In this document: positions 1 through 64,000 of the stretch, in pieces
How the letters are laid out: every line of letters begins with the position of its first letter
Position numbering within the stretch: position 1 is the first letter of the stretch
NCBI GenBank assembly: GCA_028824295.1
Contig: JAPPED010000026.1
Span: 1 to 64,000, forward strand
Direction of reading: 5' to 3'
DNA from: Rhodospirillales bacterium
GTDB lineage: Bacteria > Pseudomonadota > Alphaproteobacteria > TMED109
Length of the DNA stretch: 64,000 nucleotides
The notes under the pieces: model-generated
Seen by the model: only the letters and a program-made list of their open reading frames with translations
Databases searched by the model: none
What the model was told of the DNA's origin: nothing
Made by a program: the position numbers and the translations under genes

Positions 1-1043
1 TGCCGGGCGGCAGGCGGAAGCGGACGTTCCAGAAATTCTGCGATGGTGGCGTCGATCTGGCCGCGGCGCCGCAACGCGGTCGTGATCAGCGCGCGGGCGA
101 AGGCCCGGTCACGGTCGTCCAGGCCGGGCAGCAGGGTCGACGCCGCCAGCGCCTCCTGCAGCGCCACATTCCGAAACAGCACCGACGACAGGACAGCTGC
201 CGCGGCCTGCCGAGCCCGCAGCAGCTGCTTCGGATCCCCGGATGATCCGGACCTCTGACCGTGGCGGCGCCCGTCCGACCTAGCGGCGCGGGACCCGGGT
301 GATGGTGCCGGCCGACGGGGGAACTTTGCCGCTGCCTCGCGTCCCGGTCGACCCGGCGGGCCTTGCCGTGTTCGATCACCGGGCGCCCGGCGCGGGCGAC
401 CAGCGGCAGTCTGCCGACCGTTATCGTCCCGCCGCCGGTCGCGCTCGGGGCCACGGCGATCCTTGTCGCCTCCGGTGCGTGCGGTGCGCGCCGGTGGGTT
501 GGCGGCCGCTTCCCCGCCGGTCTGCCGGTGCCTGCCTGCAGCATTCCGGGCATGCTGCCGGCGAGCGGGCGGGCGGGCGCCGGGCGCATCGGCTCGCTGC
601 TTGTTCCCCCAGACACGCCGGGACGGCCCGGTGTCGCCGGCGCGGTGCACAGGATCGGTCCTTCGCCCGCCCGCGCCGCCAGCGGCGCGCTTGGGCCGGG
701 ACCGCGCCATATCGGGCGGCTTGCCTTGGGAGTCTCGGGACGGACCCCTGGCCCGCCGCACCGCCCGATCGCCTGTGCTTGACCTGTCCCGACCGGGTGC
801 GCCCTCAGAGTGCCGTCCGCGATCGCCACGGGAACCGGCGGCAGCGCTCCCGGAATCACGAGGTCCGGACCCGCGCCGCGGCTTGCGGACGCCGTCCCGA
901 GGTTGGTGAACGGACGTCGGTCGCGCCTTCTTGGGCGAATGCTTGGCCTGCGCCTCGCGCCCCGCCTGATCCCTTGAGCGGCCGTCGCGGCGCCGGCCGG
1001 CAGCTTCTGCGTCCGAAGGGGGACGCGGTACATGCTTTGGCAT
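1..1043 (-). CDS. rsmB: 16S rRNA (cytosine-5)-methyltransferase RsmB, N-terminal part (runs off left edge)
   Basis: The reading frame starts at an ATG at 1043, preceded by AAGGG seven bases upstream, and stays open to base 1, so the C-terminal methyltransferase domain lies outside the window. From about residue 268 it reads as the NusB-like RNA-binding domain that begins RsmB/Fmu proteins: LLRARQAAAAVLSSVLFRN, then LDDRDRAFARALITTALRR, then a GQIDATIAEFLERPLPP segment. RsmB methylates C967 of 16S rRNA. The odd part is residues 1-265, a low-complexity stretch dominated by Arg, Pro, Gly and Ala with no recognisable domain; ordinary RsmB proteins start almost directly at the NusB-like domain. 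The frame was checked codon by codon and has no stop. It is divergent from the MFS gene at 1164. The family call is good; the use of the far start is less certain, since a start nearer residue 260 is possible. Confidence 0.8.
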   Translation of the reverse strand, partial: MPKHVPRPPSDAEAAGRRRDGRSRDQAGREAQAKHSPKKARPTSVHQPRDGVRKPRRGSGPRDSGSAAAGSRGDRGRHSEGAPGRDRSSTGDRAVRRARGPSRDSQGKPPDMARSRPKRAAGGAGGRRTDPVHRAGDTGPSRRVWGNKQRADAPGARPPARRQHARNAAGRHRQTGGEAAANPPARTARTGGDKDRRGPERDRRRDDNGRQTAAGRPRRAPGDRTRQGPPGRPGREAAAKFPRRPAPSPGSRAARSDGRRHGQRSGSSGDPKQLLRARQAAAAVLSSVLFRNVALQEALAASTLLPGLDDRDRAFARALITTALRRRGQIDATIAEFLERPLPPAAR

Positions 1044-1163
1044 GGCAGAGCCCTTAACCGCGTCTCACCTTAGGGTAGCATGCGCCGTCGGGCTGATCGG
1101 CGGCAGGCTCATCGACGGCCCCGACTCCCCCCGCAGCGGCTGCCGATCGGAGAGCCCGCGACG

Positions 1164-2405
1164 ATGAATCTCGGCCTGGTACGACTGATCACGCTGGCGT
1201 GCACCGCGTACCTGCTCTCGCAGTTCTACCGGTCATCGGTGGGCGTGCTGGCACCGGATCTGATGAGCCGGCTGTCGCTCACGCCTGAGGAGCTCGGCCG
1301 CCTGGGAGGGATTTTCTTTCTCGCGTTCGCATGCGCGCAGTTGCCGCTCGGCGTGCTGCTCGACCGATACGGACCCCGCAAGACAACCTCCCTCGTGCTG
1401 GTGGGAGCAGCGCTGGGGGCGTTCCTGTTCGCCACCTTCACGGAATTCTCCGGCCTGTTGGCCGGACGCGCCCTGATGGGAGCAGGCTGCTCGGTCGGAC
1501 TGATGGGATCACTGGTCCTGTTCTCCCGGTGGGTACCGTCGCGCCGGTTCGCGACCATGGCCGGGCTGGTCCTCGGGGTCGGGGGTTTCGGCGGCATCCT
1601 CGCCACCACGCCGCTTGCAGCCGCCTCCGCCTGGGTGGGCTGGCAGGGCGTCTTCATCGGCATGGGAGCCATCACGCTGGTGGTGGCGATGGTCTTCTGG
1701 CTGACCGTCCGCGACACGCCGGACGGCACGCCATTTCAGAAGACTCGAATCGGCGGCCGGGAGGACAACGTGCTGCGGGGATTTCTGGAGATCCTCACCA
1801 CGCGCGATCTGTGGTTCATGTTGCCGATTTCGTTCGTCGGGTACGGCGGGCTGCTGGCGATCCTCGGACTCTGGGGGGCGCCCTACCTGAAGGATGTACA
1901 GGGCCTTGGCGACATTGACCGGGGGAATGTGCTGCTCGCCACCGCTGCCGCCTGGAACGTGGGCTGCATCCTGTTTGGCCGCGCGGACCGGCTGTTCGAC
2001 ACCCGAAAATGGACGGCGGTCGCCGGCTGTTGCGGCCTCGCGCTGGTGATCTCGGTCATTGCCGTGATCCCCCAGGTACCGCTGTGGCTCAATCTCGTGC
2101 TGTTCGGGGTGCTGGGTCTGGTCGGAGCCTTCAGTGTCCTCCTGCTCGCCCACTACCGCGCCCTGTTCCCGGTCAGGCTGGTCGGCCGGGCGCTCACCTT
2201 CACGAATTTCTTCAATTTCGGCGGCGTTTTCGTGCTGCAGTGGACGACCGGCCTCGTGCTGTCCAGCCGGGGAGGGACCGCGTCGGGCGCGCCGCCGGAG
2301 GCCTATACCACGGCCTTCCTGATGATCGCCGTCGTCCTGACGCTGGCAACGTTCGCATACCTGTTCGCACGCGACTACCGGCCCAGCTCGGAGATTCCCG
2401 GATGA
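1164..2405 (+). CDS. MFS transporter, first gene of a catabolic operon
   Basis: 413-residue major facilitator with about 12 hydrophobic segments. The signature between TM2 and TM3 is visible as LLDRYGPRKT, and the N-terminal half carries GRALMGAGCS. The chosen start is the ATG at 1164 (MNLGLVRLI), with GGAGAG nine bases upstream; an in-frame ATG at 1080 would add 28 Arg/Pro-rich residues that do not look like a transporter N-terminus. It lies 40 bp before an SDR gene and heads five co-directional catabolic genes, so import of the substrate degraded by that operon is the simplest role. The substrate cannot be read from sequence. An exporter role is possible but less fitting to the context. Confidence 0.85.
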   Translation: MNLGLVRLITLACTAYLLSQFYRSSVGVLAPDLMSRLSLTPEELGRLGGIFFLAFACAQLPLGVLLDRYGPRKTTSLVLVGAALGAFLFATFTEFSGLLAGRALMGAGCSVGLMGSLVLFSRWVPSRRFATMAGLVLGVGGFGGILATTPLAAASAWVGWQGVFIGMGAITLVVAMVFWLTVRDTPDGTPFQKTRIGGREDNVLRGFLEILTTRDLWFMLPISFVGYGGLLAILGLWGAPYLKDVQGLGDIDRGNVLLATAAAWNVGCILFGRADRLFDTRKWTAVAGCCGLALVISVIAVIPQVPLWLNLVLFGVLGLVGAFSVLLLAHYRALFPVRLVGRALTFTNFFNFGGVFVLQWTTGLVLSSRGGTASGAPPEAYTTAFLMIAVVLTLATFAYLFARDYRPSSEIPG

Positions 2406-2445
2406 TCAGCGAACGCCGGGCAATTCGCCTACAGTAGCCCGCGTC

Positions 2446-3237
2446 ATGAATTCGCCCCCCGCCAACGCCCTTGTGACCGGCCAGCGTATTCTGGTCAGTG
2501 CCGCAGCCGCCGGCATCGGTCGCGCCATCGCCGAGACCCTGCACCGGCATGGTGCGCGGGTGCATGCCTGCGACGTCGACGAGGCGGCCTGTGCGGCGTT
2601 CCGTGCCGCCAATCCCGACATTTCGATGGCGCGCTGCGATGTCGCCGACGCCGACCAGGCGCTCGAATGGGTGGAAGACGGCATTGCCCGCCTGGATGGG
2701 CTCGACGGACTGGTGAACAACGCGGGCATCGGCGGCCCGACCGGGCGGATCGAGGACTTGGACCCCGCCGACTGGAAACGCACGATCGACGTGGACCTGA
2801 ACGGGATGTTCTACGTGACCCGGGGAGCCGTGCCCGCGCTACGTGAGTCCCGCGACGGGTCCGTGGTCAATCTCTCCTCGCTCGCGGGCAAGTTCGGGTT
2901 TGCGGGCCGGACCCCGTACGCCGCCGCCAAGTGGGCCGTTGTCGGGTTCACCAAGTCGTTGGCGCGCGAACTGGGCAACGCCGGCGTTCGCGTCAACGCC
3001 ATCCAGCCCGGCAACGTTGAGGGGCCACGGATCGATCGGGTCATCGCCGCCAAGGCCGAACTCCGTGGCGAGTCCCCGGAGGCTCTGCGGGAACGGGTCT
3101 GCGAGACGATCTCGCTCGGCCGGTTTGTCACGGCACAAGACATCGCGGATACGGCGCTATTCCTAATGTCCCCGCTGGCCCGCAATGTCTCCGGACAAAT
3201 CATCGCCGTTGACGGCGATACGCAGATGCTGCTCTGA
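2446..3237 (+). CDS. SDR family NAD(P)-dependent oxidoreductase
   Basis: 263-residue classical short-chain dehydrogenase/reductase. The cofactor loop reads VSAAAAGIGRA (residues 17-27), where the usual first glycine of TGxxxGIG is replaced; the same kind of substitution (TAAAQGIG) is known in type 2 3-hydroxybutyrate dehydrogenases. NNAG is at 91-94, the catalytic Ser at 144/145, Tyr158 and Lys162 in YAAAK. The C-terminus (SGQIIAVDGD) is typical. Asp43 after beta-2 (ACDVD) suggests NAD rather than NADP. It sits 3 bp before the next dehydrogenase gene, so the two are almost certainly co-translated. Oxidation of a hydroxy acid or alcohol intermediate is inferred; the substrate is unknown. Confidence 0.88.
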   Translation: MNSPPANALVTGQRILVSAAAAGIGRAIAETLHRHGARVHACDVDEAACAAFRAANPDISMARCDVADADQALEWVEDGIARLDGLDGLVNNAGIGGPTGRIEDLDPADWKRTIDVDLNGMFYVTRGAVPALRESRDGSVVNLSSLAGKFGFAGRTPYAAAKWAVVGFTKSLARELGNAGVRVNAIQPGNVEGPRIDRVIAAKAELRGESPEALRERVCETISLGRFVTAQDIADTALFLMSPLARNVSGQIIAVDGDTQMLL

Positions 3238-3240
3238 GTC

Positions 3241-4197
3241 ATGCAGGAACGACCCGTCATCGCAGTCGTCGGCAGCGGCCTGGTGGGGCGCGGCTGGGCG
3301 GTCGTGTTTGCCAGGGCCGGCTGTTCGGTCAGGCTGTGGGATACCCAACCCGGCCAGGCCGACAAGGCCGTGCACGGAATTGCGGGCGAGCTGGACGGAC
3401 TGGCGGAACTCGGACTGGCCGGCGAGGACCCTCCGTCCGAAGTGCTCGGGCGGATTGCGGTCGCGTCAACCCTGGAGGCTGCGCTGGACGGGGCGGCCCA
3501 CGTGCAGGAATGCACGCCTGAGGTCCTTGCGACGAAACAGGCCGTCTTTGCCCAGCTCGATGCGGCCTCTGCTCAAGACACCGTGCTCGCCAGCTCGACG
3601 TCGGGCATTCAGGCCTCGCTGTTCTCGGAGTCGCTGACGGGGCGGAGCCGCTGTCTTGTCGCCCATCCCCTGAATCCCCCGCATCTCATCCCGCTGGTCG
3701 AACTCGTGCCTGCGCCGTGGACCGATCCTGCCGTCGTCGAGCGGACCCGCGTGCTGATGGAGGGAGTCGGGCAGGCAACGGTCACCCTGAAGAAGGAAGT
3801 GCCCGGGTTCGTCGTGAATCGGTTGCAAGGGGCCTTGCTGCACGAGGCGTTTCGGCTGGTCCAGGATGAGGTCGCCGATGTGGCCGACGTGGACGCGGCG
3901 GTGGAATCGGGATTGGGCCTGCGATGGTCGTTCATGGGGCCCTTTGAAACCATCGACCTCAATGCGCCTGGCGGGATCGCCGACTACGTCGCTCGCTACG
4001 GCCAGCTGTACCTCGACCTGGCGCGCGACGGCGGACCACCGCGGCCCTGGGAGGCCGAGCTCGCCCGAAGCCTGGAAACCGACCGGCGCAAACAGCTGCC
4101 GGCCGACCGGCTTGACGAGCGCGCACAATGGCGTGATCGGCGACTGGCGTTGCTCGTGGCCCACAAGCTGCGGCACGCTTCGGACCCCGACACCTGA
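3241..4197 (+). CDS. 3-hydroxyacyl-CoA dehydrogenase family protein (L-carnitine dehydrogenase / lambda-crystallin-like)
   Basis: 318 residues. A Rossmann motif GSGLVGRG lies at 11-18, an acidic residue at the end of beta-2 (LWD) suggests NAD, SSTSG is at 118-122, and HPLNPPHLIPLVELVP (from 142) carries the catalytic His. The C-terminal helical domain follows. The length and the HPLNP..LVELVP motif fit the branch that includes L-carnitine dehydrogenase and lambda-crystallin/L-gulonate dehydrogenase rather than fatty-acid FadB. The following gene is a BKACE family enzyme. In carnitine degradation a dehydrogenase of this type makes 3-dehydrocarnitine and a BKACE enzyme cleaves it, so this pair probably converts a beta-hydroxy acid to its beta-keto acid and then splits it. 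Carnitine itself is only one possible substrate. There is no clear Shine-Dalgarno; coupling to the SDR stop 3 bp away is likely. Confidence 0.85.
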   Translation: MQERPVIAVVGSGLVGRGWAVVFARAGCSVRLWDTQPGQADKAVHGIAGELDGLAELGLAGEDPPSEVLGRIAVASTLEAALDGAAHVQECTPEVLATKQAVFAQLDAASAQDTVLASSTSGIQASLFSESLTGRSRCLVAHPLNPPHLIPLVELVPAPWTDPAVVERTRVLMEGVGQATVTLKKEVPGFVVNRLQGALLHEAFRLVQDEVADVADVDAAVESGLGLRWSFMGPFETIDLNAPGGIADYVARYGQLYLDLARDGGPPRPWEAELARSLETDRRKQLPADRLDERAQWRDRRLALLVAHKLRHASDPDT

Positions 4198-4212
4198 ACG
4201 GAGACCACGAAC

Positions 4213-5187
4213 ATGGCCACGTCCGCTGCCCCGCCCCCTGAAGCTGCACCTTCCGGGCGTCCCCGGCGCAAGGTCATCGTGACGTGCGCGGTGACCGGCT
4301 CGATCCACACCCCGTCGATGTCGCCGCACCTCCCGGTCACGCCGGACGAGATCGCGACCCACGCGATCGACGCGGCGGAGGCCGGCGCCTCGATCATCCA
4401 CCTCCACGCCCGCCAGGCAGACGACGGGCGTCCGACGCAGGATCCGGAGGTGTTCCGCCAGTTTCTCCCGAGAATCAAGCAGAGCTGCAACGCCGTCGTG
4501 AACATCACGACGGGCGGCGCGCCGCGAATGCCGGTAGCGGAACGCATGCGTCCGGCGGTCGAGTTCGCGCCGGAAGTCGCATCGTTGAACATGGGCTCGA
4601 TGAATTTCGGCCTGTTTCCGATGCTGAAGCGCTACGACTCCTTTGAGCACGCGTGGGAGCGCGAGGCCCTGGAATCGAGCCGCAGCAACGTGTTCCAGAA
4701 CAGCTTCGAGGACATCGAGAACATTCTCCGCGCCTGCAGCGGGAACGGGACCCGCTTCGAGTTCGAATGCTACGACACGAGCCACCTGTACAACCTGTCG
4801 TACTTCCTGGATGAAGGGCTCGTGCAGCCGCCACTGTTCATCCAGACCGTGTTCGGAATCTTCGGCGGAATTGGGACCCACCCTGAAGACATCGCGCACA
4901 TGAAGCGGACGGCCGACCGGCTGTTCGGGGACGTGTGGCGCTGGTCCGTGCTGGGTGCCGGCGCCCATCAGATGCGCGTGGCGGCGTTTGCCGCCGCGCA
5001 GGGCGGCAACGTCCGGGTCGGACTGGAAGATTCGTTGTGGGACGGCCCGGGCCAGCTGGCGGAGAGCAACGCCGCCCAGGTCACCCGCGTGCGCAAGATC
5101 CTGGAGGGCCTGTCGCTTGACACCGCCACGCCGGACGAAGCGCGTGCCATGCTGTCGCTCAAGGGCGGCGACACCGTCCGCTTCTGA
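4213..5187 (+). CDS. 3-keto-5-aminohexanoate cleavage protein family (BKACE, beta-keto acid cleavage enzyme)
   Basis: 324 residues with a BKACE TIM-barrel fold. The N-terminal strand KVIVTCAVTGS is followed by a Pro-rich segment and the metal-binding HLHAR (His63, His65). Later conserved pieces are NITTGG, SLNMGSMNF, FECYDTSH, FGIFGGIG and RVGLEDSLW. BKACE enzymes use zinc and acetyl-CoA to cleave a beta-keto acid into acetoacetate and a new CoA ester. GGAG precedes the ATG at a good distance. The first 18 residues are a Pro/Ala-rich extension. It lies 15 bp after the dehydrogenase that would make its beta-keto substrate. Family substrate specificity is diverse (3-keto-5-aminohexanoate, dehydrocarnitine, beta-ketoadipate and others), so no substrate is assigned. 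Confidence 0.92.
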   Translation: MATSAAPPPEAAPSGRPRRKVIVTCAVTGSIHTPSMSPHLPVTPDEIATHAIDAAEAGASIIHLHARQADDGRPTQDPEVFRQFLPRIKQSCNAVVNITTGGAPRMPVAERMRPAVEFAPEVASLNMGSMNFGLFPMLKRYDSFEHAWEREALESSRSNVFQNSFEDIENILRACSGNGTRFEFECYDTSHLYNLSYFLDEGLVQPPLFIQTVFGIFGGIGTHPEDIAHMKRTADRLFGDVWRWSVLGAGAHQMRVAAFAAAQGGNVRVGLEDSLWDGPGQLAESNAAQVTRVRKILEGLSLDTATPDEARAMLSLKGGDTVRF

Positions 5188-5220
5188 TTCGATTTACCCC
5201 GTGGCTGAGGAGACCTGCCC

Positions 5221-6345
5221 ATGAAATGCCGCGCCGCCGTTCTGCACAACATGGGGGAGCCGCGTCCCTACGCGGAGACCAAACCGGTCAAGATCGAGGA
5301 GATCGAACTTCTCGACCCGGGTCCCGGCGAGGTCCTGGTCCGGATGGTCTCGGCAGGGCTGTGCCACTCTGACCTGTCGGTCGTTAACGGGTCCAGGCCG
5401 CGCGACTTGCCCATGGTGCTCGGCCACGAGGGATCGGGGGTCATCGAGGCCGTCGGGCCAGGCGTGGATGAGCTCCGCGTGGGCGATCACGTAGTGTACG
5501 TGTTCGTCCCGAGCTGCGGCCATTGCGTGCCGTGCGCCGAGGGGCGCCCGGCGCTATGCGAACCGGGGGCCAAGGCGGCGGCGGCCGGGACGCTGCTGTC
5601 GGGGGGGCGGCGGATCAAGCTCAACGGGGAACCCATCAACCACCAGGTCGGCGTGTCGTGCTTCGCGGAGTACGCGGTGTCCAGCACCCGTTCACTGGTC
5701 CGCGTCGACCCCGAGATTCCCCTTGACCAGGCTGCGCTGTTCGGATGCGCCGTGATTACCGGCATGGGTGCGGTCGTCAATACCGCGAAGGTGCGCCCCG
5801 GCGCCACGGTGGCCGTGATCGGTCTCGGCGGGACGGGCTTAGCTGCCGTGCTCGGTGCCCGCGCCGCGGGCGCCAGCCGGGTCATCGGTCTCGACCTGCT
5901 CGACAGCAAGCTCGAATCGGGTCGCCAGATCGGCGTCGACGACGCCGTGAACGCCGGCGACCCCGACGTCATCGAGACCGTACGCGAGATGACGGCGGGC
6001 GGCGTCGAGTACGCCTTCGAGTGCGTGGGTTCGGCCAAGGCGATGGAACTCGCCTACGCGATCACTCGGCGCGGCGGCACCACGACCACCAGCGGCCTGC
6101 CGCCTCCCGACGCGAAGATCGCCGTGCCGCACGTGCAGCTCGTCGCCGAGGAGCGGACCGTCAAGGGAAGCTACCTCGGGTCCTGCGTTCCGCGGCGCGA
6201 CATCCCTGCCTACATCGAGCTCTTTCGGGCGGGCCGACTGCCCATCGACCGGTTGGTCAGCGACCACCTTCCGCTCGACAAGATCAATGAGGGCTTCGAT
6301 CGCCTTGACGACGGCGATACGATTCGGCAAATGATAGCGTTCTGA
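5221..6345 (+). CDS. Zinc-dependent alcohol dehydrogenase (MDR superfamily)
   Basis: 374 residues. The catalytic zinc site is marked by Cys48 (GLCHSD) and GHE at 68-70. The structural zinc lobe carries four cysteines at 99, 102, 105 and 113 (CGHCVPCAEGRPALC). The NAD-binding Rossmann motif is GLGGTGLAAV, and a long loop between catalytic and cofactor domains fits class III/formaldehyde-type or aryl/benzyl alcohol dehydrogenases. AGGAG is well placed before the ATG. It is the fifth gene of the catabolic operon, 33 bp after the BKACE gene. It probably interconverts an alcohol and aldehyde of the same pathway; the substrate is not deducible. Confidence 0.9.
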   Translation: MKCRAAVLHNMGEPRPYAETKPVKIEEIELLDPGPGEVLVRMVSAGLCHSDLSVVNGSRPRDLPMVLGHEGSGVIEAVGPGVDELRVGDHVVYVFVPSCGHCVPCAEGRPALCEPGAKAAAAGTLLSGGRRIKLNGEPINHQVGVSCFAEYAVSSTRSLVRVDPEIPLDQAALFGCAVITGMGAVVNTAKVRPGATVAVIGLGGTGLAAVLGARAAGASRVIGLDLLDSKLESGRQIGVDDAVNAGDPDVIETVREMTAGGVEYAFECVGSAKAMELAYAITRRGGTTTTSGLPPPDAKIAVPHVQLVAEERTVKGSYLGSCVPRRDIPAYIELFRAGRLPIDRLVSDHLPLDKINEGFDRLDDGDTIRQMIAF

Positions 6346-6364
6346 TCAGGATACCGGAGCCGTC

Positions 6365-7114
6365 ATGCGGAGTTCCCACAACGCCGAACGGGCAGCCCGG
6401 GTGGATCTGGCCGCCGCGTATCGGCTGGCCGACCATTACGGGCTGTCGGAGGGCATTTGCAATCACCTGACCCTGGCCGTGCCCGACGAGGAAGACCGCT
6501 ACCTGCTGATCCCGTTCGGCATGCACTGGTCCGAGGTCACGGCCAGCGCGTTGCTGGTCGTCGACGGGGACGGAAACGTCGTCGACGGGGACGGCCTCGC
6601 GGAACCCACCGCATTTCTGATTCATGGTGCCGTGCACCGCGCGCGGCCGGACGCCGCCTGCGTGATGCATACGCACATGCGCGCGGCGCTCGCGCTTTGC
6701 ATGATCGATGACGGCGGGTTGCACATGGCCGACCAGAATGCGTGCCGGTTCTTCGGCCGCACCGCGACCATGACTGACTTCGACGGGGTGGTGCTGGACG
6801 AAGTCAAGGCCGCCCCGATCGTCGACGCGATCGGCGACTGCAACGTGCTCTTCATGGCCAACCACGGCGTCCTCGTAACCGGCCGGACGGTCGCGCGCGC
6901 CTGGGAGGACCTGTACTTCCTGGAGCGCGCATGCGCCGCGCAAGTCGCGGCGATGTCAACCGGGAGGCCGCTCAAACGGGTGCCAGATTCGGATGCTGCC
7001 GCGATCGCCGCGGACGTGACCCGCGAGGCCGAATCGGGCCTCTGCACGGCAGACAAGTTCTTCAGCGCGTCGAAACGACTGCTGGATCGTTGCAACCCGG
7101 GATATGACGCCTGA
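6365..7114 (+). CDS. Class II aldolase/adducin family protein
   Basis: 249 residues. It has the class II aldolase N-terminal helices (GLSEGICNHLTLAVP, where fuculose-phosphate aldolases have GNIS-type residues), the metal-binding His102 and His104 (MHTHMRA), and a third metal His in NHGVLV near residue 164. This subgroup often acts on small unphosphorylated compounds or decarboxylates them, and many members are uncharacterised. GGAG precedes the ATG. It closes the operon that begins with the MFS transporter, 19 bp after the alcohol dehydrogenase, and converges on the PBP1A gene with 30 bp between stops. A retro-aldol or decarboxylation step is inferred. Confidence 0.87.
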   Translation: MRSSHNAERAARVDLAAAYRLADHYGLSEGICNHLTLAVPDEEDRYLLIPFGMHWSEVTASALLVVDGDGNVVDGDGLAEPTAFLIHGAVHRARPDAACVMHTHMRAALALCMIDDGGLHMADQNACRFFGRTATMTDFDGVVLDEVKAAPIVDAIGDCNVLFMANHGVLVTGRTVARAWEDLYFLERACAAQVAAMSTGRPLKRVPDSDAAAIAADVTREAESGLCTADKFFSASKRLLDRCNPGYDA

Positions 7115-7144
7115 CCGACCGCGCCCTGCGGACATCCGTCGCCG

Positions 7145-9595
7145 TCAGTAGATCTCATCCTCGAAGCCGCGCACCGTGGCGCCCGCCGATTCCGGGCCGG
7201 TGCCGCGCGCGAACGCCTCGAAGATCACCCGTTGCGAATCCGGCGCCGGTCGCCGGCCAGTCTCCGCATCGATCCGCACCATGTCGACACCGTCCGGAAT
7301 CCGAAACGGGGATGCCGCCCCCTCGGCCAGCGCCCGTTCCATGAAGGCTCCGAAAATGGGTGCGGCCACGCGGCCGCCGCTTTCCCCGCGACCCAGGTTC
7401 CGTGGCTGGTCGTAGCCGACAAATACGCAGACGACGAGGTTCGGCGAGAACCCCACAAACCACGCATCGAGGAAGTCGTTCGTGGTGCCGGTCTTGCCCG
7501 CCAGCGGGATGCCAATGTCCGCCAGGCGGCGCGCGGTCCCGACCTCGACCACTCCCTTCAGCATCCACGTCACCTGAAACGTATTGACCGGGTCAGCCAC
7601 GGGGATGCCGAGCGGCGGCAAGCCCGGCGGCAATTCCGATTCGACTTCGCACGCCGGACAGCGCCGCGTGTCGCGGCGGTGGATCGTGCGGCCATGCCGG
7701 TCCTGCACGCGTTCGACGAATGCCGGTTTGATCCGCCGGCCACCGTTCAGCAGCGTCGCGTACGCTGACGCAAGCGCCAGCGGCGTGGTCTCGGTCGTAC
7801 CCAGCGCCGTGGCCAGAAACGGCTGCGGCAACCCCAGCCCGAAACGTTCGGCGACCTCGGCCACACGTTCCACCCCCAGGGTGTTGGCCAACCGTATGGT
7901 CATGACATTCCGGGATCGCTCCAGTCCGTCCCGGAGCGTTCGCGGGCCATAGAACCGACCAGCCGCATAGTTCTGAGGGCGCCATTCCTCCAGGTGCGGT
8001 CCCTGATCGATCACCAGCGGCGCGTCGAGGACGAGGCTCCCCGGCGTCAGACCGTCTTCCAGGGCCGCCAGATAGACAAAGGGCTTGAAGGCCGAACCGG
8101 GTTGACGCTTGGCCTGCGTGGCCCGATTGAACCCGAACTCCCCCTCACCGTAGCCGCCGACGAGCGCCAGCACCCGCCCGTTCCTGGGATCGAGCGCCAC
8201 GAGCGCACCTTCGACCTCGGGGAGCTGGCGCAGCGCCGGCTGCCGCTCCTCGGCGCTGCCCAGCATCTCCACCAGCATCACGTCGCCCGGCACCAGGAGT
8301 TCGGCGGGATTCCCGTCTTCGCCGCCTTCTAGCGCCCAGGCCATGTCGCCCCGTGTCATGTCCATGACGGCACCGCCCGCCAGCCCGACACGGGCGGCCT
8401 GGCCGTCAACTTCCAGCACCACGGCGGGTTCCAGGTGGGGCGGAATCCATACCGGCCGGATGCCCGGATCGGACAATTGCCCGGCCCAGTCGGTTCCTTC
8501 CGGGTCGTCGATGGTCCATACCGGCCCCCGGTAGCCGTGCCGCCGGTCGTACGCCTCCAGCCCGTCCCGAAGCACGTCGGTCGCAATCTGCTGCAGCGTG
8601 GGCTCAAGCGTGGTCGTCACCGTCAGACCGCCCTGATAGAGGGCTTCCTCACCCATCGAGTCGGCGATCCATCGTCGCACTTCCTCGGCAAAATGCGGGG
8701 CGGCGATCAGAGCGTCCCGGCCCTCCCGTGCCACTGACGTGAGCGGTTCCGCCCGGGCAGACGATGCGGCCTCGGCGGTAACGAAACCCTCCTCGGTCAT
8801 CCGCCGCAGCACATAGGCGCGCCGCTCGAGCGCCGCCTCGCGCCGCAATTCCGGGTGGTAGTTGTTGGGGCCTTTCGGCAGCGCCGCCAGGTACGCCATT
8901 TCCGCCAGGGACAGCTCGTCCAGGGACTTGTCGAAGTAGTTGCGCGCCGCGGCGGCCACCCCGTACGAGCGGAGCCCGAGGTAGATCTCGTTGAGATAGA
9001 GCTCCAGGATGCGTTCCTTGCTGAGCACGCGTTCCATGCGGAGCGCGAGCAACGCTTCCTTCACCTTCCGTTCAATCGAGACCGTTCGCGTCAGCAGGAA
9101 CGTCTTTGCCACCTGCTGGGTGATCGTCGAGGCACCGATCAGGCGGCGGTCGTCCGCGATGCGGCGGGCGTTCTGGACGACGGCTCGCGCAATGCCGACG
9201 TAGTCCAGCCCTGAATGCGTCCAGAAGTTCCTGTCCTCCGCCGCGATGAAGGCATTCGCCACCTGCTCCGGGATCGAACGGATCGGCACGAATTGCCGGT
9301 CCTGCTCCGCGTAGCGGCCGAGTGGCTGACCGTCGGCAGCGTAGGTGCGCGACGTTTCCGCCGGCTCGTAATCCAGGAGCTGCCGGTATTCGGGCAGGCC
9401 CTGCCCGAATTGGCTGAGCACGACGATCACCGCGACGATGCCGACGGCCACCCCCAGCAGGCCGGCCAATCCGAAGCCGACCGCAAGCCTGCGCGTCCAC
9501 CTTCGCCAGCGGCTCGGCGGTGCCTGGTGCTCGGGCTTTAGTCCGGAGGTGCGCCGGAACAGCGCTGCGTCGTTGGGATCAACCGATAGTGGCAC
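7145..9595 (-). CDS. mrcA: Penicillin-binding protein 1A (bifunctional transglycosylase/transpeptidase)
   Basis: 816 residues from a GTG at 9595 preceded by GGGAG six bases upstream; a TTG 51 bp earlier is poorer. There is a cytoplasmic basic stretch, then one membrane segment (about residues 45-62). The GT51 transglycosylase domain has EDRNFWTHSGLDY with catalytic Glu near 120, GASTITQQ and ELYLNEIYLG. After a linker and OB-like insert comes the transpeptidase with SAFK (Ser about 501), SRN (about 561) and KTGT (about 701). It polymerises glycan chains and cross-links peptides in the periplasm. A CxxC pair (RRCPAC) sits in the insert near residue 646. The start overlaps the end of the upstream hydratase gene by 17 bp, implying co-transcription although the functions are unrelated. 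Confidence 0.95.
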   Translation of the reverse strand: MPLSVDPNDAALFRRTSGLKPEHQAPPSRWRRWTRRLAVGFGLAGLLGVAVGIVAVIVVLSQFGQGLPEYRQLLDYEPAETSRTYAADGQPLGRYAEQDRQFVPIRSIPEQVANAFIAAEDRNFWTHSGLDYVGIARAVVQNARRIADDRRLIGASTITQQVAKTFLLTRTVSIERKVKEALLALRMERVLSKERILELYLNEIYLGLRSYGVAAAARNYFDKSLDELSLAEMAYLAALPKGPNNYHPELRREAALERRAYVLRRMTEEGFVTAEAASSARAEPLTSVAREGRDALIAAPHFAEEVRRWIADSMGEEALYQGGLTVTTTLEPTLQQIATDVLRDGLEAYDRRHGYRGPVWTIDDPEGTDWAGQLSDPGIRPVWIPPHLEPAVVLEVDGQAARVGLAGGAVMDMTRGDMAWALEGGEDGNPAELLVPGDVMLVEMLGSAEERQPALRQLPEVEGALVALDPRNGRVLALVGGYGEGEFGFNRATQAKRQPGSAFKPFVYLAALEDGLTPGSLVLDAPLVIDQGPHLEEWRPQNYAAGRFYGPRTLRDGLERSRNVMTIRLANTLGVERVAEVAERFGLGLPQPFLATALGTTETTPLALASAYATLLNGGRRIKPAFVERVQDRHGRTIHRRDTRRCPACEVESELPPGLPPLGIPVADPVNTFQVTWMLKGVVEVGTARRLADIGIPLAGKTGTTNDFLDAWFVGFSPNLVVCVFVGYDQPRNLGRGESGGRVAAPIFGAFMERALAEGAASPFRIPDGVDMVRIDAETGRRPAPDSQRVIFEAFARGTGPESAGATVRGFEDEIY

Positions 9596-10388
9596 GCGCA
9601 GCTCCCAGCCCGTCGAACACTCCCTCCACCTCGGCCCCGCGCTCAACCCACTGAATGGCGGTCACGCTGCCCAACAAGACAAACTCACCCGCCCGCAGCG
9701 TGCCGCCACAGGCCGAGGCGTGGGAAGCGAGCCAAGCCAAGGCGTTGAGCGGATGCCCCAGGATGTCGCTTCCACGTCCCTCAGAGCACGTCTCCCCGTT
9801 GATGCGCACTTCCCCTGCGAGAGCAGCCAGGTCGAGCTCCGCGGTCAGCTTTCTCGCCGGGCCCAGCACCGCGGCAGCGTCAAAGAAATCGTCGGCGATC
9901 AAGGTCGGTGTATCCAACTCGGCCCGGTCCACGTAGCGGTCGTCCACGATCTCGATCGCTGGCATGATCTCGTCTACCACGTCCACCATGTCTTCGCCTC
10001 GGAAGGGCCCGTCAGCGGCATGAAGCGTGGAGCGGAGCCGCACGGCAATCTCGACCTCCACACCAGGCCGGATGAAATCGGCGTGGCGGAAAAGACCGGA
10101 CCCATGATGGACGTTGGCGCCCATGACCCCGCCGCCCGCGGGATGACCGATACCCAGGTAGCGCTGCATCTGGGCGTTGGTGCATCCGATCTTCCAACCG
10201 GCCCGCTGGCCGAATCCCGCCGCCGTGAGTTCCTGGTGCAGTGCATGCTGGACGGCATACGCCGTCGACTCGTCGCGCGGCCGGAGGCGCTCGGGGAGGG
10301 CGGCGAGGGGGTGACACTCCAGTCGGTGGCGCGCGATCCACGCGGCGGCCTCACGAACCGGGTCAGCGGCGGGGGCAGAAGTCATCAT
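9579..10388 (-). CDS. 2-keto-4-pentenoate hydratase / fumarylacetoacetate hydrolase-fold protein
   Basis: 269 residues matching the MhpD/2-oxopent-4-enoate hydratase type: AYAVQHALHQELTAAGF, WKIGCTN, HPAGGGVMGANVHHGSG, then the metal-ligand block RPGVEVEIAVRL, and later GHPLNALAWLA and the closing G-E-x-V-L-L-G-S sequence. These enzymes hydrate 2-hydroxypenta-2,4-dienoate after meta-cleavage, or decarboxylate 4-oxalocrotonate. No other meta-cleavage gene is nearby, so the pathway is not confirmed and a related hydratase or tautomerase activity on another keto-acid is possible. It lies between lnt and mrcA on the same strand, overlapping the mrcA start. Confidence 0.85.
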   Translation of the reverse strand: MMTSAPAADPVREAAAWIARHRLECHPLAALPERLRPRDESTAYAVQHALHQELTAAGFGQRAGWKIGCTNAQMQRYLGIGHPAGGGVMGANVHHGSGLFRHADFIRPGVEVEIAVRLRSTLHAADGPFRGEDMVDVVDEIMPAIEIVDDRYVDRAELDTPTLIADDFFDAAAVLGPARKLTAELDLAALAGEVRINGETCSEGRGSDILGHPLNALAWLASHASACGGTLRAGEFVLLGSVTAIQWVERGAEVEGVFDGLGAARATIG

Positions 10389-10419
10389 GGACTAGTCATG
10401 GTGCGGATTGCCGCTGAGG

Positions 10420-11970
10420 TCAATCCTTTGCGGCATCGTCAACAACCGGCTCCTGACGGATGGTCGCCAACATGAGCACCAGGAGCGCAAACAGCCCCCC
10501 GAACAGCGGTAGGTCACCCATCCTTGCGTGCAGTGGCGGCTTCTCGGGCACCGGCAGAGGGTGGTCGATCACACCACGCTGACCCAGTGCCAGTCGAGCA
10601 AGAATGCGGCCGCGCGCGTCGATCACGGCGGATATACCGGTGTTCGCGGCCCGGACGACCGGCAAGCCCTCCTCGACGGCTCGGAGGCGGGCCTGAACAA
10701 AGTGCTGATAGGGCCCCGAGGTGCGCCCGAACCATGCGTCGTTGGTCACGTTCAGCAGCCAAGCCGGCCGCTCCGGCCCTCCCGTCGACGTAGGAAAGAT
10801 GATCTCGTAGCAGATCGCGGGTGCCGCCGGCGGGAAGCCCGGAATGGATACACGGGCGCGCGCATCAGCAGCCTGCATCCCGCGTCCCGTTACCGGTCGC
10901 AGAACGTCGGGCAGCCACGCTGCAAGCGGGAGAAACTCTCCGAATGGCACGAGGTGCACCTTGTCATAAAACGCTTCCACCTGGCCGTCTGGAGCCAGGA
11001 AGAACAAACTGTTGAACACTGCGCCATCGGCCGGACGGATCCTGAAGCCGCCGGTAGCGAGCCGGACTTCACCGGGGATTGCCTGCTGGACGTCGCGAAC
11101 ATTCCGCCGAATATCCTCCCGCCCCGTCGGATCGAATGGCACGACGGCCTCCGGCCAGATCACCAGCTTCGGGGGCGGGTCCGCAGGCGGCGTCCGCGAG
11201 GTGGCAACGTACTGCCGCAGGTTGTCGTCGAACCGGCCCGCGTCCAGCCGGGCAGCCTGCGGAACGTTGCCCTGGACGATCCGCACCACGGGACCCTCGC
11301 CCAGATCGAGGGTCCGGACATTGTCCCGCAGGAAGCCGAGAAAGAGCACGGCCGCTAACGGGGCGGGCAGCAGCAGCCCCAACCGTAACCGGCGGCTGGC
11401 CAAGGCGGCAGGCGCCAGCGCCGCGAACACTGTCACGGCCCCAAGACCGTGCGTGCCTATCCACGCCGCCGGCTGCAGGGTTTCGACAGAAAAGGCCCAG
11501 ACCTGGCCCGTGAGATTCCACGGGAAACCGGTCAACAGCCAGCTTCGAAGTCCTTCGGCGAGAATCCACGCCGCGCCGAGGGCGACCAGTCGACGGGGCA
11601 GCGAGTCGAGAGTCCGGGCCACCAATGCCGCCGACGCCGGAAACACTGCGAGTCCGGCCGACAGTCCCGCGACGCCGATGCCGCCGGCGATCCAACCGAA
11701 CTGCCCCGTGTAGACGAATGAGGCACCGATCCAGTAGAGCCCTGCCGCGAACTGACCGAATCCGAAGGCCCAGCCAGTCCAGAAGGCCCGGCGAAGCCCG
11801 CCGTTGTTGATCAGCCAGGCCAGTACCGGAAACGAAACCAATAGCACCGGTACGGCGTGGATCGGCGCGAACGCCGCTGCAGAAGCCGCGCCGGCCAGCA
11901 TCGCCGAAGCCGCGCGGAGCACGCGGCTTTCCGAAATCCGACGTGGAATCGAGCGGCCGCTCCAGGGCAT
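10420..11970 (-). CDS. lnt: Apolipoprotein N-acyltransferase
   Basis: 516 residues, close to the usual length. The N-terminal half is a string of hydrophobic helices ending near residue 215 (WILAEGLRSWLLTGFPWN is the conserved loop). The C-terminal periplasmic nitrilase-like domain carries the catalytic triad Glu274 (WPEAVVPF), Lys337 (YDKVHLVPFGE) and Cys388 (CYEIIFP). It transfers an acyl chain from phospholipid to the N-terminal cysteine of lipoproteins at the inner membrane. A final hydrophobic helix lies at about 490-508. Upstream is a 419-bp gap and then the tRNA-Glu gene on the other strand. In many alphaproteobacteria lnt follows a CorC gene; here CorC lies about 18 kb away, so that pairing is broken. 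Confidence 0.95.
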   Translation of the reverse strand: MPWSGRSIPRRISESRVLRAASAMLAGAASAAAFAPIHAVPVLLVSFPVLAWLINNGGLRRAFWTGWAFGFGQFAAGLYWIGASFVYTGQFGWIAGGIGVAGLSAGLAVFPASAALVARTLDSLPRRLVALGAAWILAEGLRSWLLTGFPWNLTGQVWAFSVETLQPAAWIGTHGLGAVTVFAALAPAALASRRLRLGLLLPAPLAAVLFLGFLRDNVRTLDLGEGPVVRIVQGNVPQAARLDAGRFDDNLRQYVATSRTPPADPPPKLVIWPEAVVPFDPTGREDIRRNVRDVQQAIPGEVRLATGGFRIRPADGAVFNSLFFLAPDGQVEAFYDKVHLVPFGEFLPLAAWLPDVLRPVTGRGMQAADARARVSIPGFPPAAPAICYEIIFPTSTGGPERPAWLLNVTNDAWFGRTSGPYQHFVQARLRAVEEGLPVVRAANTGISAVIDARGRILARLALGQRGVIDHPLPVPEKPPLHARMGDLPLFGGLFALLVLMLATIRQEPVVDDAAKD

Positions 11971-12389
11971 CTCAGGACTCTTGACGACGGGGCGCGAGAC
12001 GCACGGAGAAGATCATGGGGCAGCGGTCAGTCACGGACCGTGCTGCACTGCCACACGGTACCATGGTTGCCGGCGCGGCCGAATGCTCCAACAGAAGGGC
12101 GCGAAGATCAGGATCCCGGGGTGGCGCGGCACCCGGAAGACGACGGCGCGCACCAGTTCTGGGCCGGGCCGACGCAAGCTCAGCATGCGCAGCGTCGGCC
12201 ATCTCCCCGTGGTGCATTCGTCCATACGTGCGCGGCGCGCCGATGGCCCTCCCCGGGTTTGTTGCGTCAGCACCGCTTCGTTGGCACACTCGCCATCTCC
12301 GACTTCCAGCGCTGGTAACCAAGTACCACAGAGGCGAAACAGGTAGGTGCCAACGTGGTACTGTCCTGCATGCGTCGGAGAACACACGG
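11971..12389. other. Intergenic region between lnt and tRNA-Glu
   Basis: 419 bp with no gene I can support. Open frames cross it on both strands, including a 137-codon minus frame ending 2 bp before the lnt start, but none shows a domain, a good ribosome site or a familiar sequence. It should contain the divergent promoters of lnt (minus) and the tRNA (plus). The only structural feature noticed is the inverted repeat at 12322-12362. Confidence 0.5.
12322..12362. repeat. Perfect 8-bp inverted repeat upstream of tRNA-Glu
   Basis: AGTACCAC (12322-12329) and GTGGTACT (12355-12362) are exact reverse complements separated by 25 bp, ending 27 bp before the tRNA. It could be a protein-binding operator, a weak hairpin, or chance. 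No T-run follows, so a terminator is unlikely. Confidence 0.45.
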
Positions 12390-12465
12390 GGCCCCTTCGT
12401 CTAGCGGTCCAGGACGCCGCCCTCTCACGGCGGAAACAGGGGTTCGATTCCCCTAGGGGTCACCA
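12390..12465 (+). tRNA. tRNA-Glu (anticodon CTC)
   Basis: 76-nt cloverleaf with an encoded CCA end. Acceptor stem GGCCCCT pairs with AGGGGTC (one G-T pair). The D-arm region is TCTAGCGGTCCAGGA, the anticodon stem CCGCC/GGCGG encloses loop CTCTCAC with anticodon CTC, and the T-arm AGGGG-TTCGATT-CCCCT is perfect. The 3' half of this kind of gene is a frequent integrase target, and the atypical genes that follow begin about 150 bp downstream. Confidence 0.97.
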
Positions 12466-12614
12466 AGCCGTCTCGAGCCCGCCTGGCAACGTGTCAAACA
12501 CCACATAAGTTGTCGCCGTTTGTCCCTCTATGGGTGTTTGTCCGTTTGTGCTGGTGAGGGTCCGAAAGCTAGCTAAGCGGGTTCCGTCAACGGCACGACG
12601 AGGCATTAGGACTC

Positions 12615-13181
12615 GTGAACCCGCCGGACAGGTGCTCGGCGGACGCCGCCGGGATCCTCACGCTCTACATGCGCCTTGGAACGGATACCGAACCTGCACA
12701 CCTGTCCATCACGAGCCTCGGCGCGTGGGAGGGGGAGACGACCGATCTCACGCGGAGCCTGTCGCAGGTCTCATTCGGCGTGCGGCACGCCAACTGGGTC
12801 ACCATGCCGTGGACGACGGGCGTGGAACCCGCCCAAGCCCTTGCCGACAACTCACGACTGCAGGGAACCGCGGCTTGGAACGGGGATCTGATCGGCTTCA
12901 CGCCGACGCTCGACGGCGCGCAGGGCGATGCGGAGATCAGCGTGAACCTCGGCACCATGAACGGGCGGGCCGATTTCACCGGGCTCGAGAACGAGGACGG
13001 CTCCACGTGGGGAGACGGGGATCTCAGCTACGCCATCACCGTCGGCGCGAACTACCTACGGAGCACTGGGGGCGACACCGGGACCGTCAACGGGCAATTC
13101 TACGGCCCCAACCACGAAGGCGTGGGTGGATCGGTTGAGCGCGTCGATCTCACGGCCGCCTTCGGCACCAGGAGGCAGTAA
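12615..13181 (+). pseudogene. Truncated TbpB-like (transferrin-binding-protein-type) beta-barrel surface protein
   Basis: 188 codons from a GTG at 12615 to the TAA-flanked end at 13181. The C-terminal 110 residues look like the small beta-barrel domain of TbpB/HpuA-like surface lipoproteins: GTAAWNGDLIGFTPTLDGAQ, DAEISVNLGTMNGRADFTGL, WGDGDLSYAITVGANYLRST, and the ending GVGGSVERVDLTAAFGTRR. Such domains normally sit in longer exported lipoproteins with a signal peptide and lipobox; none is present here, and the first 30 residues look like read-through of unrelated sequence with an in-frame stop just upstream at 12570. It therefore looks like the 3' remnant of a larger gene, cut near the tRNA. 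A short intact gene for an isolated domain cannot be excluded. Confidence 0.5.
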
Positions 13182-13921
13182 CTTGCACGACCCCGCCTTA
13201 GGCGACAGTCGGGCCTACCAACTTGCGAGAAAGGCGGTGCTCATGAGCAATGAAGTGGCCGAGTATCCTCCTCCTGGCAGAGGAGGCAGTCGAAAACGTC
13301 ACAGCCCATTGGCCTTACGGTGGGAAATCCGGCACGTTGTAGTAGACGAGATTGGTCCTGCGCGCGCAGGAGCGACCCAAGATGCGGCATCAAACTTGAG
13401 CGCGCCTCGACTCTTGTCGGACGTAACACACCGCCCGCTGCTGCCGCCTTCCGGGAAGGCTTCGGCGTCCCTCCGGGTGGTCCTGTGTCAGACGCCGTCC
13501 CGCCGAACACCCGGAGCCAAGCGTCGGGCGACGGACGGGCCGGTCGCGGCCTCGCCAGGCCTCATCGCACCGCCAGCCGGTACCGATGGGCGCGGGCCCT
13601 GCGGGCTCGGCCGCGCGGCCCTTGTACGCCGCTCAAGGTAACCATTTTGTGTTCATCACGGATCCCACAATATCCGAACGGTAAATATTGCGCCATTTGA
13701 CGGCAGTAACCGGGACTTTGGCGGGCGAAGCGGGTTAACATCACGCTGGGCACGCGCGGGTCGGCGAGACGCCCGGAGCTCACCGGGAGTCTGCCCGGAC
13801 CGGCGCGTGTCGGTTAGTCACTGTGTAGACGGGGGCCGTCATGGAGCTTGGCAATCTGGCGCAGCACGCGGGCTGCCATCTCCCTATCTGAGGGACCCTT
13901 CCAGGCCGAGCACGAGACGCC
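13182..13921. other. Non-coding region with repeat copy A and an AT-rich promoter-like segment
   Basis: 740 bp without a gene I can support. It contains repeat copy A (13274-13430), followed by GC-rich sequence, then a more AT-rich island at about 13635-13740 that probably holds the promoter for the DUF2236 gene. Open frames across it have no recognisable content. Confidence 0.5.
13274..13430 (-). repeat. Diverged direct repeat, copy A
   Basis: About 157 bp, roughly three-quarters identical by eye to 15409-15568 in the same orientation. Shared blocks include AGAGGAGGCAGTCG, AACGTCACAG, GTAGACGAGA followed by TGGTCCT, and GCCTCGACTCTT. Read on the minus strand copy A is open and gives ...DQSRLLQR...VRPMGCDVFDCLLCQ; copy B gives a matching peptide broken by stops. 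Several differences between the copies are synonymous in that frame (for example Arg AGG against CGA), which suggests an old coding sequence such as a transposase fragment, though no family is recognised. Confidence 0.65.
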
Positions 13922-15124
13922 GTGACCATCGGCACACATCTCACTCCGCGACCTGCGGAGATTCCGAGCGCCTATATCGACGGCTACGCCAGGGGCCGGG
14001 CGGCCGACCCCGAGCGGTCCGCCAACTATGTCGCGCACACCACGATCGGGGACCCCCTGGCTGACGCGATGATCGCGGATCTCCTCCGCCTCGGGCCGGA
14101 TGAGCAAGCCAGGCTGATCAGGCTCGGCATGCACGATCGGGACCGCACCGCGCTTCGCGGCGCACCGGCCTCTGTCAGGGCGTTCTTCGAGCACTGTCGC
14201 AAGCCACCGGAATGGCTTGACCTGACATCGTTCCAGCCGGGCTGCCGCATGTTCCACCGGAATACGCGGCTGATCCTCGCGGGCATGGTGGGCGGCGTGC
14301 TCGTGGAGGGGTTTTCCACGAACATCGCCAAGTCGTTCTTCATCACCGGCAGGCTACGCGACCAGGGCACGCGGCGCCTCAAGCAGAACAACCGCCACAT
14401 GCTGGAGATCTTCATGCCTGGCGGCATGGAGAGGCACGCCGACGGATGGACGCACTCCGTACGGGTGCGGCTGGTACACGCCAAGATCCGGTGCCTTCTG
14501 AGCGAGTCCGGTGAATGGGACATCGGGGAACTCGGCACGCCCATCAGCGCGGCGCATACCGGCTTCGCCATCGCGGCCTTTTCCGCCAGGTCGTTGAGGC
14601 ACCTGACAAGACTCGGCGGATCCTTCAGCGACGAGGAACGCAAGAGCTTCATGGCGGTCTGGCGGTACTCCGGCTATCTGATGGGCATCCCGGAAACCAT
14701 CCTGTTCCGGGACGAAACGGACGCGCTGCGGATCTTCGACACCGGCCGCATGTGCGAACCTTCGCCTTCGATGGAATCGATCGCCCTCGCGTTGTCCCTT
14801 ATCAATTCCGCGCCGCTGTTCGCTGGACTGACCGAACGGGACGCACGCCAGAAACTGGCTGGCTACATCGCGCAGATCTCGCGCGCGCTGATCGGCAATG
14901 CGTTGGCCGATGAGCTCATGTATCCAGCGAGCCCGACCCTGGGGATCCTGTGGAAGTTCCGGCTGCTGAACCGGATCGAGGCCATTCGGAACAGGTTGAA
15001 CCCGAGCCGTGCCGCCGCTACCTCCAACATGATGACCATCCTTGATGCGTCGATGTACGACAAGGAGGGGATCAGCTACAGATTGCCCGACCATGTCTAC
15101 GCGGAACAATCCAAAGAGTGGTGA
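13922..15124 (+). CDS. DUF2236 family protein (MpaB / rubber-oxygenase-like putative oxygenase)
   Basis: 400 residues from a GTG. The region THSVRVRLVHAKIRCLL (about 180-196) is the hallmark of the DUF2236 family, which includes latex-clearing protein Lcp and the fungal ER-bound MpaB oxygenase; the His in it corresponds to a heme-contacting position in that group. Further family-like blocks are GTPISAAHTGFAIAAFS and VWRYSGYLMGIPE. FFEHCRKPPEWLD near the N-terminus and the MVGGVLVEGFSTNIAKSF helix also fit. Predicted cytoplasmic, heme-type oxygenase of unknown substrate. The start has only a weak ribosome site (GAGACG). The gene stands alone between two diverged direct repeats in the tRNA-adjacent region, so acquisition by transfer is possible. 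Confidence 0.8.
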   Translation: MTIGTHLTPRPAEIPSAYIDGYARGRAADPERSANYVAHTTIGDPLADAMIADLLRLGPDEQARLIRLGMHDRDRTALRGAPASVRAFFEHCRKPPEWLDLTSFQPGCRMFHRNTRLILAGMVGGVLVEGFSTNIAKSFFITGRLRDQGTRRLKQNNRHMLEIFMPGGMERHADGWTHSVRVRLVHAKIRCLLSESGEWDIGELGTPISAAHTGFAIAAFSARSLRHLTRLGGSFSDEERKSFMAVWRYSGYLMGIPETILFRDETDALRIFDTGRMCEPSPSMESIALALSLINSAPLFAGLTERDARQKLAGYIAQISRALIGNALADELMYPASPTLGILWKFRLLNRIEAIRNRLNPSRAAATSNMMTILDASMYDKEGISYRLPDHVYAEQSKEW

Positions 15125-15692
15125 GAATTGCGGGCCGCCAGGGACTCACCGGTCAGGTGCGTTCGGGATGATCCGGTCGGGCCGGCTCCGTGTCCGGGAG
15201 CCGGAGCGGCAGCGCCTGCGACAAACGTGGAAACCCCTGCCGTCCGCGGGCCGGCTACCGCCTGACCGGTCTTCGCCATCGGGCTGCCTCGCGCGAGGAT
15301 CCCGGCGGCGTCGATCGCCGGCAGCGAGCCGTCGAGGCGGAACCAGCTGTCGGCCATGTTCGAGTCCGGGGGAGTCCTCCTGGCTTGGGTGACCATGCTG
15401 ACCTACCGCTGACAGAGGAGGCAGTCGTAAACGTCACAGCTAATTGGTCGTACAGCGAGAAATCCGACAGATTACGGTAGACGAGACTGGTCCTACGCAC
15501 GCTGGAACTACCCAAAATGCGACATCAATCGTGAGCGTGCCTCGACTCTTTATCCGATGTTTCACACAACGTTGCGAACCGCCAAACAAATCGAGTCAGT
15601 TTGCACCCTCGAGCTCCCGCGCCCGTTTGTGCGGAAAGCCGCCGGGATGGCCCCTGCACAACCGGGAACAACGAGAGCCGCGCGACCGCAGT
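15125..15692. other. Non-coding region with repeat copy B
   Basis: 568 bp between the DUF2236 stop and the end of the small minus-strand gene. It holds repeat copy B (15409-15568). The rest is GC-rich with no recognisable gene or terminator. Confidence 0.5.
15409..15568 (-). repeat. Diverged direct repeat, copy B
   Basis: Partner of 13274-13430, same orientation, about 2.1 kb away, with the DUF2236 gene between them. On the minus strand it reads MSHFG, stop, FQRA, stop, DQSRLP, stop, SVGFLAVRPISCDVYDCLLCQ, so it is a degenerate version of the open peptide in copy A. No flanking inverted repeats or target duplications were found around either copy. Confidence 0.65.
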
Positions 15693-15866
15693 TCAGGCTG
15701 CCCGGAACCGTCGGGCGGACGCCGGGCGCAGCTTTGCCAAGGCGGCGGCAACAGAACTTCCAAGCCAGGCAAATGCATCAGCGAATGCCTGGCTTCGCAG
15801 GTGGTGGGCACGAGCCACTGCCTGCTCGACTTCGGGCTGCGATGGGGTGCGGGATGTCGCAAACAT
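15693..15866 (-). CDS. Small alpha-helical protein, RSP_7527-like (tentative)
   Basis: 57 residues from the ATG at 15866, with GGAG nine to ten bases upstream. The sequence has a short N-terminus, an amphipathic acidic helix (PEVEQAVARAHHLRSQAF), a hydrophobic Trp-containing helix (ADAFAWLGSSVAAALAKL) and a basic tail. This layout resembles the small RSP_7527/DUF1127-like proteins common in alphaproteobacteria, some of which are stress- or small-RNA-linked; this assignment rests on pattern only. It is divergent from the LysR gene with 106 bp between starts, so it is the obvious candidate target of that regulator. Confidence 0.6.
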   Translation of the reverse strand: MFATSRTPSQPEVEQAVARAHHLRSQAFADAFAWLGSSVAAALAKLRPASARRFRAA

Positions 15867-15972
15867 GGATCTCACTCCGGGTTCGGGTTGCGTTGCGGAA
15901 CAAGTTAGGCATGCTTCAGCTGATAACAATCCATCCTTGAAGCACAACATTGTTGCTTAAATTGCAAAGAAC
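15867..15972. promoter_or_regulatory. Divergent promoter/operator region between the small protein gene and LysR
   Basis: 106-bp region, more AT-rich than its surroundings. It contains the symmetric element CAACATTGTTG (15945-15955) inside the wider imperfect palindrome AAGCACAACATTGTTGCTT, ending about 13 bp before the LysR ATG. LysR-type regulators usually bind T-N11-A dyads in such divergent spacers and repress their own gene, so this is the likely binding site. Promoter hexamers were not assigned. Confidence 0.5.
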
Positions 15973-16896
15973 ATGCCGACGCTGAACGCCCTCCGTTGTT
16001 TCACTGAGACCGTCGAGGCCGGAGGCTTTTCCGCCGCCGGCCGAAAACTCAGTGTCGCCCCCTCCTCGGTATCACGCCAGATCACCGCACTGGAGGACAG
16101 TGTCGGCGCCCAACTGCTGCTTCGCACGACTCGGAAACTCAGTCTCACCGAGGCCGGGCGGCTCTATTACCGACGCGTTGCACACATACTGGCGGACCTC
16201 GACGAAGCGACGACAGCGGTTTCCGATCTCGAGAGGGCGCCGCGCGGTGTTCTCCATGTCAACGCACCGATCGCCTTTGGAACCCGCCACATCGTTCCCG
16301 CGACGCCGGCGTTCCTGGCCCGCTTTCCCGAGGTACGGATCGAGCTCACCCTGACCGACAATTTCGTCGACCTGCTCGAGGTCGGCGCGGATGTCGCAGT
16401 ACGCGTGGGCGAACTTGAAGACTCGAGCCTGATCGCCCGTCGGTTGGCCGCCAACCGCCGAATCCTGTGCGCCAGCCCCGATTATCTCGCTGGCGCCGGA
16501 ACACCAGATCGGCCTTCCGATCTGATCGCCCACAACTGTCTCGTCTACACCCGTCATCAGGGGAATGTGGACTGGAATTTGGAGGGACCTGACGGACCCG
16601 CGGAAGTGCGTGTCACCGGGAGTCTGCGCACCAACAACACTGAAGCGCTCCATGCGGCGGCACTGGGCGGGCTTGGCATCGTGCTGCTACCGTCCTGGTT
16701 GGTCGGTCACGAAGTTCAGGCGGGGCGACTGGTTCAGATTCTCGGCCACTACCGGGCTTCCCCCTCAGCCCTCGACACATCCATCTATGCGCTTTATCCC
16801 GCCAACCGACATCTCTCCAGCAAGGTTCGGGCGTTCGTTGACTTCCTGGTGGAGCGCTTCAGCCCGGCACCCTACTGGGAAGAGGCGCCAGGCTAG
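15973..16896 (+). CDS. LysR family transcriptional regulator
   Basis: 307 residues. The N-terminal winged helix-turn-helix is clear: LNALRCFTETVEAGGFSAAG, then APSSVSRQITALED, then LLLRTTRKLSLTEAGRLYY. The C-terminal periplasmic-binding-protein-like effector domain follows (about 90-300), with VRVGELEDSSLIARRLAANR typical of the CrgA/PecT-like subgroup. It acts as a DNA-binding regulator responding to an unknown small molecule. It is divergent from the small gene at 15866 and isolated downstream, where a 372-bp non-coding stretch follows. Confidence 0.93.
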   Translation: MPTLNALRCFTETVEAGGFSAAGRKLSVAPSSVSRQITALEDSVGAQLLLRTTRKLSLTEAGRLYYRRVAHILADLDEATTAVSDLERAPRGVLHVNAPIAFGTRHIVPATPAFLARFPEVRIELTLTDNFVDLLEVGADVAVRVGELEDSSLIARRLAANRRILCASPDYLAGAGTPDRPSDLIAHNCLVYTRHQGNVDWNLEGPDGPAEVRVTGSLRTNNTEALHAAALGGLGIVLLPSWLVGHEVQAGRLVQILGHYRASPSALDTSIYALYPANRHLSSKVRAFVDFLVERFSPAPYWEEAPG

Positions 16897-17268
16897 CCCG
16901 CTGGGATCTGCCGCCCCGAGTACATTGCGGCTTCGCTAGGAACGCCTTCACGTGCAACCCCGCGTCTCGCCGCAACCGTTTCCGGGCGATACGCGGGCGC
17001 AGGCGAAGACCTGGGAAGAGCACTTCAAGTTTGATGCCGTTCTGGACAGCCCGTCCGTGATGGTTCGTCAATTCGCCGCAGCTGCCAACCTTGGCTTCCC
17101 AGCGACGCCACGCCGATGCAAGTACGTGGAAGATCGGTTCCCGAACCAGCAGCAGGCTGACTAGGCCCGAACAACTCTCTGAAACAGCGTTGGTGAATCC
17201 GCGCCAGTGTAACGCTGTTTCCCCCAGACGAATCGTTCCGGCGGCCGGACCCGGAATGCGGCGGCGAT
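16897..17268. other. Intergenic region between convergent LysR and amiC
   Basis: 372 bp with no supportable gene. A 70-codon plus frame (16952-17164, starting GTG) has a plausible composition but no good ribosome site and no family likeness. No hairpin with a T-run was found, although both flanking genes end here. Confidence 0.45.
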
Positions 17269-18459
17269 TCAGAATCCGCGTGTCTTGAAATAGTGATCCA
17301 CGTAGTCCGCGATGGCGGTCATCAATTGGCGACGGTACTTGGCACTGGCAAGGAGCTTTGCATCCTTCGCGTTGGAGACGAAGCCCATTTCGATCAGCAC
17401 CGACGGAATATGGAAGCCGCGCAGCACGGCGAAGTTTGCCTGCCGGTGTGGCCGCCGGAGGAGCCCAATTCCGCGTTCTCCGAGAGATGCGACCAGCGAC
17501 TCGGCAAACTGCGCCGAGAGGTTGCGAGCCCCGGTACGGGTCAGATCCATCATCGCACTTTGGACCTGCCGGTCGTACGTTTGCAGGTTGGCCACGTCCA
17601 GCACCGCATCGACTGCATCCGCATCCCTGGCCAGCGTTTCGGCCAGGCGGTCCGACGCCTTGTCGGACAGCGTGTACGCGCTGAGGCCGCGGGTCCCGGG
17701 TCGCTTGACCGCATCAGCGTGCAACGACACAAACAGGTCGCCCTTCGCGCGGACAGAGATCTCGACCCGTTTGCGGAGCGGGATGTACACGTCGGTTTCA
17801 CGGGTCAGCACGACCTTGTACTTCCGCTTCCGGAGGATCTCCCGCAACCCCTTGGCGGCCGCAAGCGTCAGGTCCTTCTCTCGCAGGGACCCCCGTATCG
17901 CACCGGGATCCTTGCCGCCGTGTCCTGCGTCGATGATGACGGTGAACGGCGTGTTGCGCGCGCGGGGTTCCGCCAGCCCCCCTTTCAGATCAAGAACAAT
18001 CCGGTCCGGCCGATCACCGTCCGGCGGGAGCGTGAAGTGCCGGTGCAGGTGAAAAGCGCCCGCAGTATCGAACACCAGGCGGGTGACCTGAGCCTCGCGG
18101 CGGCCGACTCGAATGCGCTGCACGGCGCCAGCGGCCGAGACCCGGCCCAGCTCCCCGAGGCCGGCCGACACGTCAATCACGAGGCGATCCGGCTCCTGGA
18201 GCACGAAGGTCTCGTATGGAGCGGGCGCCGACAACTCGACGACAACCCGCGTGACGGCCTCAGCGTCCGTGCGCCCGCCCTCCGGCGCCCCGATCCGAAC
18301 GTTGTCCACCGTTGCGCCCGCCGCCGCGCCCGCGTGCGCCAGCCCGATGAGGATCCCGAACCCGAGAGCAGCCGCACACGCACGCGACCGCGCCCAACCA
18401 GCGTACTGCAGCGCCCTCGACTTCTGACCGGCGGTCAGCACACGATCACCCAGGACCAT
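17269..18459 (-). CDS. amiC: N-acetylmuramoyl-L-alanine amidase with AMIN domain
   Basis: 396 residues from the ATG at 18459. A signal-type hydrophobic stretch (CAAALGFGILIGLAHAG) ends near residue 45. An AMIN domain follows (about 50-150: TRVVVELSAPAPYETFVL, RLVIDVSAG, VTRLVFDTAG), which targets such enzymes to peptidoglycan or the septum. The catalytic Amidase_3 domain shows IIDAGHGGKDPGA, the zinc Glu in the SLREKD segment, SLHADA and the catalytic Glu in IEMGF. It cleaves the amide between MurNAc and L-Ala in the periplasm during cell separation. It is divergent from rne. In several alphaproteobacteria amiC is followed by mrcA; here mrcA lies about 8 kb away. Confidence 0.93.
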   Translation of the reverse strand: MVLGDRVLTAGQKSRALQYAGWARSRACAAALGFGILIGLAHAGAAAGATVDNVRIGAPEGGRTDAEAVTRVVVELSAPAPYETFVLQEPDRLVIDVSAGLGELGRVSAAGAVQRIRVGRREAQVTRLVFDTAGAFHLHRHFTLPPDGDRPDRIVLDLKGGLAEPRARNTPFTVIIDAGHGGKDPGAIRGSLREKDLTLAAAKGLREILRKRKYKVVLTRETDVYIPLRKRVEISVRAKGDLFVSLHADAVKRPGTRGLSAYTLSDKASDRLAETLARDADAVDAVLDVANLQTYDRQVQSAMMDLTRTGARNLSAQFAESLVASLGERGIGLLRRPHRQANFAVLRGFHIPSVLIEMGFVSNAKDAKLLASAKYRRQLMTAIADYVDHYFKTRGF

Positions 18460-18861
18460 ATGACAACATGTGTTGTTGCATGGCTGGTATGTTCCAACGC
18501 AAGGGCCCCGTCTCGATACCAAGCTTGCGAAAATCCGCGAAACCTGCGATACTCCAAGTGAATAGCAGACAGTGCCAAGAGCGCGCGACTACGTGTCGCC
18601 CGGCGCTGCTCCGAAAGAATTTACCTAAGGGCGGCCCACGTAACGCCGGCCGCCAGCCTTCAATGTCCTAGCTCGTGCCAAGTTATATCGCAAACACGGC
18701 GCGCTGCCCTGCCGGACCGAACTTGAGCGGCGGGGGCACCACGGACATCGGCAAATCGCTCAACGAGTACCGGCCAGGTCTGACTGGACCGGGTTCACGA
18801 CATTTCGCGGCTGCTGCCCCTGCTCGCAATGCAGGGGCTTATGCGCCGACCTGGAGTTTTC
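18460..18861. promoter_or_regulatory. Divergent amiC/rne promoter region and likely rne leader
   Basis: 402 bp between two divergent starts. It contains an inverted repeat GGCGGCC (18630-18636) with GGCCGCC (18648-18654) that would fold as a strong hairpin in the rne transcript about 200 nt before the start codon. RNase E mRNAs in other bacteria have long structured leaders used for autoregulation, so the hairpin may have this role; there is no sequence match to prove it. No convincing promoter hexamers were assigned. Confidence 0.4.
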
Positions 18862-21800
18862 ATGCCAAAACGAATGCTAATCGACGCGGCGCGCCCCGAA
18901 GAGACGCGTGTCGTCGTTGCTGATGGGGCCCAACTAGAGGATTACGATGTAGCACTCGCCTCACGCCCGCAGATCAGGGGCAACATCTACCTTGCCAAGG
19001 TGGTTCGCGTTGAGGCGTCGCTGCAAGCGGCTTTTGTCGACTATGGACACGAGAAGCACGGATTTCTGAGCTTCACGGAAATCCACCCCGACTATTTCCA
19101 GATTCCCGTCGCCGACCGCGAGGCCATCGTCGCTCGCGACAGCGAACTCGCGCGCCAGGAAGCTGAAGCCGAAGAATTGGATGACGATGGCCAGGAGGAC
19201 ATCGACGCCGCAGATACAGGAGAGGAACTGTCCGCGGACTCCGGCGAGGAAGACGAAGATCAAATCGCCGAAGGGGACAACCGCAGCGAGCGACCGCGGC
19301 GGCGCTTGAGCCGGCGACGGTCGGAAAAGCAGCGCCGGGCAGAACTGTACCGGAACTACCGGATCCAGGAGGTCATTCGCAACGGACAGCTGATCCTGGT
19401 CCAGGCCACAAAGGAACAGCGCGGCAGCAAGGGCGCCGTGTTTTCCAGCTACATCTCGCTGCCCGGCCGGTACACGGTGCTCATGCCCAACACCGCCCAC
19501 GGCGGCGGCGTCAGCCGAAAGATCGGGGGCCCCGACGACCGCAAGCGCCTTCGAAAGGTCGTGAAGGACCTGGAGGTAGCGGAGGGCATGTCGGTGATAC
19601 TCCGCACCGTCGCCAAGGGCCGCACCCGCGCGGAGATCCGCCGTGACTTCGATTACGTCGTCTCGCTCTGGTCCGACATCCGGGAAAAGACCCTCAACTC
19701 CGTCGGCGCGTCTCTAGTTCACCACGAAAACGACCTGGTCAAGCGTGCGGTGCGCGACATGTATCAGTCCGACGTGTCCGAGGTCATGGTCGCTGGCGAG
19801 GAGGCGTACAGACGGGCCAAGGAAATCACCAAGATCCTGTCGCCGTCGAAGGCACGTCATGTCAAGCTGTACCGCGGTGACCTCCCGTTCTACCACTCCT
19901 ACGGTATCGAACGTCCGCTGGCCAGCGTCCATCGGCCGGAGGTCCGGCTGCCGTCCGGGGGGTCGATGGTCATCGCCCAGACGGAGGCACTGGTTACCGT
20001 CGACATCAACTCGGGACGCGCAATCCGCGAACGGCACATCGAAGAAACGGCACTCAAGACTAATCTTGAGGCAGTGGACGAGCTGGCGCGGCAGTTCCGG
20101 CTCCGGGATCTCGCCGGGCTCATCGTCATCGACTTCATCGGCATGGAGCGACGGCGCAACAACGAGCAGGTCGAGCAGCGCTTAAAGGAAGTCCTGAAGC
20201 AGGATCGCGCCCGCACCCATGTCGGTCGCATGTCGGAGTTTGGCCTGATCGAAATGTCGCGCCAGCGGCTCCGGGCCAGCATCCACGACACCCAGCACGA
20301 GCCTTGCGCCAACTGCCATGGCCACGGCTGGATCTACCGGCCCGAGGCGCACGCGCTGATGGTGATTCGCGCGCTGGAATGCGAGGTCGCGAATCATCGA
20401 GGCTGCCGGTTCCGCGTGTCGGTTCCTCCTGCCTGCGCACAATACCTGTCCGAAACCATGTGGCGGTCGGTGCACCAACTCGAGACGCAGTTTGAGGTCC
20501 GGATCGAAATCCAGGCAACGGCCGAACCGCTGGCCGACAATTATCTGCTTGAGGTCGTCCGCGCTGACGGCGCCAGTCTGTCGCTCAATCCGACACAGGC
20601 GAACGAACTGGACTCCGGATCCATCAAGCAGGGCGAGCGGAGCCGCCGCGGTGCGCGAAACCGGGCTTCGGCCCGGGATGAGGACGGCGCCGACGAGCGC
20701 CCGGCACGGTCCAGACGGGCCCGTTCGGCTCGTGCAGATGACAGCAGCCAGGACGGGGAAGAAGAGCGGCGTCTTCGGAGCCGAAACGGCAGGGCGTCGG
20801 CCCGACGCGCCAACGACGACGACAAACGCAGTGCCCGCAATGGGCGCCGGCGACCGATCGCCCGCGCTGATTTCGAAGATGACACCGAGGAGGGTTTCTC
20901 CGAACGCCGGCGCACGATGCCCGTAGCTCGCGACGAATACGATGAGGACGGCGACGAGGAACGCCGTCCCAGGGCGCGTCGCACCCTAGCGGGTTCTCCC
21001 AACGGGTACGACGACGAGGAAGGGCGACGTCGGTCCCGAGGCCGCCGCGGCCGGGCCGTCGAACGTGACCAGGCCGATGACGCTGCCGATGAAGATCGAA
21101 CCCGTCGTGAACGTTGGTCCCGACCGGTCGATGATGACGACTACGACGTCGAAGAGGAACGCCGCAGGTCCGATCGGGGGGCTCGATACGCGGAACGTGA
21201 CGCGGACGAAGATGACGACCTGATCAGGGACACCCGTTCCCGTCGACGGAGGTCACGTACGCAAATGCGCCAGGACGGTGACCACGATGCGGCCGACGCG
21301 CCCCGCGGGCGAGGCAGACGTGCACGGACGCCGACCGACAACGAGTACGACGATGAGTTCCCTGAAGAACCGCGTCCTCGGCGGCGCCGTGCTCAAGCCA
21401 CACCACGCAGTGAGCCTGCAGATCTGCTTGAAGAAGGCTCCCGCACCGGCCGGCAACGGGAGAGGCCGCCATCAGCAAACGATCGCTCGGACGTGGATGC
21501 GGATGAGCCGAGGGGGCGGAAGCGCCGGGCGCGGTCGGCCGGGCGCGATGAGCCACGCGGTGAGGAGACGAAAGAGAGGCGGCCGCGACGCTCGTCATCC
21601 CGGCTGGACACTGTCGAGGACGGCCTTGATGCTGCGGAGGACTTCGTCGAGTCGATGCCGGACGGCGGCGGGCCAGTGGACTACGGTGACCGATCCGAGG
21701 AACCGGAAGTTTTTGCCGCGTCCGCCGACGCAGATGGCTATGCGGTCGGGGACGCGGATTCTCCATTCGAGGAGCAGCCGGAAACGCCGCTCTCCGGTCG

Positions 21801-22374
21801 GAGCGACCGATCGAGCAGACGCACGCGACGAGGATCGCGCGGGGGCAGCCGGCGGCGGAACTCGCGCGTCAAGCGACGAGAGACCCAGGCTCCCGAACGG
21901 CGCGACGACTTGGACGCCGACATGAGCGATGCCTCGGTCAGCGCTGCGAACTCGCCCGACTTTGAACAGTCCGCCGACTTCGGAGCGGCGTCGCCAGACC
22001 TAGACCCGTTCGGGGCTGCCGCTGACGTCTCGGCACGGGATCCTTCGGCCCAGGTGTCCACCTTCGCGACGGCCCCGGCTCATCCTTTCGGAGGCGCCGA
22101 CGAGCCAATCGTTGCGGACGTGCCGTCGGAACCCTCCCCGGCGTCCGATGATCCCTTCGGAGCGCCAGCCCGGCTCCGTGTTGACCCTGGTCCGGTGGCC
22201 GACGACGCGGCGGCCGGGCCCGAGGACCCGTTCGCCAGCCAGGGACCGTCATCACGATCGGACCCGACGGCGCTGGCTGACGGCGAGCTGAACGGCAGTT
22301 CCGAAGTGCGATCTGAGGCCAAGTCGAGACAGGGAGCCGGGCGATGGTGGACGACGTTTCGGGGGCGCTCCTGA
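18862..22374 (+). CDS. rne: Ribonuclease E
   Basis: 1170 residues from the ATG at 18862, preceded by GGAG; an upstream in-frame ATG at 18829 lacks this support. The S1 domain begins near residue 35 (GNIYLAKVVRVEASLQAAFVDYG in part) and is split by a highly acidic insert (about 95-160). The RNase H-like and DNase I-like parts follow. Catalytic Asp381 (VTVDINSG) and Asp424 (IVIDFIGM) are present, and the Zn-link CxxC (CANC) is at 482-485. From about residue 590 the protein is a low-complexity scaffold of alternating acidic and Arg-rich tracts (ERRRRSR, RGRRGR and similar), about 580 residues long and probably disordered; it would bind RNA and degradosome partners. It acts in mRNA turnover and rRNA/tRNA processing. 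Its stop directly abuts that of the convergent aminotransferase. Confidence 0.96.
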   Translation: MPKRMLIDAARPEETRVVVADGAQLEDYDVALASRPQIRGNIYLAKVVRVEASLQAAFVDYGHEKHGFLSFTEIHPDYFQIPVADREAIVARDSELARQEAEAEELDDDGQEDIDAADTGEELSADSGEEDEDQIAEGDNRSERPRRRLSRRRSEKQRRAELYRNYRIQEVIRNGQLILVQATKEQRGSKGAVFSSYISLPGRYTVLMPNTAHGGGVSRKIGGPDDRKRLRKVVKDLEVAEGMSVILRTVAKGRTRAEIRRDFDYVVSLWSDIREKTLNSVGASLVHHENDLVKRAVRDMYQSDVSEVMVAGEEAYRRAKEITKILSPSKARHVKLYRGDLPFYHSYGIERPLASVHRPEVRLPSGGSMVIAQTEALVTVDINSGRAIRERHIEETALKTNLEAVDELARQFRLRDLAGLIVIDFIGMERRRNNEQVEQRLKEVLKQDRARTHVGRMSEFGLIEMSRQRLRASIHDTQHEPCANCHGHGWIYRPEAHALMVIRALECEVANHRGCRFRVSVPPACAQYLSETMWRSVHQLETQFEVRIEIQATAEPLADNYLLEVVRADGASLSLNPTQANELDSGSIKQGERSRRGARNRASARDEDGADERPARSRRARSARADDSSQDGEEERRLRSRNGRASARRANDDDKRSARNGRRRPIARADFEDDTEEGFSERRRTMPVARDEYDEDGDEERRPRARRTLAGSPNGYDDEEGRRRSRGRRGRAVERDQADDAADEDRTRRERWSRPVDDDDYDVEEERRRSDRGARYAERDADEDDDLIRDTRSRRRRSRTQMRQDGDHDAADAPRGRGRRARTPTDNEYDDEFPEEPRPRRRRAQATPRSEPADLLEEGSRTGRQRERPPSANDRSDVDADEPRGRKRRARSAGRDEPRGEETKERRPRRSSSRLDTVEDGLDAAEDFVESMPDGGGPVDYGDRSEEPEVFAASADADGYAVGDADSPFEEQPETPLSGRSDRSSRRTRRGSRGGSRRRNSRVKRRETQAPERRDDLDADMSDASVSAANSPDFEQSADFGAASPDLDPFGAAADVSARDPSAQVSTFATAPAHPFGGADEPIVADVPSEPSPASDDPFGAPARLRVDPGPVADDAAAGPEDPFASQGPSSRSDPTALADGELNGSSEVRSEAKSRQGAGRWWTTFRGRS

Positions 22375-23544
22375 TCATCGGCCCCCAGTTTCGCGTGGGG
22401 TCCAACTGCTGAGCCTGTCCATGGCCGACTGGATGGTTTCGGGGGCGCCTGAGTAGCTCAAGCGGACAAACCGGTGCCCCCGGTCACGGTCGAAATCGAC
22501 TCCGGGGGCGACCGCGATCCCTTGCTCGTGCAACAGTTGGCGCGCGAACTCGAACGAGTCATCCGTAAAGTCGGAAACGTCCACGTACAGGTAGAACGCA
22601 CCATCAGCGGCAGCGACCCTGTCGAAGCCGGATCGCGACAGTCCATCAAGCAGACTGTCCCGGTTGGCGCGATATCGCTCGACATGCGAGTCGAGTTCCG
22701 CGTAGCAATTGAACACCTCACAGGCTCCCACTTGAGCCACCGTGGGCGCACACAGGAAAAAGTTCATGGCGAGCCGCTCGGCGGCTGCGATGAGTTCCAC
22801 AGGCCCGACCACCCAGCCAAGGCGCCACCCCGTCATTGCGAAATACTTCGAGAAACTGTTCACGACGACGGATTGGTCATCAATACCCAGCACTGTCGGG
22901 CATGCACGTTCGTACGTGATGCCGTGGTAGATCTCGTCGGCGACGAGTCGAATGTTTCGTTCCCGACAGAATGCGACCAGCCTTCGTAGTTCCGTCTCGG
23001 GCATCACCGATCCGGTCGGATTGGCGGGGCTGGCCAAGACGACGCCTTGCAGGTCGTCGGCCACGGGCCGAAGGAGATCGACGACGGGCTGGTAGGCACT
23101 TTCATGAAGCCCGGGAATCGACACCACATCGATTCCCAGTGCCGTCAGAATGCTTCGGTAGGCCGGGTATCCCGGAGAGGCAAGGGCCACGCGGTCACCA
23201 GGATTGAAGAGCGCGAGGAACACGAGAATGAACGCACCCGAGGCGCCGGTCGTGACAATGACGCGTCCCGTTTCGACTTCCACGCCGTAGAAGTCACGGT
23301 AGTGTGAGGCGATGGCGCGACGTAATTCCGGCAGCCCGAGCGCCTCGGTGTACCCAGTGCGGCCGGCCGCGATTGCCGCCGTGGCTGCGTCGCGCACCTT
23401 TGCCGGGGCACGGGCATCCGGCTCCCCCACTTCAAGGTGTAGAACGTCCCGACCGAGGGCAGCTAGGCGATTCGCCTCGGCGAGCACCCCCATGGCATGA
23501 AACTGCGGTACTTGTGACCTGGCTGACAATTTGCCGAGCACCAT
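22375..23544 (-). CDS. Pyridoxal-phosphate aminotransferase, class I/II
   Basis: 389 residues of fold-type I aminotransferase. PLP contacts are ASPANPTG (Asn175), ADEIYHG (Asp203, Tyr206) and the Schiff-base Lys233 in [16 protein letters not shown]; the carboxylate-binding Arg is near RLSYSG at the C-terminus. GGGAG lies five bases before the ATG at 23544. The [14 protein letters not shown] form and N-terminal [18 protein letters not shown] fit the aspartate/aromatic aminotransferase Igamma group, but the amino donor cannot be fixed. It is convergent with rne with no base between the stop codons, and divergent from rpmB. Confidence 0.9.
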
Positions 23545-23857
23545 CGGACTCCCGCTACCTCGACTGACAACTCTCGCTCGGGTGGCGTCGCTGGATCGGT
23601 GTTGTGCACCCGCTCTCGTTCACCCTGCATCGTTCAGCGACGCGTATCAAGCTCGTGATCGGCGCTGCGGCACAAACGGCCTCGGTTGGCGCGAGACTGG
23701 CGCCTCCAGGAATGGCGCCGGCACCCCGAACGCGGCAGCCCGCATCCAAGACATGTTCGCCGACGCATCGGCGCATCGTCGACGGCTACCCGTGTATACT
23801 CCCCCGCCTTTGACCGCCGGATCGGCTCGCACCGGATCGAACTCAGGACGACATCAC
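23545..23857. other. Intergenic region upstream of rpmB and the aminotransferase
   Basis: 313 bp separating divergent starts. It contains the probable rpmB promoter (-10-like hexamer at 23795-23800) and the aminotransferase ribosome site at its left end. No gene or structured RNA was recognised. Confidence 0.45.
23795..23800 (+). promoter_or_regulatory. rpmB: Possible -10 element of rpmB
   Basis: TATACT, one mismatch from TATAAT, in a locally AT-richer spot 58 bp before the rpmB ATG. No good -35 hexamer lies 16-18 bp upstream, so the call is weak. Confidence 0.3.
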
Positions 23858-24145
23858 ATGTCACGACGCTGTGAACTTACTGGCAAGGGCGTGCTTACCG
23901 GCAACAACGTCAGCCACGCCCACAACAAGACACGCCGCCGATTTCTCCCGAATCTGCAGCGCGTGTCGCTGCACAGCGATCTGCTTAACCAGACCGTCCG
24001 GTTTCGTGTAGCTGCCTCGACGCTCCGGACCGTGGACCGGAAGGGCGGTCTCGACCTGTTCCTCCTGGATGCCGATCCGCAGTGTCTTTCATCGCGAGCC
24101 CGAGCGCTTCGCACGCGCCTCGAGAAACGCCAGACAAGCGTCTAG
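23858..24145 (+). CDS. rpmB: 50S ribosomal protein L28
   Basis: 95 residues, the typical alphaproteobacterial length. It begins [20 protein letters not shown] and continues [12 protein letters not shown], the diagnostic L28 sequence, then [22 protein letters not shown] and [10 protein letters not shown]. The start is the ATG at 23858, with AGGA about ten bases upstream; longer in-frame starts give unrelated sequence. It is a structural protein of the large subunit. It stands alone and converges on cobT with only 6 bp between stops. Confidence 0.97.
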
Positions 24146-24151
24146 ACGTTC

Positions 24152-25987
24152 CTAGATCGCCAGCGGCCCAGGGCGACCGGGACGCATCTCTTCGGAAAAC
24201 AGTTCGGCAAGCTGCCCGGTGATCGCGCCGCCCAGTTGCGCGACGTCAAATATCGTGATTGCCCGCCGATAGTAGCGGGTCACGTCATGCCCTATTCCGA
24301 CTGCCACCAATTCCACTGGTGACGTCCGCTGGATCATGTCGATCACTTCGCGGAGATGCCGATCGAGATAATGGCCATGGTTGGCTGACAGGGTGCTGTC
24401 ATCCACCGGGGCTCCGTCCGAAATTACCGTGAGGATTCGCCGCTGTTCGGTGCGCGCAAGCAACCGGTGATGCGCCCACAGCAATGCTTCGCCGTCGATG
24501 TTCTCCTTTAGCAGGCCTTCCCGAAGCATCAGACCGAGGTTCCGCCGCGCCCGGCGCCAAGGTGTGTCAGCGGCCTTGTAGACGATGTGCCGAAGGTCGT
24601 TGAGCCGGCCCGGCCCCGCGGGCCGGCCCGCCTCCAGCCAGGCAGCTCTCGCCTGCCCGCCTTTCCAGGCCCGGGTCGTAAACCCGAGAATTTCCACCTT
24701 GACGCCGCATCGCTCGAGGGTACGCGCGAGGATGTCCGCACTGATCGCGGCGACCGTAATCGGCCGGCCCCGCATCGAGCCCGAATTGTCCAGCAGCAGC
24801 GTCACAACAGTGTCGCGAAAACGTGTTTCCGCCTCGCGCTTGAACGACAGCGGCGTGGCGGGGTCGACCACCGCGCGGGCCAGCCGGGCGCAGTCGAGGA
24901 GACCTTCCTCCAGGTCGAACTCCCACCAGCGCACCTGCTGGGCCAGCAGCAGACGCTGCAACCGGTGGGCAAGTCGCGCGATGAGACTCTCGAACTGCAC
25001 GAGGTGCCGGTCCAGCGCTTCCCGCAACCTGACCAGCTCATCCGGGGCACACAATTCTTCCGCCGGAATGACCTCGTCGTGTTTCCGCGTGAAGACGGCG
25101 TACGGAACCTGCTCGGAACCGTCGGCAGAGAGATTGTGCCAGGCGGGCGGCGCACTGCTTTCCTCCTCCTCATCGCCCTCGCCGTCCAGCCCGGACGTGC
25201 TGTCGCCGCCATCTTCCTCCGGAAGCTCGTCGTCCAGGGCGCCGGTCCCGGGCATGCCGTCCGTCTCGCCGTCGTCCTCGTCTTCCGCATCCATGTTGCC
25301 TTGGGACTGCTCGTCGTCCGTCGCGCTCTCCTCGTCTTCGCCCTGTTCGTCTTCCTGACGGGTCAGGGTGTGCAGGTCGAGGTCGTCCAACAGCTCCCGA
25401 AGGTGGTTCGCGAAAGCCGCCTGGTCATCGATCACGTCAGCCAGGGTGTCGAGTGATCTGCCGCTCGCAAAGCGGAACGTGCCTTCCCACCGCTGCACGA
25501 GGGCGGCGGCGTCCGCGGGAACGGGACGGCCCGTCAGCCGCTCCCGCACCATGAGCCGCAGCGCACTGGCAAGCGCGTCGTTCCCGTCTTCCGCCGCCGT
25601 GATGGCGGCGGACCGACGCGCCTCGTCGGCCAGCGCCGCGTCGAGATTGTCGGCCACGCCCCGCATGGCGTTGGCGCCCAGCGCCTCGTACCGCGCCTGC
25701 TCGGCGGCGTCGAGCAGTGCCTGGCCAAGCGGATTCGGGGACCCGAGCTCCTGGTGGAGGGCTGCGTCATGGTGCCGCAGCTTGAGCGCAGCCGTGTCGG
25801 CGATCCCGCGTATCGACGCGGCATCGACGGCGTCGCGGGTCGGCACGGGAATGGAGACCGCGGGCGCCTCCGTGGACACGTTGCCGAACCTCACTTCCAC
25901 ATCCGCCTGGCCGGCCAGCGCCCGGACCGCCCCCGCGGTCGCCCGCTTGAAGTCGTCCAGTCGACCGCGGGCCCTGACTACCGTCAT
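24152..25987 (-). CDS. cobT: Cobaltochelatase subunit CobT
   Basis: 611 residues from the ATG at 25987, whose ATGA overlaps the cobS stop. The N-terminal helical domain (about 1-210) is followed by a strongly acidic linker (about 215-290, runs of Glu/Asp). The C-terminal von Willebrand A domain has the metal-site motif DNSGSMRG. CobT and CobS form a chaperone-like AAA+ complex that drives cobalt insertion into hydrogenobyrinic acid a,c-diamide by CobN in aerobic cobalamin synthesis. CobN is not in the window. The longer frame upstream (to 26083) lies inside cobS and is rejected. It converges on rpmB. Confidence 0.95.
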
Positions 25988-27009
25988 CCCTTTGGCATCC
26001 CGCTGACCCAGCTTTCCGGCAGGTCGCGCCCGAAACAGCGCTGGAAGTACTCCGCTACCACCGAACGTTCGACTTCGTCGCACTTGTTCAGGAACGTCAG
26101 GCGGAACGCAAGCGCGTTAGCCTCCTCCCGGCCGCCGCCGCCGGCCTCAAAGATGAGCGCGTTCTCGGCCCACGTGATCACGGTCCGCGGTGACATGACC
26201 GTCGAGATGTCACCGGCCGCCAGTCCCCGGCGCGTCAGATTGGCCACGGCGACCATCGCCTTCACGGTCTCCGAGTGCCCCGGTTCCGCGAAGGCCGGCA
26301 CCTTGGCGTGGACGATCTCCACTTCTGCGTCCTCCGCCAGATAGTTCAGCGTCGCCACCACGTTCCAGCGGTCCATCTGTCCCTGATTGATCTGCTGGGT
26401 TCCGTGGTAGAGGCCGCTGGCATCACCAAGGCCGATGGTGTTGGCCGTCGCAAACAGGCGGAACCCGGGATGCGGGCGCAGGACACGGTTCTGGTCGAGG
26501 AGCGTGAGTCGGCCGTCGACTTCCAGCACCCGCTGGATCACGAACATGACGTCGGGTCGACCGGCGTCGTACTCATCGAACACCAGCGCCGTCGGGGATT
26601 GCAGCGCCCATGGCAGCATGCCTTCCCGGAACTCGGTGATCTGGTGGCCGTCACGGACCACGATGGCGTCCCGGCCGACGAGATCGATCCTGCTGATGTG
26701 GCTGTCGAGGTTGATCCGGACGCAGCGCCAGTTCAGGCGGGCGGCCACTTGCTCGATATGCGTTGACTTGCCCGTGCCGTGATAGCCCTGGATCAATACC
26801 CGGCGGTTGTCGCGAAATCCCGCAAGGATGGCGAGGGTCGTCTCGGGATCGAATCGGTACGAATCGTCGATCTCCGGAACATGCTCATCCGGCTGCGAGT
26901 ACGCGGGGACCTCGAGGTCGGTATCGATTCCGAAGACGTCTCGAACCGAGACGACGGAATCGGGTACAGGGGTTCGAACGGCTTCGGGGCCAGCTGGAAT
27001 ATTCGACAT
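25984..27009 (-). CDS. cobS: Cobaltochelatase subunit CobS (AAA+ ATPase)
   Basis: 341 residues. Walker A is [10 protein letters not shown] and Walker B is [10 protein letters not shown]; the sensor region has [13 protein letters not shown]. The N-terminal [17 protein letters not shown] is typical of CobS. It is the ATPase ring subunit of the CobNST cobalt chelatase. The gene is translationally coupled to cobT by a 4-bp ATGA overlap and follows the J-domain gene by 36 bp. The arrangement bolA, J-domain gene, cobS, cobT is common in alphaproteobacteria. Confidence 0.95.
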
Positions 27010-27045
27010 GTGTGCGTGTTCGACTTTGCGGAAAGCGCGGCCCGC

Positions 27046-27636
27046 TCAGGCCTTGCCGTGGTAACGGGTAAGAACGGCATACGCCGCGTTAATTCCGACC
27101 AGCCGGTCCGACGCTCTTGTGTCGCCGCCGTTGGCGTCCGGATGGTGCGACTTCACGAGCGACTTATAGCGCGTCTTGATGGTCTCCAGCGACGCTTCCT
27201 CGCCGAGACCGAGCACGCGGAGGGCGCGCATCACGTGCGCGTCCGGCCGCGCGCGGCGCGAGGCGCGTTGACCCTCGCGTGGCCGGCCGCTCTCGCGAAA
27301 CAGACCGAACCAGTCCGTCAACCGCGGCTCAGACCTCCGCACATGCTCTCTGAGCGGCCAGGTCGGACGCTGCCAGCCGATGTCGTCTCGAACCTCTCGG
27401 CCGATCTCCACCTCATCACAGCCTTCGAAATAGTTCCAGCGTCGGTTGTACTCCCGGACATGGGCCAGACAAAACCAGCGCCAGTTGCGAAGAGCCCGAC
27501 GCGACCGCGGCGCCGGGTACTGTCCGAGGTCGGTGCATCCGGGATGTTCGCACACGCGCGGAGGCACGCGGGCATCGTCGCCCAGGCATTCTGGTGCTCC
27601 GCGAGGAGGATTGCGGCGAGAGCGACGAGCAGTCAT
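27046..27636 (-). CDS. J-domain (DnaJ-like) protein
   Basis: 196 residues from the ATG at 27636. The C-terminal 65 residues form a J domain: ALRVLGLGEEASLETIKTRY, then KSLVKSHHPDANGGD with the essential HPD, then INAAYAVL. The N-terminal part has a Cys/His pattern (CEHPGCTDLGQYPAP, FCLAHVREYN) that could bind a metal. It probably recruits DnaK to a specific client; its place directly before cobS-cobT suggests the cobaltochelatase complex, but that is only context. It is divergent from bolA, 140 bp away. Confidence 0.85.
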   Translation of the reverse strand: MTARRSRRNPPRGAPECLGDDARVPPRVCEHPGCTDLGQYPAPRSRRALRNWRWFCLAHVREYNRRWNYFEGCDEVEIGREVRDDIGWQRPTWPLREHVRRSEPRLTDWFGLFRESGRPREGQRASRRARPDAHVMRALRVLGLGEEASLETIKTRYKSLVKSHHPDANGGDTRASDRLVGINAAYAVLTRYHGKA

Positions 27637-27776
27637 GGCCGCATCATGGTGGCACAAATCGATTCAGGCAAAGGGTCGCCGCCGAAGCGGGCGGTGCCGG
27701 CATCGGAGCGCTTGCGGTGATCAAATCCATGCGTCAGGGTGTCGGCTCGGCCATCAGCTGAAGAGGAGCGCGCAGG

Positions 27777-28067
27777 GTGACCCGAGCGGAACGAATGCTG
27801 GCAGCGCTGCAGGCCCGTCTTGGCTCGGCAAGTATCGAGATCGAAGACGAATCCCGCTTGCATGCCGGACACGCCGGCGCCCCGCACGGCGGGGAGAGCC
27901 ACTACCGGGTAAAGATCGAGAGTACCGCGTTTCGCGGCCTGAGCCGGATCGAGCGGCACCAGCTGGTGCACGAGATCCTCAAGGAGGAGCTGGCTGGAGG
28001 CGTACATGCGCTGGCTCTCGAGCTGTCAGTGCCCGCACCGGATCCCGGCGCCGAGACGAACCCCTAG
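27777..28067 (+). CDS. bolA: BolA family protein
   Basis: 96 residues from a GTG with AGAGGAG eight bases upstream. It has the BolA pattern: IEDESRLHAGHAG with the conserved acidic loop, ESHYRVKIES, FRGLSRIERHQLVHEIL and GVHALAL. BolA proteins bind glutaredoxin-coordinated iron-sulfur clusters and affect stress-linked gene expression. The last 4 bp overlap the end of the convergent DUF2889 gene. It is divergent from the J-domain/cobST operon, a conserved alphaproteobacterial neighbourhood. Confidence 0.92.
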   Translation: MTRAERMLAALQARLGSASIEIEDESRLHAGHAGAPHGGESHYRVKIESTAFRGLSRIERHQLVHEILKEELAGGVHALALELSVPAPDPGAETNP

Positions 28068-28657
28068 GACCGGCTTTCCGCCGCGCCGCTCTCGGTCGCT
28101 GCGGGGCGGTAGTGCGCGGGGTAGAGGTCGCGCACTACCGGACTGCTTTCCGCGTAGGCGTGGCACGTGTTCAGGAGCATGGGCCGGTCGCCCGCCTGCA
28201 GATCTTCCACCGGCTGTCCCCTGTCGCGGATCCGCGCCGGATAAATCGTCTGGAAGGCAGCCGTGGCAAGCGGAAACAGCATCTCCACCAGATGGGTGCA
28301 GCCCGCAGTGCCACCCAGCCGCTCGCGCACCGCCCGTCGCCAACCCCGAGCGATCGGGATCCCTTTTAGTCGCTGCAGATTGGGAATGACCGCCGGGCAC
28401 ATCGGGTACGGCGATTTCTCCACCGCCACGTGCACCTCTTGAACGATGAAGTCGTCGTCGACGGTCAATCGGATCCACATGTCGTGAATGGGGTCGCCGG
28501 CCGCGACGTCTCCGCGCCAACGGGTCGTGAAGCCATAGTCCTTGGTGTCACAAAGGTGCCCCTCGATGTCCCAAAGACCGTCCTCGCGTCGGTAGCCGCG
28601 GCAAATCAGCTGGCGGCAGTGCAGGGAGGTGCGGGCTTCGGGTTCAGGCAAGGGCAT
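28064..28657 (-). CDS. DUF2889 domain-containing protein
   Basis: 197 residues matching the DUF2889 pattern: RQLICRGYRREDGLWDIEGH, followed by DTKDYGF, PIHDMWIRLTVD, EVHVAVEKSPYPMCP, and later GGTAGCTHLVEML with conserved Cys and His, ending LLNTCHAY. The function of the family is unknown; members are often found near catabolic or B12-related genes. The conserved Cys/His residues may bind a metal. It converges on bolA with a 4-bp overlap. Confidence 0.85.
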   Translation of the reverse strand: MPLPEPEARTSLHCRQLICRGYRREDGLWDIEGHLCDTKDYGFTTRWRGDVAAGDPIHDMWIRLTVDDDFIVQEVHVAVEKSPYPMCPAVIPNLQRLKGIPIARGWRRAVRERLGGTAGCTHLVEMLFPLATAAFQTIYPARIRDRGQPVEDLQAGDRPMLLNTCHAYAESSPVVRDLYPAHYRPAATESGAAESRS

Positions 28658-28711
28658 TGCGGCGTTCTCCGATGACGAAACAAGTTCTTGGGTGGCCCGC
28701 CTGGCGGCGGG

Positions 28712-29614
28712 TCAGGGTAGCAACAAGTACGTGAGCATGATGGGCACCAGGACCAGCGACGCAATGGTGGTGATGACCACGACGCTGGCGACCTCCTCGG
28801 GGCTGCGCCGGTAATGCTGGGCGAAAAGGGCCGCGAATACCGGTGTCGGCAGGACCCCCTGGATCAGCACGACCCCCCGGGCGACACCCTCGAGGCCAAG
28901 GCCAGCGGTAATCGCGAACGCCAGCCCCAAGCCAATGGCATATTTCATGGCGACGGCGCGCACGATGCGACCGAACCAAACGACCTGGATGTTGGCGATC
29001 GTCGCGCCCAGCGTGAACAGCATCAGCGGGATGGCGATGCCGCCCAGGAGCGACGTGGTGGCAAACACCCATTCGGGCACTGCGGCATCGGTCAGCAGCA
29101 CGGCCAGCCCGGCCGCCACGGCGTACGGAAACGGGGTGCGCAACAGCGCGATGGGATTGGCGTTCCCGGACCAGATCAGGACGCCGAGCGTGAAGTGCAG
29201 CGTCGCGGTGACTGTGAAGAAGACGATCCCAAGCTCGAGACCCGCGGCGGCAAACGCGAAGAGACAGATGGAAATCCCGAGATTGCCGCTGTTCGGGAAC
29301 ATCATCGGCGCGAGAAACGTCCGCCGCGACAGGCCCGCGAGCGGCAGCGCAACCAGACCGATGATCATCGCGCCGAGGATCATGAAGATGGCTGCCAGCG
29401 CCACATCGATCGCCAGCGCGGCCGGCGACCCGAGTGTCGCCAGCGTCGTGAAGATCAGGCACGGTGCCCCGACCCGGCTGACAAGATCCGTGACTTGCCG
29501 CGTATCGAAATGGAACCCGCCCTTGACCCACAGGTATCCGAGCCCCGAAATCGCGAATACCGGTGCGAGGATGGGTAGGAGCGCCAGAACGATGGTGCCC
29601 AGGGAACCGATCAC
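28712..29614 (-). CDS. AEC (auxin efflux carrier / malonate) family transporter
   Basis: About 300 residues with ten hydrophobic helices. The family pattern is visible: LALLPILAPVFAISGLGYLW at the start, the conserved FPNSGNLGISI, a mid loop, and the second-half LGGIAIPLMLFTLGA. These carriers move malate, malonate or similar dicarboxylates. The frame is open to an ATG at 29716, but those 34 extra residues are not membrane-like, so the GTG at 29614 is preferred; this start is uncertain. The substrate is not known. Confidence 0.85.
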   Translation of the reverse strand: MIGSLGTIVLALLPILAPVFAISGLGYLWVKGGFHFDTRQVTDLVSRVGAPCLIFTTLATLGSPAALAIDVALAAIFMILGAMIIGLVALPLAGLSRRTFLAPMMFPNSGNLGISICLFAFAAAGLELGIVFFTVTATLHFTLGVLIWSGNANPIALLRTPFPYAVAAGLAVLLTDAAVPEWVFATTSLLGGIAIPLMLFTLGATIANIQVVWFGRIVRAVAMKYAIGLGLAFAITAGLGLEGVARGVVLIQGVLPTPVFAALFAQHYRRSPEEVASVVVITTIASLVLVPIMLTYLLLP

Positions 29615-30007
29615 AGCAAATCCAGTCCAGTAGCCGCCGCCGGTCGGAATCCCGGAACTCCGGGAAACATGCAGAAGAGACCCGGTGATGACCCCAAGCC
29701 GTCGAGCCCGACCCATGCACCCTAGCGCCGGACGTCAGCAGTACTGCCGCGTCGACATGCAGGCAAGGGACGCAGCAACCCCGGACGCGGCGGCCAGACC
29801 TCGCCCGTTCCCCGACCGGCGGAACGCTATGCGGCCATGGCTGCAGAGGGGCGGCGACCACCCGACGCGCTCCCGTTCCCTCTCGACTGTCAAGGTCGGA
29901 AACGCGTGCCGGCGCGCGGACGGGCTGTCGCCAAGGGTTTCCCGCAGGGGCAGGGCGCGGCCGGTGTAGAGCAAAGCCGGTGTCGCGGCTAGCCGAAGCG
30001 GCTGGCC
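29615..30007. other. Intergenic region between the AEC transporter and the CorC-like gene
   Basis: 393 bp on the chosen start (291 bp if the longer AEC start is used). No gene, RNA or terminator recognised. It should contain the AEC promoter on the minus strand. Confidence 0.4.
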
Positions 30008-31261
30008 CTATTGCAATTCCGCATTCGGGCGGAGGCGCAGCCGGACGAGCCGCGCCCCGTCCTTTCGCAGGACCTGCACTGCGAAGCCGGGCACCTGCAC
30101 CTCGGCTCCCTCTTCCGGAAGTTCCTCGGCCTCATCGATCACGAGACCAGCAATCGTCGGTGCTCCGTCCGTGGGTAGCTGCCAGTCGTAGCGCCGGTTC
30201 AGGTCGCGCACCGACGTGTCGCCCGGCACGATCACACTCTGGTCCGTCTCCGGCTGCGGGAGCGTCCGTACCGGATCGAATTCATCCGGAATGTCGCCGA
30301 CGATGTCCTCGAGTATGTCTTTCAGGGTTACCAGGCCTTCCAATGCTCCGTATTCGTCGACCACGAGGGCCATGGGGGTCTGCCGGGCACGAAATGAGTC
30401 CAGCTGGTGAGCCAGCGTGGTGACGTCCGGCACGTACCATGGTTCATCCAGCACTTCGCGGATCTCGATGGATGTCGCCCCTCCCATCTCCTGAATCCGC
30501 ATGAAGAGTTTGCGTGCGTGCAGGATGCCGATGATGTTCTCCCGTTCATCCTCCCAGACCGGGTACCGGGTGTACGGGTTCCTGAGGACCTCGGACGCGA
30601 GGACATCGGTCGGCTGAGAAGCGTCCAGCGTCAGCATCCGGACCCGCGGCACCATCACGCTTCGCACCGTCACGTGGTCGAGATCGAGCACGCTCCGCAG
30701 CATGTTGCGGTCGCGACGACGAACCCCCGCCGTTGCCGCGAGTTCAATCGCGCCGCGGAGTTCCTCCCGTGCCGTCCGGCCGGCCGATGCGGCACGACCC
30801 AGCCGACCGCCGAGCCGGAACACCGCCCCGACGACCATCGTCAACGGCGTCAGCAGCGTTACCAGCGGCGCCACCGGAATCGCCACCCAAGGGGCGATAC
30901 GGTCGGCGTGGCGGATCGCGACAGTCTTCGGGAGGATTTCCGCGAATACCAAGACCAGCAACGTCATCACGACGGTCGCATACAGCACGCCGGCTCCGCC
31001 AAACCGCTCGATCAGGGCCCGGGTGGCCAAGGCAGACGCCAGAATGTTGACCAGGTTGTTGCCGAGCAGGATTGCGCTGATCATCTGTTCGCGGCGGTCG
31101 AGCAGGCGCTGCACCCTGAGCGCCCGTCGGTCACCGCGCGCGGCGTGGAGGTGTATCCAGGGACGCGATGCCGCCGTCAGGGCGGTTTCGGACCCAGAAA
31201 AGAACGCGGAAAGCAGCAGCAGGCCACCGATGGCGGCAAGGTCTATCGGAAGCGGGTTCAA
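30008..31261 (-). CDS. HlyC/CorC family protein (CNNM transmembrane plus CBS domains)
   Basis: 417 residues beginning at a TTG at 31261 with AGGA seven bases upstream. The N-terminal CNNM/DUF21 membrane domain opens with LLLLSAFFSGSETALTAAS and has VFAEILPKTVAIRHADRIA. Two CBS domains follow (about 195-320: RSVMVPRVRMLTLDA, NIIGILHARKL, PMALVVDEYGALEGLVTLKD, LEDIVGDIPDE), then a CorC_HlyC C-terminal domain (APTIAGLVIDEAEELPEEG). The family is linked to magnesium/cobalt efflux and ion homeostasis. It follows aroB by 34 bp on the same strand, the usual alphaproteobacterial aroK-aroB-CorC order. Confidence 0.92.
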   Translation of the reverse strand: MNPLPIDLAAIGGLLLLSAFFSGSETALTAASRPWIHLHAARGDRRALRVQRLLDRREQMISAILLGNNLVNILASALATRALIERFGGAGVLYATVVMTLLVLVFAEILPKTVAIRHADRIAPWVAIPVAPLVTLLTPLTMVVGAVFRLGGRLGRAASAGRTAREELRGAIELAATAGVRRRDRNMLRSVLDLDHVTVRSVMVPRVRMLTLDASQPTDVLASEVLRNPYTRYPVWEDERENIIGILHARKLFMRIQEMGGATSIEIREVLDEPWYVPDVTTLAHQLDSFRARQTPMALVVDEYGALEGLVTLKDILEDIVGDIPDEFDPVRTLPQPETDQSVIVPGDTSVRDLNRRYDWQLPTDGAPTIAGLVIDEAEELPEEGAEVQVPGFAVQVLRKDGARLVRLRLRPNAELQ

Positions 31262-31295
31262 GCGTCAGTCCTGAAGGTGAAAGCGGCGGTGCCGG

Positions 31296-32417
31296 TCAAT
31301 TCTCTGCCTCCGCATGCAGAAAGGCGGCAATGTCGTCACGGCTGCAATCCGGCGCCACAAATGCGTCACCGATCGCCCTAGCCAGGACCAGCGGCATCTT
31401 GTCATCGCTTCGGATCTTCTTATCCGACTGCATCTGCCGGACCGCCGTGTCGGCCGACCAAGGCCGGCCCAGCGCTTGCCGCGGAGACGTGGGCAATCCC
31501 ACCTCTGCCAGGTGCCGCGCAATCCGGTCCGCCGTTCCCGCGGCGGCGTGTCCGCGCCGCTCCGAATACCGGAAGGCAAGGACGCAGCCAACCGCCACCG
31601 CCTCGCCGTGGCGCAGGGTGCCATCCATCCCGGCTTCAGCCTCGAGCGCGTGCCCGAACGTGTGGCCCAGGTTGAGCAGGGCACGTCCGCTGTGCTCACG
31701 CTCGTCGTCCGCGACCACCTGCGCCTTGATCCGGCAGCAGCGCTCGACCGCGGTCGTGCGAAGGTCTTCGTCGCCGGCAAGCAGCGCCTGGCCGTGCCGT
31801 TCCAGCCAGCCAAACAGTTCGGCGTCGCCGAGCAGGCCGTACTTCACCACTTCCCCGTAGCCCGCGCGAAGCTCGCGGACGGGCAGCGTCCGCAGGGTCG
31901 CAATATCGGCGAGCACGAGGCGGGGCTGATGGAACACCCCCAGCAGGTTCTTCCCCGCCCGGGTGTTGATCGCCGTCTTGCCGCCCACCGAACTGTCCAC
32001 CTGGGCCAGAAGCGTGGTCGGAGCCTGCACCAACGCCACCCCGCGCAGCACGGTTCCCGCCGCGAACCCGGCCAGATCACCGACGCACCCGCCGCCCACC
32101 GCGTAGACGCTGCAGTCGCGCCGGATTTCAGCTGCCAGCATTCGCTCCACCAGGTGTTCGAACGAGGCATGCGTCTTTGCCGGTTCACCGGACGGAACCT
32201 CGAGAACAGCACGAACCGGCACGCCGGCGTCCCGGAGGGAGTCGACCACCACCGAGGCGTGGTGTTCGGCCACCTCCGGCTCGGTCACGATCAGGGCGGG
32301 CCCGAGGTCCAGTTCGCGGTGGAGCCGCCCAGCCGCGCCCAGCACGCCCGGTCCCACCGCGACCTGGTAAGCCCGATCACCCAGCGGGACGGAGACCTGA
32401 AGGTGCGGCGTGTTCAT
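31296..32417 (-). CDS. aroB: 3-dehydroquinate synthase
   Basis: 373 residues. NAD-binding GGGCVGDLAGFAA, PTTLLAQVDSSVGGKTAIN, KNLLGVFHQP, GYGEVVKYGLL, and the metal-ligand HTFGHALE are all present, with a final His in LRHGEAVAVG. It converts DAHP to 3-dehydroquinate, step two of the shikimate pathway. The ATG at 32417 overlaps the aroK stop (ATGA). An upstream extension to 32633 lies inside aroK and is rejected. Confidence 0.97.
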   Translation of the reverse strand: MNTPHLQVSVPLGDRAYQVAVGPGVLGAAGRLHRELDLGPALIVTEPEVAEHHASVVVDSLRDAGVPVRAVLEVPSGEPAKTHASFEHLVERMLAAEIRRDCSVYAVGGGCVGDLAGFAAGTVLRGVALVQAPTTLLAQVDSSVGGKTAINTRAGKNLLGVFHQPRLVLADIATLRTLPVRELRAGYGEVVKYGLLGDAELFGWLERHGQALLAGDEDLRTTAVERCCRIKAQVVADDEREHSGRALLNLGHTFGHALEAEAGMDGTLRHGEAVAVGCVLAFRYSERRGHAAAGTADRIARHLAEVGLPTSPRQALGRPWSADTAVRQMQSDKKIRSDDKMPLVLARAIGDAFVAPDCSRDDIAAFLHAEAEN

Positions 32418-32995
32418 GCGGTGACCGCGGCGATGGCCGCGAGTGTCCGGCGGACCGTCACTGCATGCGCAACGTCTTCCGAAACGACCACCACATCCGC
32501 CTTTCCGTAGACCGGGTATCGCTTTTCCATCAGTGCCGTCAGCGCATTGCGGGTGCTGTCGCCGGCCAGCAAGGGCCGGGTGGCCGGCCGACGGAGCCGC
32601 CCGACCAGGACGTCGAGCTCGGCGCGCAGCCATACCGAAAGCCCGGTCTGCTTGATATGGGCCCGGTTCGCCGGGCGCAGGAACGCGCCGCCGCCGGTGG
32701 CAATGACCGTTGGAGCACCTCCAAGCAGACGTTTGAGGACCGCTTCCTCCATTTGCCGAAAGGCGTCCTCGCCATCACGCGCAAAGATATCTGAGATCGT
32801 CTGCCCGGCCTCGGCCTCCACCACCGCGTCACTGTCGGCGAACGGCCGACCGAGTGTGTCGGCAAGTCGCCGACCAATGGCGGATTTTCCGGCCCCCATC
32901 AACCCCACGAGCACCAAGTGTCGACGACCGAGCACCTGCGATGCGGCACGGGCATCCGAATCATCGCCCAACGCGTGTGCGCTCCCAGTCTCCAC
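32414..32995 (-). CDS. aroK: Shikimate kinase
   Basis: 193 residues from a GTG at 32995 with GGGGAG nine bases upstream. Walker A is GLMGAGKSAIGRRLA; the shikimate-binding DSDAVVE, GGGAFLRP and RPLLAG follow, with the adenine-lid Arg in that last region. It phosphorylates shikimate at O3. The first 25 residues are a nonconserved extension. It overlaps aroB by 4 bp and is divergent from the small membrane protein gene at 33233. Confidence 0.94.
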   Translation of the reverse strand: METGSAHALGDDSDARAASQVLGRRHLVLVGLMGAGKSAIGRRLADTLGRPFADSDAVVEAEAGQTISDIFARDGEDAFRQMEEAVLKRLLGGAPTVIATGGGAFLRPANRAHIKQTGLSVWLRAELDVLVGRLRRPATRPLLAGDSTRNALTALMEKRYPVYGKADVVVVSEDVAHAVTVRRTLAAIAAVTA

Positions 32996-33232
32996 CGGTG
33001 ACGCTCCCCATAACGATCCGGCAGGCCTGCGTGCGTCCGCCCTGCTGTGTCGCAACAGACGGGCAGTTTACCATGCCGCGACGCGCAGCCGTCCCGGTAT
33101 CAATTCACTCGTCAAGTTCCGTTCGCGGGAGCAGGAGTCAACGGGGGTCTTTCGTCACCAGCGGATTGCCTCTGGCCCGCACCATCTGTTCTATATTGTT
33201 GCCTCAGAGCCAGGCTAGGACCAATTCGAGCA

Positions 33233-33415
33233 ATGTTTGCCCGTCAAGAACAGACTCGTTTGGAGGCGCGGCGCAGAACGCAGATTCTGACTGCGCTGTT
33301 CCTTCTGGCAATCGCCGCGGTTCTGGGTACCGGCGTGTATGTGCTCCTCTCCGTGGACATCACTCCTGAACCTGCACTCGTGGAAGAGCAAATCCCGAAT
33401 GATCGCTTCTTTTGA
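33233..33415 (+). CDS. Small single-pass membrane protein of unknown function
   Basis: 60 residues from the ATG at 33233: a very basic N-terminus (RQEQTRLEARRRTQ), one strong hydrophobic helix (ILTALFLLAIAAVLGTGVYVLL) and a short acidic outer tail. By the positive-inside rule the C-terminus would be periplasmic. The last 17 bp overlap the start of the exported protein gene at 33399, so the two are translationally linked. A TATATT at 33192-33197 could be its -10. I do not recognise the family. The frame, the charge pattern and the overlap argue for a real gene. Confidence 0.65.
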   Translation: MFARQEQTRLEARRRTQILTALFLLAIAAVLGTGVYVLLSVDITPEPALVEEQIPNDRFF

Positions 33416-35333
33416 GCGTATTTCCCGCTTCCTGATTCGTTCCGCCGCCTGTGCCGCCTGCCTCGCGCTCCTGCTGCCGGCCGTCGCGGCCGCACAGGCG
33501 ACGGACCCTGAATCCATGTTGCCTGCCGAGGGCCCGACGGAAGCGGCTGCAGACCAGACACCTGCCGCGACCGGCGAGTCGCCGATCCAGCTCGTACCCA
33601 ACACGACTCCGGACGCCGCCCTCATCGATGACGAGGCGGGTGACGGCGAGGACGAGGTGCCGCCCGCGTTCCAAGTTCCTCAGCTGAACGAAGGCGTCAT
33701 GGTCTCGGACCTGCCCACCGCCCGACCCGGCTGGTTCGGCGTGCTGACCGGGAGTGAAGGCGGCCTCGGGTGGACGATGTGGGAGGGCACCGACGCGGCA
33801 CTCGCGGCACGCCTGCTGGCCGCGGTTCCGGATGCGATCGATTCGCCCGCCATGCGCAGCCTCACCCGCCGCCTGCTCCTGAGTCGCGCCGCGGCGCCGG
33901 AGCGGCCACCGCAGCGCGAAATTGTCCAGCTGGGCCCCGACGGGCAGCCGATCAACACCGACACGGGAGAAGTACCGCACTTCCTTGAGGAACGGATCCG
34001 TCTCCTGGTGCGGCTGGCGGACGGAGAGGGCCTGGCCCTGCTGGCCCAAGCCGTGTCGTCGGACACGGTGGGTCCAGCCCTGGATGAGCGGGTGCTCGAA
34101 GGACGGATCCTGACCGGCGACGCCGAGCAAGCCTGCGCGGAAGTACGACAGCGACTGGCAAATCAGCCGTCCACCCGGCTCCGACTGGCGCTCGCCGTCT
34201 GCCAGATCCGAGGGGGTGCGCTGGACGCCGCGCACCTCACGCTTCAACTTCTGGAGGAAGTGCTCCCCTCCGACACCGTCGTGTCGGCGCTGGCCTATGC
34301 GGTACTGGACGACAGCCCACTGCCGGAAGGGGTGGAGGTCTCCGACGACGATTACTTGGCACTCGCGCTGCTCGCAAGCGGCGGCGAAGCCTTGGTCAGG
34401 TACCAGAATGCCGCGGGTCTGCCCGTGCTGCGGGCGATCGCCGAGACCGCTGCCGGCGACACCGTGCGCCGGATCTATGCCGCCGAGCAGGCGGCGCGCG
34501 TCGGAGCTCTTCGGGATGGCGCCCTGGCGGAAACGTACGCTGCCGTCGAGTTCACGCCCGAGCAGCTCCGTGGCGCCGGAACCCAGGCCGACGCGCTGCA
34601 TCCTGTGCTCGCCCGGGCCCTCCTGTTCCAGGCCGCTCTGAATGCCACGACCACGATTGACCGGGCCCGATTCCTCCGGCTGCTCTGGGACCGGGCCGAC
34701 CCAGATCCCGGCTTCACGGTGATGGCTCAGGTGACCGGGGCGGTCGCCGCTACCGTGAAGCCCCGGCAAGATCTCGCCTGGTTCTCGGTGGCGGCCGCCC
34801 GGGCGCTCCTTGCCGGCGACCGCTACGCGGAAGCCGAGGAGTGGGTCCGGATGCTGACGAGTTCCGCGGACCTCGACTTCATGACGTCGGGCCAGCTTTA
34901 CTCCCTGTTCCCGGCCCTGGCCCTGGTGGGCAGGCCGATACCAGAGCCGTTCGAGGTGTTCCCGCGCGAGGACGTCCGGGCCACGCTCCCGGTAACCGGA
35001 TCGCCGGATGACCATGCCAATCAGCTGAGCCGGCTGCTGGTCGTGCTGGAAGCCATGGATGTGCCGGTTCCGCGAGGGTCCTGGGTGACTCTGCTCGGCG
35101 ACGCTTCGGTGCGAACCACCGCCACGATCCCGAGCGCACCAGCCCGTTACCAGCTGCGAGATGCGGTGGCGAATTCGCGGACGGCGGAGACCGTGCTGTT
35201 CGTATTGTCGATCCTCGGCTCCGGCGGTCCGGCCGCGGCCGATCCGCTGACCCTGAACGCCGCCATCCGCAGCCTGCGAGCGATCGGCCTCACCGACGAT
35301 GCGCGGGCGATCGCGCTGGAGGCCGTCATCTGA
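33399..35333 (+). CDS. Exported alpha-helical-repeat protein of unknown function
   Basis: 644 residues. A signal peptide is visible (FLIRSAACAACLALLLPAVAAAQA, cleavage near residue 29). A low-complexity acidic/Pro-Thr linker follows to about residue 85 (DDEAGDGEDEVPP). The remainder is a long run of Ala/Leu-rich helices in pairs, resembling TPR- or HEAT-like solenoids (for example RLRLALAVCQIRGGALDAAH, and FLRLLWDRADPDPG), without a strict repeat consensus. No catalytic motif was seen. A periplasmic scaffold or assembly role is a guess. It follows the 60-residue membrane protein with a 17-bp overlap and precedes xerD. Confidence 0.75.
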   Translation: MIASFERISRFLIRSAACAACLALLLPAVAAAQATDPESMLPAEGPTEAAADQTPAATGESPIQLVPNTTPDAALIDDEAGDGEDEVPPAFQVPQLNEGVMVSDLPTARPGWFGVLTGSEGGLGWTMWEGTDAALAARLLAAVPDAIDSPAMRSLTRRLLLSRAAAPERPPQREIVQLGPDGQPINTDTGEVPHFLEERIRLLVRLADGEGLALLAQAVSSDTVGPALDERVLEGRILTGDAEQACAEVRQRLANQPSTRLRLALAVCQIRGGALDAAHLTLQLLEEVLPSDTVVSALAYAVLDDSPLPEGVEVSDDDYLALALLASGGEALVRYQNAAGLPVLRAIAETAAGDTVRRIYAAEQAARVGALRDGALAETYAAVEFTPEQLRGAGTQADALHPVLARALLFQAALNATTTIDRARFLRLLWDRADPDPGFTVMAQVTGAVAATVKPRQDLAWFSVAAARALLAGDRYAEAEEWVRMLTSSADLDFMTSGQLYSLFPALALVGRPIPEPFEVFPREDVRATLPVTGSPDDHANQLSRLLVVLEAMDVPVPRGSWVTLLGDASVRTTATIPSAPARYQLRDAVANSRTAETVLFVLSILGSGGPAAADPLTLNAAIRSLRAIGLTDDARAIALEAVI

Positions 35334-35377
35334 CCACCCTCTCGCGGGCACCGGACCGAATTGCGCTCTTTGTCGAC

Positions 35378-36295
35378 ATGCTGGCGGCGGAGCGGCAAGC
35401 CTCACCCCATACGCAGGATGCCTACGCGCGTGACCTCCGTCGGCTGGAGCGTGCGCTGGAGCCACGTGCGACCACCCTGGAAGCCGCGACCGCGGCCGAT
35501 CTCCGGCACTACCTGGGCCTGCTCGCCGCCCGCGGCCTCGCCCGCCGCACGCAGGCACGCCATCTCTCTTCCATCCGCGAGTTCTACCGCTTCCTGCTGA
35601 CCGAGGGTCTCCGCGACGACAACCCGGCAGAAACGCTGCAGTTTCCCAAGCGGGCGCGCACCTTGCCCAAAGTGCTGGACGAGGCCGAGGTAGAGCAGCT
35701 GTTCGAGACTGCGGCCGCCGACTCGAGTCCGCGCGGACTCCGCCTCCAGGCAGCCCTTGAACTCCTTTACGGCACCGGCCTCCGCGTGTCGGAGTTGGTC
35801 GGAATTCCGCTCGCCGCGCTGGCGCCTGATCTCACGGCCCTCACCGTTATCGGGAAAGGCAACAAGGAACGGCGACTGCCCCTCGGAGAACCGGCCCGGG
35901 ACGCGATTCGGGCGTGGCTGGAGGTCCGGGACGCCGAAAGGTCTTCCGCAGCGCCCGCCCGCTGGCTGTTTCCCTCCGGTCGCGGACACCTCACCCGCCA
36001 ACGCCTGGCCCAGTCGCTGAAGGAGCTCGCGGCCCGCGCCGGTATCGCCCCCTCTCGCATCTCGCCGCACGTGCTTCGGCATGCATTCGCGAGCCACATG
36101 CTTGCCCGGGGCGCTGATCTTCGTACCCTGCAGAAATTGCTGGGCCATGAAGACATCTCGACCGTGCAGATCTACACGCACGTTGTCGACGAGTCCGTTC
36201 GCCGCGCGCTGGCCGCTCACCCGCTGGCGCGGCAGCATGCAGCTCCGCACTGTGCCGACGGGACGACGGATGCGCGGACAAAAGGACCCCTATGA
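35378..36295 (+). CDS. xerD: Site-specific tyrosine recombinase XerD
   Basis: 305 residues from the first ATG. All catalytic residues are present: Arg136 (LYGTGLRVSE), Lys160 (GKGNKERRLP), His231 and Arg234 (HVLRHAFASHML), His257 (LLGHEDIST) and Tyr266 (QIYTHV). With XerC it resolves chromosome dimers at dif. The N-terminal SAM-like domain appears about 14 residues short. The sequence upstream in the same frame (RIALFVD before MLAAERQ) looks homologous, and the only upstream candidates are CTG at 35330, overlapping the previous TGA, or ATT. The real start may therefore be non-canonical. It overlaps the next gene by 4 bp. Confidence 0.94.
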   Translation: MLAAERQASPHTQDAYARDLRRLERALEPRATTLEAATAADLRHYLGLLAARGLARRTQARHLSSIREFYRFLLTEGLRDDNPAETLQFPKRARTLPKVLDEAEVEQLFETAAADSSPRGLRLQAALELLYGTGLRVSELVGIPLAALAPDLTALTVIGKGNKERRLPLGEPARDAIRAWLEVRDAERSSAAPARWLFPSGRGHLTRQRLAQSLKELAARAGIAPSRISPHVLRHAFASHMLARGADLRTLQKLLGHEDISTVQIYTHVVDESVRRALAAHPLARQHAAPHCADGTTDARTKGPL

Positions 36296-37275
36296 GCTTC
36301 CAGATCGTCGAACAGGCCACCGCCCGTTTGAACCGCAGCGAATTGTCCGTTCCCGGCAGCCGGCCCGAATTGTTCGAGAAAGCGGCGAAGTCGGCAGCGG
36401 ACATCGTGGTGCTCGACCTCGAGGACGCCGTCGCGCCGGACGACAAGGAGCAGGCCCGAAAGCATGTCGTCTCCGCCCTCAACGATGTCGACTGGGGTGA
36501 CCGTGCCGTCTCGGTGCGGGTCAACGGACTCGATACCGGTTACATGTATCGTGACGTCATCGACCTGCTTGAGCAGACCGGGGACCGGCTGGATCTGATC
36601 ATGATCCCGAAGGTCGGCAATGCCGCCGACGTCTACGCTGTGGACGTGCTGGTATCGCAGGTTGAGCACGCGAAGGGCCGGACCAAGCCCGTCGGTTTCG
36701 AACTGATCATTGAAACGGCGCAGGGCATGGCCAACGTGGACGAGATTGCCGCGGCGTCACCGCGAAACGAGTCGCTGCACTTCGGCGTCGCCGACTACGC
36801 AGCCTCAACCCGCGCCCGCACGACCAGCATCGGCGGCCCGCACCCGGATTACGGCGTGCTCACCGATTTGCTGGAGGGCGAGGAACGCGCCTACCATTGG
36901 GGTGACATGTGGCACTACGCGATATCACGGTTGGTGGTGGCAGCCAGGGCAGCTGGACTTCGTCCGATTGATGGGCCATTTGGCGATTTCTCGGATCCGC
37001 ACGGCTATCGCGCGCAGGGAAACCGGTCAGGCGTGCTCGGCTGCGAAGGGAAGTGGGCGATCCATCCTTCCCAAGTGCCGCTGGCCAACGAATTGTTCAG
37101 CCCGTCCGAGCAGGACATCGTCCAGGGACGGCGAATTCTCGAGGCAATGCACAAGGCGCAACGCGAAGGGGCAGGGGCGGTGGCGCTCGACGGTCGAATG
37201 ATCGACATCGCTTCGATCAAGCAGGCCGAGAATCTGGTCAGGAAGGCGGACCAGATCCGTGGGTCGGCGGGCTGA
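36292..37275 (+). CDS. CoA ester lyase, HpcH/HpaI aldolase family (L-malyl-CoA / beta-methylmalyl-CoA lyase type)
   Basis: 327 residues. It has the citrate lyase beta/malyl-CoA lyase signatures: LSVPGSRPELFEKAAKS, VVLDLEDAVAPDDK, SVRVNGLDT, MIPKVGNAADV, FELIIETAQGMANVDEIA (metal-binding Glu), LHFGVADYAAST and CEGKWAIHPSQV. The length and the DYAAS.RARTTSIGG region fit Mcl1-type lyases, which cleave malyl-CoA to glyoxylate and acetyl-CoA or act on methylmalyl-CoA. It could serve the ethylmalonyl-CoA pathway, none of whose other genes are here. It overlaps xerD (ATGA) and precedes accA by 11 bp. Confidence 0.88.
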   Translation: MSFQIVEQATARLNRSELSVPGSRPELFEKAAKSAADIVVLDLEDAVAPDDKEQARKHVVSALNDVDWGDRAVSVRVNGLDTGYMYRDVIDLLEQTGDRLDLIMIPKVGNAADVYAVDVLVSQVEHAKGRTKPVGFELIIETAQGMANVDEIAAASPRNESLHFGVADYAASTRARTTSIGGPHPDYGVLTDLLEGEERAYHWGDMWHYAISRLVVAARAAGLRPIDGPFGDFSDPHGYRAQGNRSGVLGCEGKWAIHPSQVPLANELFSPSEQDIVQGRRILEAMHKAQREGAGAVALDGRMIDIASIKQAENLVRKADQIRGSAG

Positions 37276-37286
37276 CGGCAACACCG

Positions 37287-38234
37287 ATGCAGCACTTTCT
37301 CGACTTTGAAGGGCCAATCGCCGAACTCGAAGGCAAGATTCGTGAGCTTCGCCATCTGAGCGGCGAAAGCGACCTCAACATCGTCGAGGAAGTGGGACGC
37401 CTGCAATCCAAGGCGCAACTCCTCCTCCAGCAGACCTATGCCAAGCTCACGCCCTGGCAACTGACGCAGGTCGCCCGGCATCCGGACCGACCGCACATGC
37501 TCGACTACGTCGAGGCGTTGATCGAAGAATTTCAGCCGCTGGCCGGCGACCGCTGCTTCGGCGAGGACCCGGCGATGGTCGGTGGTCTCGGACGATTCCG
37601 ATCGCGTTCTGTCGTGGTGCTCGGACACGAGAAGGGACGAGAGACCGCCGAGCGGGTGCGCCGCAACTTCGGCATGGCCAGACCGGAAGGCTATCGCAAG
37701 GCCGTGCGCCTGATGCGGCTCGCTGACCGTTTCCAGCTGCCGATCATCAGTTTCGTCGACACCGCCGGCGCGTATCCTGGAGTCGGAGCCGAGCAACGCG
37801 GCCAGGCAGAAGCGATCGCGCAGGCGATCCGGACCTGCCTGTCCGTCGGGGTGCCCATCGTCAGCGTCATCGTGGGCGAGGGCGGCTCCGGCGGGGCGGT
37901 GGCCATTGCGTCCGCCGACCGGGTCCTGATGCTCGAAAACAGCGTGTACTCGGTGATCTCTCCGGAAGGATGCGCGTCGATCCTCTGGCGCACCAACGAC
38001 GAGGCCGACGCCGCTGCCGAGGCGCTCCGCCTGACCGCGGCGGACATGAAATCTTTCGGCGTGGTCGATACCGTCATCCCCGAGCCCGTGGGCGGAGCAC
38101 ACCGGAAGCCGGATTCCGTTCTCAAGTCGGTGGGGCAACACCTGGAAACGGCCGTGACAGCGCTGGAAGGCAAGGACCCACGCGCGCTGGTTGCTGCGCG
38201 GCGCAAGAAGTACATCGACTTCCGCCGCATTTAG
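37287..38234 (+). CDS. accA: Acetyl-CoA carboxylase carboxyltransferase subunit alpha
   Basis: 315 residues, close to the usual 319. It starts MQHFLDFEGPIAELEGKI. The family blocks AKLTPWQLTQVARHPDRP, GFRSRSV-type sequence, GMARPEGYRKAVRLM, FVDTAGAYPGVGAEQRGQ, VIVGEGGSGGAVAI and SVISPEGCASILW are all visible. With AccD it transfers the carboxyl group from biotin to acetyl-CoA, making malonyl-CoA for fatty acid synthesis. xerD near accA is common in alphaproteobacteria; here the lyase gene is placed between them. Confidence 0.97.
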   Translation: MQHFLDFEGPIAELEGKIRELRHLSGESDLNIVEEVGRLQSKAQLLLQQTYAKLTPWQLTQVARHPDRPHMLDYVEALIEEFQPLAGDRCFGEDPAMVGGLGRFRSRSVVVLGHEKGRETAERVRRNFGMARPEGYRKAVRLMRLADRFQLPIISFVDTAGAYPGVGAEQRGQAEAIAQAIRTCLSVGVPIVSVIVGEGGSGGAVAIASADRVLMLENSVYSVISPEGCASILWRTNDEADAAAEALRLTAADMKSFGVVDTVIPEPVGGAHRKPDSVLKSVGQHLETAVTALEGKDPRALVAARRKKYIDFRRI

Positions 38235-38264
38235 CTGCGTTTGTTCCGGCCTGGGGGCCGTCCC

Positions 38265-39428
38265 ATGCCGGTTGTCCTGCTAATCGTCGCGATCGACATG
38301 ATGGGGTTCGGGATCATCATCCCGATGCTCCCGTTCTACGCGGAAAGCCACGGCGCCAATCCCCAAGAGATCGCCCTGCTGATGACGACGTTCTCGGCGG
38401 CACAGTTGGTGACCTCGCCGCTCTGGGGCGGGCTGTCCGATCGATGGGGCCGAAAACCAGTACTGCTCACGACGCTTGCCTGCGGAATCGGCGCCTATCT
38501 CCTGCTGCTGCATGCCCAGTCCCTTACCGACCTAGTCATCGCGCGCGCCGCCGCGGGCGCGATGGCCGGGAACCTTGCGGTCGCCCAAGCGTACATTTCC
38601 GATGTGATGGCTCCCGAGGACCGCACGCGCGGCATGGGACTGTTTGGCGCCGCCCTATCGGTCGGCTTTGTAGCCGGGCCTGCCATCGGCGGCCTGCTGG
38701 CGGGAATGGATCCCGCGACGGCGGATTTCTCATCGCCGCTGCTGGCAGCGATCGGCGTTTCCGGCCTAGCGGTGGCGTTGGGCGCCGTCTTCATGCGCGA
38801 ACCGCAACGCCGGCAAACGCCGGAAGCGGGCCGCAATCCCGTTCGCAGGCTCCTGCCCGCCTTTGCCGGTGGGTTCTGCGGCGGCCTCGTGTTCCTCTAT
38901 TTCGGCGTGACCCTCGTGTTTGCGGGCATGGAGTCGACATTCGCCCTGTGGTCGGAGCGGGTGCTCCACTGGGGGCCACTCCACAACGGCTACCTCTTTG
39001 CCGGTGCCAGCGTGCTCGGCGTCCTGGTTCAGGGTGTGCTGGTGGGGCGGGTGGCCAGCCGGATCGGGAACCCGGCAACCACCGGAACTGGGATCGTGCT
39101 GTTGGCGGTCGGCATGGCCGGTATCGCGGCCAGCACCGATCTGATGCTCTTGGTCCCGTCCATTGTCGCGCTGGTGTTTGGCTTGGGATTTGCCAATCCG
39201 GCACTGGCCGCGCTGATCGCCGGAACCATCCGGAACAACAGCGCCGGTGCGGCGTTCGGCCTTGCGCAATCGGCGGCGGCGTTCGCCCGGATCGTCGGCC
39301 CAGCAGTAGCAGGCGCCGGTTTTCATCATGTCAGCCCAAGCTGGCCGTACATGGCGGGGGCCGTGTTTGCGGTGGTGATGGCGGTCGGCGCGCTGTGGCT
39401 GTTCAGCAAGTACGCGCCGGGAGACTGA
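38265..39428 (+). CDS. MFS transporter, TetA-like drug/metabolite exporter
   Basis: 387 residues with 12 hydrophobic segments, from the ATG at 38265 (GGGGG seven bases upstream). The opening VVLLIVAIDMMGFGIIIPML and PLWGGLSDRWGRKPVLL match the TetA/Bcr-type DHA1 exporters, as does the mid-gene MGLFGAALSVGFVAGPAIGG. A proton-driven exporter of unknown substrate is inferred. The TTG at 38241 would add eight non-membrane residues and is not preferred. It follows accA by 30 bp and precedes the Nudix gene by one base. Confidence 0.88.
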   Translation: MPVVLLIVAIDMMGFGIIIPMLPFYAESHGANPQEIALLMTTFSAAQLVTSPLWGGLSDRWGRKPVLLTTLACGIGAYLLLLHAQSLTDLVIARAAAGAMAGNLAVAQAYISDVMAPEDRTRGMGLFGAALSVGFVAGPAIGGLLAGMDPATADFSSPLLAAIGVSGLAVALGAVFMREPQRRQTPEAGRNPVRRLLPAFAGGFCGGLVFLYFGVTLVFAGMESTFALWSERVLHWGPLHNGYLFAGASVLGVLVQGVLVGRVASRIGNPATTGTGIVLLAVGMAGIAASTDLMLLVPSIVALVFGLGFANPALAALIAGTIRNNSAGAAFGLAQSAAAFARIVGPAVAGAGFHHVSPSWPYMAGAVFAVVMAVGALWLFSKYAPGD

Positions 39429-39429
39429 C

Positions 39430-40284
39430 GTGCGAGGGCTTCCAGCAATCATCAGCGCCTGCGCCAATGCAGACCTCAGGGATTTCGTCCCGTTGCGCAT
39501 CGATGGAACGCTGGTCGGCCGCATTCATCACCGGCGCGTGCCGTACCTGCTCGAGCGCCTTCCCTGGTTGCAGCCAGGTGCCGACGTGCTGCTGTGGAAC
39601 GGTGACGATCCCGCCATGCGCACGCGGAGGCTGGCCGAAGCACTGCCCGCACTGGCTGAGGCCGGGCTGGCACGCGCGCCCACCGGAGAACTGTTCGACG
39701 TCGTGCGACCGTTCGGCGGAAATCCGCTGGCACGGTGCGACCGCGCCCTGCTCCCTACGTTCGGATTCCCCGGGTATGGGGTCCACGTGGTCGGTTACGT
39801 CGCCGACGCCGACGGACCCTTGATCTGGATTCCCAGGCGCTCCCGCGACCGGGAAATCGCGCCCGGTCAGCTCGACAACACGATCGCCGGCGGCATTGCA
39901 TCCGGCATGACGGTAGTCGAAACGCTCAGGAAGGAAGCGCAGGAAGAGGCGGGCCTGGCATCTCCTCTGGTGGACGCTGCGCGACCCACAGGAGCACTCG
40001 CGTACTGTCATCAGGAGGGCGAATTCCTCCGGGATGACACGCTGTTCCTGTACGACCTGCCGATGCATCAAGACATCCGTCCGCGCAATCTCGACGGCGA
40101 AGTAGAGGATTTTTCGCTGATGCCATGGCAGCAGGTCCTTGAGCTGCTGCGGAACGGCGCTTCCTTCAAGTTCAACTGTGGACCGGTGCTGATCGACTTC
40201 CTGTTGCGGCACGGCCTGATGGACCCGGACCGGGAGCCCGGCTACTCGAGCCTCGCTCGGGGGCTCCGGGGTTCCGCACGCTGA
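39430..40284 (+). CDS. Nudix hydrolase, DUF4743 type
   Basis: 284 residues from a GTG one base after the preceding stop. The N-terminal domain (about 1-115: DFVPLRIDGTLVGRIHH, RLPWLQPGADVLLW) is DUF4743-like. A Nudix domain follows with the box GIASGMTVVETLRKEAQEEA-GL, in which the usual Arg of REUxEE is Lys. The same architecture occurs in the Nudix part of fungal Tnr3, which acts on damaged thiamine diphosphate. A housekeeping hydrolase of a nucleotide or cofactor diphosphate is inferred. Confidence 0.87.
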   Translation: MRGLPAIISACANADLRDFVPLRIDGTLVGRIHHRRVPYLLERLPWLQPGADVLLWNGDDPAMRTRRLAEALPALAEAGLARAPTGELFDVVRPFGGNPLARCDRALLPTFGFPGYGVHVVGYVADADGPLIWIPRRSRDREIAPGQLDNTIAGGIASGMTVVETLRKEAQEEAGLASPLVDAARPTGALAYCHQEGEFLRDDTLFLYDLPMHQDIRPRNLDGEVEDFSLMPWQQVLELLRNGASFKFNCGPVLIDFLLRHGLMDPDREPGYSSLARGLRGSAR

Positions 40285-40374
40285 TGCGATCCGCCGGCTG
40301 GCCGAACCGGACGGCCGCCCGCCCGTCCCGAAGCAGCTGACGAACGCGTCGCCGGCGTGGCGGTGGACAGGTCG

Positions 40375-40800
40375 TTACGTGGCGACGTCTGCTTCCGACA
40401 GACCGACCTGAACGATGCGCGGACGATCAACTCCGGCGACACCGACATACATCATGTGTTTCCCGTCCAGCTCCCGGGGTTGCACGCCCTGTTCGACGTG
40501 GACTGCCTGTCCGGTCAGCAGCATCGCAAACGGCGCCGCCTGACCTAGCGCCGCAGGATCGGAAGGAAACGTGAACGCGGTGCCCGGCGTGCTGCTGTAC
40601 TGGGTCTTCCCGGTTTCGTCCGTGACCCAAATTTCCGCCAGTACCGTCGCCGCCACGACGCGAGACAAGACGGCGTTGATGTCGTCGGCGCTGGCGCCGG
40701 CGCGCGCGGCGACATCCACGTAGTGCGCCACCAACTCGGCTGCCGCCCGCATGTGACGGGCGGCAGCACGTTCCGTGTCGGTCAGCTTCGCATCAGCCAC
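40375..40800 (-). CDS. Small soluble Cache/PAS-like protein
   Basis: 141 residues from a GTG at 40800 with GGAGG seven bases upstream. An in-frame ATG six bases earlier sits right on that ribosome site and is rejected. An N-terminal helix (DTERAAARHMRAAAELVAHY) leads into a mixed alpha/beta region: AEIWVTDETGKTQYSSTP, then FTFPSD, then GQAVHVEQGVQPRELDGK and MMYVGVAGVDRPRIVQVGL. This is the pattern of a single Cache (PDC-like) sensor domain, but no transmembrane segment, kinase or methyl-accepting domain is attached. Function unknown; a ligand-binding role is inferred. Confidence 0.7.
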   Translation of the reverse strand: MADAKLTDTERAAARHMRAAAELVAHYVDVAARAGASADDINAVLSRVVAATVLAEIWVTDETGKTQYSSTPGTAFTFPSDPAALGQAAPFAMLLTGQAVHVEQGVQPRELDGKHMMYVGVAGVDRPRIVQVGLSEADVAT

Positions 40801-41037
40801 TTCCATTCCTCCCGGGCACCCAGGCGTGGTATCGCCGGCCACCTGACCGACCCATCGAGGCACATACATACCCGGCGTCACGCTCACGTGGGAACCGGTA
40901 CCCCGGTCCCTTTGTGCGGCTGACCCACCGGCATCGAATGACAGGGAGTTCCAACTGGGTTGACCGGGTGGCACGGGCTCGGCCGTTTGCGACCGCTGCC
41001 GCAGGTACGCTCGGCCGGCACATCACCTGTCTCCCCG

Positions 41038-42483
41038 CTACCGCAGGTCTCCGATCCTGAGACCGCCCACGGCCTCCAGCAGGCGATAGCTCTCCACGAT
41101 CCGGTCCCGCTCCGCTGTCAGCGCTTCGATCTCCTGCTCAACCAGAATGCGCTGGGCATCCAGCACTTCCCGTAGCGAGCGTTTGCCGACATCCGCCTCG
41201 TGCCGAATATGCTCGAGAGCGGTTTCCGATGCCATCACCGCCGTCAAGATCGCCGCGCTGCGCTCCCGTGCGGTCTGCAGGTTGTGCCATGCGCTCTCTG
41301 TCTTCTGCGCGGCTTCCAGCCGCGCCGCCATCCATTCTTCCCGGCGTTGCAGGTAAATCCGCTTGGCTTGGTTCAGACGGCCCTTGACCGCGCCGGCCTG
41401 GTAAATCGGTATCCGAAGCTGGATGCCGGCGCTGATGTCCGCCCTGCGTTCCCTGGCCACCGAATCCGGACTCGTCAGGGGAGCACCAGGCAGGAAGAAG
41501 CGTTGGCCCCGATCGTGCTTGTTCGTCACCGACATGGACCCCACGATATCCACCGTCGGGCCGGCCTCGCCGTGGATGGCACGCATTGCATGCTCGGCCG
41601 CATGCAGGGCGTGTTGCGCTACCAGCACAGCCGGTCCCAGGTGCTCGGCTGCCCGGCGGGCGTCGTCGAGCGTCGGCGGCAACAGCATCGGATCCGGCTC
41701 GGCGGCGGGTTCGAGCCGACCCGGCGGCGTGCCAACCAGCTTCTCCAGCAGGGACCGCTCAATCGCAAGCTGAGCGCGGGCGGACAGAATGGCGGTAGCC
41801 GCAACCGCCCGTTCGGCTTCGGCCTGGGCGACATCGCTTCGCGTGCGCTCGCCGACCTCAAACAGGACACGTGCCTCCCGGGCGCGCTCCTCGAATGCGG
41901 CCAACGCCTCCTCCCGCAGCGCGACCGTATGCTCGGCCAAGAGGGCATCCAGATACGCGACGGCTACGCGCAACAGTACGCTCTGCTGGACGCCCTGTGC
42001 CGCCGCAATGCTCTGGCGGGCGGTGCGGCGCGCGTGGCGCAGCTTCTCGGTATCACTGCCGCCACGGTACAAGCTGTGGTTGTACACGAGCCCGAGCGTG
42101 AACCGCCCCGTGGTCGAGTACCCCGCATTGTCACCTTCCTGGATGGCGGTCGTATCCAGCCAGTTGTAGGCGGCGTCGGCGCGGGCAAACCCGTGGACCG
42201 TGGGAAACCACGCGGAGCGGGCCACCGAAACCGCGGCGTAATCGGCGTGGGCGGCTTCGCGGGCCGCCCGCACGGTGGGATTTGCCGACGCGGCCAAGAC
42301 GAATGCTTCTTCCAGGGAAAGACCGCGCGCCGATGGAATGGTTGCCGCGATTGCGGCCAATACGGTCACGATCGCCTTACGCGCCCGCTGATCTCCTCTC
42401 GCCCACAGCCAGTTCAGGATCAGAAACCGCTTCCGGCGCACACTGGTGTCTCTCATCCGCCGGTCGCAAACCGCCCGAAGCAT
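41038..42483 (-). CDS. TolC family outer membrane efflux protein
   Basis: About 481 residues. After a basic N-terminus and hydrophobic signal-like segment (AIVTVLAAIAATIPSARG) come the paired OEP repeats: LSLEEAFVLAASANPTVRAA, SVARSAWFPTVHGFARAD, LLRVAVAYLDALLAEH and FEVGERTRSDVAQAEAERA, then a second copy with IPIYQAGAVKGRLNQAKR and VGKRSLREVLDAQRILVEQE. This is the trimeric outer-membrane channel of type I secretion or RND/ABC efflux systems. No inner-membrane pump or adaptor lies beside it. The start is uncertain: ATG at 42483 is used, and ATG at 42456 is possible. Confidence 0.9.
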   Translation of the reverse strand: MLRAVCDRRMRDTSVRRKRFLILNWLWARGDQRARKAIVTVLAAIAATIPSARGLSLEEAFVLAASANPTVRAAREAAHADYAAVSVARSAWFPTVHGFARADAAYNWLDTTAIQEGDNAGYSTTGRFTLGLVYNHSLYRGGSDTEKLRHARRTARQSIAAAQGVQQSVLLRVAVAYLDALLAEHTVALREEALAAFEERAREARVLFEVGERTRSDVAQAEAERAVAATAILSARAQLAIERSLLEKLVGTPPGRLEPAAEPDPMLLPPTLDDARRAAEHLGPAVLVAQHALHAAEHAMRAIHGEAGPTVDIVGSMSVTNKHDRGQRFFLPGAPLTSPDSVARERRADISAGIQLRIPIYQAGAVKGRLNQAKRIYLQRREEWMAARLEAAQKTESAWHNLQTARERSAAILTAVMASETALEHIRHEADVGKRSLREVLDAQRILVEQEIEALTAERDRIVESYRLLEAVGGLRIGDLR

Positions 42484-42555
42484 GGTAGCCGACACGGGAC
42501 GAGAACTGTCGGCCGGGACCTGCCGCGATGACCACGGGGTACCAAGCGCCCACCA

Positions 42556-43029
42556 TCACTTGTGAACGCGACGAACCAGCAGGGTCAGGCCTTCCGCCCC
42601 GACCACCTCGATTTCCGTGCCGACTTGGAGCGTCTCGCCCGTCTCGGTGCGGACCTGCCAGACGCTATCGTCAAACGCCACGCGGCCCCGGCCACCGTTA
42701 AGCGCGTCGGTGAGCACCGCTCGCCGGCCCAGATATTGGGCAGTGCGGACGTTGAGGTCGGGACGGTCGCTGGCCGGGGCCCGCCGCCGTCCGATCGCGT
42801 ACTCCCATGCAAAGGCCGCGGCGCCCGAAGTCAGGGCCAAGATCAGGATCTGGTAGCGCCAGTCGAGGTCAGGCACGAACGCGACGATGATGCCCACCAC
42901 GAAGCTTCCCGCAGCAGGCCAGACCAGCACCATCGAAGTGATGAACGCCTCCACCACCAGGAGCGCGAGTCCGAACGCCCACCAGTGCCAGAATTCGATG
43001 GCCCATAGCCATCCGATCAGGACATCCAC
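42556..43029 (-). CDS. nfeD: NfeD family membrane protein
   Basis: 157 residues. Three or four hydrophobic helices (FWHWWAFGLALLVVEAFI, VWPAAGSFVVGIIVAFV, ILILALTSGAAAFAWEY) precede a soluble OB-like domain (LGRRAVLTDALNGGRGRVAF, VGTEIEVVGAEGLTLLVRRV). NfeD proteins partner with SPFH/stomatin proteins in membrane microdomains. Its partner gene lies 12 bp upstream on the same strand, a classic pairing. Confidence 0.92.
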   Translation of the reverse strand: MDVLIGWLWAIEFWHWWAFGLALLVVEAFITSMVLVWPAAGSFVVGIIVAFVPDLDWRYQILILALTSGAAAFAWEYAIGRRRAPASDRPDLNVRTAQYLGRRAVLTDALNGGRGRVAFDDSVWQVRTETGETLQVGTEIEVVGAEGLTLLVRRVHK

Positions 43030-43041
43030 CGTGTTCGGTCC

Positions 43042-44082
43042 CTAGTCGCCCGCTTTCGGGACCGATGCCCGCGCCGTCGCCGCGGGCTCCGTCAATTCGT
43101 CTGCAGCGGCGTCCACGGGCACGGTCTCCGTCGGCACCGACGGCCTGCCTCCGTCCTTACCGAACACCGACTTCGCAATCTCGGCAATCCCGCCAAGGCT
43201 GCCGATCAGGTTGGAAGCCTCCACCGGGAACAGCACGACCCGCTGGTTGGGTGCAGCGGCAAGGCTACCAATCGCGCTCACGTACTTCTGGGCCACGAAG
43301 TAGTTGATCGCATTGATGTCACCGGCCGCGATGGCGGCCGACACGGAGGCCGTGGCGTGGGCCTCGGCCTGCGCTTCGCGCTCACGCGCCTCCGCATCGC
43401 GGAACGCCGCCTCCCGCCGGCCCTCGGCCTCCAGGATGGCCGCCTGCTTGAGCCCTTCCGCACGCAGGATTGCCGATTGCTTGTCCCCTTCCGCCTGCAG
43501 CACCTCTGCGCGCTTGTCGCGCTCGGCCTTCATCTGTCGCCCCATCGCCTCCACCAGGTCCGCGGGAGGCCGGAGATCCTTGATCTCCACACGTGTCACC
43601 TTGACTCCCCAGGGGTTCGTAGCCGTGTCGATGACCTGCAGGAGACGAGCATTGATGTCGTCCCGCTTGGACAGGATGTCGTCCAGCGACATCGCGCCGA
43701 GGACGCTTCGGATATTGGTCAACGCGAGGTTGATCATGGCGCCCTTCAGGTTCTGCACTTCGTAGGCGGCGCGGGGGGCGTCCACAACCTGGAAGAAGGC
43801 AACGCCATCGGCGGTGATCGTGGCGTTGTCCTGTGAAATCACGTCCTGTGAGGGAATGTCGAGTACGGTTTCTCGCATCGACAGCCGCTGCCCAACTCGG
43901 TCGATGATCGGCACGATCAGCCGCAATCCCGGCGGCAGGGTGCGCACGTAACGGCCGAAGCGTTCGACGGTCCACTGCTCGGCCTGCGGCACCTGCTTGA
44001 CGCCGGACAGCACGATGACGGCCATCACGGCCACCACGGCGATGACGAAAACAAGGAACGGACTCAGGCTGTATGCCTCCAT
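43042..44082 (-). CDS. qmcA: SPFH/Band 7 (stomatin, QmcA-like) membrane protein
   Basis: 346 residues. One N-terminal membrane segment (FLVFVIAVVAVMAVIVL) is followed by the Band 7 domain: VKQVPQAEQWTVERFGRYVR, PGLRLIVPIIDRVGQRL, IPSQDVISQDNATITADGV, NLALTNIRSVLGAMSLDDIL, and the helical flotillin-like coiled region rich in EAEGRREAAFRDAEAR. The C-terminus is low complexity. It assembles into large oligomers in the inner membrane and works with NfeD in membrane quality control. It is the first gene of the qmcA-nfeD operon; tolC further downstream may be separate. Confidence 0.92.
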   Translation of the reverse strand: MEAYSLSPFLVFVIAVVAVMAVIVLSGVKQVPQAEQWTVERFGRYVRTLPPGLRLIVPIIDRVGQRLSMRETVLDIPSQDVISQDNATITADGVAFFQVVDAPRAAYEVQNLKGAMINLALTNIRSVLGAMSLDDILSKRDDINARLLQVIDTATNPWGVKVTRVEIKDLRPPADLVEAMGRQMKAERDKRAEVLQAEGDKQSAILRAEGLKQAAILEAEGRREAAFRDAEAREREAQAEAHATASVSAAIAAGDINAINYFVAQKYVSAIGSLAAAPNQRVVLFPVEASNLIGSLGGIAEIAKSVFGKDGGRPSVPTETVPVDAAADELTEPAATARASVPKAGD

Positions 44083-44656
44083 GGCAAAGGGCTCCCGTTG
44101 ATCGAATGCAGCGCCAACAGCTCAATGTCGCATGATTCGTACGCCTTGAGCAAAATACACACGAATACAAGCCAATACACGTTGCCATCGAGGTGCCGCC
44201 CCGCGCGGTCCGGCGAAGCAACGATGGCCCCGGCAGCCGTAGGCAGGCGTCCCGACTGGCCATTATCTGCCGGCTCGGTCCCGGCGCGTGATCCGGCGTC
44301 GATGCCGGGCGGCACGGAGCACCGTACCCGGTTGGCGGACCGACGCCACCGCGGTGCGCCGGAGCGGTGTCGAACCGCGCCCCCGTGAACGAGCCTCCCG
44401 ACTGATGCAGTTCCCGGCCAGAACCGATACCTGAGGTTCAGCCCGGCGGCCGGCACCTCGGTAGCGTCGGCCGACATACCCTAATACACTGTTTCGCCGC
44501 CGTTCTTGCGGCGGCCGGACGGGCGGCTACGCAGCTGGGCCCATGCAAGCCCGTCCTTGCGTGAACTGAGCCTGACCCAGTGCGTCTTGAGGCTCGGAAT
44601 CAGGTAGCCGCGGCGCAGCAACCGAGCGCCATGCCGCAACCCCGGGTTTCCGCAGA
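44083..44656. other. Intergenic region between qmcA and nhaD
   Basis: 574 bp with no supportable gene. An AT-richer part at about 44120-44190 probably contains the qmcA promoter on the minus strand. A hairpin CGCCGC-N7-GCGGCG at 44495-44513 has no T-run. The far end abuts the nhaD stop. Open frames on both strands lack recognisable content. Confidence 0.45.
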
Positions 44657-46057
44657 CTACGGCAAGGGAATCGGAACGAGGTCGAACAGCGCTTCATTCC
44701 ACAGCAAGTGCACCCAGATCCCGACCGCGTAACCCACCGCGATCACGGGCGTCCACCGGAGGTGCGAGAAGAAGGTGTAGATCCCGCGGGCCTGTCCCAT
44801 CAGGGCAACGCCCGCGGCCGAGCCGATCGAAATCATGCTGCCGCCGACGCCCGCAGCGTAGGTCACCAGCAGCCACTGTCCCTCATCCATGGACGGGAAA
44901 GCCGTCAGCACCGCGAACATCACCGGAATGTTGTCGACAATCGCGGACAGGACCCCGACCAGCGAGTTGGCCCACGTGTTGCCAAGCCCGCCGTAGACCA
45001 CTTCAGTGGACAGGGCGAGATAGCCGAAATTGGCCAATCCGCCCACGCACATGAGGACCCCGTAGAAGAAGAACAGCGTGTCCCATTCGCCGCGGCCGAC
45101 GGTCTTGAAAATGTCGAAGACGTCATCGTCGGCGCGCGCCTGGCCGAGATCGCTGCGCCGGAGGAGCAGGCTGTACCAGCAGAGCACGCCGAAGCCCGCC
45201 AGCATTCCGAAGGCTGGCGGAACGTGGAACAGCTGGTGGGACGACACCGTGAAGCAGATCGTCCCCAGGAACAGCGCGACGATCACAAGGGCACCGGTGC
45301 GGAGTTGCACCGTGTCCGACTCGACCGTGGGATGCCCGTCCGGAACCGCGAAATGCATGACCGCCGCCGGGATCAGGAAACTGACCGCTGACGGCACGAA
45401 GATCGCGAAGAAATCCCAGAAGGACAGCACGCCCTTCTGCCAGACCATCAGCGTGGTGATGTCGCCAAACGGGCTAAACGCGCCACCCGCGTTGGCCGCC
45501 ACCACAATGTTTGCAGCTGCGATGGCAACGAACCGGGGCTGTCCCTTGCCCACGGCCATCACTACTGCGCACATCACGAGTGCGGTGGTCAGGTTGTCCG
45601 CGATGGGCGACAGAAAGAAGGCGATGATGCCGGTGATCCAGAACACCTTCCGAAGGCCAAACCCCCGGGAAACGAGCCAGGCGCGCAGCCACTCGAAGAC
45701 GTTCCGCTCCGTCATCGCATTGATGTACGTGATCGCGACCAGTAAGAAGAAGAACAGCTCGGCGAATTCCAGGAACGTGTGCCGGAAGGCGTCCTGCAGC
45801 GCATGCTGCTCGGCACCGGTATCCCGGGCAGCGATCGCCAGCAGGACCCAGATCGCGGCGCCGCCGATCAGCACCGGCTTGGATTTCCGGATGTGGGTAA
45901 ATTCCTCCGTCATGACCACCAGGTAGGCGATGACGAAAATCACCAACGCAAACAACCCGATCGGGGCCGTCGTGAGACCAAGATTCATTCCGCCGGACGC
46001 CTCGGCGGCAAGAGCCGGGGTCGGGGCGAGCAGCATTAAGGCGGCGATGAAGCGCAT
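44657..46057 (-). CDS. nhaD: Sodium:proton antiporter NhaD
   Basis: 466 residues from the ATG at 46057. A possible signal-like first helix (MRFIAALMLLAPTPALA) is followed by about 12 transmembrane segments. NhaD-specific blocks are LSPIADNLTTALVMCAVVMA, GGAFSPFGDITTLMVWQKG, and SAIVDNIPVMFAVLTAFPSM with the repeated D-N motif of ion-transporter-superfamily proteins. It exchanges Na+ or Li+ for protons at the inner membrane. NhaD is frequent in marine and halotolerant bacteria, which hints at a saline habitat. It stands alone, divergent from the VOC gene. Confidence 0.93.
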   Translation of the reverse strand: MRFIAALMLLAPTPALAAEASGGMNLGLTTAPIGLFALVIFVIAYLVVMTEEFTHIRKSKPVLIGGAAIWVLLAIAARDTGAEQHALQDAFRHTFLEFAELFFFLLVAITYINAMTERNVFEWLRAWLVSRGFGLRKVFWITGIIAFFLSPIADNLTTALVMCAVVMAVGKGQPRFVAIAAANIVVAANAGGAFSPFGDITTLMVWQKGVLSFWDFFAIFVPSAVSFLIPAAVMHFAVPDGHPTVESDTVQLRTGALVIVALFLGTICFTVSSHQLFHVPPAFGMLAGFGVLCWYSLLLRRSDLGQARADDDVFDIFKTVGRGEWDTLFFFYGVLMCVGGLANFGYLALSTEVVYGGLGNTWANSLVGVLSAIVDNIPVMFAVLTAFPSMDEGQWLLVTYAAGVGGSMISIGSAAGVALMGQARGIYTFFSHLRWTPVIAVGYAVGIWVHLLWNEALFDLVPIPLP

Positions 46058-46183
46058 AGTACTCACTCGGAAGGGAACTGCCGGTAGCGACAGGGACCCG
46101 TATAGCCGAGCGCTCCGTCCGCCGCCACTGCCTGCTGCTTGCACTATGCTTGCCAAACCCCGACCTGCGATTGGGAGGCCGGT

Positions 46184-46588
46184 ATGGCAGTCCAGCTACG
46201 TTCTCTCGACCATGTGACCGTGTGCACCCGTGATCTCGACGCTTCGTTGGCGTTTTATCGCGATGTGCTCGGATTGGAACTTGCCGACTGGCGGCCCCCG
46301 TTCAAGTTCGACGGGGCCTGGCTGGCACTTGCCGGACACGCTGTCGTGCATCTGGTGACCGGCCGGCCGGCGGAGAATCCCACCGGGGCCGTCGACCATT
46401 TCGCGATTGCCGGCGCGGGCTCGCCCGAAGCCGCGAAAGCGGAGTTGACGTCGAGAAGCATCGCGTTCGACGAGCGCGTGACCCCGGACGGGCGATTTCG
46501 TCAGCTGTTTATCGTGGACCCTGACGGCGTGAAGATCGAAATCGTGTTCGATCAGACGCGCCCGACGACCGGAAGCGCTACCGCCTGA
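46184..46588 (+). CDS. VOC (glyoxalase/bleomycin resistance/dioxygenase) family protein
   Basis: 134 residues from the ATG at 46184 with GGGAGG five bases upstream. Paired beta-alpha-beta-beta modules: LDHVTVCTRDLDASLAFYRD, AWLALAGHAVVHLV, VDHFAIAGAG and RQLFIVDPDGVKIEIVFD. Metal-ligand candidates are His in DHV, His in VDH and Glu in IEI. The substrate is unknown. It is convergent with the maleylacetate-reductase-like gene (24 bp), so its link to that cluster is positional only. Confidence 0.87.
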   Translation: MAVQLRSLDHVTVCTRDLDASLAFYRDVLGLELADWRPPFKFDGAWLALAGHAVVHLVTGRPAENPTGAVDHFAIAGAGSPEAAKAELTSRSIAFDERVTPDGRFRQLFIVDPDGVKIEIVFDQTRPTTGSATA

Positions 46589-46612
46589 ACACCCGTCACC
46601 GCCCAGGCCCGC

Positions 46613-47683
46613 TCACTCGGGTGCGGGTGCCGTTCCTCGCCAAGCGTTTTCGATCATAGTCCGCAGCGGCACGGCCGCGAGCGGCCGCGGATTCTCGCAC
46701 GGGGCGGCGAGGATCATGGCAACTGCCTGTTCGATTCCCGCTTCGGGAAAGCCCAGGTCCCGAAGGGCCACGGGGGCGCCGACCCTCCGCATGAGGTCGA
46801 ACATACTTTTCGCCGGATGCGTGTCGGCGGTACCAAGCGCCCGGCTGATGCGGGTCATCGCGTCGGGGGCCGCGTCCGCGTTGTACGCGATGGCGTGGGG
46901 CAGGAGAGCCGTGTGCGTATCAGCGTGCGACAACCCCCAGCTCCCGCCGACCACGTGGGCCGCCTTGTGATGGAGCGCAATTCCCGCTGATACGATCGGC
47001 TGTCCGCATAGCCAGGCCGCGCGAAGGCCGAGGCCCCATCCGTCCAGACTGCGCGGATCGGCCGCCAATTGCTCGAGCGCCCGCGCCATCATGCCCAGCC
47101 CCTCTTCGGCCAGCAACGAAGCAAAGGGATTGGCGCCGGGACTGTAGAACGCCTCGACGGCATGCGCGATCGCGTTGAAGCCGCTTGGAATGGCAACTTC
47201 CCGCGGCAGGCCGCGCACGACCTCCGGATCGTAGATGATGGTCACCGGCAGCATCCGCTCCGACTGATGCAGCCGCTTCACGCCGTCTTCCAGCATGCCT
47301 TCCAGGTTGGTCGACTCGGAGCCGGAGAATGTCGTCGGGATGGCGATGATCGGGATGTCCGCCACGTGGGCGATCATCTTCGCGAGACCGATGGCGGACC
47401 CGCCCCCGTAGGCCACCAATCCGTCCGCCTCGGCTTGCCGGGCCGCTTCTCGAGCGACCGCGACGACCTCAACGGGAACGTGCGGGCGGGCCTCGGCGCA
47501 GACAGCGCCAACCTGACCGTGGAATCGCCCGGCCAGGTCTTCCGCCACCGCGCGTCGGCCGGGCGTGCAGCAGACCATGACCCGGGAGACTCCGAGCCGG
47601 CTGATCTCTTCCCCCAAGTTGCTGAGCGCGCCGGGGCCATAGACCACTCGGCCGGGAAGACCGATGTGGACGAACTTTTCCAC
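46613..47683 (-). CDS. Iron-containing alcohol dehydrogenase, maleylacetate reductase-like
   Basis: 356 residues from a GTG at 47683, so the protein begins MEKFVHIGLPGRVVYGPGA, which matches the usual maleylacetate reductase start; a TTG at 47701 is the alternative. Family motifs: YGGGSAIGLAKMIA, IPTTFSGSE, GFNAIAHAVEAFY, HHKAAHVVGGSWGLSHADTH and LLPHAIAYN. The GFNAIAH segment has Asn where ordinary Fe-alcohol dehydrogenases have the metal-binding Asp, as is typical of maleylacetate reductases. It probably reduces a keto-dicarboxylate with NAD(P)H. It follows the enolase-superfamily gene by 30 bp on the same strand. Confidence 0.85.
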   Translation of the reverse strand: MEKFVHIGLPGRVVYGPGALSNLGEEISRLGVSRVMVCCTPGRRAVAEDLAGRFHGQVGAVCAEARPHVPVEVVAVAREAARQAEADGLVAYGGGSAIGLAKMIAHVADIPIIAIPTTFSGSESTNLEGMLEDGVKRLHQSERMLPVTIIYDPEVVRGLPREVAIPSGFNAIAHAVEAFYSPGANPFASLLAEEGLGMMARALEQLAADPRSLDGWGLGLRAAWLCGQPIVSAGIALHHKAAHVVGGSWGLSHADTHTALLPHAIAYNADAAPDAMTRISRALGTADTHPAKSMFDLMRRVGAPVALRDLGFPEAGIEQAVAMILAAPCENPRPLAAVPLRTMIENAWRGTAPAPE

Positions 47684-47713
47684 TGCGTCTGGCAACCGCA
47701 ATCGGTCCGCAGC

Positions 47714-48823
47714 TCAGCTGAGGATGGCGGTCTGCTTGCGTTCGATCAGATCGAAATCGATCTCAGCGCCGATACCAGGTCGGCTCGGCGGATAGACGAG
47801 ACCATCGGAGTCCGGGCTCAAGTCCTCGACGAGGCCGTACTTCTGGGCGTCCGCCGGCAGCAGCACCTCGAAGAATTCCGTGTTGGGAATGGCGGCGATC
47901 ACGTGCAGGTTGGCCCAATTGTTGTGCGAGTTGCCGCCGTGATGAACCTCGTAGTTCATCCCGAACGCCTCAGCCAAATGCGCGGTCTTCAGAATGCCGG
48001 TAATTCCGCCTTTGACCGCCACGTCGCCGCGCAGGTAATCGGTCGCTCGCATCATGATCCACGGGACGTATGCCGTGAACCCGCCTGGCGAGTACTCGGT
48101 CGCCATCAGGGGAATGTTCAGCTTTTCCCGAAGCTTGACGCAGTTGTAGATGTCGTCGTCGGCAAGCGGATCCTCGTACCAGTAGAACCCGAGTTCCTCG
48201 ATGGCGCGGCCGACGCGGATCGCGTGCTGGAAGGAGTAACTCCAGGTCGAATCTAGCATGACCCGGTAATCGTCCCCGACGGCCTGCCGCACGGCGCGGC
48301 ACACCTCGATATCTTCCGCCCAGCGTGTGGGAGGGTGAATCTTGTAGGCCGCCCACCCGGCTTCCTTGATCCGCACCGCTTCCTCGGCATACGCCTCCTT
48401 CGATGGCAGCAGCGCTGACGACGCGTACGCCGGCACGCTGTGCCGATACGTGCCGATCAACTGGTGCACGGGCAGTCCGGCCGCCTTTCCCGCCAGGTCC
48501 CACAGCGCGATGTCAGCGGCGCCGATGGCGCGCCAGGCCACGGCACGGTTCCGGTGGCAGAGGTCGTCGTACAGCCGTTCACGGTCGAGCGGATTTCGCT
48601 CCATCAAGAGCGGCTTCAGGTGGCGGATGAAGTCGGGGCCGTCGGCGTGCGCGCCGTCGAGCGCCGACCCCAGGAACGCATGCCCCTCGAGGCCTTCGTC
48701 GGTGTGGATCGTCACCAACCCCATCTCGCTGGTGCCACCGAAGATCCCGGTGTGGCGGTTGTAGGACGTAGCGGGAATGTCGTCCCACTGAAACAGCGTG
48801 ACGGTGACGTCGGTGATCTTCAT
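47714..48823 (-). CDS. Mandelate racemase/muconate lactonizing enzyme-type enolase-superfamily protein
   Basis: 369 residues. The capping domain (1-120) has GLVTIHTDEGLEG and AIGAADIALWDLAGKAAGLP. In the barrel, Lys161 and His163 (YKIHPP), Asp191 (MLDSTWSY), Glu217 (WYEDPL), Glu243 (ATEYS) and His294/295 (VHHGG) supply acid-base and Mg ligands of a sugar-acid dehydratase or racemase. It would act on a hydroxy or sugar acid. It lies between the TIM-barrel gene (24 bp upstream) and the maleylacetate-reductase-like gene, all minus, so a three-gene operon is likely. The exact substrate is unknown. Confidence 0.9.
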   Translation of the reverse strand: MKITDVTVTLFQWDDIPATSYNRHTGIFGGTSEMGLVTIHTDEGLEGHAFLGSALDGAHADGPDFIRHLKPLLMERNPLDRERLYDDLCHRNRAVAWRAIGAADIALWDLAGKAAGLPVHQLIGTYRHSVPAYASSALLPSKEAYAEEAVRIKEAGWAAYKIHPPTRWAEDIEVCRAVRQAVGDDYRVMLDSTWSYSFQHAIRVGRAIEELGFYWYEDPLADDDIYNCVKLREKLNIPLMATEYSPGGFTAYVPWIMMRATDYLRGDVAVKGGITGILKTAHLAEAFGMNYEVHHGGNSHNNWANLHVIAAIPNTEFFEVLLPADAQKYGLVEDLSPDSDGLVYPPSRPGIGAEIDFDLIERKQTAILS

Positions 48824-48847
48824 GGATCCTCCAGCCGGGACGGCGGT

Positions 48848-49843
48848 TCAGTGGGCAGTTGGGCGCAGATCGGCCCAGGTGGCGCGCATCCATTCCACAC
48901 AGGCGACGGCTTGCTCGAACAGCGAGTACTGACATCCCTCGCCGTAGTCCAGGTTGGGAATGAACTCGGTCGAAATCTGGCCAAGCGTCGCCGCGTCGTC
49001 GGCAGCGTGGTGTCGCAACAGGGCCCGGATCACTTCCTTCCACGGCTCCAGGGCAGCTTCCCGCCATTCGGTGTGATATTCGCCGGGTGCTGGCTGCTTG
49101 AACGGATACTGGATTCCCCGGCCGGGGTTCCCGTCCTCATCGACCGCGGCGACATTCTTAGGATTGTTGGGAACCGCGGCACGGGCATGGCAGTGACGCA
49201 CCCAGCCGAAATCGATCCAGCGCTGGCAAACGTTTCCCGGCGCGTACGGATCCAACACGATTTCACCGGCGGCCACCGCCTCACGGATCCCGCCGATATC
49301 CTGTTCTTCGGGGTTGTCGATCTTGAAGATTACGTGGCTGTGGTCGAGCGTCATGTTGAACGGCACGCCGTGCGACTCGACCGATCGCCCCACGGACTCC
49401 ACGCGACGGAAGTCCTCCGACCACATGTTGACGTGAACCTCGAAACAGGGCGTGACGCCAATCCGGTCTCCTGCCTCGGCGGCCCGCAAGCAGGCGCTGA
49501 CCACTTCATCGTCCGTCACTTCGTGGCCATCGGCATGATTCGCCAGGAACTGCACGTTGTGCACCAGCGAGCCCAGTTCCCGACCAACCTCCAGATTGTG
49601 GACGAGCAAATCCTCGTCACGCCCCAGCGTGTAGAACCAGCCTCCCGCACGCACAGGGATCCCGTACTTGTCTCTCGCCGCCAGGAACTCCCTCACCTCG
49701 CCCGGCGCCGGGGTCTTGTCAACGTAGTCGAACACGCCGGCGTCCCGGACCATCCGGAACCGGGTATCGATCTCCGGCATCGGGTCTGCGTGCGTGTGCT
49801 TGATTCCGTTGGTCTGGATGCCAAACAACAGGTCCGTCGCCAA
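48848..49843 (-). CDS. Sugar phosphate isomerase/epimerase-like TIM-barrel protein
   Basis: 331 residues from a TTG at 49843 preceded by GGGGAGG eight bases upstream. The frame is open to 49996, but the extra residues are Cys/Pro-rich and unlike a protein start; a GTG at 49867 is the second choice. The start LLFGIQTNGIKHTHADPMPE, the run FRMVRDAGVFDYVDKTP, FEVHVNMWSEDFRRVES and NMTLDHSHVIFKID fit the xylose isomerase-like AP endonuclease-2 barrel. Glu, Asp and His in the FEVHV and LDHSH segments are candidate metal ligands. It is the first gene of the sugar-acid-type operon and divergent from the NosR-like gene. Confidence 0.75.
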   Translation of the reverse strand: MATDLLFGIQTNGIKHTHADPMPEIDTRFRMVRDAGVFDYVDKTPAPGEVREFLAARDKYGIPVRAGGWFYTLGRDEDLLVHNLEVGRELGSLVHNVQFLANHADGHEVTDDEVVSACLRAAEAGDRIGVTPCFEVHVNMWSEDFRRVESVGRSVESHGVPFNMTLDHSHVIFKIDNPEEQDIGGIREAVAAGEIVLDPYAPGNVCQRWIDFGWVRHCHARAAVPNNPKNVAAVDEDGNPGRGIQYPFKQPAPGEYHTEWREAALEPWKEVIRALLRHHAADDAATLGQISTEFIPNLDYGEGCQYSLFEQAVACVEWMRATWADLRPTAH

Positions 49844-50117
49844 GGCTTGGCCCTCCCCGTTCGCCACCCAGGCGTCCGTCGTGGGGCAGGGGTACGGGCA
49901 ATGGATGCCGGGCAGCGCTGGTCCGCAAGCATAGTGGCACCAGGCGGCGGCCGGGGCCGGCGTCGCGGTGCAGCATCGCCCGCCGGTTCCCGGCATCCCT
50001 TCCCGGGCGACAAATGGCTATGGTTCTGACCGGCACCGGGCCGTTGACCGTTCTCGACCGCGCTGGACAATCGCGGGGTTTGGACCGGTGTCCCTGGCTG
50101 CACTGGGAGTGAGACCC

Positions 50118-52364
50118 ATGCGGGCATTGCTGATCGTCTGCGCGCTGCTGGTGGCCGGACTGGCCCCGCACCCGCCCCGCGCGGTGGCCCAGGCCGACGA
50201 ATCCACGCCGACGAAACTCCAAGGCTACGGCGAGGAAGAAGCGTACCCCGTGCCCCTCGCCACCTGGACCAACCCGGGCCTGGGCGCTGACTGGCTGTCG
50301 TTCCAGTTGGTGCAGGAACTCTTCGCGGACGCAGACGCCGTCGAGCCGATGGAATCGGACCCGCCAGTGGCGCCCGTCTTCGCGGGCGGGGTTCTGCAGG
50401 GGTACATGTTCGTGACCCGCGACATCACGGAATCGCTGGGATTCTCGTCGCTTGAATTCCTGATCGCCGTCGGGCTGCGGCTGGACGGGACGCTGGCCGG
50501 AGCCCGGGTGGTCGCGCATCGCGAACCCATCATCGATCTCATCATGCTGCAGGACCTGGTGCCCCGGTTTGCACGCCAGTACGTGGACGTGGACATTCGG
50601 GCGCCGCTCAGGGTGCAGCTGACCCAGTCCAGTGAACCCGGCTCCATCGACGGCATCTCGTCGGCCACGATCAGCGCCGTGCTCTTCAATGAGGCGATCC
50701 TGCGGGCGGCCCGGATCGTCGCGCGGGCAAAGGGCATCCGGCTGCACGATCAGCCGGTGCTGGACATCGTGACATTCCACCCCCGAGGGTTTGATGCACT
50801 GGTCGAGCACAACACCATCGGGCGGCTGCGGATTTCGAAGGACGCGGCCGCGGCGGTCGGCGTCACAGAGCCCGACCTGTCTGCCAGCGGAATGGGCGCG
50901 GCCGACCTGTACGTCTACGCCAACGAACGCGCCAGCCGCGCGGCGACTCCGCCCTTCCCGGAAGACCTGCTGCTGGACATCTACGCCGGCCCGGCCATGA
51001 CGCCGACGGTCGGCCGGAATCTGCTCGGGAACACGTGGCACGACCTGTTCGTCAGCGGACGTAACCCGAACGATCTCATGCTCTGCATCATGACGATCGG
51101 TCCGTACTCCATCGACGGCGAAAAGCATCTGTCGAGCGGACCGTTTCGGCGCCTGCGTCTGCTGCAGGAGGGCCAGACCTTCGAGCTCAGCAAGGACCGC
51201 TATCGCTACCTCGGGTTCCTCCACGGAACGGACAAGCCGGACTTCGGCGAGATCGGCCTTTTCTGGATTCCGGCCGAAACCGGAATTGACCCGGTCAAAC
51301 CCTGGACACTGGAAGTGCTGGTGGAGGACCAGGAGGGAGCCAACGGGGCCTGGTTCGGGCTGGACTACGTGCTGGACGACCAGTTTGTGCTGCTGCCGAC
51401 CAACACGGCGGTGCTCGCGGCTGATCACGACGCGCCGGTCTGGGTAGCCGCATGGGACGCCCAGCGCGTCAACATCGCCATTCTCGTGACTTCCCTGGTG
51501 GTCCTGAGCGGCATCCTGGCAGTGCACGGCAGGTTGTCCCGGAGACCGGTCTTGCTGCAGTGGGTCCGACTCGGGTTCCTCGGCTTCGTGCTCGTCTGGA
51601 TGGGCTGGTATGCGGGTGCCCAGGTGACCATTCTCAACATCCTGACGTGGCTGCAGTCGGCGGTCTCCCAGACCGGGCTAGCCGTCCTGCTGTCGGATCC
51701 ACTGATCGTGCTCGTCGCGGTGTTCGTCCTGGTCACGTTCTTCCTGTTTGGCCGCGGAATCTATTGCGGCTGGCTGTGTCCCTTCGGCGCGCTCCAGGAA
51801 CTGCTCGGCAAGGCGGCACAGGCGCTGCGAATCCGGCAGTTCGTGCCGAGCTACCGGGCGCACCAGTGGCTTTGGCCGGTGAAATACGTGGTCCTCGCCG
51901 TCCTGGTCGCACTGTCATTCCACGATATGGACCTGGCGGGCACTGCCTCGGAAATCGAACCCTTCAAGACCGCCATTTCACTGCGGTTTGATCGAGCATG
52001 GCCGTTCGTCCTCTATGCCGGCGGTCTGCTGGTGGCAGGGGTGTTCATCGAGCGTTTCTTCTGCCGGTTTCTCTGCCCGCTCGGCGCGGCACTGGCCATC
52101 GGCGGCAAGTTGCGGATCCGGAATCCCCTGAAGCGCCGCGACGAGTGCGGCTCCCCGTGCCAGCTGTGCGCACGACGGTGCCCGATCAACGCGATCGCAC
52201 CCAACGGCTCGATCCGCATGGACGAGTGCTTCTACTGCCTTGACTGCCAAGTGATCTACCACGACGAGCACGTATGCCCGCCACTGGTCCGGGCACGGCG
52301 TCGACAGACCGCGCCGGACATGACGGTCGGCGCCACGCCGGCGGTGGCGGCCGTCAAGGACTGA
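50118..52364 (+). CDS. NosR/NirI-like FMN-binding and 4Fe-4S membrane protein
   Basis: 748 residues from the ATG at 50118 with GGGAG upstream. A signal peptide (ALLIVCALLVAGLAP) precedes a periplasmic FMN-binding domain (about 80-190), whose flavin-linked Thr is suggested by SISSAT-type GISSATISAVLF. A mixed domain follows to about 440, then five or six membrane helices. Cytoplasmic cysteine motifs are CGWLCPFGALQE, CRFLCPLGAAL, CQLCARRCP and CFYCLDC. NosR feeds electrons to nitrous oxide reductase NosZ; NirI is its nitrite reductase counterpart. No nosZ, nosD or nirS is in the window, so an alternative electron acceptor partner is possible. Confidence 0.87.
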   Translation: MRALLIVCALLVAGLAPHPPRAVAQADESTPTKLQGYGEEEAYPVPLATWTNPGLGADWLSFQLVQELFADADAVEPMESDPPVAPVFAGGVLQGYMFVTRDITESLGFSSLEFLIAVGLRLDGTLAGARVVAHREPIIDLIMLQDLVPRFARQYVDVDIRAPLRVQLTQSSEPGSIDGISSATISAVLFNEAILRAARIVARAKGIRLHDQPVLDIVTFHPRGFDALVEHNTIGRLRISKDAAAAVGVTEPDLSASGMGAADLYVYANERASRAATPPFPEDLLLDIYAGPAMTPTVGRNLLGNTWHDLFVSGRNPNDLMLCIMTIGPYSIDGEKHLSSGPFRRLRLLQEGQTFELSKDRYRYLGFLHGTDKPDFGEIGLFWIPAETGIDPVKPWTLEVLVEDQEGANGAWFGLDYVLDDQFVLLPTNTAVLAADHDAPVWVAAWDAQRVNIAILVTSLVVLSGILAVHGRLSRRPVLLQWVRLGFLGFVLVWMGWYAGAQVTILNILTWLQSAVSQTGLAVLLSDPLIVLVAVFVLVTFFLFGRGIYCGWLCPFGALQELLGKAAQALRIRQFVPSYRAHQWLWPVKYVVLAVLVALSFHDMDLAGTASEIEPFKTAISLRFDRAWPFVLYAGGLLVAGVFIERFFCRFLCPLGAALAIGGKLRIRNPLKRRDECGSPCQLCARRCPINAIAPNGSIRMDECFYCLDCQVIYHDEHVCPPLVRARRRQTAPDMTVGATPAVAAVKD

Positions 52365-52543
52365 AGCCGGCCGCACCCTTGCCGGAAAACCCGGACACGG
52401 ACCGCCAGCCTGAGGCGGGCCGCATCGCTTCCGGGGCTTCCGAACTTGCGCCCACCGGCGCATCTGACCTACCTTCCACCGCCAACGCGCCTTGGCAGCA
52501 CAGGTGGCGGCGAAATCGGCGCTGGCGCCGGCCGGAGGGGGCC

Positions 52544-53341
52544 ATGGCACGACTTTCAGATGCGCAGGTGGAAGCCTACGGGCGCGACGGCCACGTCACC
52601 GCCGATTGGCGCTTGCCCGCCGAGACCATCGAAGCGATGCGCAGCGCGCTCGACAAGCTTGTCGACGCCAACGGCCACATGACCAGCGACAACATGTTCT
52701 GTCCGCACCTCCGGAAGGCCGGCACGCAGGGGCTCGAAGGCGATGACGCCTGGCTGGAATTCGCCCGCATCCCCGAGGTGCTTGACATGGTGGAGCAGCT
52801 GATCGGGCCCGACTTTCTGCTCTGGGGCTCCACGGTGTTTGGAAAACCCGCGAATGTGGGCAAGGAAACGCCATGGCACCAGGACGGGGAGTACTGGCCC
52901 ATTTGCCCGCTCGCCAGCTGTTCGGCCTGGATCGCAATCGATGACGCCTCTTCGGAGAACGGCTGCCTGCGCGTGCTCCCCGGCACCCATCGCAACCGTC
53001 ACATCCTCCAGCATCACCGACGCGAGGGCGAGGACATCACCCTGAACGAGGAACTGTGCGATCCGTCGGTCGACTACACGACTGCGCGCGACATCGTCCT
53101 CGAGGCCGGCCAGATCTCCTTTCACGACGTCTTCCTAGCGCACGGCAGCGCGCCGAACCGGTCGGGTCGGCGGCGGGCCGGCTACGTCTGTCGCTACATG
53201 CCGACGACGTCGGTGTGGGACCGCCGGCTCGGCAAGGCCCTGGAAGAGCGATCCGGCACCGTCGAGTTCGCGAAGCGGGACCTGTACCTTGTGCGCGGCC
53301 GCGACGTTTCCGGGCAGAACACCGTCGTGACCGATCGCTGA
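52544..53341 (+). CDS. Phytanoyl-CoA dioxygenase family protein
   Basis: 265 residues from the ATG at 52544 with GGAGG upstream. The Fe(II) ligands are His112 and Asp114 (WHQDGEYWP) and distal His200 (FLAHGSAPNRSG), with the 2-oxoglutarate-binding Arg in the following residues. The fold is marked by LSASCSAWIAIDDASSENG-like sequence (here CPLASCSAWIAIDDA) and LRVLPGTHRN. It would hydroxylate a small molecule using 2-oxoglutarate and O2. It is 179 bp after the NosR-like gene and converges on dctP with 6 bp between stops. The substrate is unknown. Confidence 0.88.
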   Translation: MARLSDAQVEAYGRDGHVTADWRLPAETIEAMRSALDKLVDANGHMTSDNMFCPHLRKAGTQGLEGDDAWLEFARIPEVLDMVEQLIGPDFLLWGSTVFGKPANVGKETPWHQDGEYWPICPLASCSAWIAIDDASSENGCLRVLPGTHRNRHILQHHRREGEDITLNEELCDPSVDYTTARDIVLEAGQISFHDVFLAHGSAPNRSGRRRAGYVCRYMPTTSVWDRRLGKALEERSGTVEFAKRDLYLVRGRDVSGQNTVVTDR

Positions 53342-53347
53342 TACGGG

Positions 53348-54439
53348 CTAGAGGTAGCCGAGGTCCCGCCAGAGCTTGTACCGCTCCCGGAACGTCGTCA
53401 GCGAGTCCCAGACGCGCGCGAAGTCCGCATCTGCCGCGGCCTCCGCCGCCACGACTTCCTCCCAGGCGGAACGAAACGTCGCCAGCATGGCTTCCGGCCA
53501 CGTGTGGATCGTCACGCCCTTGCGCTGCAGCTCCTCGAGCGCAGCGATCTGAATGGTTTCGCCTTCCGCGATCGAGTGCCGGAAATTGTCTCCGCAGACC
53601 GTTTCGATCTGCGTCTGCCGTAGCGGTGAAATGCTGTTCCAGCGATCCATGTTGATCATCAGCTCGAAGTTCGTGGACTGCTGATGCCAGCCGGGGAAGT
53701 AGTAGTGCTTGGCCACCTGGTAGAAACCGAGGTTCAGGTCGATCGCCGGCATGGAGAATTCGGTCGCGTCGATGGTTCCCAGTTCAAGAGCCGGAAAGAT
53801 GTCACCGCCGGCCAGCAGCTGCGTGGAAGCACCGACCCGGTCCATCACCTTGGCGCCCAGACCGAAGAAGCGCATCTTCAGGCCCTGCAGGTCATCGACG
53901 CTCTCGATCGGCTGCCGGAACCAGCCGGACGCCTCCGGCGGGATCACGCCGCACAGGATGCCGCGGATGTTGTGCCGGGCGTAGATCTCCTCGAACAGCT
54001 CCTTGCCGCCGCCGAAGTAGAACCAGGCCATGTACTCGTTGGCCGGCGGCCCGAACGGAACCGCCGCAAAGAGCTGCAACGCAGGCACCTTCCCGGCCCA
54101 GTAACCCGGCGTCGACCAGCCGGCGTCGAGCCCGCCGCTGGACACCGCATCGAAGATCTCGAGTGCCGGCACCAGCGCACCGGGATCGAAGAACTTGATC
54201 TGCACGGCACCGTCCGAGACGGCTTCGACCTGATCCTGAACCCGAATGCCGAGTGATCCCAGCTGCGTGAGCGATCCGGCGAACGTGCTCGCCATCTTCC
54301 AGCGCACGGTGTCCTGCACGACGGGCGCCGGCGCGGCTTCCTCCGTCTGGGAAACCGGCTCGCCGCCGCCGCCCGCGAAGTACGTGATCAGTACGCCGAC
54401 GGCAACTCCCGCCAAGCCAAAAAGGATTGCATTCCGCAT
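53348..54439 (-). CDS. TRAP transporter substrate-binding protein (DctP family)
   Basis: 363 residues from the ATG at 54439 with a strong AGGAGG. A membrane-anchor or signal segment (ILFGLAGVAVGVLITYFAG) opens the protein. DctP features follow: WKMASTFAGSLTQLG, VSDGAVQIKFFDPGALVPAL, DLQGLKMRFFGLGAKVMDRVG, GGDIFPALELGTIDATEF and YYFPGWHQQSTNFELMIN. The fit is to the subgroup for carboxylates and keto-acids (TakP-like, with the Trp/Arg/Gln binding region). The membrane subunits DctQ and DctM are not adjacent on either side, so this is an orphan binding protein in this window. It lies downstream of phoB on the same strand, 177 bp away, with its own ribosome site. Confidence 0.9.
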   Translation of the reverse strand: MRNAILFGLAGVAVGVLITYFAGGGGEPVSQTEEAAPAPVVQDTVRWKMASTFAGSLTQLGSLGIRVQDQVEAVSDGAVQIKFFDPGALVPALEIFDAVSSGGLDAGWSTPGYWAGKVPALQLFAAVPFGPPANEYMAWFYFGGGKELFEEIYARHNIRGILCGVIPPEASGWFRQPIESVDDLQGLKMRFFGLGAKVMDRVGASTQLLAGGDIFPALELGTIDATEFSMPAIDLNLGFYQVAKHYYFPGWHQQSTNFELMINMDRWNSISPLRQTQIETVCGDNFRHSIAEGETIQIAALEELQRKGVTIHTWPEAMLATFRSAWEEVVAAEAAADADFARVWDSLTTFRERYKLWRDLGYL

Positions 54440-54571
54440 GTGCGGACCTCCTGAAACAACACGCCGGGGATCGCCGGACCACAGTCGCGGGCGGACCGCA
54501 CCATTCCAGCTTGGCGGCCGAATTGCAACGATTGGCGGCCCGCCCCGAGGCAACGTCAGAGCCGCGACCGC

Positions 54572-54598
54572 GGGGGCGGCGCCCCCCGGGCGCCCGGG
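54572..54598. terminator. GC-rich nested inverted repeats after phoB
   Basis: GGGGGC-GGC-GCCCCC (54572-54586) partly overlaps the perfect 14-bp palindrome CCCGGGCGCCCGGG (54585-54598). They lie 19-45 bp beyond the phoB stop on the minus strand and before dctP. In RNA they could fold strongly and end the phosphate operon transcript, but no U-tract follows, so an intrinsic terminator is only possible. Confidence 0.3.
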
Positions 54599-54616
54599 AG
54601 ATCGGACCGGCCCGAA

Positions 54617-55315
54617 CTACGTGCTGTCGACGTCCAGCGCGTAGCCGGTGGCCCACACGGTTCGAATCAGGTCTAGGCCGCCGCCTTCGTTAAGCGCCTT
54701 TCGCAGCCGCCGGATGTGCACGTCGACGGTGCGTTCCTCGACGTAGATGTTCTCGCCCCACACCGAGTCGAGCAGCTGCTGGCGCGTGAACACGCGCTCC
54801 GGAGCCTCGATCAGCTTGCGCAGCAAACGGAATTCGGTCGGCCCCAGGTGAACCCGCCGGCCGGCCCGACTGACTCGATGGGTCACCGGGCTCAGTTCGA
54901 GATCGTGGTAGAAGTACGATTCTTCGTGCTCGTCGGCAGCATGGCGGCTGCGCCGCAGAAGTGCACGCACCCGCGCCAGAAGCTCCGCCGTCGAAAACGG
55001 CTTCACCATGTAATCGTCCGCCCCGCCGGAGAATCCCTGCAACATGTCCTTTTCCGTCTTGCGGGCGGTGAGGATCAGGATGGGGAGCTTGCTGGTTGAC
55101 GGCTCGCGCCGGACCGCGCGGCAGATGTCAACGCCCGAAACGGTGGGCAGCATCCAGTCAACCACCGCTAGGTCCGGCAGGTTCCTGCGAAGCATGTCAA
55201 GCGCCTGGGCGCCGTCGTCCGCTTCGTCGACTTCCAGGCCGCCGGCCACCAGGTTGTAACGGATCAGATCACGAATCTCGTCGTCGTCCTCGACGACCAG
55301 AACGCGGTGGGTCAT
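54617..55315 (-). CDS. phoB: Phosphate regulon response regulator PhoB
   Basis: 232 residues. The receiver domain has EDDDEI (acidic pocket), the phospho-acceptor Asp53 (VVDWMLPTVSG) and a conserved Lys in LTARKTEKD. The OmpR-type winged helix carries VHLGPTEFRLLRKLIEAPER, VWGENIYVEERTVDVHIRRL and TVWATGYALD. It activates pst and other Pho genes when phosphate is low. Its ATG overlaps the phoU stop (ATGA). It is the last gene of the phoR-pst-phoU-phoB run. Confidence 0.97.
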   Translation of the reverse strand: MTHRVLVVEDDDEIRDLIRYNLVAGGLEVDEADDGAQALDMLRRNLPDLAVVDWMLPTVSGVDICRAVRREPSTSKLPILILTARKTEKDMLQGFSGGADDYMVKPFSTAELLARVRALLRRSRHAADEHEESYFYHDLELSPVTHRVSRAGRRVHLGPTEFRLLRKLIEAPERVFTRQQLLDSVWGENIYVEERTVDVHIRRLRKALNEGGGLDLIRTVWATGYALDVDST

Positions 55316-56034
55316 GTCGGATCGTCAGGTGACGGCGCGCCCTCCATGAGGAAGCCCCGCCCCCGAGGGCGGTCCTCGGACGCCCGGGTCCCGGTCGTCA
55401 CGTAGTCCACGAGCTCTGCAATGTTGGTCGCATGATCCGCGATGCGTTCGAGATTCTTGGCCACGAACAGCAGGTGGACGCCCGGCGTGATGCGGTGCGG
55501 GTCCTCCAGCATGTGGGTCAGGAGCTCCCGGCACAGGGCGACGTACATGTCGTCGAGTTCCCGGTCGCGATGCCGGATCGACTTTGCCTGATCGACGTTG
55601 CGGTCGCGGTACGCATCCAGTGCATCCTTGAGCATCGTGTGTGAGGCGTCGCCCAGTTTCGGAAGCGCGTAGAGCCCCGGCACCTCCCTCGTTTCACACA
55701 GAACGATGGATCGTCGCGCCATGCTGGCCGCGAGGTCCCCGGCACGCTCCAGATAGCCTGCGATCTGGATCGCGGAGATCGTCATGCGCAGATCCTGTGC
55801 GACCGGCTGGCGGAGCGCAAACAGCCGTTCGACCTGATCCTGGATATCTTGCTCGTAGCGGTCGATCTCTGAATCCTGCTCAATGATCCGCGGGGCCGAC
55901 TCGCTGTCGCGTTGCGCGACCGCCGTGACGGCGCGCGCAATCTGAGCCTCCACCAAACCGCCCATCTCGAGCAAGCTGCGCTCGATCTTGTCGAGATCCT
56001 CGGTGAAAGCTTTGACCGTATGTTCGGCGGGCAT
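55312..56034 (-). CDS. phoU: Phosphate signalling complex protein PhoU
   Basis: 240 residues, AGGAG six bases before the ATG. It consists of two PhoU three-helix repeats; the metal-binding motifs appear as IDRYEQDIQDQ in the first and ELDDMYVALCREL in the second, and the C-terminal LLFVAKNLERIADHATNIAE is diagnostic. It links PstB to PhoR to damp signalling when phosphate is plentiful. It overlaps phoB by 4 bp and follows pstB by 15 bp. Confidence 0.97.
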   Translation of the reverse strand: MPAEHTVKAFTEDLDKIERSLLEMGGLVEAQIARAVTAVAQRDSESAPRIIEQDSEIDRYEQDIQDQVERLFALRQPVAQDLRMTISAIQIAGYLERAGDLAASMARRSIVLCETREVPGLYALPKLGDASHTMLKDALDAYRDRNVDQAKSIRHRDRELDDMYVALCRELLTHMLEDPHRITPGVHLLFVAKNLERIADHATNIAELVDYVTTGTRASEDRPRGRGFLMEGAPSPDDPT

Positions 56035-56049
56035 GCGCAGCTCCTGCGG

Positions 56050-56835
56050 CTATCCGAAGCGACCTGTGATGTAGTCTTGGGTCGACGGTTCGGAAGGATT
56101 GGTGAAGATTCTTTGTGTCTCGTCGAACTCGATCAACCGGCCCAGATTCAGGAAGGCCGTCTTTTGCGAGACGCGGGCTGCCTGTTGCATGTTGTGGGTC
56201 ACGATGATGATCGTGTACTCGGACTTGAGTTCGTCGATCAACCCCTCGATCGTCGCCGTGGCGATCGGATCAAGCGCCGAACACGGCTCATCCATCAGCA
56301 GCACATCCGGGCGTACGGCGATTGCGCGAGCAATGCAGAGGCGTTGCTGCTGACCGCCCGACAGGCTGGTTCCCGGCTGGTCGACCCGGTCTTTGACCTC
56401 ATCCCAGATCCCGGCTCGTCGCAGGCTGGTTTCGACGATTTCGTCGAGGTCGCCCCGCGTCGGCGCCATGCCATGGAGACGAGGACCGTAGGCCACATTG
56501 TCGTAGACGGACTTGGGGAACGGGTTCGGTTTCTGGAACACCATGCCGATGCGCATTCGCAACTGCACGACATCGACATCCGGGCCCGCGATGTCGCTGC
56601 CGTCAAGCAACATGCTTCCGGTGCTTCGGCAGTCGTCGATCAGATCATTCATGCGGTTAAAGCATCGGAGGAAGGTTGACTTGCCGCATCCGGACGGTCC
56701 GATAAACGCGGTGACCTCGCGTGACATGATGTCCAGGTCGATATCGAAGAGTGCCTGCTTCGCGCCGTAGTAGACCGACACCGCGCGCGCTACCAGCTTT
56801 GGCTGCGGGTTGGAGAGAACGCTTACGTTCACCAT
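56050..56835 (-). CDS. pstB: Phosphate ABC transporter ATP-binding protein PstB
   Basis: 261 residues. Walker [10 protein letters not shown] (46-54), Q-loop [10 protein letters not shown], signature [14 protein letters not shown], Walker [13 protein letters not shown], and switch His in [12 protein letters not shown]. The PstB-specific [14 protein letters not shown] is present. It powers high-affinity phosphate uptake at the inner face of the membrane. The start overlaps the pstA end by 7 bp. Confidence 0.97.
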
Positions 56836-58097
56836 TGCTTCTCGAACTTTCGGCGGAGATAGACAGCGAGTCCGTTCATCACCAGCAAGAAACCCAGAAG
56901 CACAATAGTCGCGGCAGCTGTCTTCTCGGCGAAGCCGCGCTCCGGACTGTCAGCCCAGAGATAGACCTGGGCTGGAAGCACCGTGGATGGGTCAGTGAAG
57001 CCACCCGGGATTTCCACGACAAAGGCGACCATCCCCATCATCAGCAATGGCGCCGTCTCTCCCAATGCCCGTGCCATACCGATAATGGCTCCCGTCAGCG
57101 TGCCCGGTGCCGCGGCCGGCAGCACGTGATGGAAGATGGCCTGCACCCGGCTCGCGCCCAGCCCGATCGCCGCCTCGGCAAATGACGGCGGCACCGCCCG
57201 GATGGCTGCGCGCGAGGAGATGATGATGGTGGGGAGTGTCATCAGGCTCAGCACGAGACCGCCGGATATCGGGGCGGACCTCGGCAGTCCGAATACGTTC
57301 AGGAACACCGCGAGGCCTAGCAGCCCAAAGACGATCGAAGGTACCGCAGCAAGATTGTTGATGTTGATTTCGATCAGCCGGGTAATCCGGTTCTTCGGAG
57401 CGAACGCTTCCAGATATACGGCCGTCATCACGCCAACCGGGAACGAGAGCACGATGGTCACCAGGAGCGCCAGTGCAGAACCGACGATGGCGGCAAGGAT
57501 TCCCGCTTCCTCCGGGTTGCGGCTGTCGCCTCGCGTGAAGAAGCTGCGGTTGAAGCGCAGGTCGATGCGCCCGGCTTCCTCGAGCGCGGCGATGCGGGCC
57601 AGGGAGGCATCCGAGATGGGGCGCTCCTCTTCCGGCAGGGCGGCGTCGATCCGCCCCTTGTAGAACTGGTCGACCGGGTCCGACGCCAGTACCCACACGT
57701 CCTCCACAGTCCCGATGATGGCGGGATCCGCCTCAACCGTCTCCCGCAGGACAAACACTGTGCCTGCGCTCACCAATCCCGCCAGCGCCCGGCGCTCCGC
57801 ACGCGAACTGCCAGCGTTGGGGAACAACTCCAACAGACTCGTGCGCAGCATCTTCCGGTAGCTTCCGGCTTCGATGAGCTCCTGGTCGAAATTGACCGTC
57901 AGCCGCACTTCGGTCTGCACGAAACCCATGTAGCCGCGGCTGACGATGCTCGCGAGAAATACGACCAGGAAACCCAAAGCCGCCGAGATCGCGAGAATCC
58001 CGTACAGCTGGAACCGCCGTTCGGCCCGCTTGCGCCGTAGCAGCAACCGGTTGGCCGCCGCCTGGGAGCTGATCGTCGTGGGGGCGTAGCTACTCAT
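56829..58097 (-). CDS. pstA: Phosphate ABC transporter permease PstA with N-terminal DUF3333-type region
   Basis: 422 residues, about 130 longer than the E. coli protein because of an N-terminal insert: one membrane segment (about 32-52), then a soluble stretch (about 55-190) containing [20 protein letters not shown], a region seen as DUF3333 in alphaproteobacterial PstA. The permease core follows with six helices, the EAA-type loop [20 protein letters not shown], and [16 protein letters not shown]. It forms the channel with PstC. It overlaps pstC by 8 bp and pstB by 7 bp. Confidence 0.95.
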
Positions 58098-59478
58098 ACC
58101 GTTCGCTGTACTTCTGGACGACCCGAAGTGCGACCACGTTGAGGGCCAGAGTCACGATGAACAACGTGAGTCCCAGTGCAAAGGCCGCCATGGTCTTTTC
58201 CGAATCAAACTCATGGTCGCCGACCAGCAGGGTGGCAATCTGGACCGTCACCGTCGTTACGGCCTCAAACGGATTCGCCGTCAGGTTGGCCGCCAGACCG
58301 GCCGCCATCACCACGATCATCGTTTCGCCGATCGCGCGCGAGATCGCGAGCATGAAGCCGCCGACGATTCCCGGGGTGGCCGCCGGCAGAATCACGCGTT
58401 TAATCGTTTCCGAGGCCGTGGCTCCAAGACCGTAAGAGCCCTCGCGGAGGGACATCGGCACGGCAGTCATGATGTCATCGGATAGGGATGACACGAACGG
58501 GATGATCATGATGCCCATGATCAGTCCTGCAGCCAGCGCGCTCTCCGAGGAGATGGTGAGCCCCAGGTCCACACCCAGATTGCGCATGCTCGGCGCCAGG
58601 ACGAGCGCCGCGAAGAACCCGTAGACGACGGTCGGGATCCCGGCGAGGATTTCGAGCAGCGGCTTGATCACGGCGCGGACCCGAGGGTGGGCGTACTCCG
58701 CGAGATAGATTGCCGACATCAGGCCGATCGGACCGGCCACCAGCATCGCGATGACCGTGATCAGCAGGGTGCCGGCGAACACCGGCACGGCCCCGAAGGC
58801 ACCGGATGCGGCGACCTGGTCTTCACGCAGCGCGATCTGCGGAGACCATTCCAGACCGAAGAAGAACTCGAACGGCGAGACCAGCTGGAAGAATCGGAAG
58901 GTCTCGAACACCAGAGACAGCACGATCCCGACGGTCGTCAGAATCGCGATGATCGATGCAATGAACAGCGCCACCAGCAGCGCTGTCTCAACCCGATCGC
59001 GGGCCGTCAGCTCCGGACGAATCCGTCGCCAGCCCCAGAAGAATCCGAGAACGGAAACTGCCGTTACCAGGGCGAAGCGCGCCGCTGCGCTGAGATTCTC
59101 AAGGTTCAGCAGCAGTTCCACCGACGCCATCGGAACGTGATCGGTCACCACGCCCGCAGCGGCATTCTCGATCGAAACGTAGAGCAGCGTAGCCGCCGTA
59201 CCCGACAGGTCCGGAAAGTCGGAGAGGACGAGATTGCGGATGACCTGGTCATCGACGACGGTCCATACCGCATAGACGAGGGCTGCCGGCACCACCGTCC
59301 AGAGCGTCCCGTACCAACCGTAGTGCCCCGGAAGTCCGGGCAACGACCGTTGCGGCGCCGCGCTGATTCGCGCGCGCGAGGCGTAGAACGCGCCGACACC
59401 GAACAGCGCGATGATCAGGAGAGGGAGGTACGACAGCAACATGGGAAACGAAAGGGGCGGCGCGAAAGCCTGGGCCAC
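58090..59478 (-). CDS. pstC: Phosphate ABC transporter permease PstC
   Basis: 462 residues, longer than the E. coli protein because of an N-terminal region with two or three extra hydrophobic helices (LLSYLPLLIIALFGVGAFY and the 45-65 segment) and a periplasmic loop. The core permease has LLITVIAMLVAGPIGLMSAI, EILAGIPTVVYGFFAALVLA, the EAA loop EGSYGLGATASETIKRVILP and ISRAIGETMIVVMAAGL. It pairs with PstA. It follows pstS by 17 bp. Confidence 0.95.
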   Translation of the reverse strand: MAQAFAPPLSFPMLLSYLPLLIIALFGVGAFYASRARISAAPQRSLPGLPGHYGWYGTLWTVVPAALVYAVWTVVDDQVIRNLVLSDFPDLSGTAATLLYVSIENAAAGVVTDHVPMASVELLLNLENLSAAARFALVTAVSVLGFFWGWRRIRPELTARDRVETALLVALFIASIIAILTTVGIVLSLVFETFRFFQLVSPFEFFFGLEWSPQIALREDQVAASGAFGAVPVFAGTLLITVIAMLVAGPIGLMSAIYLAEYAHPRVRAVIKPLLEILAGIPTVVYGFFAALVLAPSMRNLGVDLGLTISSESALAAGLIMGIMIIPFVSSLSDDIMTAVPMSLREGSYGLGATASETIKRVILPAATPGIVGGFMLAISRAIGETMIVVMAAGLAANLTANPFEAVTTVTVQIATLLVGDHEFDSEKTMAAFALGLTLFIVTLALNVVALRVVQKYSERYE

Positions 59479-59495
59479 CCCCGTCCTGGTTGCGA

Positions 59496-60545
59496 TCAGA
59501 GGCTCTCAAGCGGGGTTAGATTAGCGGCATCGTCGCCAAACATCGTCCGCTCGTCGGTCGGGAGAGGGATCAGGCCCCGGTCCGTCAGGTAGCCCTCGTC
59601 ACCCCAGGCGTCATCGCTGGTGAAGGCGGAAATGTACTCGCGGATTCCGGGGATCACGCCAACGTGCGCTTTCTTCACGTAGAAGTAGAGCGGCCGGGAC
59701 ACCGGGTAGGCCCGCGTCGCGATGTTCTCGAACTCGGGTGCCACCCCGTCGATGGATGCGCCCTTCACAGCGTCACGGTTCTGGTCGAGGAACGAAAAGC
59801 CGAAGACGCCGAAGGCGTTGGGGTTCTCGGCCAGCTTCTGCACGATCAGATTGTCGTTCTCGCCTGCCTCGATGTAGGCCCCGTCTTCTCGAATACCTCG
59901 GCAAATCGCCTTGTAGCGGTTCTTGTCTTCCTGCTCGATGGCCTGCAGCCCCGGGAACGTCTTGCATCCGCCCTCGACGGCAAGCTCGTTGAAGGCGTCG
60001 CGCGTGCCGGAGGTCGGCGGCGGGCCCAGCACCTCAATGGCAACGTTAGGAAGGGCAGGGTCGACGTCCGCCCACGTCTGGTTCGGATTGTCGACCAGCT
60101 TGCCACCTTCTTGATTGCCTTCCGGTACCTGCTTCGCTAGGGCGAGGAAAAGGTGGCGCAACGTGAAGTGCGCCTCCGGGACGGTCTTCGCGTTGGCGAT
60201 GACGATGCCGTCGTAGCCGATCTTGATCTCGACGACGTCCTGGACACCGTTCGCCCGGCACTTCTCAAGCTCGCTACTCATCATGCGGCGAGAGGCATTG
60301 GTGATGTCGGGGTGATCGGTTCCAAGGCCGGCGCAAAAGAGCTTCATGCCGCCACCGGATCCGGTGGCTTCGATCTTGGGTGTCTTGAAGTCCGAACCCC
60401 GGCCGAAGTTCTCCGCGACCACGGTTGCGAAGGGATAGACGGTCGAGGATCCGACGATGTTGATCTGGTCGCGTGCCTGAGCGGTACCGGCCACGGCGGC
60501 TACGGCGCCCGCGACGAAGACTGCGGCGACGAGACGAGTGTGCAT
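59496..60545 (-). CDS. pstS: Phosphate-binding periplasmic protein PstS
   Basis: 349 residues from the ATG at 60545 with AGGAG ten bases upstream. A signal peptide is clear (LVAAVFVAGAVAAVAGTAQA). Phosphate-contact segments are INIVGSSTVYPFATVVAE, ATGSGGGMKLFCAG, ITNASRRM, IGYDGIVIA and PPTSGTRDAF, typical of the alphaproteobacterial/PstS-I-like binding proteins. It delivers phosphate to PstCA. It is 101 bp downstream of phoR, with a possible Pho box in or beside that gap. Confidence 0.96.
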   Translation of the reverse strand: MHTRLVAAVFVAGAVAAVAGTAQARDQINIVGSSTVYPFATVVAENFGRGSDFKTPKIEATGSGGGMKLFCAGLGTDHPDITNASRRMMSSELEKCRANGVQDVVEIKIGYDGIVIANAKTVPEAHFTLRHLFLALAKQVPEGNQEGGKLVDNPNQTWADVDPALPNVAIEVLGPPPTSGTRDAFNELAVEGGCKTFPGLQAIEQEDKNRYKAICRGIREDGAYIEAGENDNLIVQKLAENPNAFGVFGFSFLDQNRDAVKGASIDGVAPEFENIATRAYPVSRPLYFYVKKAHVGVIPGIREYISAFTSDDAWGDEGYLTDRGLIPLPTDERTMFGDDAANLTPLESL

Positions 60546-60634
60546 GGTGCGGAATGCTCCTGAAGAGGATGCAGGGCTAGAGCCGGCCCCGTTTCCACCA
60601 TTGGTACCTGATACCGTCGTCACCAATTGTGTAT

Positions 60635-60657
60635 GGAATACGAAGATTATGTGACAG
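60635..60657 (-). promoter_or_regulatory. pstS: Possible Pho box upstream of pstS
   Basis: On the minus strand CTGTCAC (60657-60651) matches the first half of a PhoB box exactly, followed after 4 bp by TCTTCGT, which matches the second half (CTGTCAT) at only three of seven positions. A -10-like TACACAAT lies further downstream. The half-site overlaps the last codons of phoR. The location before pstS supports it; the poor second half weakens it. Confidence 0.35.
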
Positions 60658-62008
60658 TCGGGTCGAGCGGCGGCGGCGGCAAGCCTTCGAATGTCACGCT
60701 GATCGCGCAACCGACGCCCGGCTCACTCTGTACATCAAGGGCGGCGCCATGTCGGCGGGCAACGTGCTTCACGATGGCGAGTCCGAGCCCGTGGCCAGGG
60801 ATACGGCGGTTGCGGGCCTGGGCGGATCGGTAGAACCGCTCGAATACGCGTTCCGTTTCGCCCGGCGGAATGCCTTCGCCGTCATCGGTCACCGTGATCC
60901 GGGCTGGCTTCGGGCCCACCTCCACGCGGACGCTCCCTCCCTGCCGGCCATGCTTGATCGCGTTGCTGAGCAGGTTGGTCAGCAGTTGGCGCAGTTGGTC
61001 GGCATCGCCGGTCACTTCAACCGGATCGGTCGGCACCTCCACCTTGACGTCCATCGACTGGACCGCGGCCTGCCACGTCAGGTCCTCCGTTACCGCGCGG
61101 GCAAGCGGAACCAGATCCACCCTGCCGTCAGGCGGCAATGCCTCGCTCATCTCGACGGCCGACAGATGGATCATGTCGTCGACTAGCGTCACCATCCGGC
61201 CCGCCTGCTTGCCGAGCCGGTCCAGGTAGAGGGTCCGCACCTCGGGGTCGTCGCGCCCTGGCCCCTGCAATGTTTCCACCATGCCGAGAATTGCCGTCAG
61301 CGGTGTCCGGAATTCGTGGCTGGCGTTGGCGAGGAACGTCGTCCGGGCCGTCTCGCGGGGCGTGGAATCGGCAAGCTCCAGGCAGACCATGACCCGGCGC
61401 GGCGCGGCCCCGGCATTCACCTCGAACGGATGCACCGACACCTGGTACAGGCTGCCGTCCTGGGCCGGAAGCCGGCACTGGACCGTCTGCACCGTACGCT
61501 CACGCCCGGCCGTGTCGACCGCCTGCAGGCAGGCCGGCACGCGGGTGAGCTCGGGTAGTGCGTGGCCGGGCGGGGTCTTCTGGAACAGTTTCGCAGCGGC
61601 GGCATTGGCGTCGGTCACCCTGCCGTCGGGATTCAGCGTCAGCACCGGCATGGGCAGCGCGAGCAGGAGTCCGTCGAGGAACCGATCACGGTCGGCGACA
61701 CCGGAACGGATGCGGCCCACCTCGGATTCCAGTTGACCGAGGTGCCGGGAAAGCTCGCGAAGGCTTCCGCCGAAGACTTCCGCATGGGCGCCGGAATCTC
61801 CGTCACGCATGGCCCGGACCCATCGGACTAGCCGCCGGGAATCGCGGACCTCCAAGAGGGCAATGCCGACCCCGAGTACGAGCGTGGCGCCCCAAACTGC
61901 GAAAGCGACCTGCCAGTCCAGCTGCGCCGTGGCGACCGCCCCCAGCAGCACCACGCCCGGCGGCGAGGCGGTGCGCAGGACCGCTCGGAATACCTCGGCA
62001 ATCGGCAC
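60647..62008 (-). CDS. phoR: Phosphate regulon sensor histidine kinase PhoR
   Basis: 453 residues. Two N-terminal hydrophobic segments (about 17-30 and 34-53), a short basic linker, a PAS domain (about 108-215: LLALPMPVLTLNPDGRVTDA), then HisKA with phospho-acceptor His231 (FLANASHEFRTPLTAI) and a HATPase domain with NLLSNAIKHG, DDGEGIPP and GHGLGLAIVKH. It phosphorylates PhoB. It is first in the phosphate gene run and starts 18 bp after the maeB stop, so read-through from maeB is likely. Confidence 0.95.
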   Translation of the reverse strand: MPIAEVFRAVLRTASPPGVVLLGAVATAQLDWQVAFAVWGATLVLGVGIALLEVRDSRRLVRWVRAMRDGDSGAHAEVFGGSLRELSRHLGQLESEVGRIRSGVADRDRFLDGLLLALPMPVLTLNPDGRVTDANAAAAKLFQKTPPGHALPELTRVPACLQAVDTAGRERTVQTVQCRLPAQDGSLYQVSVHPFEVNAGAAPRRVMVCLELADSTPRETARTTFLANASHEFRTPLTAILGMVETLQGPGRDDPEVRTLYLDRLGKQAGRMVTLVDDMIHLSAVEMSEALPPDGRVDLVPLARAVTEDLTWQAAVQSMDVKVEVPTDPVEVTGDADQLRQLLTNLLSNAIKHGRQGGSVRVEVGPKPARITVTDDGEGIPPGETERVFERFYRSAQARNRRIPGHGLGLAIVKHVARRHGAALDVQSEPGVGCAISVTFEGLPPPPLDPTVT

Positions 62009-62026
62009 AGAGCTGCAGCTCCTGAA

Positions 62027-64000
62027 CTACTCTCCGTCTACAGCCCCGTGCGCCGCCAGGATGGCGGCCGTGACGATCTCCGACACGCGTGCGCCCATCC
62101 GCGTGATCTGCGCCGAATGCGTCAGGCCCGTCAGCATCGGACCGAGGATCTGGCACCCGCCCGTCTCGCACAGCAGGTGGACGGCAATGCTGGCGGCGTG
62201 CAACCCCGGCATTACCAGCACGTTGGCGGGCCCGTCCAGTCGGCAAATCGGGTAATGCTCCTGCAGATCGGTGCGCAACGCGATATCCGGCGCCATCTCG
62301 CCGTCGTAGGCGAAATCGGCCTCGCGCTCGTCCAGGATCTCGACAGCCCGTCGCACCCGCTCGGTTTCCGGACTCATGGGCTGACCAAAGTTTGCAAACG
62401 ACAGCAGGGCAACCTTCGGTTCATGGCCGAAGCGGCGTGCCGTCGACGCCGCGCCAACCGCGATGTCGGCGAGCTGGGTCGGCGTCGGCGTCTCATGGAT
62501 CGTGCTGTCAGCAATGAACAGCGTCCGCCCCCCGGTCACCGCGATCGAGAGGCCGAAGATCTCGCCGTTGGCCGGCGGGTCGATGACCCGCCGGATGTCG
62601 GCCAGCGCCGAATACTGATTGCGGGTGGTCCCGGTAACCAGCGCATCCGCATCGCCGAGCGCGACGGCACAGGCGGAGAACACGTTGCGGTTGCGGTTGA
62701 CGAGACGTTGGCAGTCGCGCCTCAGGTAGCCCTTGCGGGCGAGGCGCCCGTACAGGAAGTCCGTATAGGCGTCGGTACGCGTGCTGACGGCGGCATTGAG
62801 GATTTCCAGGCCCGCGGCCGACCGGATGCCCAACCGGTCCATGCTGGCCAGCACGCGCTCTTCGTTGCCCACGAGCACCGGGGTGCCGTAGCCCTCGTCC
62901 CGCCAGCGCGCGGCCGCGCGGATCATCCGGCTCTCGTCCCCCTCGGCAAACACCATGCGCCGCGGCGTGGCGCGCACCCGGTCACCCAGTACCTGCATGA
63001 ATGACGCCGTCCGGTCGAGCCGCGTGGCCAGGGTGCGCTGGTACTCGACTGCATCACGAATCGGGCGCTTGGCAACGCCGGAGGCGATGGCTGCCTCCGC
63101 CACCGCCGGCGGAATCTGCGTGATCAGCCTCGGATCGAATGGCTTGGGAATGATGTGTTCCGGACCGTAACGCAGGGTCCGTCCGGCATAGGCCGCCGCC
63201 ACCTCGTCAGGGACATCCTCGCGCGCGAGCGCCGCGAGGGCCTCGGTGGCGGCGATCTTCATCTCCATGTTGATCGTGGGGGCCCGCACATCGAGCGCGC
63301 CCCGGAAGATGTACGGGAATCCCAGAACGTTGTTGACCTGGTTCGGGTAATCGGAACGGCCGGTCGCGACGATCGCATCTTCCCGCACCTCGGCCAGGTC
63401 CTCCGGCCGAATCTCCGGGTCCGGATTGGCCATCGCAAAGACGACCGGTTTTTTTGCCATCGACCGCATCATGTCCGCGGTGAATGCTCCCTTGGCCGAC
63501 AACCCGAACGCCACGTCCGCCCCCTTCAGGGCATCCGCAAGCGTGCGGTCGCTGGTGCGGACGGCATGGGCGGACTTCCACTGATTGACCCCGTCCCGTC
63601 CCTGGTAGATGACACCGGAGCGGTCGCAGAGCACGGTGCTGCCCGGCTGGCACCCCATGGCCTGGAGCAATTCGGCGCACGCGATCCCCGCCGCCCCGGC
63701 GCCGTTGATGACGATGCGCGTGTTCTCGAGGGTCCGACCGGTCAAATCGAGCGCGTTCAGCAGCCCGGCAACCGCGATGATCGCCGTGCCATGCTGGTCA
63801 TCGTGAAAGACGGGAATATCGAGCGCGGCGGACAGCTGCTGCTCGATGATGAAGCACTCGGGCGCCTTGACGTCCTCGAGGTTGATCCCGCCCCAGCTGC
63901 GGGCAACCGTCCGAATGGTCTGGACAAACTCGTCCACGTCTTCGGTATCCACCTCGATATCGATCGCGTCGATGTCCGCGAAGCGCTTGAACAGGACGGC
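62027..64000 (-). CDS. maeB: NADP-dependent malic enzyme, MaeB type (N-terminus beyond right edge)
   Basis: 658 codons are present; the frame stays open to base 64000 (AVLFKRFADIDAIDIEVDTE at the edge), so roughly the first 100 residues are missing. The malic enzyme domain shows INLEDVKAPECFIIEQQL and IPVFHDDQHGTAIIAVAGLL; the NADP-binding domain has INGAGAAGIACAELLQAMG and FAMANPDPEI. The C-terminal phosphotransacetylase-like domain includes RRMVFAEGDESRMIRAA and LVTGTTRNQYSAL. It converts malate to pyruvate and CO2 with NADPH; the PTA-like part is regulatory. It precedes phoR by 18 bp, an unrelated neighbour. Confidence 0.95.
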   Translation of the reverse strand, partial: AVLFKRFADIDAIDIEVDTEDVDEFVQTIRTVARSWGGINLEDVKAPECFIIEQQLSAALDIPVFHDDQHGTAIIAVAGLLNALDLTGRTLENTRIVINGAGAAGIACAELLQAMGCQPGSTVLCDRSGVIYQGRDGVNQWKSAHAVRTSDRTLADALKGADVAFGLSAKGAFTADMMRSMAKKPVVFAMANPDPEIRPEDLAEVREDAIVATGRSDYPNQVNNVLGFPYIFRGALDVRAPTINMEMKIAATEALAALAREDVPDEVAAAYAGRTLRYGPEHIIPKPFDPRLITQIPPAVAEAAIASGVAKRPIRDAVEYQRTLATRLDRTASFMQVLGDRVRATPRRMVFAEGDESRMIRAAARWRDEGYGTPVLVGNEERVLASMDRLGIRSAAGLEILNAAVSTRTDAYTDFLYGRLARKGYLRRDCQRLVNRNRNVFSACAVALGDADALVTGTTRNQYSALADIRRVIDPPANGEIFGLSIAVTGGRTLFIADSTIHETPTPTQLADIAVGAASTARRFGHEPKVALLSFANFGQPMSPETERVRRAVEILDEREADFAYDGEMAPDIALRTDLQEHYPICRLDGPANVLVMPGLHAASIAVHLLCETGGCQILGPMLTGLTHSAQITRMGARVSEIVTAAILAAHGAVDGE

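Follow-up and report, generated by a model that had tools for sequence, protein, structure and literature searches.

An undescribed pair of genes points to an unrecognised unit of the cell envelope in Alphaproteobacteria. The pair recurs over much of the class at a near-fixed site between housekeeping genes and is named by neither of the family libraries searched (Pfam and NCBIfam), and thus appears to be a missing part of alphaproteobacterial envelope biology. One gene encodes a small single-pass membrane protein and the other a large exported protein, for which we favour, at a probability of roughly 0.4, the role of a TPR-like adaptor in the periplasm that the small protein brings to the inner membrane, the two forming an envelope module. 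According to this model the large protein would be exported, lose its signal peptide and fold in the periplasm as a disulfide-stapled TPR-like solenoid, and it would bind proteins as an adaptor or scaffold. The small protein would sit in the inner membrane with its N-terminus inside and its conserved tail in the periplasm, where the tail may draw the solenoid, or a third partner common to both, to that membrane; the overlap between the genes would couple synthesis of both proteins. In a broader and more tentative formulation, the unit could be an ancestral alphaproteobacterial envelope machine, with an inner-membrane core of ∼44–60 amino acids bearing a conserved periplasmic docking tail and a disulfide-stapled solenoid as its accessory. 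Such a machine would be one retained in several genomes of 1.2–2 Mb and in divergent families within the class.

The window (the whole 64,000-nucleotide stretch of DNA that was analysed) comes from a draft genome of 3.0 Mb in 35 contigs. Within it, the small gene lies at 33233–33415 on the plus strand (ATG at 33233, stop at 33413–33415) and encodes a 60-amino acid single-pass membrane protein, MFARQEQTRLEARRRTQILTALFLLAIAAVLGTGVYVLLSVDITPEPALVEEQIPNDRFF. The large gene follows at 33399–35333 on the same strand (ATG at 33399, stop at 35331–35333) and encodes a 644-amino acid exported protein, predicted to be an all-helical TPR-like solenoid. From the sequence, the two overlap by 17 bp (33399–33415, plus strand), and the ATG of the large gene (33399–33401) falls within the AAT GAT (Asn-Asp) codons of the small gene. 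The divergent neighbour is the shikimate kinase gene aroK (32414–33055, minus strand; Pfam SKI), and downstream lies the tyrosine recombinase gene xerD (35378–36295, plus strand; Phage_integrase). These frames and flanks confirm what an earlier note on this DNA had described, namely a 60-residue single-pass protein overlapping by 17 bp a 644-residue exported one, between the aroK side and xerD. Beyond aroK, on the divergent upstream side, are a gene that we take by recognition to be aroB and then a CNNM/CorC-type gene, while xerD is followed by an HpcH/HpaI-family gene, accA and an MFS gene. A simple sigma-70 scan of 32900–36400 returned no plus-strand promoter. The sole Rfam match at the gathering threshold in the window is a tRNA gene at 12390–12462.

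Both genes are real. The start of the 60-amino acid frame agrees with relatives from the genus (L006, L008), where a stop lies immediately upstream in frame, and seven genomes of the genus, counting the window's own, all have the frame at 60 codons. When the genus's two subclades are compared, dN/dS is 0.08–0.15 for the small frame outside the overlap and 0.17–0.23 for the large gene; within subclades, changes in the small gene are too few to judge, with ratios from 0 to 1.9. The low between-subclade ratio outside the overlap, together with conservation across the class, argues that the small frame is not a product of chance.

Distribution and pairing of the two genes

A single-sequence search found the large gene in 39 of 61 relatives. 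With an 18-sequence profile (A1) it was detected in at least 201 of the 289 genomes sampled from the window's class, which is a lower bound because the profile missed copies such as that of genome G256 (128.8 bits with a larger profile). In a phylum sample of 299 genomes, the window's class included, all 59 with a large-gene match belong to that class. An alignment of the small protein matched 235/289 genomes across the class at E ≤ 1, a threshold that lets noise in, and this figure is left unused. Named matches include Sneathiella, Kiloniella, Thalassobaculum, Oceanibacterium and Hwanghaeella, as well as metagenome-assembled genomes (MAGs) of Magnetovibrio and Pelagibius. The pair is also present in a MAG labelled Rhizobium sp. 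Q54 (L210), a name that may be wrong. No large-gene match was found in the listed 6–8-Mb genomes of families f150 and f151, and one genome (G088) has two long matches (L075 and contig 52, 1197–2882), indicating a paralogue or contamination (listed at 5%).

A link to the elongasome was considered via MreC, which is present in 269 of the 289 class genomes. The large gene is matched in 194 of these 269, and also in seven of the 20 genomes without MreC (G037, G070, G078, G194, G217, G278 and G282), so there is no strict link between the two.

The 141 large-gene loci collected (one, plus the 30 best single-sequence matches, the 30 best A1 matches and 80 picked from the remaining A1 list) came to 130 once duplicates were removed. 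A small-protein HMM matched no more than 600 bases from the start of the large frame in 121 of the 130 at E < 0.01, with one of these matches (L141) doubtful. The other nine comprise a contig end (L019), a locus with a clear small frame farther off (L125), three with diverged candidates seen by eye (L122, L133, L136) and four in which neither the HMM nor inspection recognised a small frame beside the large gene (L110, L118, L121, L135). Another 20 loci, taken from divergent families, gave HMM matches in 15 cases at i-E < 0.25, ten of them below 0.05; a small frame was seen by eye in one more (L251), and no such frame could be recognised next to the large gene in L257–L259 (all family f60) or L265. 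The f60 loci have large open frames of 419, 756 and 447 amino acids, with aroK and xerD nearby. The earlier note had allowed that the small frame might be absent from relatives that keep the large gene; this is mostly not so, although a few lineages have the large gene with no recognisable small frame.

The converse comparison gave a similar picture. A scan of a named genome collection with the small protein yielded 296 relatives in 357 stretches, of which the best 80 were kept, and these loci resemble the query because they were chosen as the best-scoring. The large gene is next in 78 of these 80, the remaining two being contig edges (L189, L216), and in one locus (L146) the large frame begins only some 400 bases after the small gene. 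aroK was found in 72/80 and xerD in 74/80, and five Kiloniella loci have xerD and no aroK match. Of the 57 named loci with a measured overlap, 52 have one of 20 bp; the other 21 of the 78 were dropped by the script's length filter on the small call. This, with the wide co-occurrence, upholds the earlier proposal of a two-gene unit with coupled frames. After removal of the xerD, aroK and aroB signals, distances for the small and large proteins remain correlated across 150 loci (partial r 0.24, 0/300 permutations), which is weak given that, with two controls, the small protein and xerD give 0.205 and the large protein and xerD 0.384. Overall, a functional link between the two genes is well supported, and a physical, membrane-tethered complex of their products is an inference.

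What speaks most strongly against an obligate complex is that the small gene can occur with no large gene at the locus; the loci where a large gene has no recognised small frame at its side count against it too. A small gene of this kind was seen in ten of 20 loci picked because their large-gene match was weak or absent (L228–L234, L236–L238), with xerD next after the small gene in seven of the ten, and the A1 profile found no large-gene match in the genomes concerned. Families f16, f98 and f119 hold genomes both with and without the large gene, so it has probably been lost several times while the small gene stayed. Two of the ten loci, L234 and L237, are in 1.5-Mb genomes; they keep the small gene with a CorC-type gene near, and no aroK, xerD or large-gene match was found within their 3.5-kb flanks. 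Since the two genes can be retained apart in nature, the contributions of each should be separable genetically, and a culturable Alphaproteobacterium could be used to split them.

The same mixed families lend themselves to an alternative that we consider rather unlikely yet the best of those weighed here: that the small protein has an inner-membrane partner of its own, such as an enzyme or transporter under its regulation, and that the large protein belongs to the same process and is dispensable, the overlap only setting co-expression. The tail of the small protein also looks intact at loci where the large gene has gone and xerD is next (L231, WDLPAPTKTVEKTIPNDRFDR; L232; L238), as this alternative would predict. 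However, in most of the loci inspected the pair stands together, and the genes overlap in the named loci where this was measured, which speaks against this alternative.

Export signal, cysteines and predicted fold of the large protein

The signal sequence covers residues 1 to ∼32 of the large protein (33399–33494, plus strand) and ends in AVAAAQA, and A32 and Q33 are each conserved at 90% or more. Two cysteines lie in its hydrophobic part, neither of them, by eye, in a lipobox. Crude patterns recognised a signal-peptidase-I-like start in 166 of 240 distinct large frames and a lipobox-like start in only three. The clearest of the three is L141 (genome G037), with the lipoprotein-like start LLTAC-SS and a doubtful small frame upstream, as though the small protein had given way to a lipid anchor.

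Past the signal, two cysteines are found in 77/77 sequences: Cys246, on the helix spanning 242–255 (codon 34134–34136, plus strand), and Cys268, on the helix spanning 259–271 (codon 34200–34202, plus strand). They are the only cysteines past residue 35 in 66 of the 77. In the model they are mirrored on facing helices, nine residues to each side of one hairpin turn, which makes a Cys246–Cys268 disulfide likely. AlphaFold2, supplied with the 77-sequence alignment, gave an all-helical prediction (pLDDT 85.1, pTM 0.81) consisting of the signal helix, a low-confidence stretch at ∼31–100 and then 30 helices that start at residue 133 and run to the C-terminus; residues 395–644 modelled alone reached pLDDT 89.4 and pTM 0.87. 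The signal-peptide-like start and this model agree with the exported helical solenoid described in the earlier note. The N-terminal part also carries a conserved GGLGxDMWxGT segment.

Searches with the large protein pointed to no close relative among named families or solved structures. The best Pfam match was TPR_19 at residues 241–298, with 21.4 bits against a cut-off of 25; just one of the 77 members matched TPR_19 at E ≤ 0.01, and Pfam and NCBIfam together returned for the 77 only families matched by one member each. The large protein thus stays outside the known families of both libraries, as had been claimed. The accompanying claim of no known motif stands insofar as no cut-off in either was reached, and has to be qualified by the sub-cut-off TPR resemblance of residues 241–298. 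A sequence search of solved structures gave a best E of 0.72 with the single sequence and nothing by profile, and no relative turned up in viral contigs. Foldseek returned no row at E of 0.001 or less. The best VIA match had Z 11.2 (rmsd 16.5 over 252 residues), where the tool's guide value for helical proteins is ∼13, and the C-terminal part superposed on the TPR array 5aio with Z 7.7 (rmsd 2.6 over 64 residues). LbcA, MamA, BamD, LapB and Slt are among the Foldseek and VIA rows, and none stands out. As far as the model goes, the matches are to generic TPR and other solenoid chains, and finding no close fold does not prove that the fold is new.

Another alternative makes the large protein the equivalent, in Alphaproteobacteria, of LbcA (Pseudomonas, partner of CtpA) and NlpI (E. 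coli, partner of Prc), the TPR adaptors of C-terminal processing proteases in the periplasm, with the small protein replacing the lipid anchor; the link to such proteases is no more than an analogy. For the C-terminal part, Foldseek lists LbcA first, although at E = 0.63, and the 30 helices after the signal helix may be compared with the 29 in the TPR spiral of LbcA, as given in PMC8764530. The three lipobox-like starts, above all that of L141, could be read in the same way. Nevertheless, we regard this as improbable, as there is no significant structural or sequence match, the window's large protein lacks the lipobox Cys of the LbcA/NlpI lipoprotein signal, and no protease was found among the six window neighbours scanned.

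The conserved tail of the small protein

The small protein has a basic N-terminus, one hydrophobic helix (approximately residues 18–39, by eye) and a conserved C-terminal tail, which in the window's genus reads VDITPEPALVEEQIPNDRFF and has the consensus (W)D-I-P-A-P-x3-V-E-K-V-I-P-N-D-R-F. A P-x-P anchor, required by the pattern used, is carried by 169 of 218 tails, and among these the key positions are retained at high frequency (W 0.91, D 0.88, I 0.86, E 0.89, K/R 0.88, P 0.86 and F/L 0.97). The sole Pfam row for the small protein was VirB8, at 13.8 bits against a cut-off of 23.2 (residues 4–51), and the NCBIfam entry for twin_helix small proteins scored 14.2 against 49 bits over residues 18–39 only.

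The tail is conserved as a peptide. Among the 206 loci that have the large gene, 148 place its start codon within the N-D codons, which forces AAT or GAT there. This explanation of N-D is partly true and accounts for neither W-D-I-P-A-P nor V-E-K, both of which sit upstream of the start codon. In 20 loci where the large gene starts elsewhere, some of them close relatives, N-D-R-F-like ends persist with AAC in 13/14 Asn and GAC in 6/6 Asp codons. These 20 are the only loci among the 58 outside the N-D start type in which such an end was found by pattern, and it is missing by pattern in 38 of the 206. Where the large gene is absent, five of the ten loci have an N-D-R-F-like end by pattern, none with an ATG, and N-D-R-F together with the ATG is found in a sixth (L233). 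A Shine-Dalgarno explanation of V-E-K is unsupported: GTG is used for 40/119 of its Val codons versus 174/581 in the background, and since the Val codon is not shifted to GTG there is no such signature.

That the small frame acts chiefly as a translational leader, coupling and tuning translation of the large gene through a peptide without function, would suit the 148/206 starts inside the N/D codons and the scarcity of the N-D-R-F-like end elsewhere, but is highly improbable given that W-D-I-P-A-P and V-E-K precede the start codon, the latter with no Shine-Dalgarno signature, that the small frame has a dN/dS of ∼0.1, that the tail is retained in several loci without the large gene, and that its end persists with AAC or GAC where the start lies elsewhere.

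Comparison with known systems

Periplasmic TPR-like proteins are an already known kind. Some automatic annotations presumably call proteins such as the large one antifreeze-glycopeptide related; the literature on that naming offered nothing useful, and the open-access literature searched yielded no paper on the pair, for which earlier annotations may exist. The large protein may resemble TPR proteins (Pfam TPR_19) in its predicted stacked helical hairpins, has the weak match at 241–298, and differs from them in its sub-cut-off score, its two-cysteine hairpin and its GGLGxDMWxGT segment.

LbcA is an outer-membrane lipoprotein, as its description states (PMC8764530). It too is a large all-helical periplasmic TPR spiral, whereas the large protein studied here starts with a signal of the signal-peptidase-I type and is paired with a small membrane protein, and the match between the two is not significant.

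BamD, LapB, YfgM and CpoB are envelope TPR proteins that act as scaffolds, as the large protein would. VIA aligned BamD with Z 9.9 over 157 residues at 16.3 Å and LapB with Z 9.7 over 191 residues at 14.8 Å, loose matches that are level with those to unrelated chains from eukaryotes. In YfgM and LapB the membrane helix is part of the same protein, whereas in this pair it is on the separate small protein.
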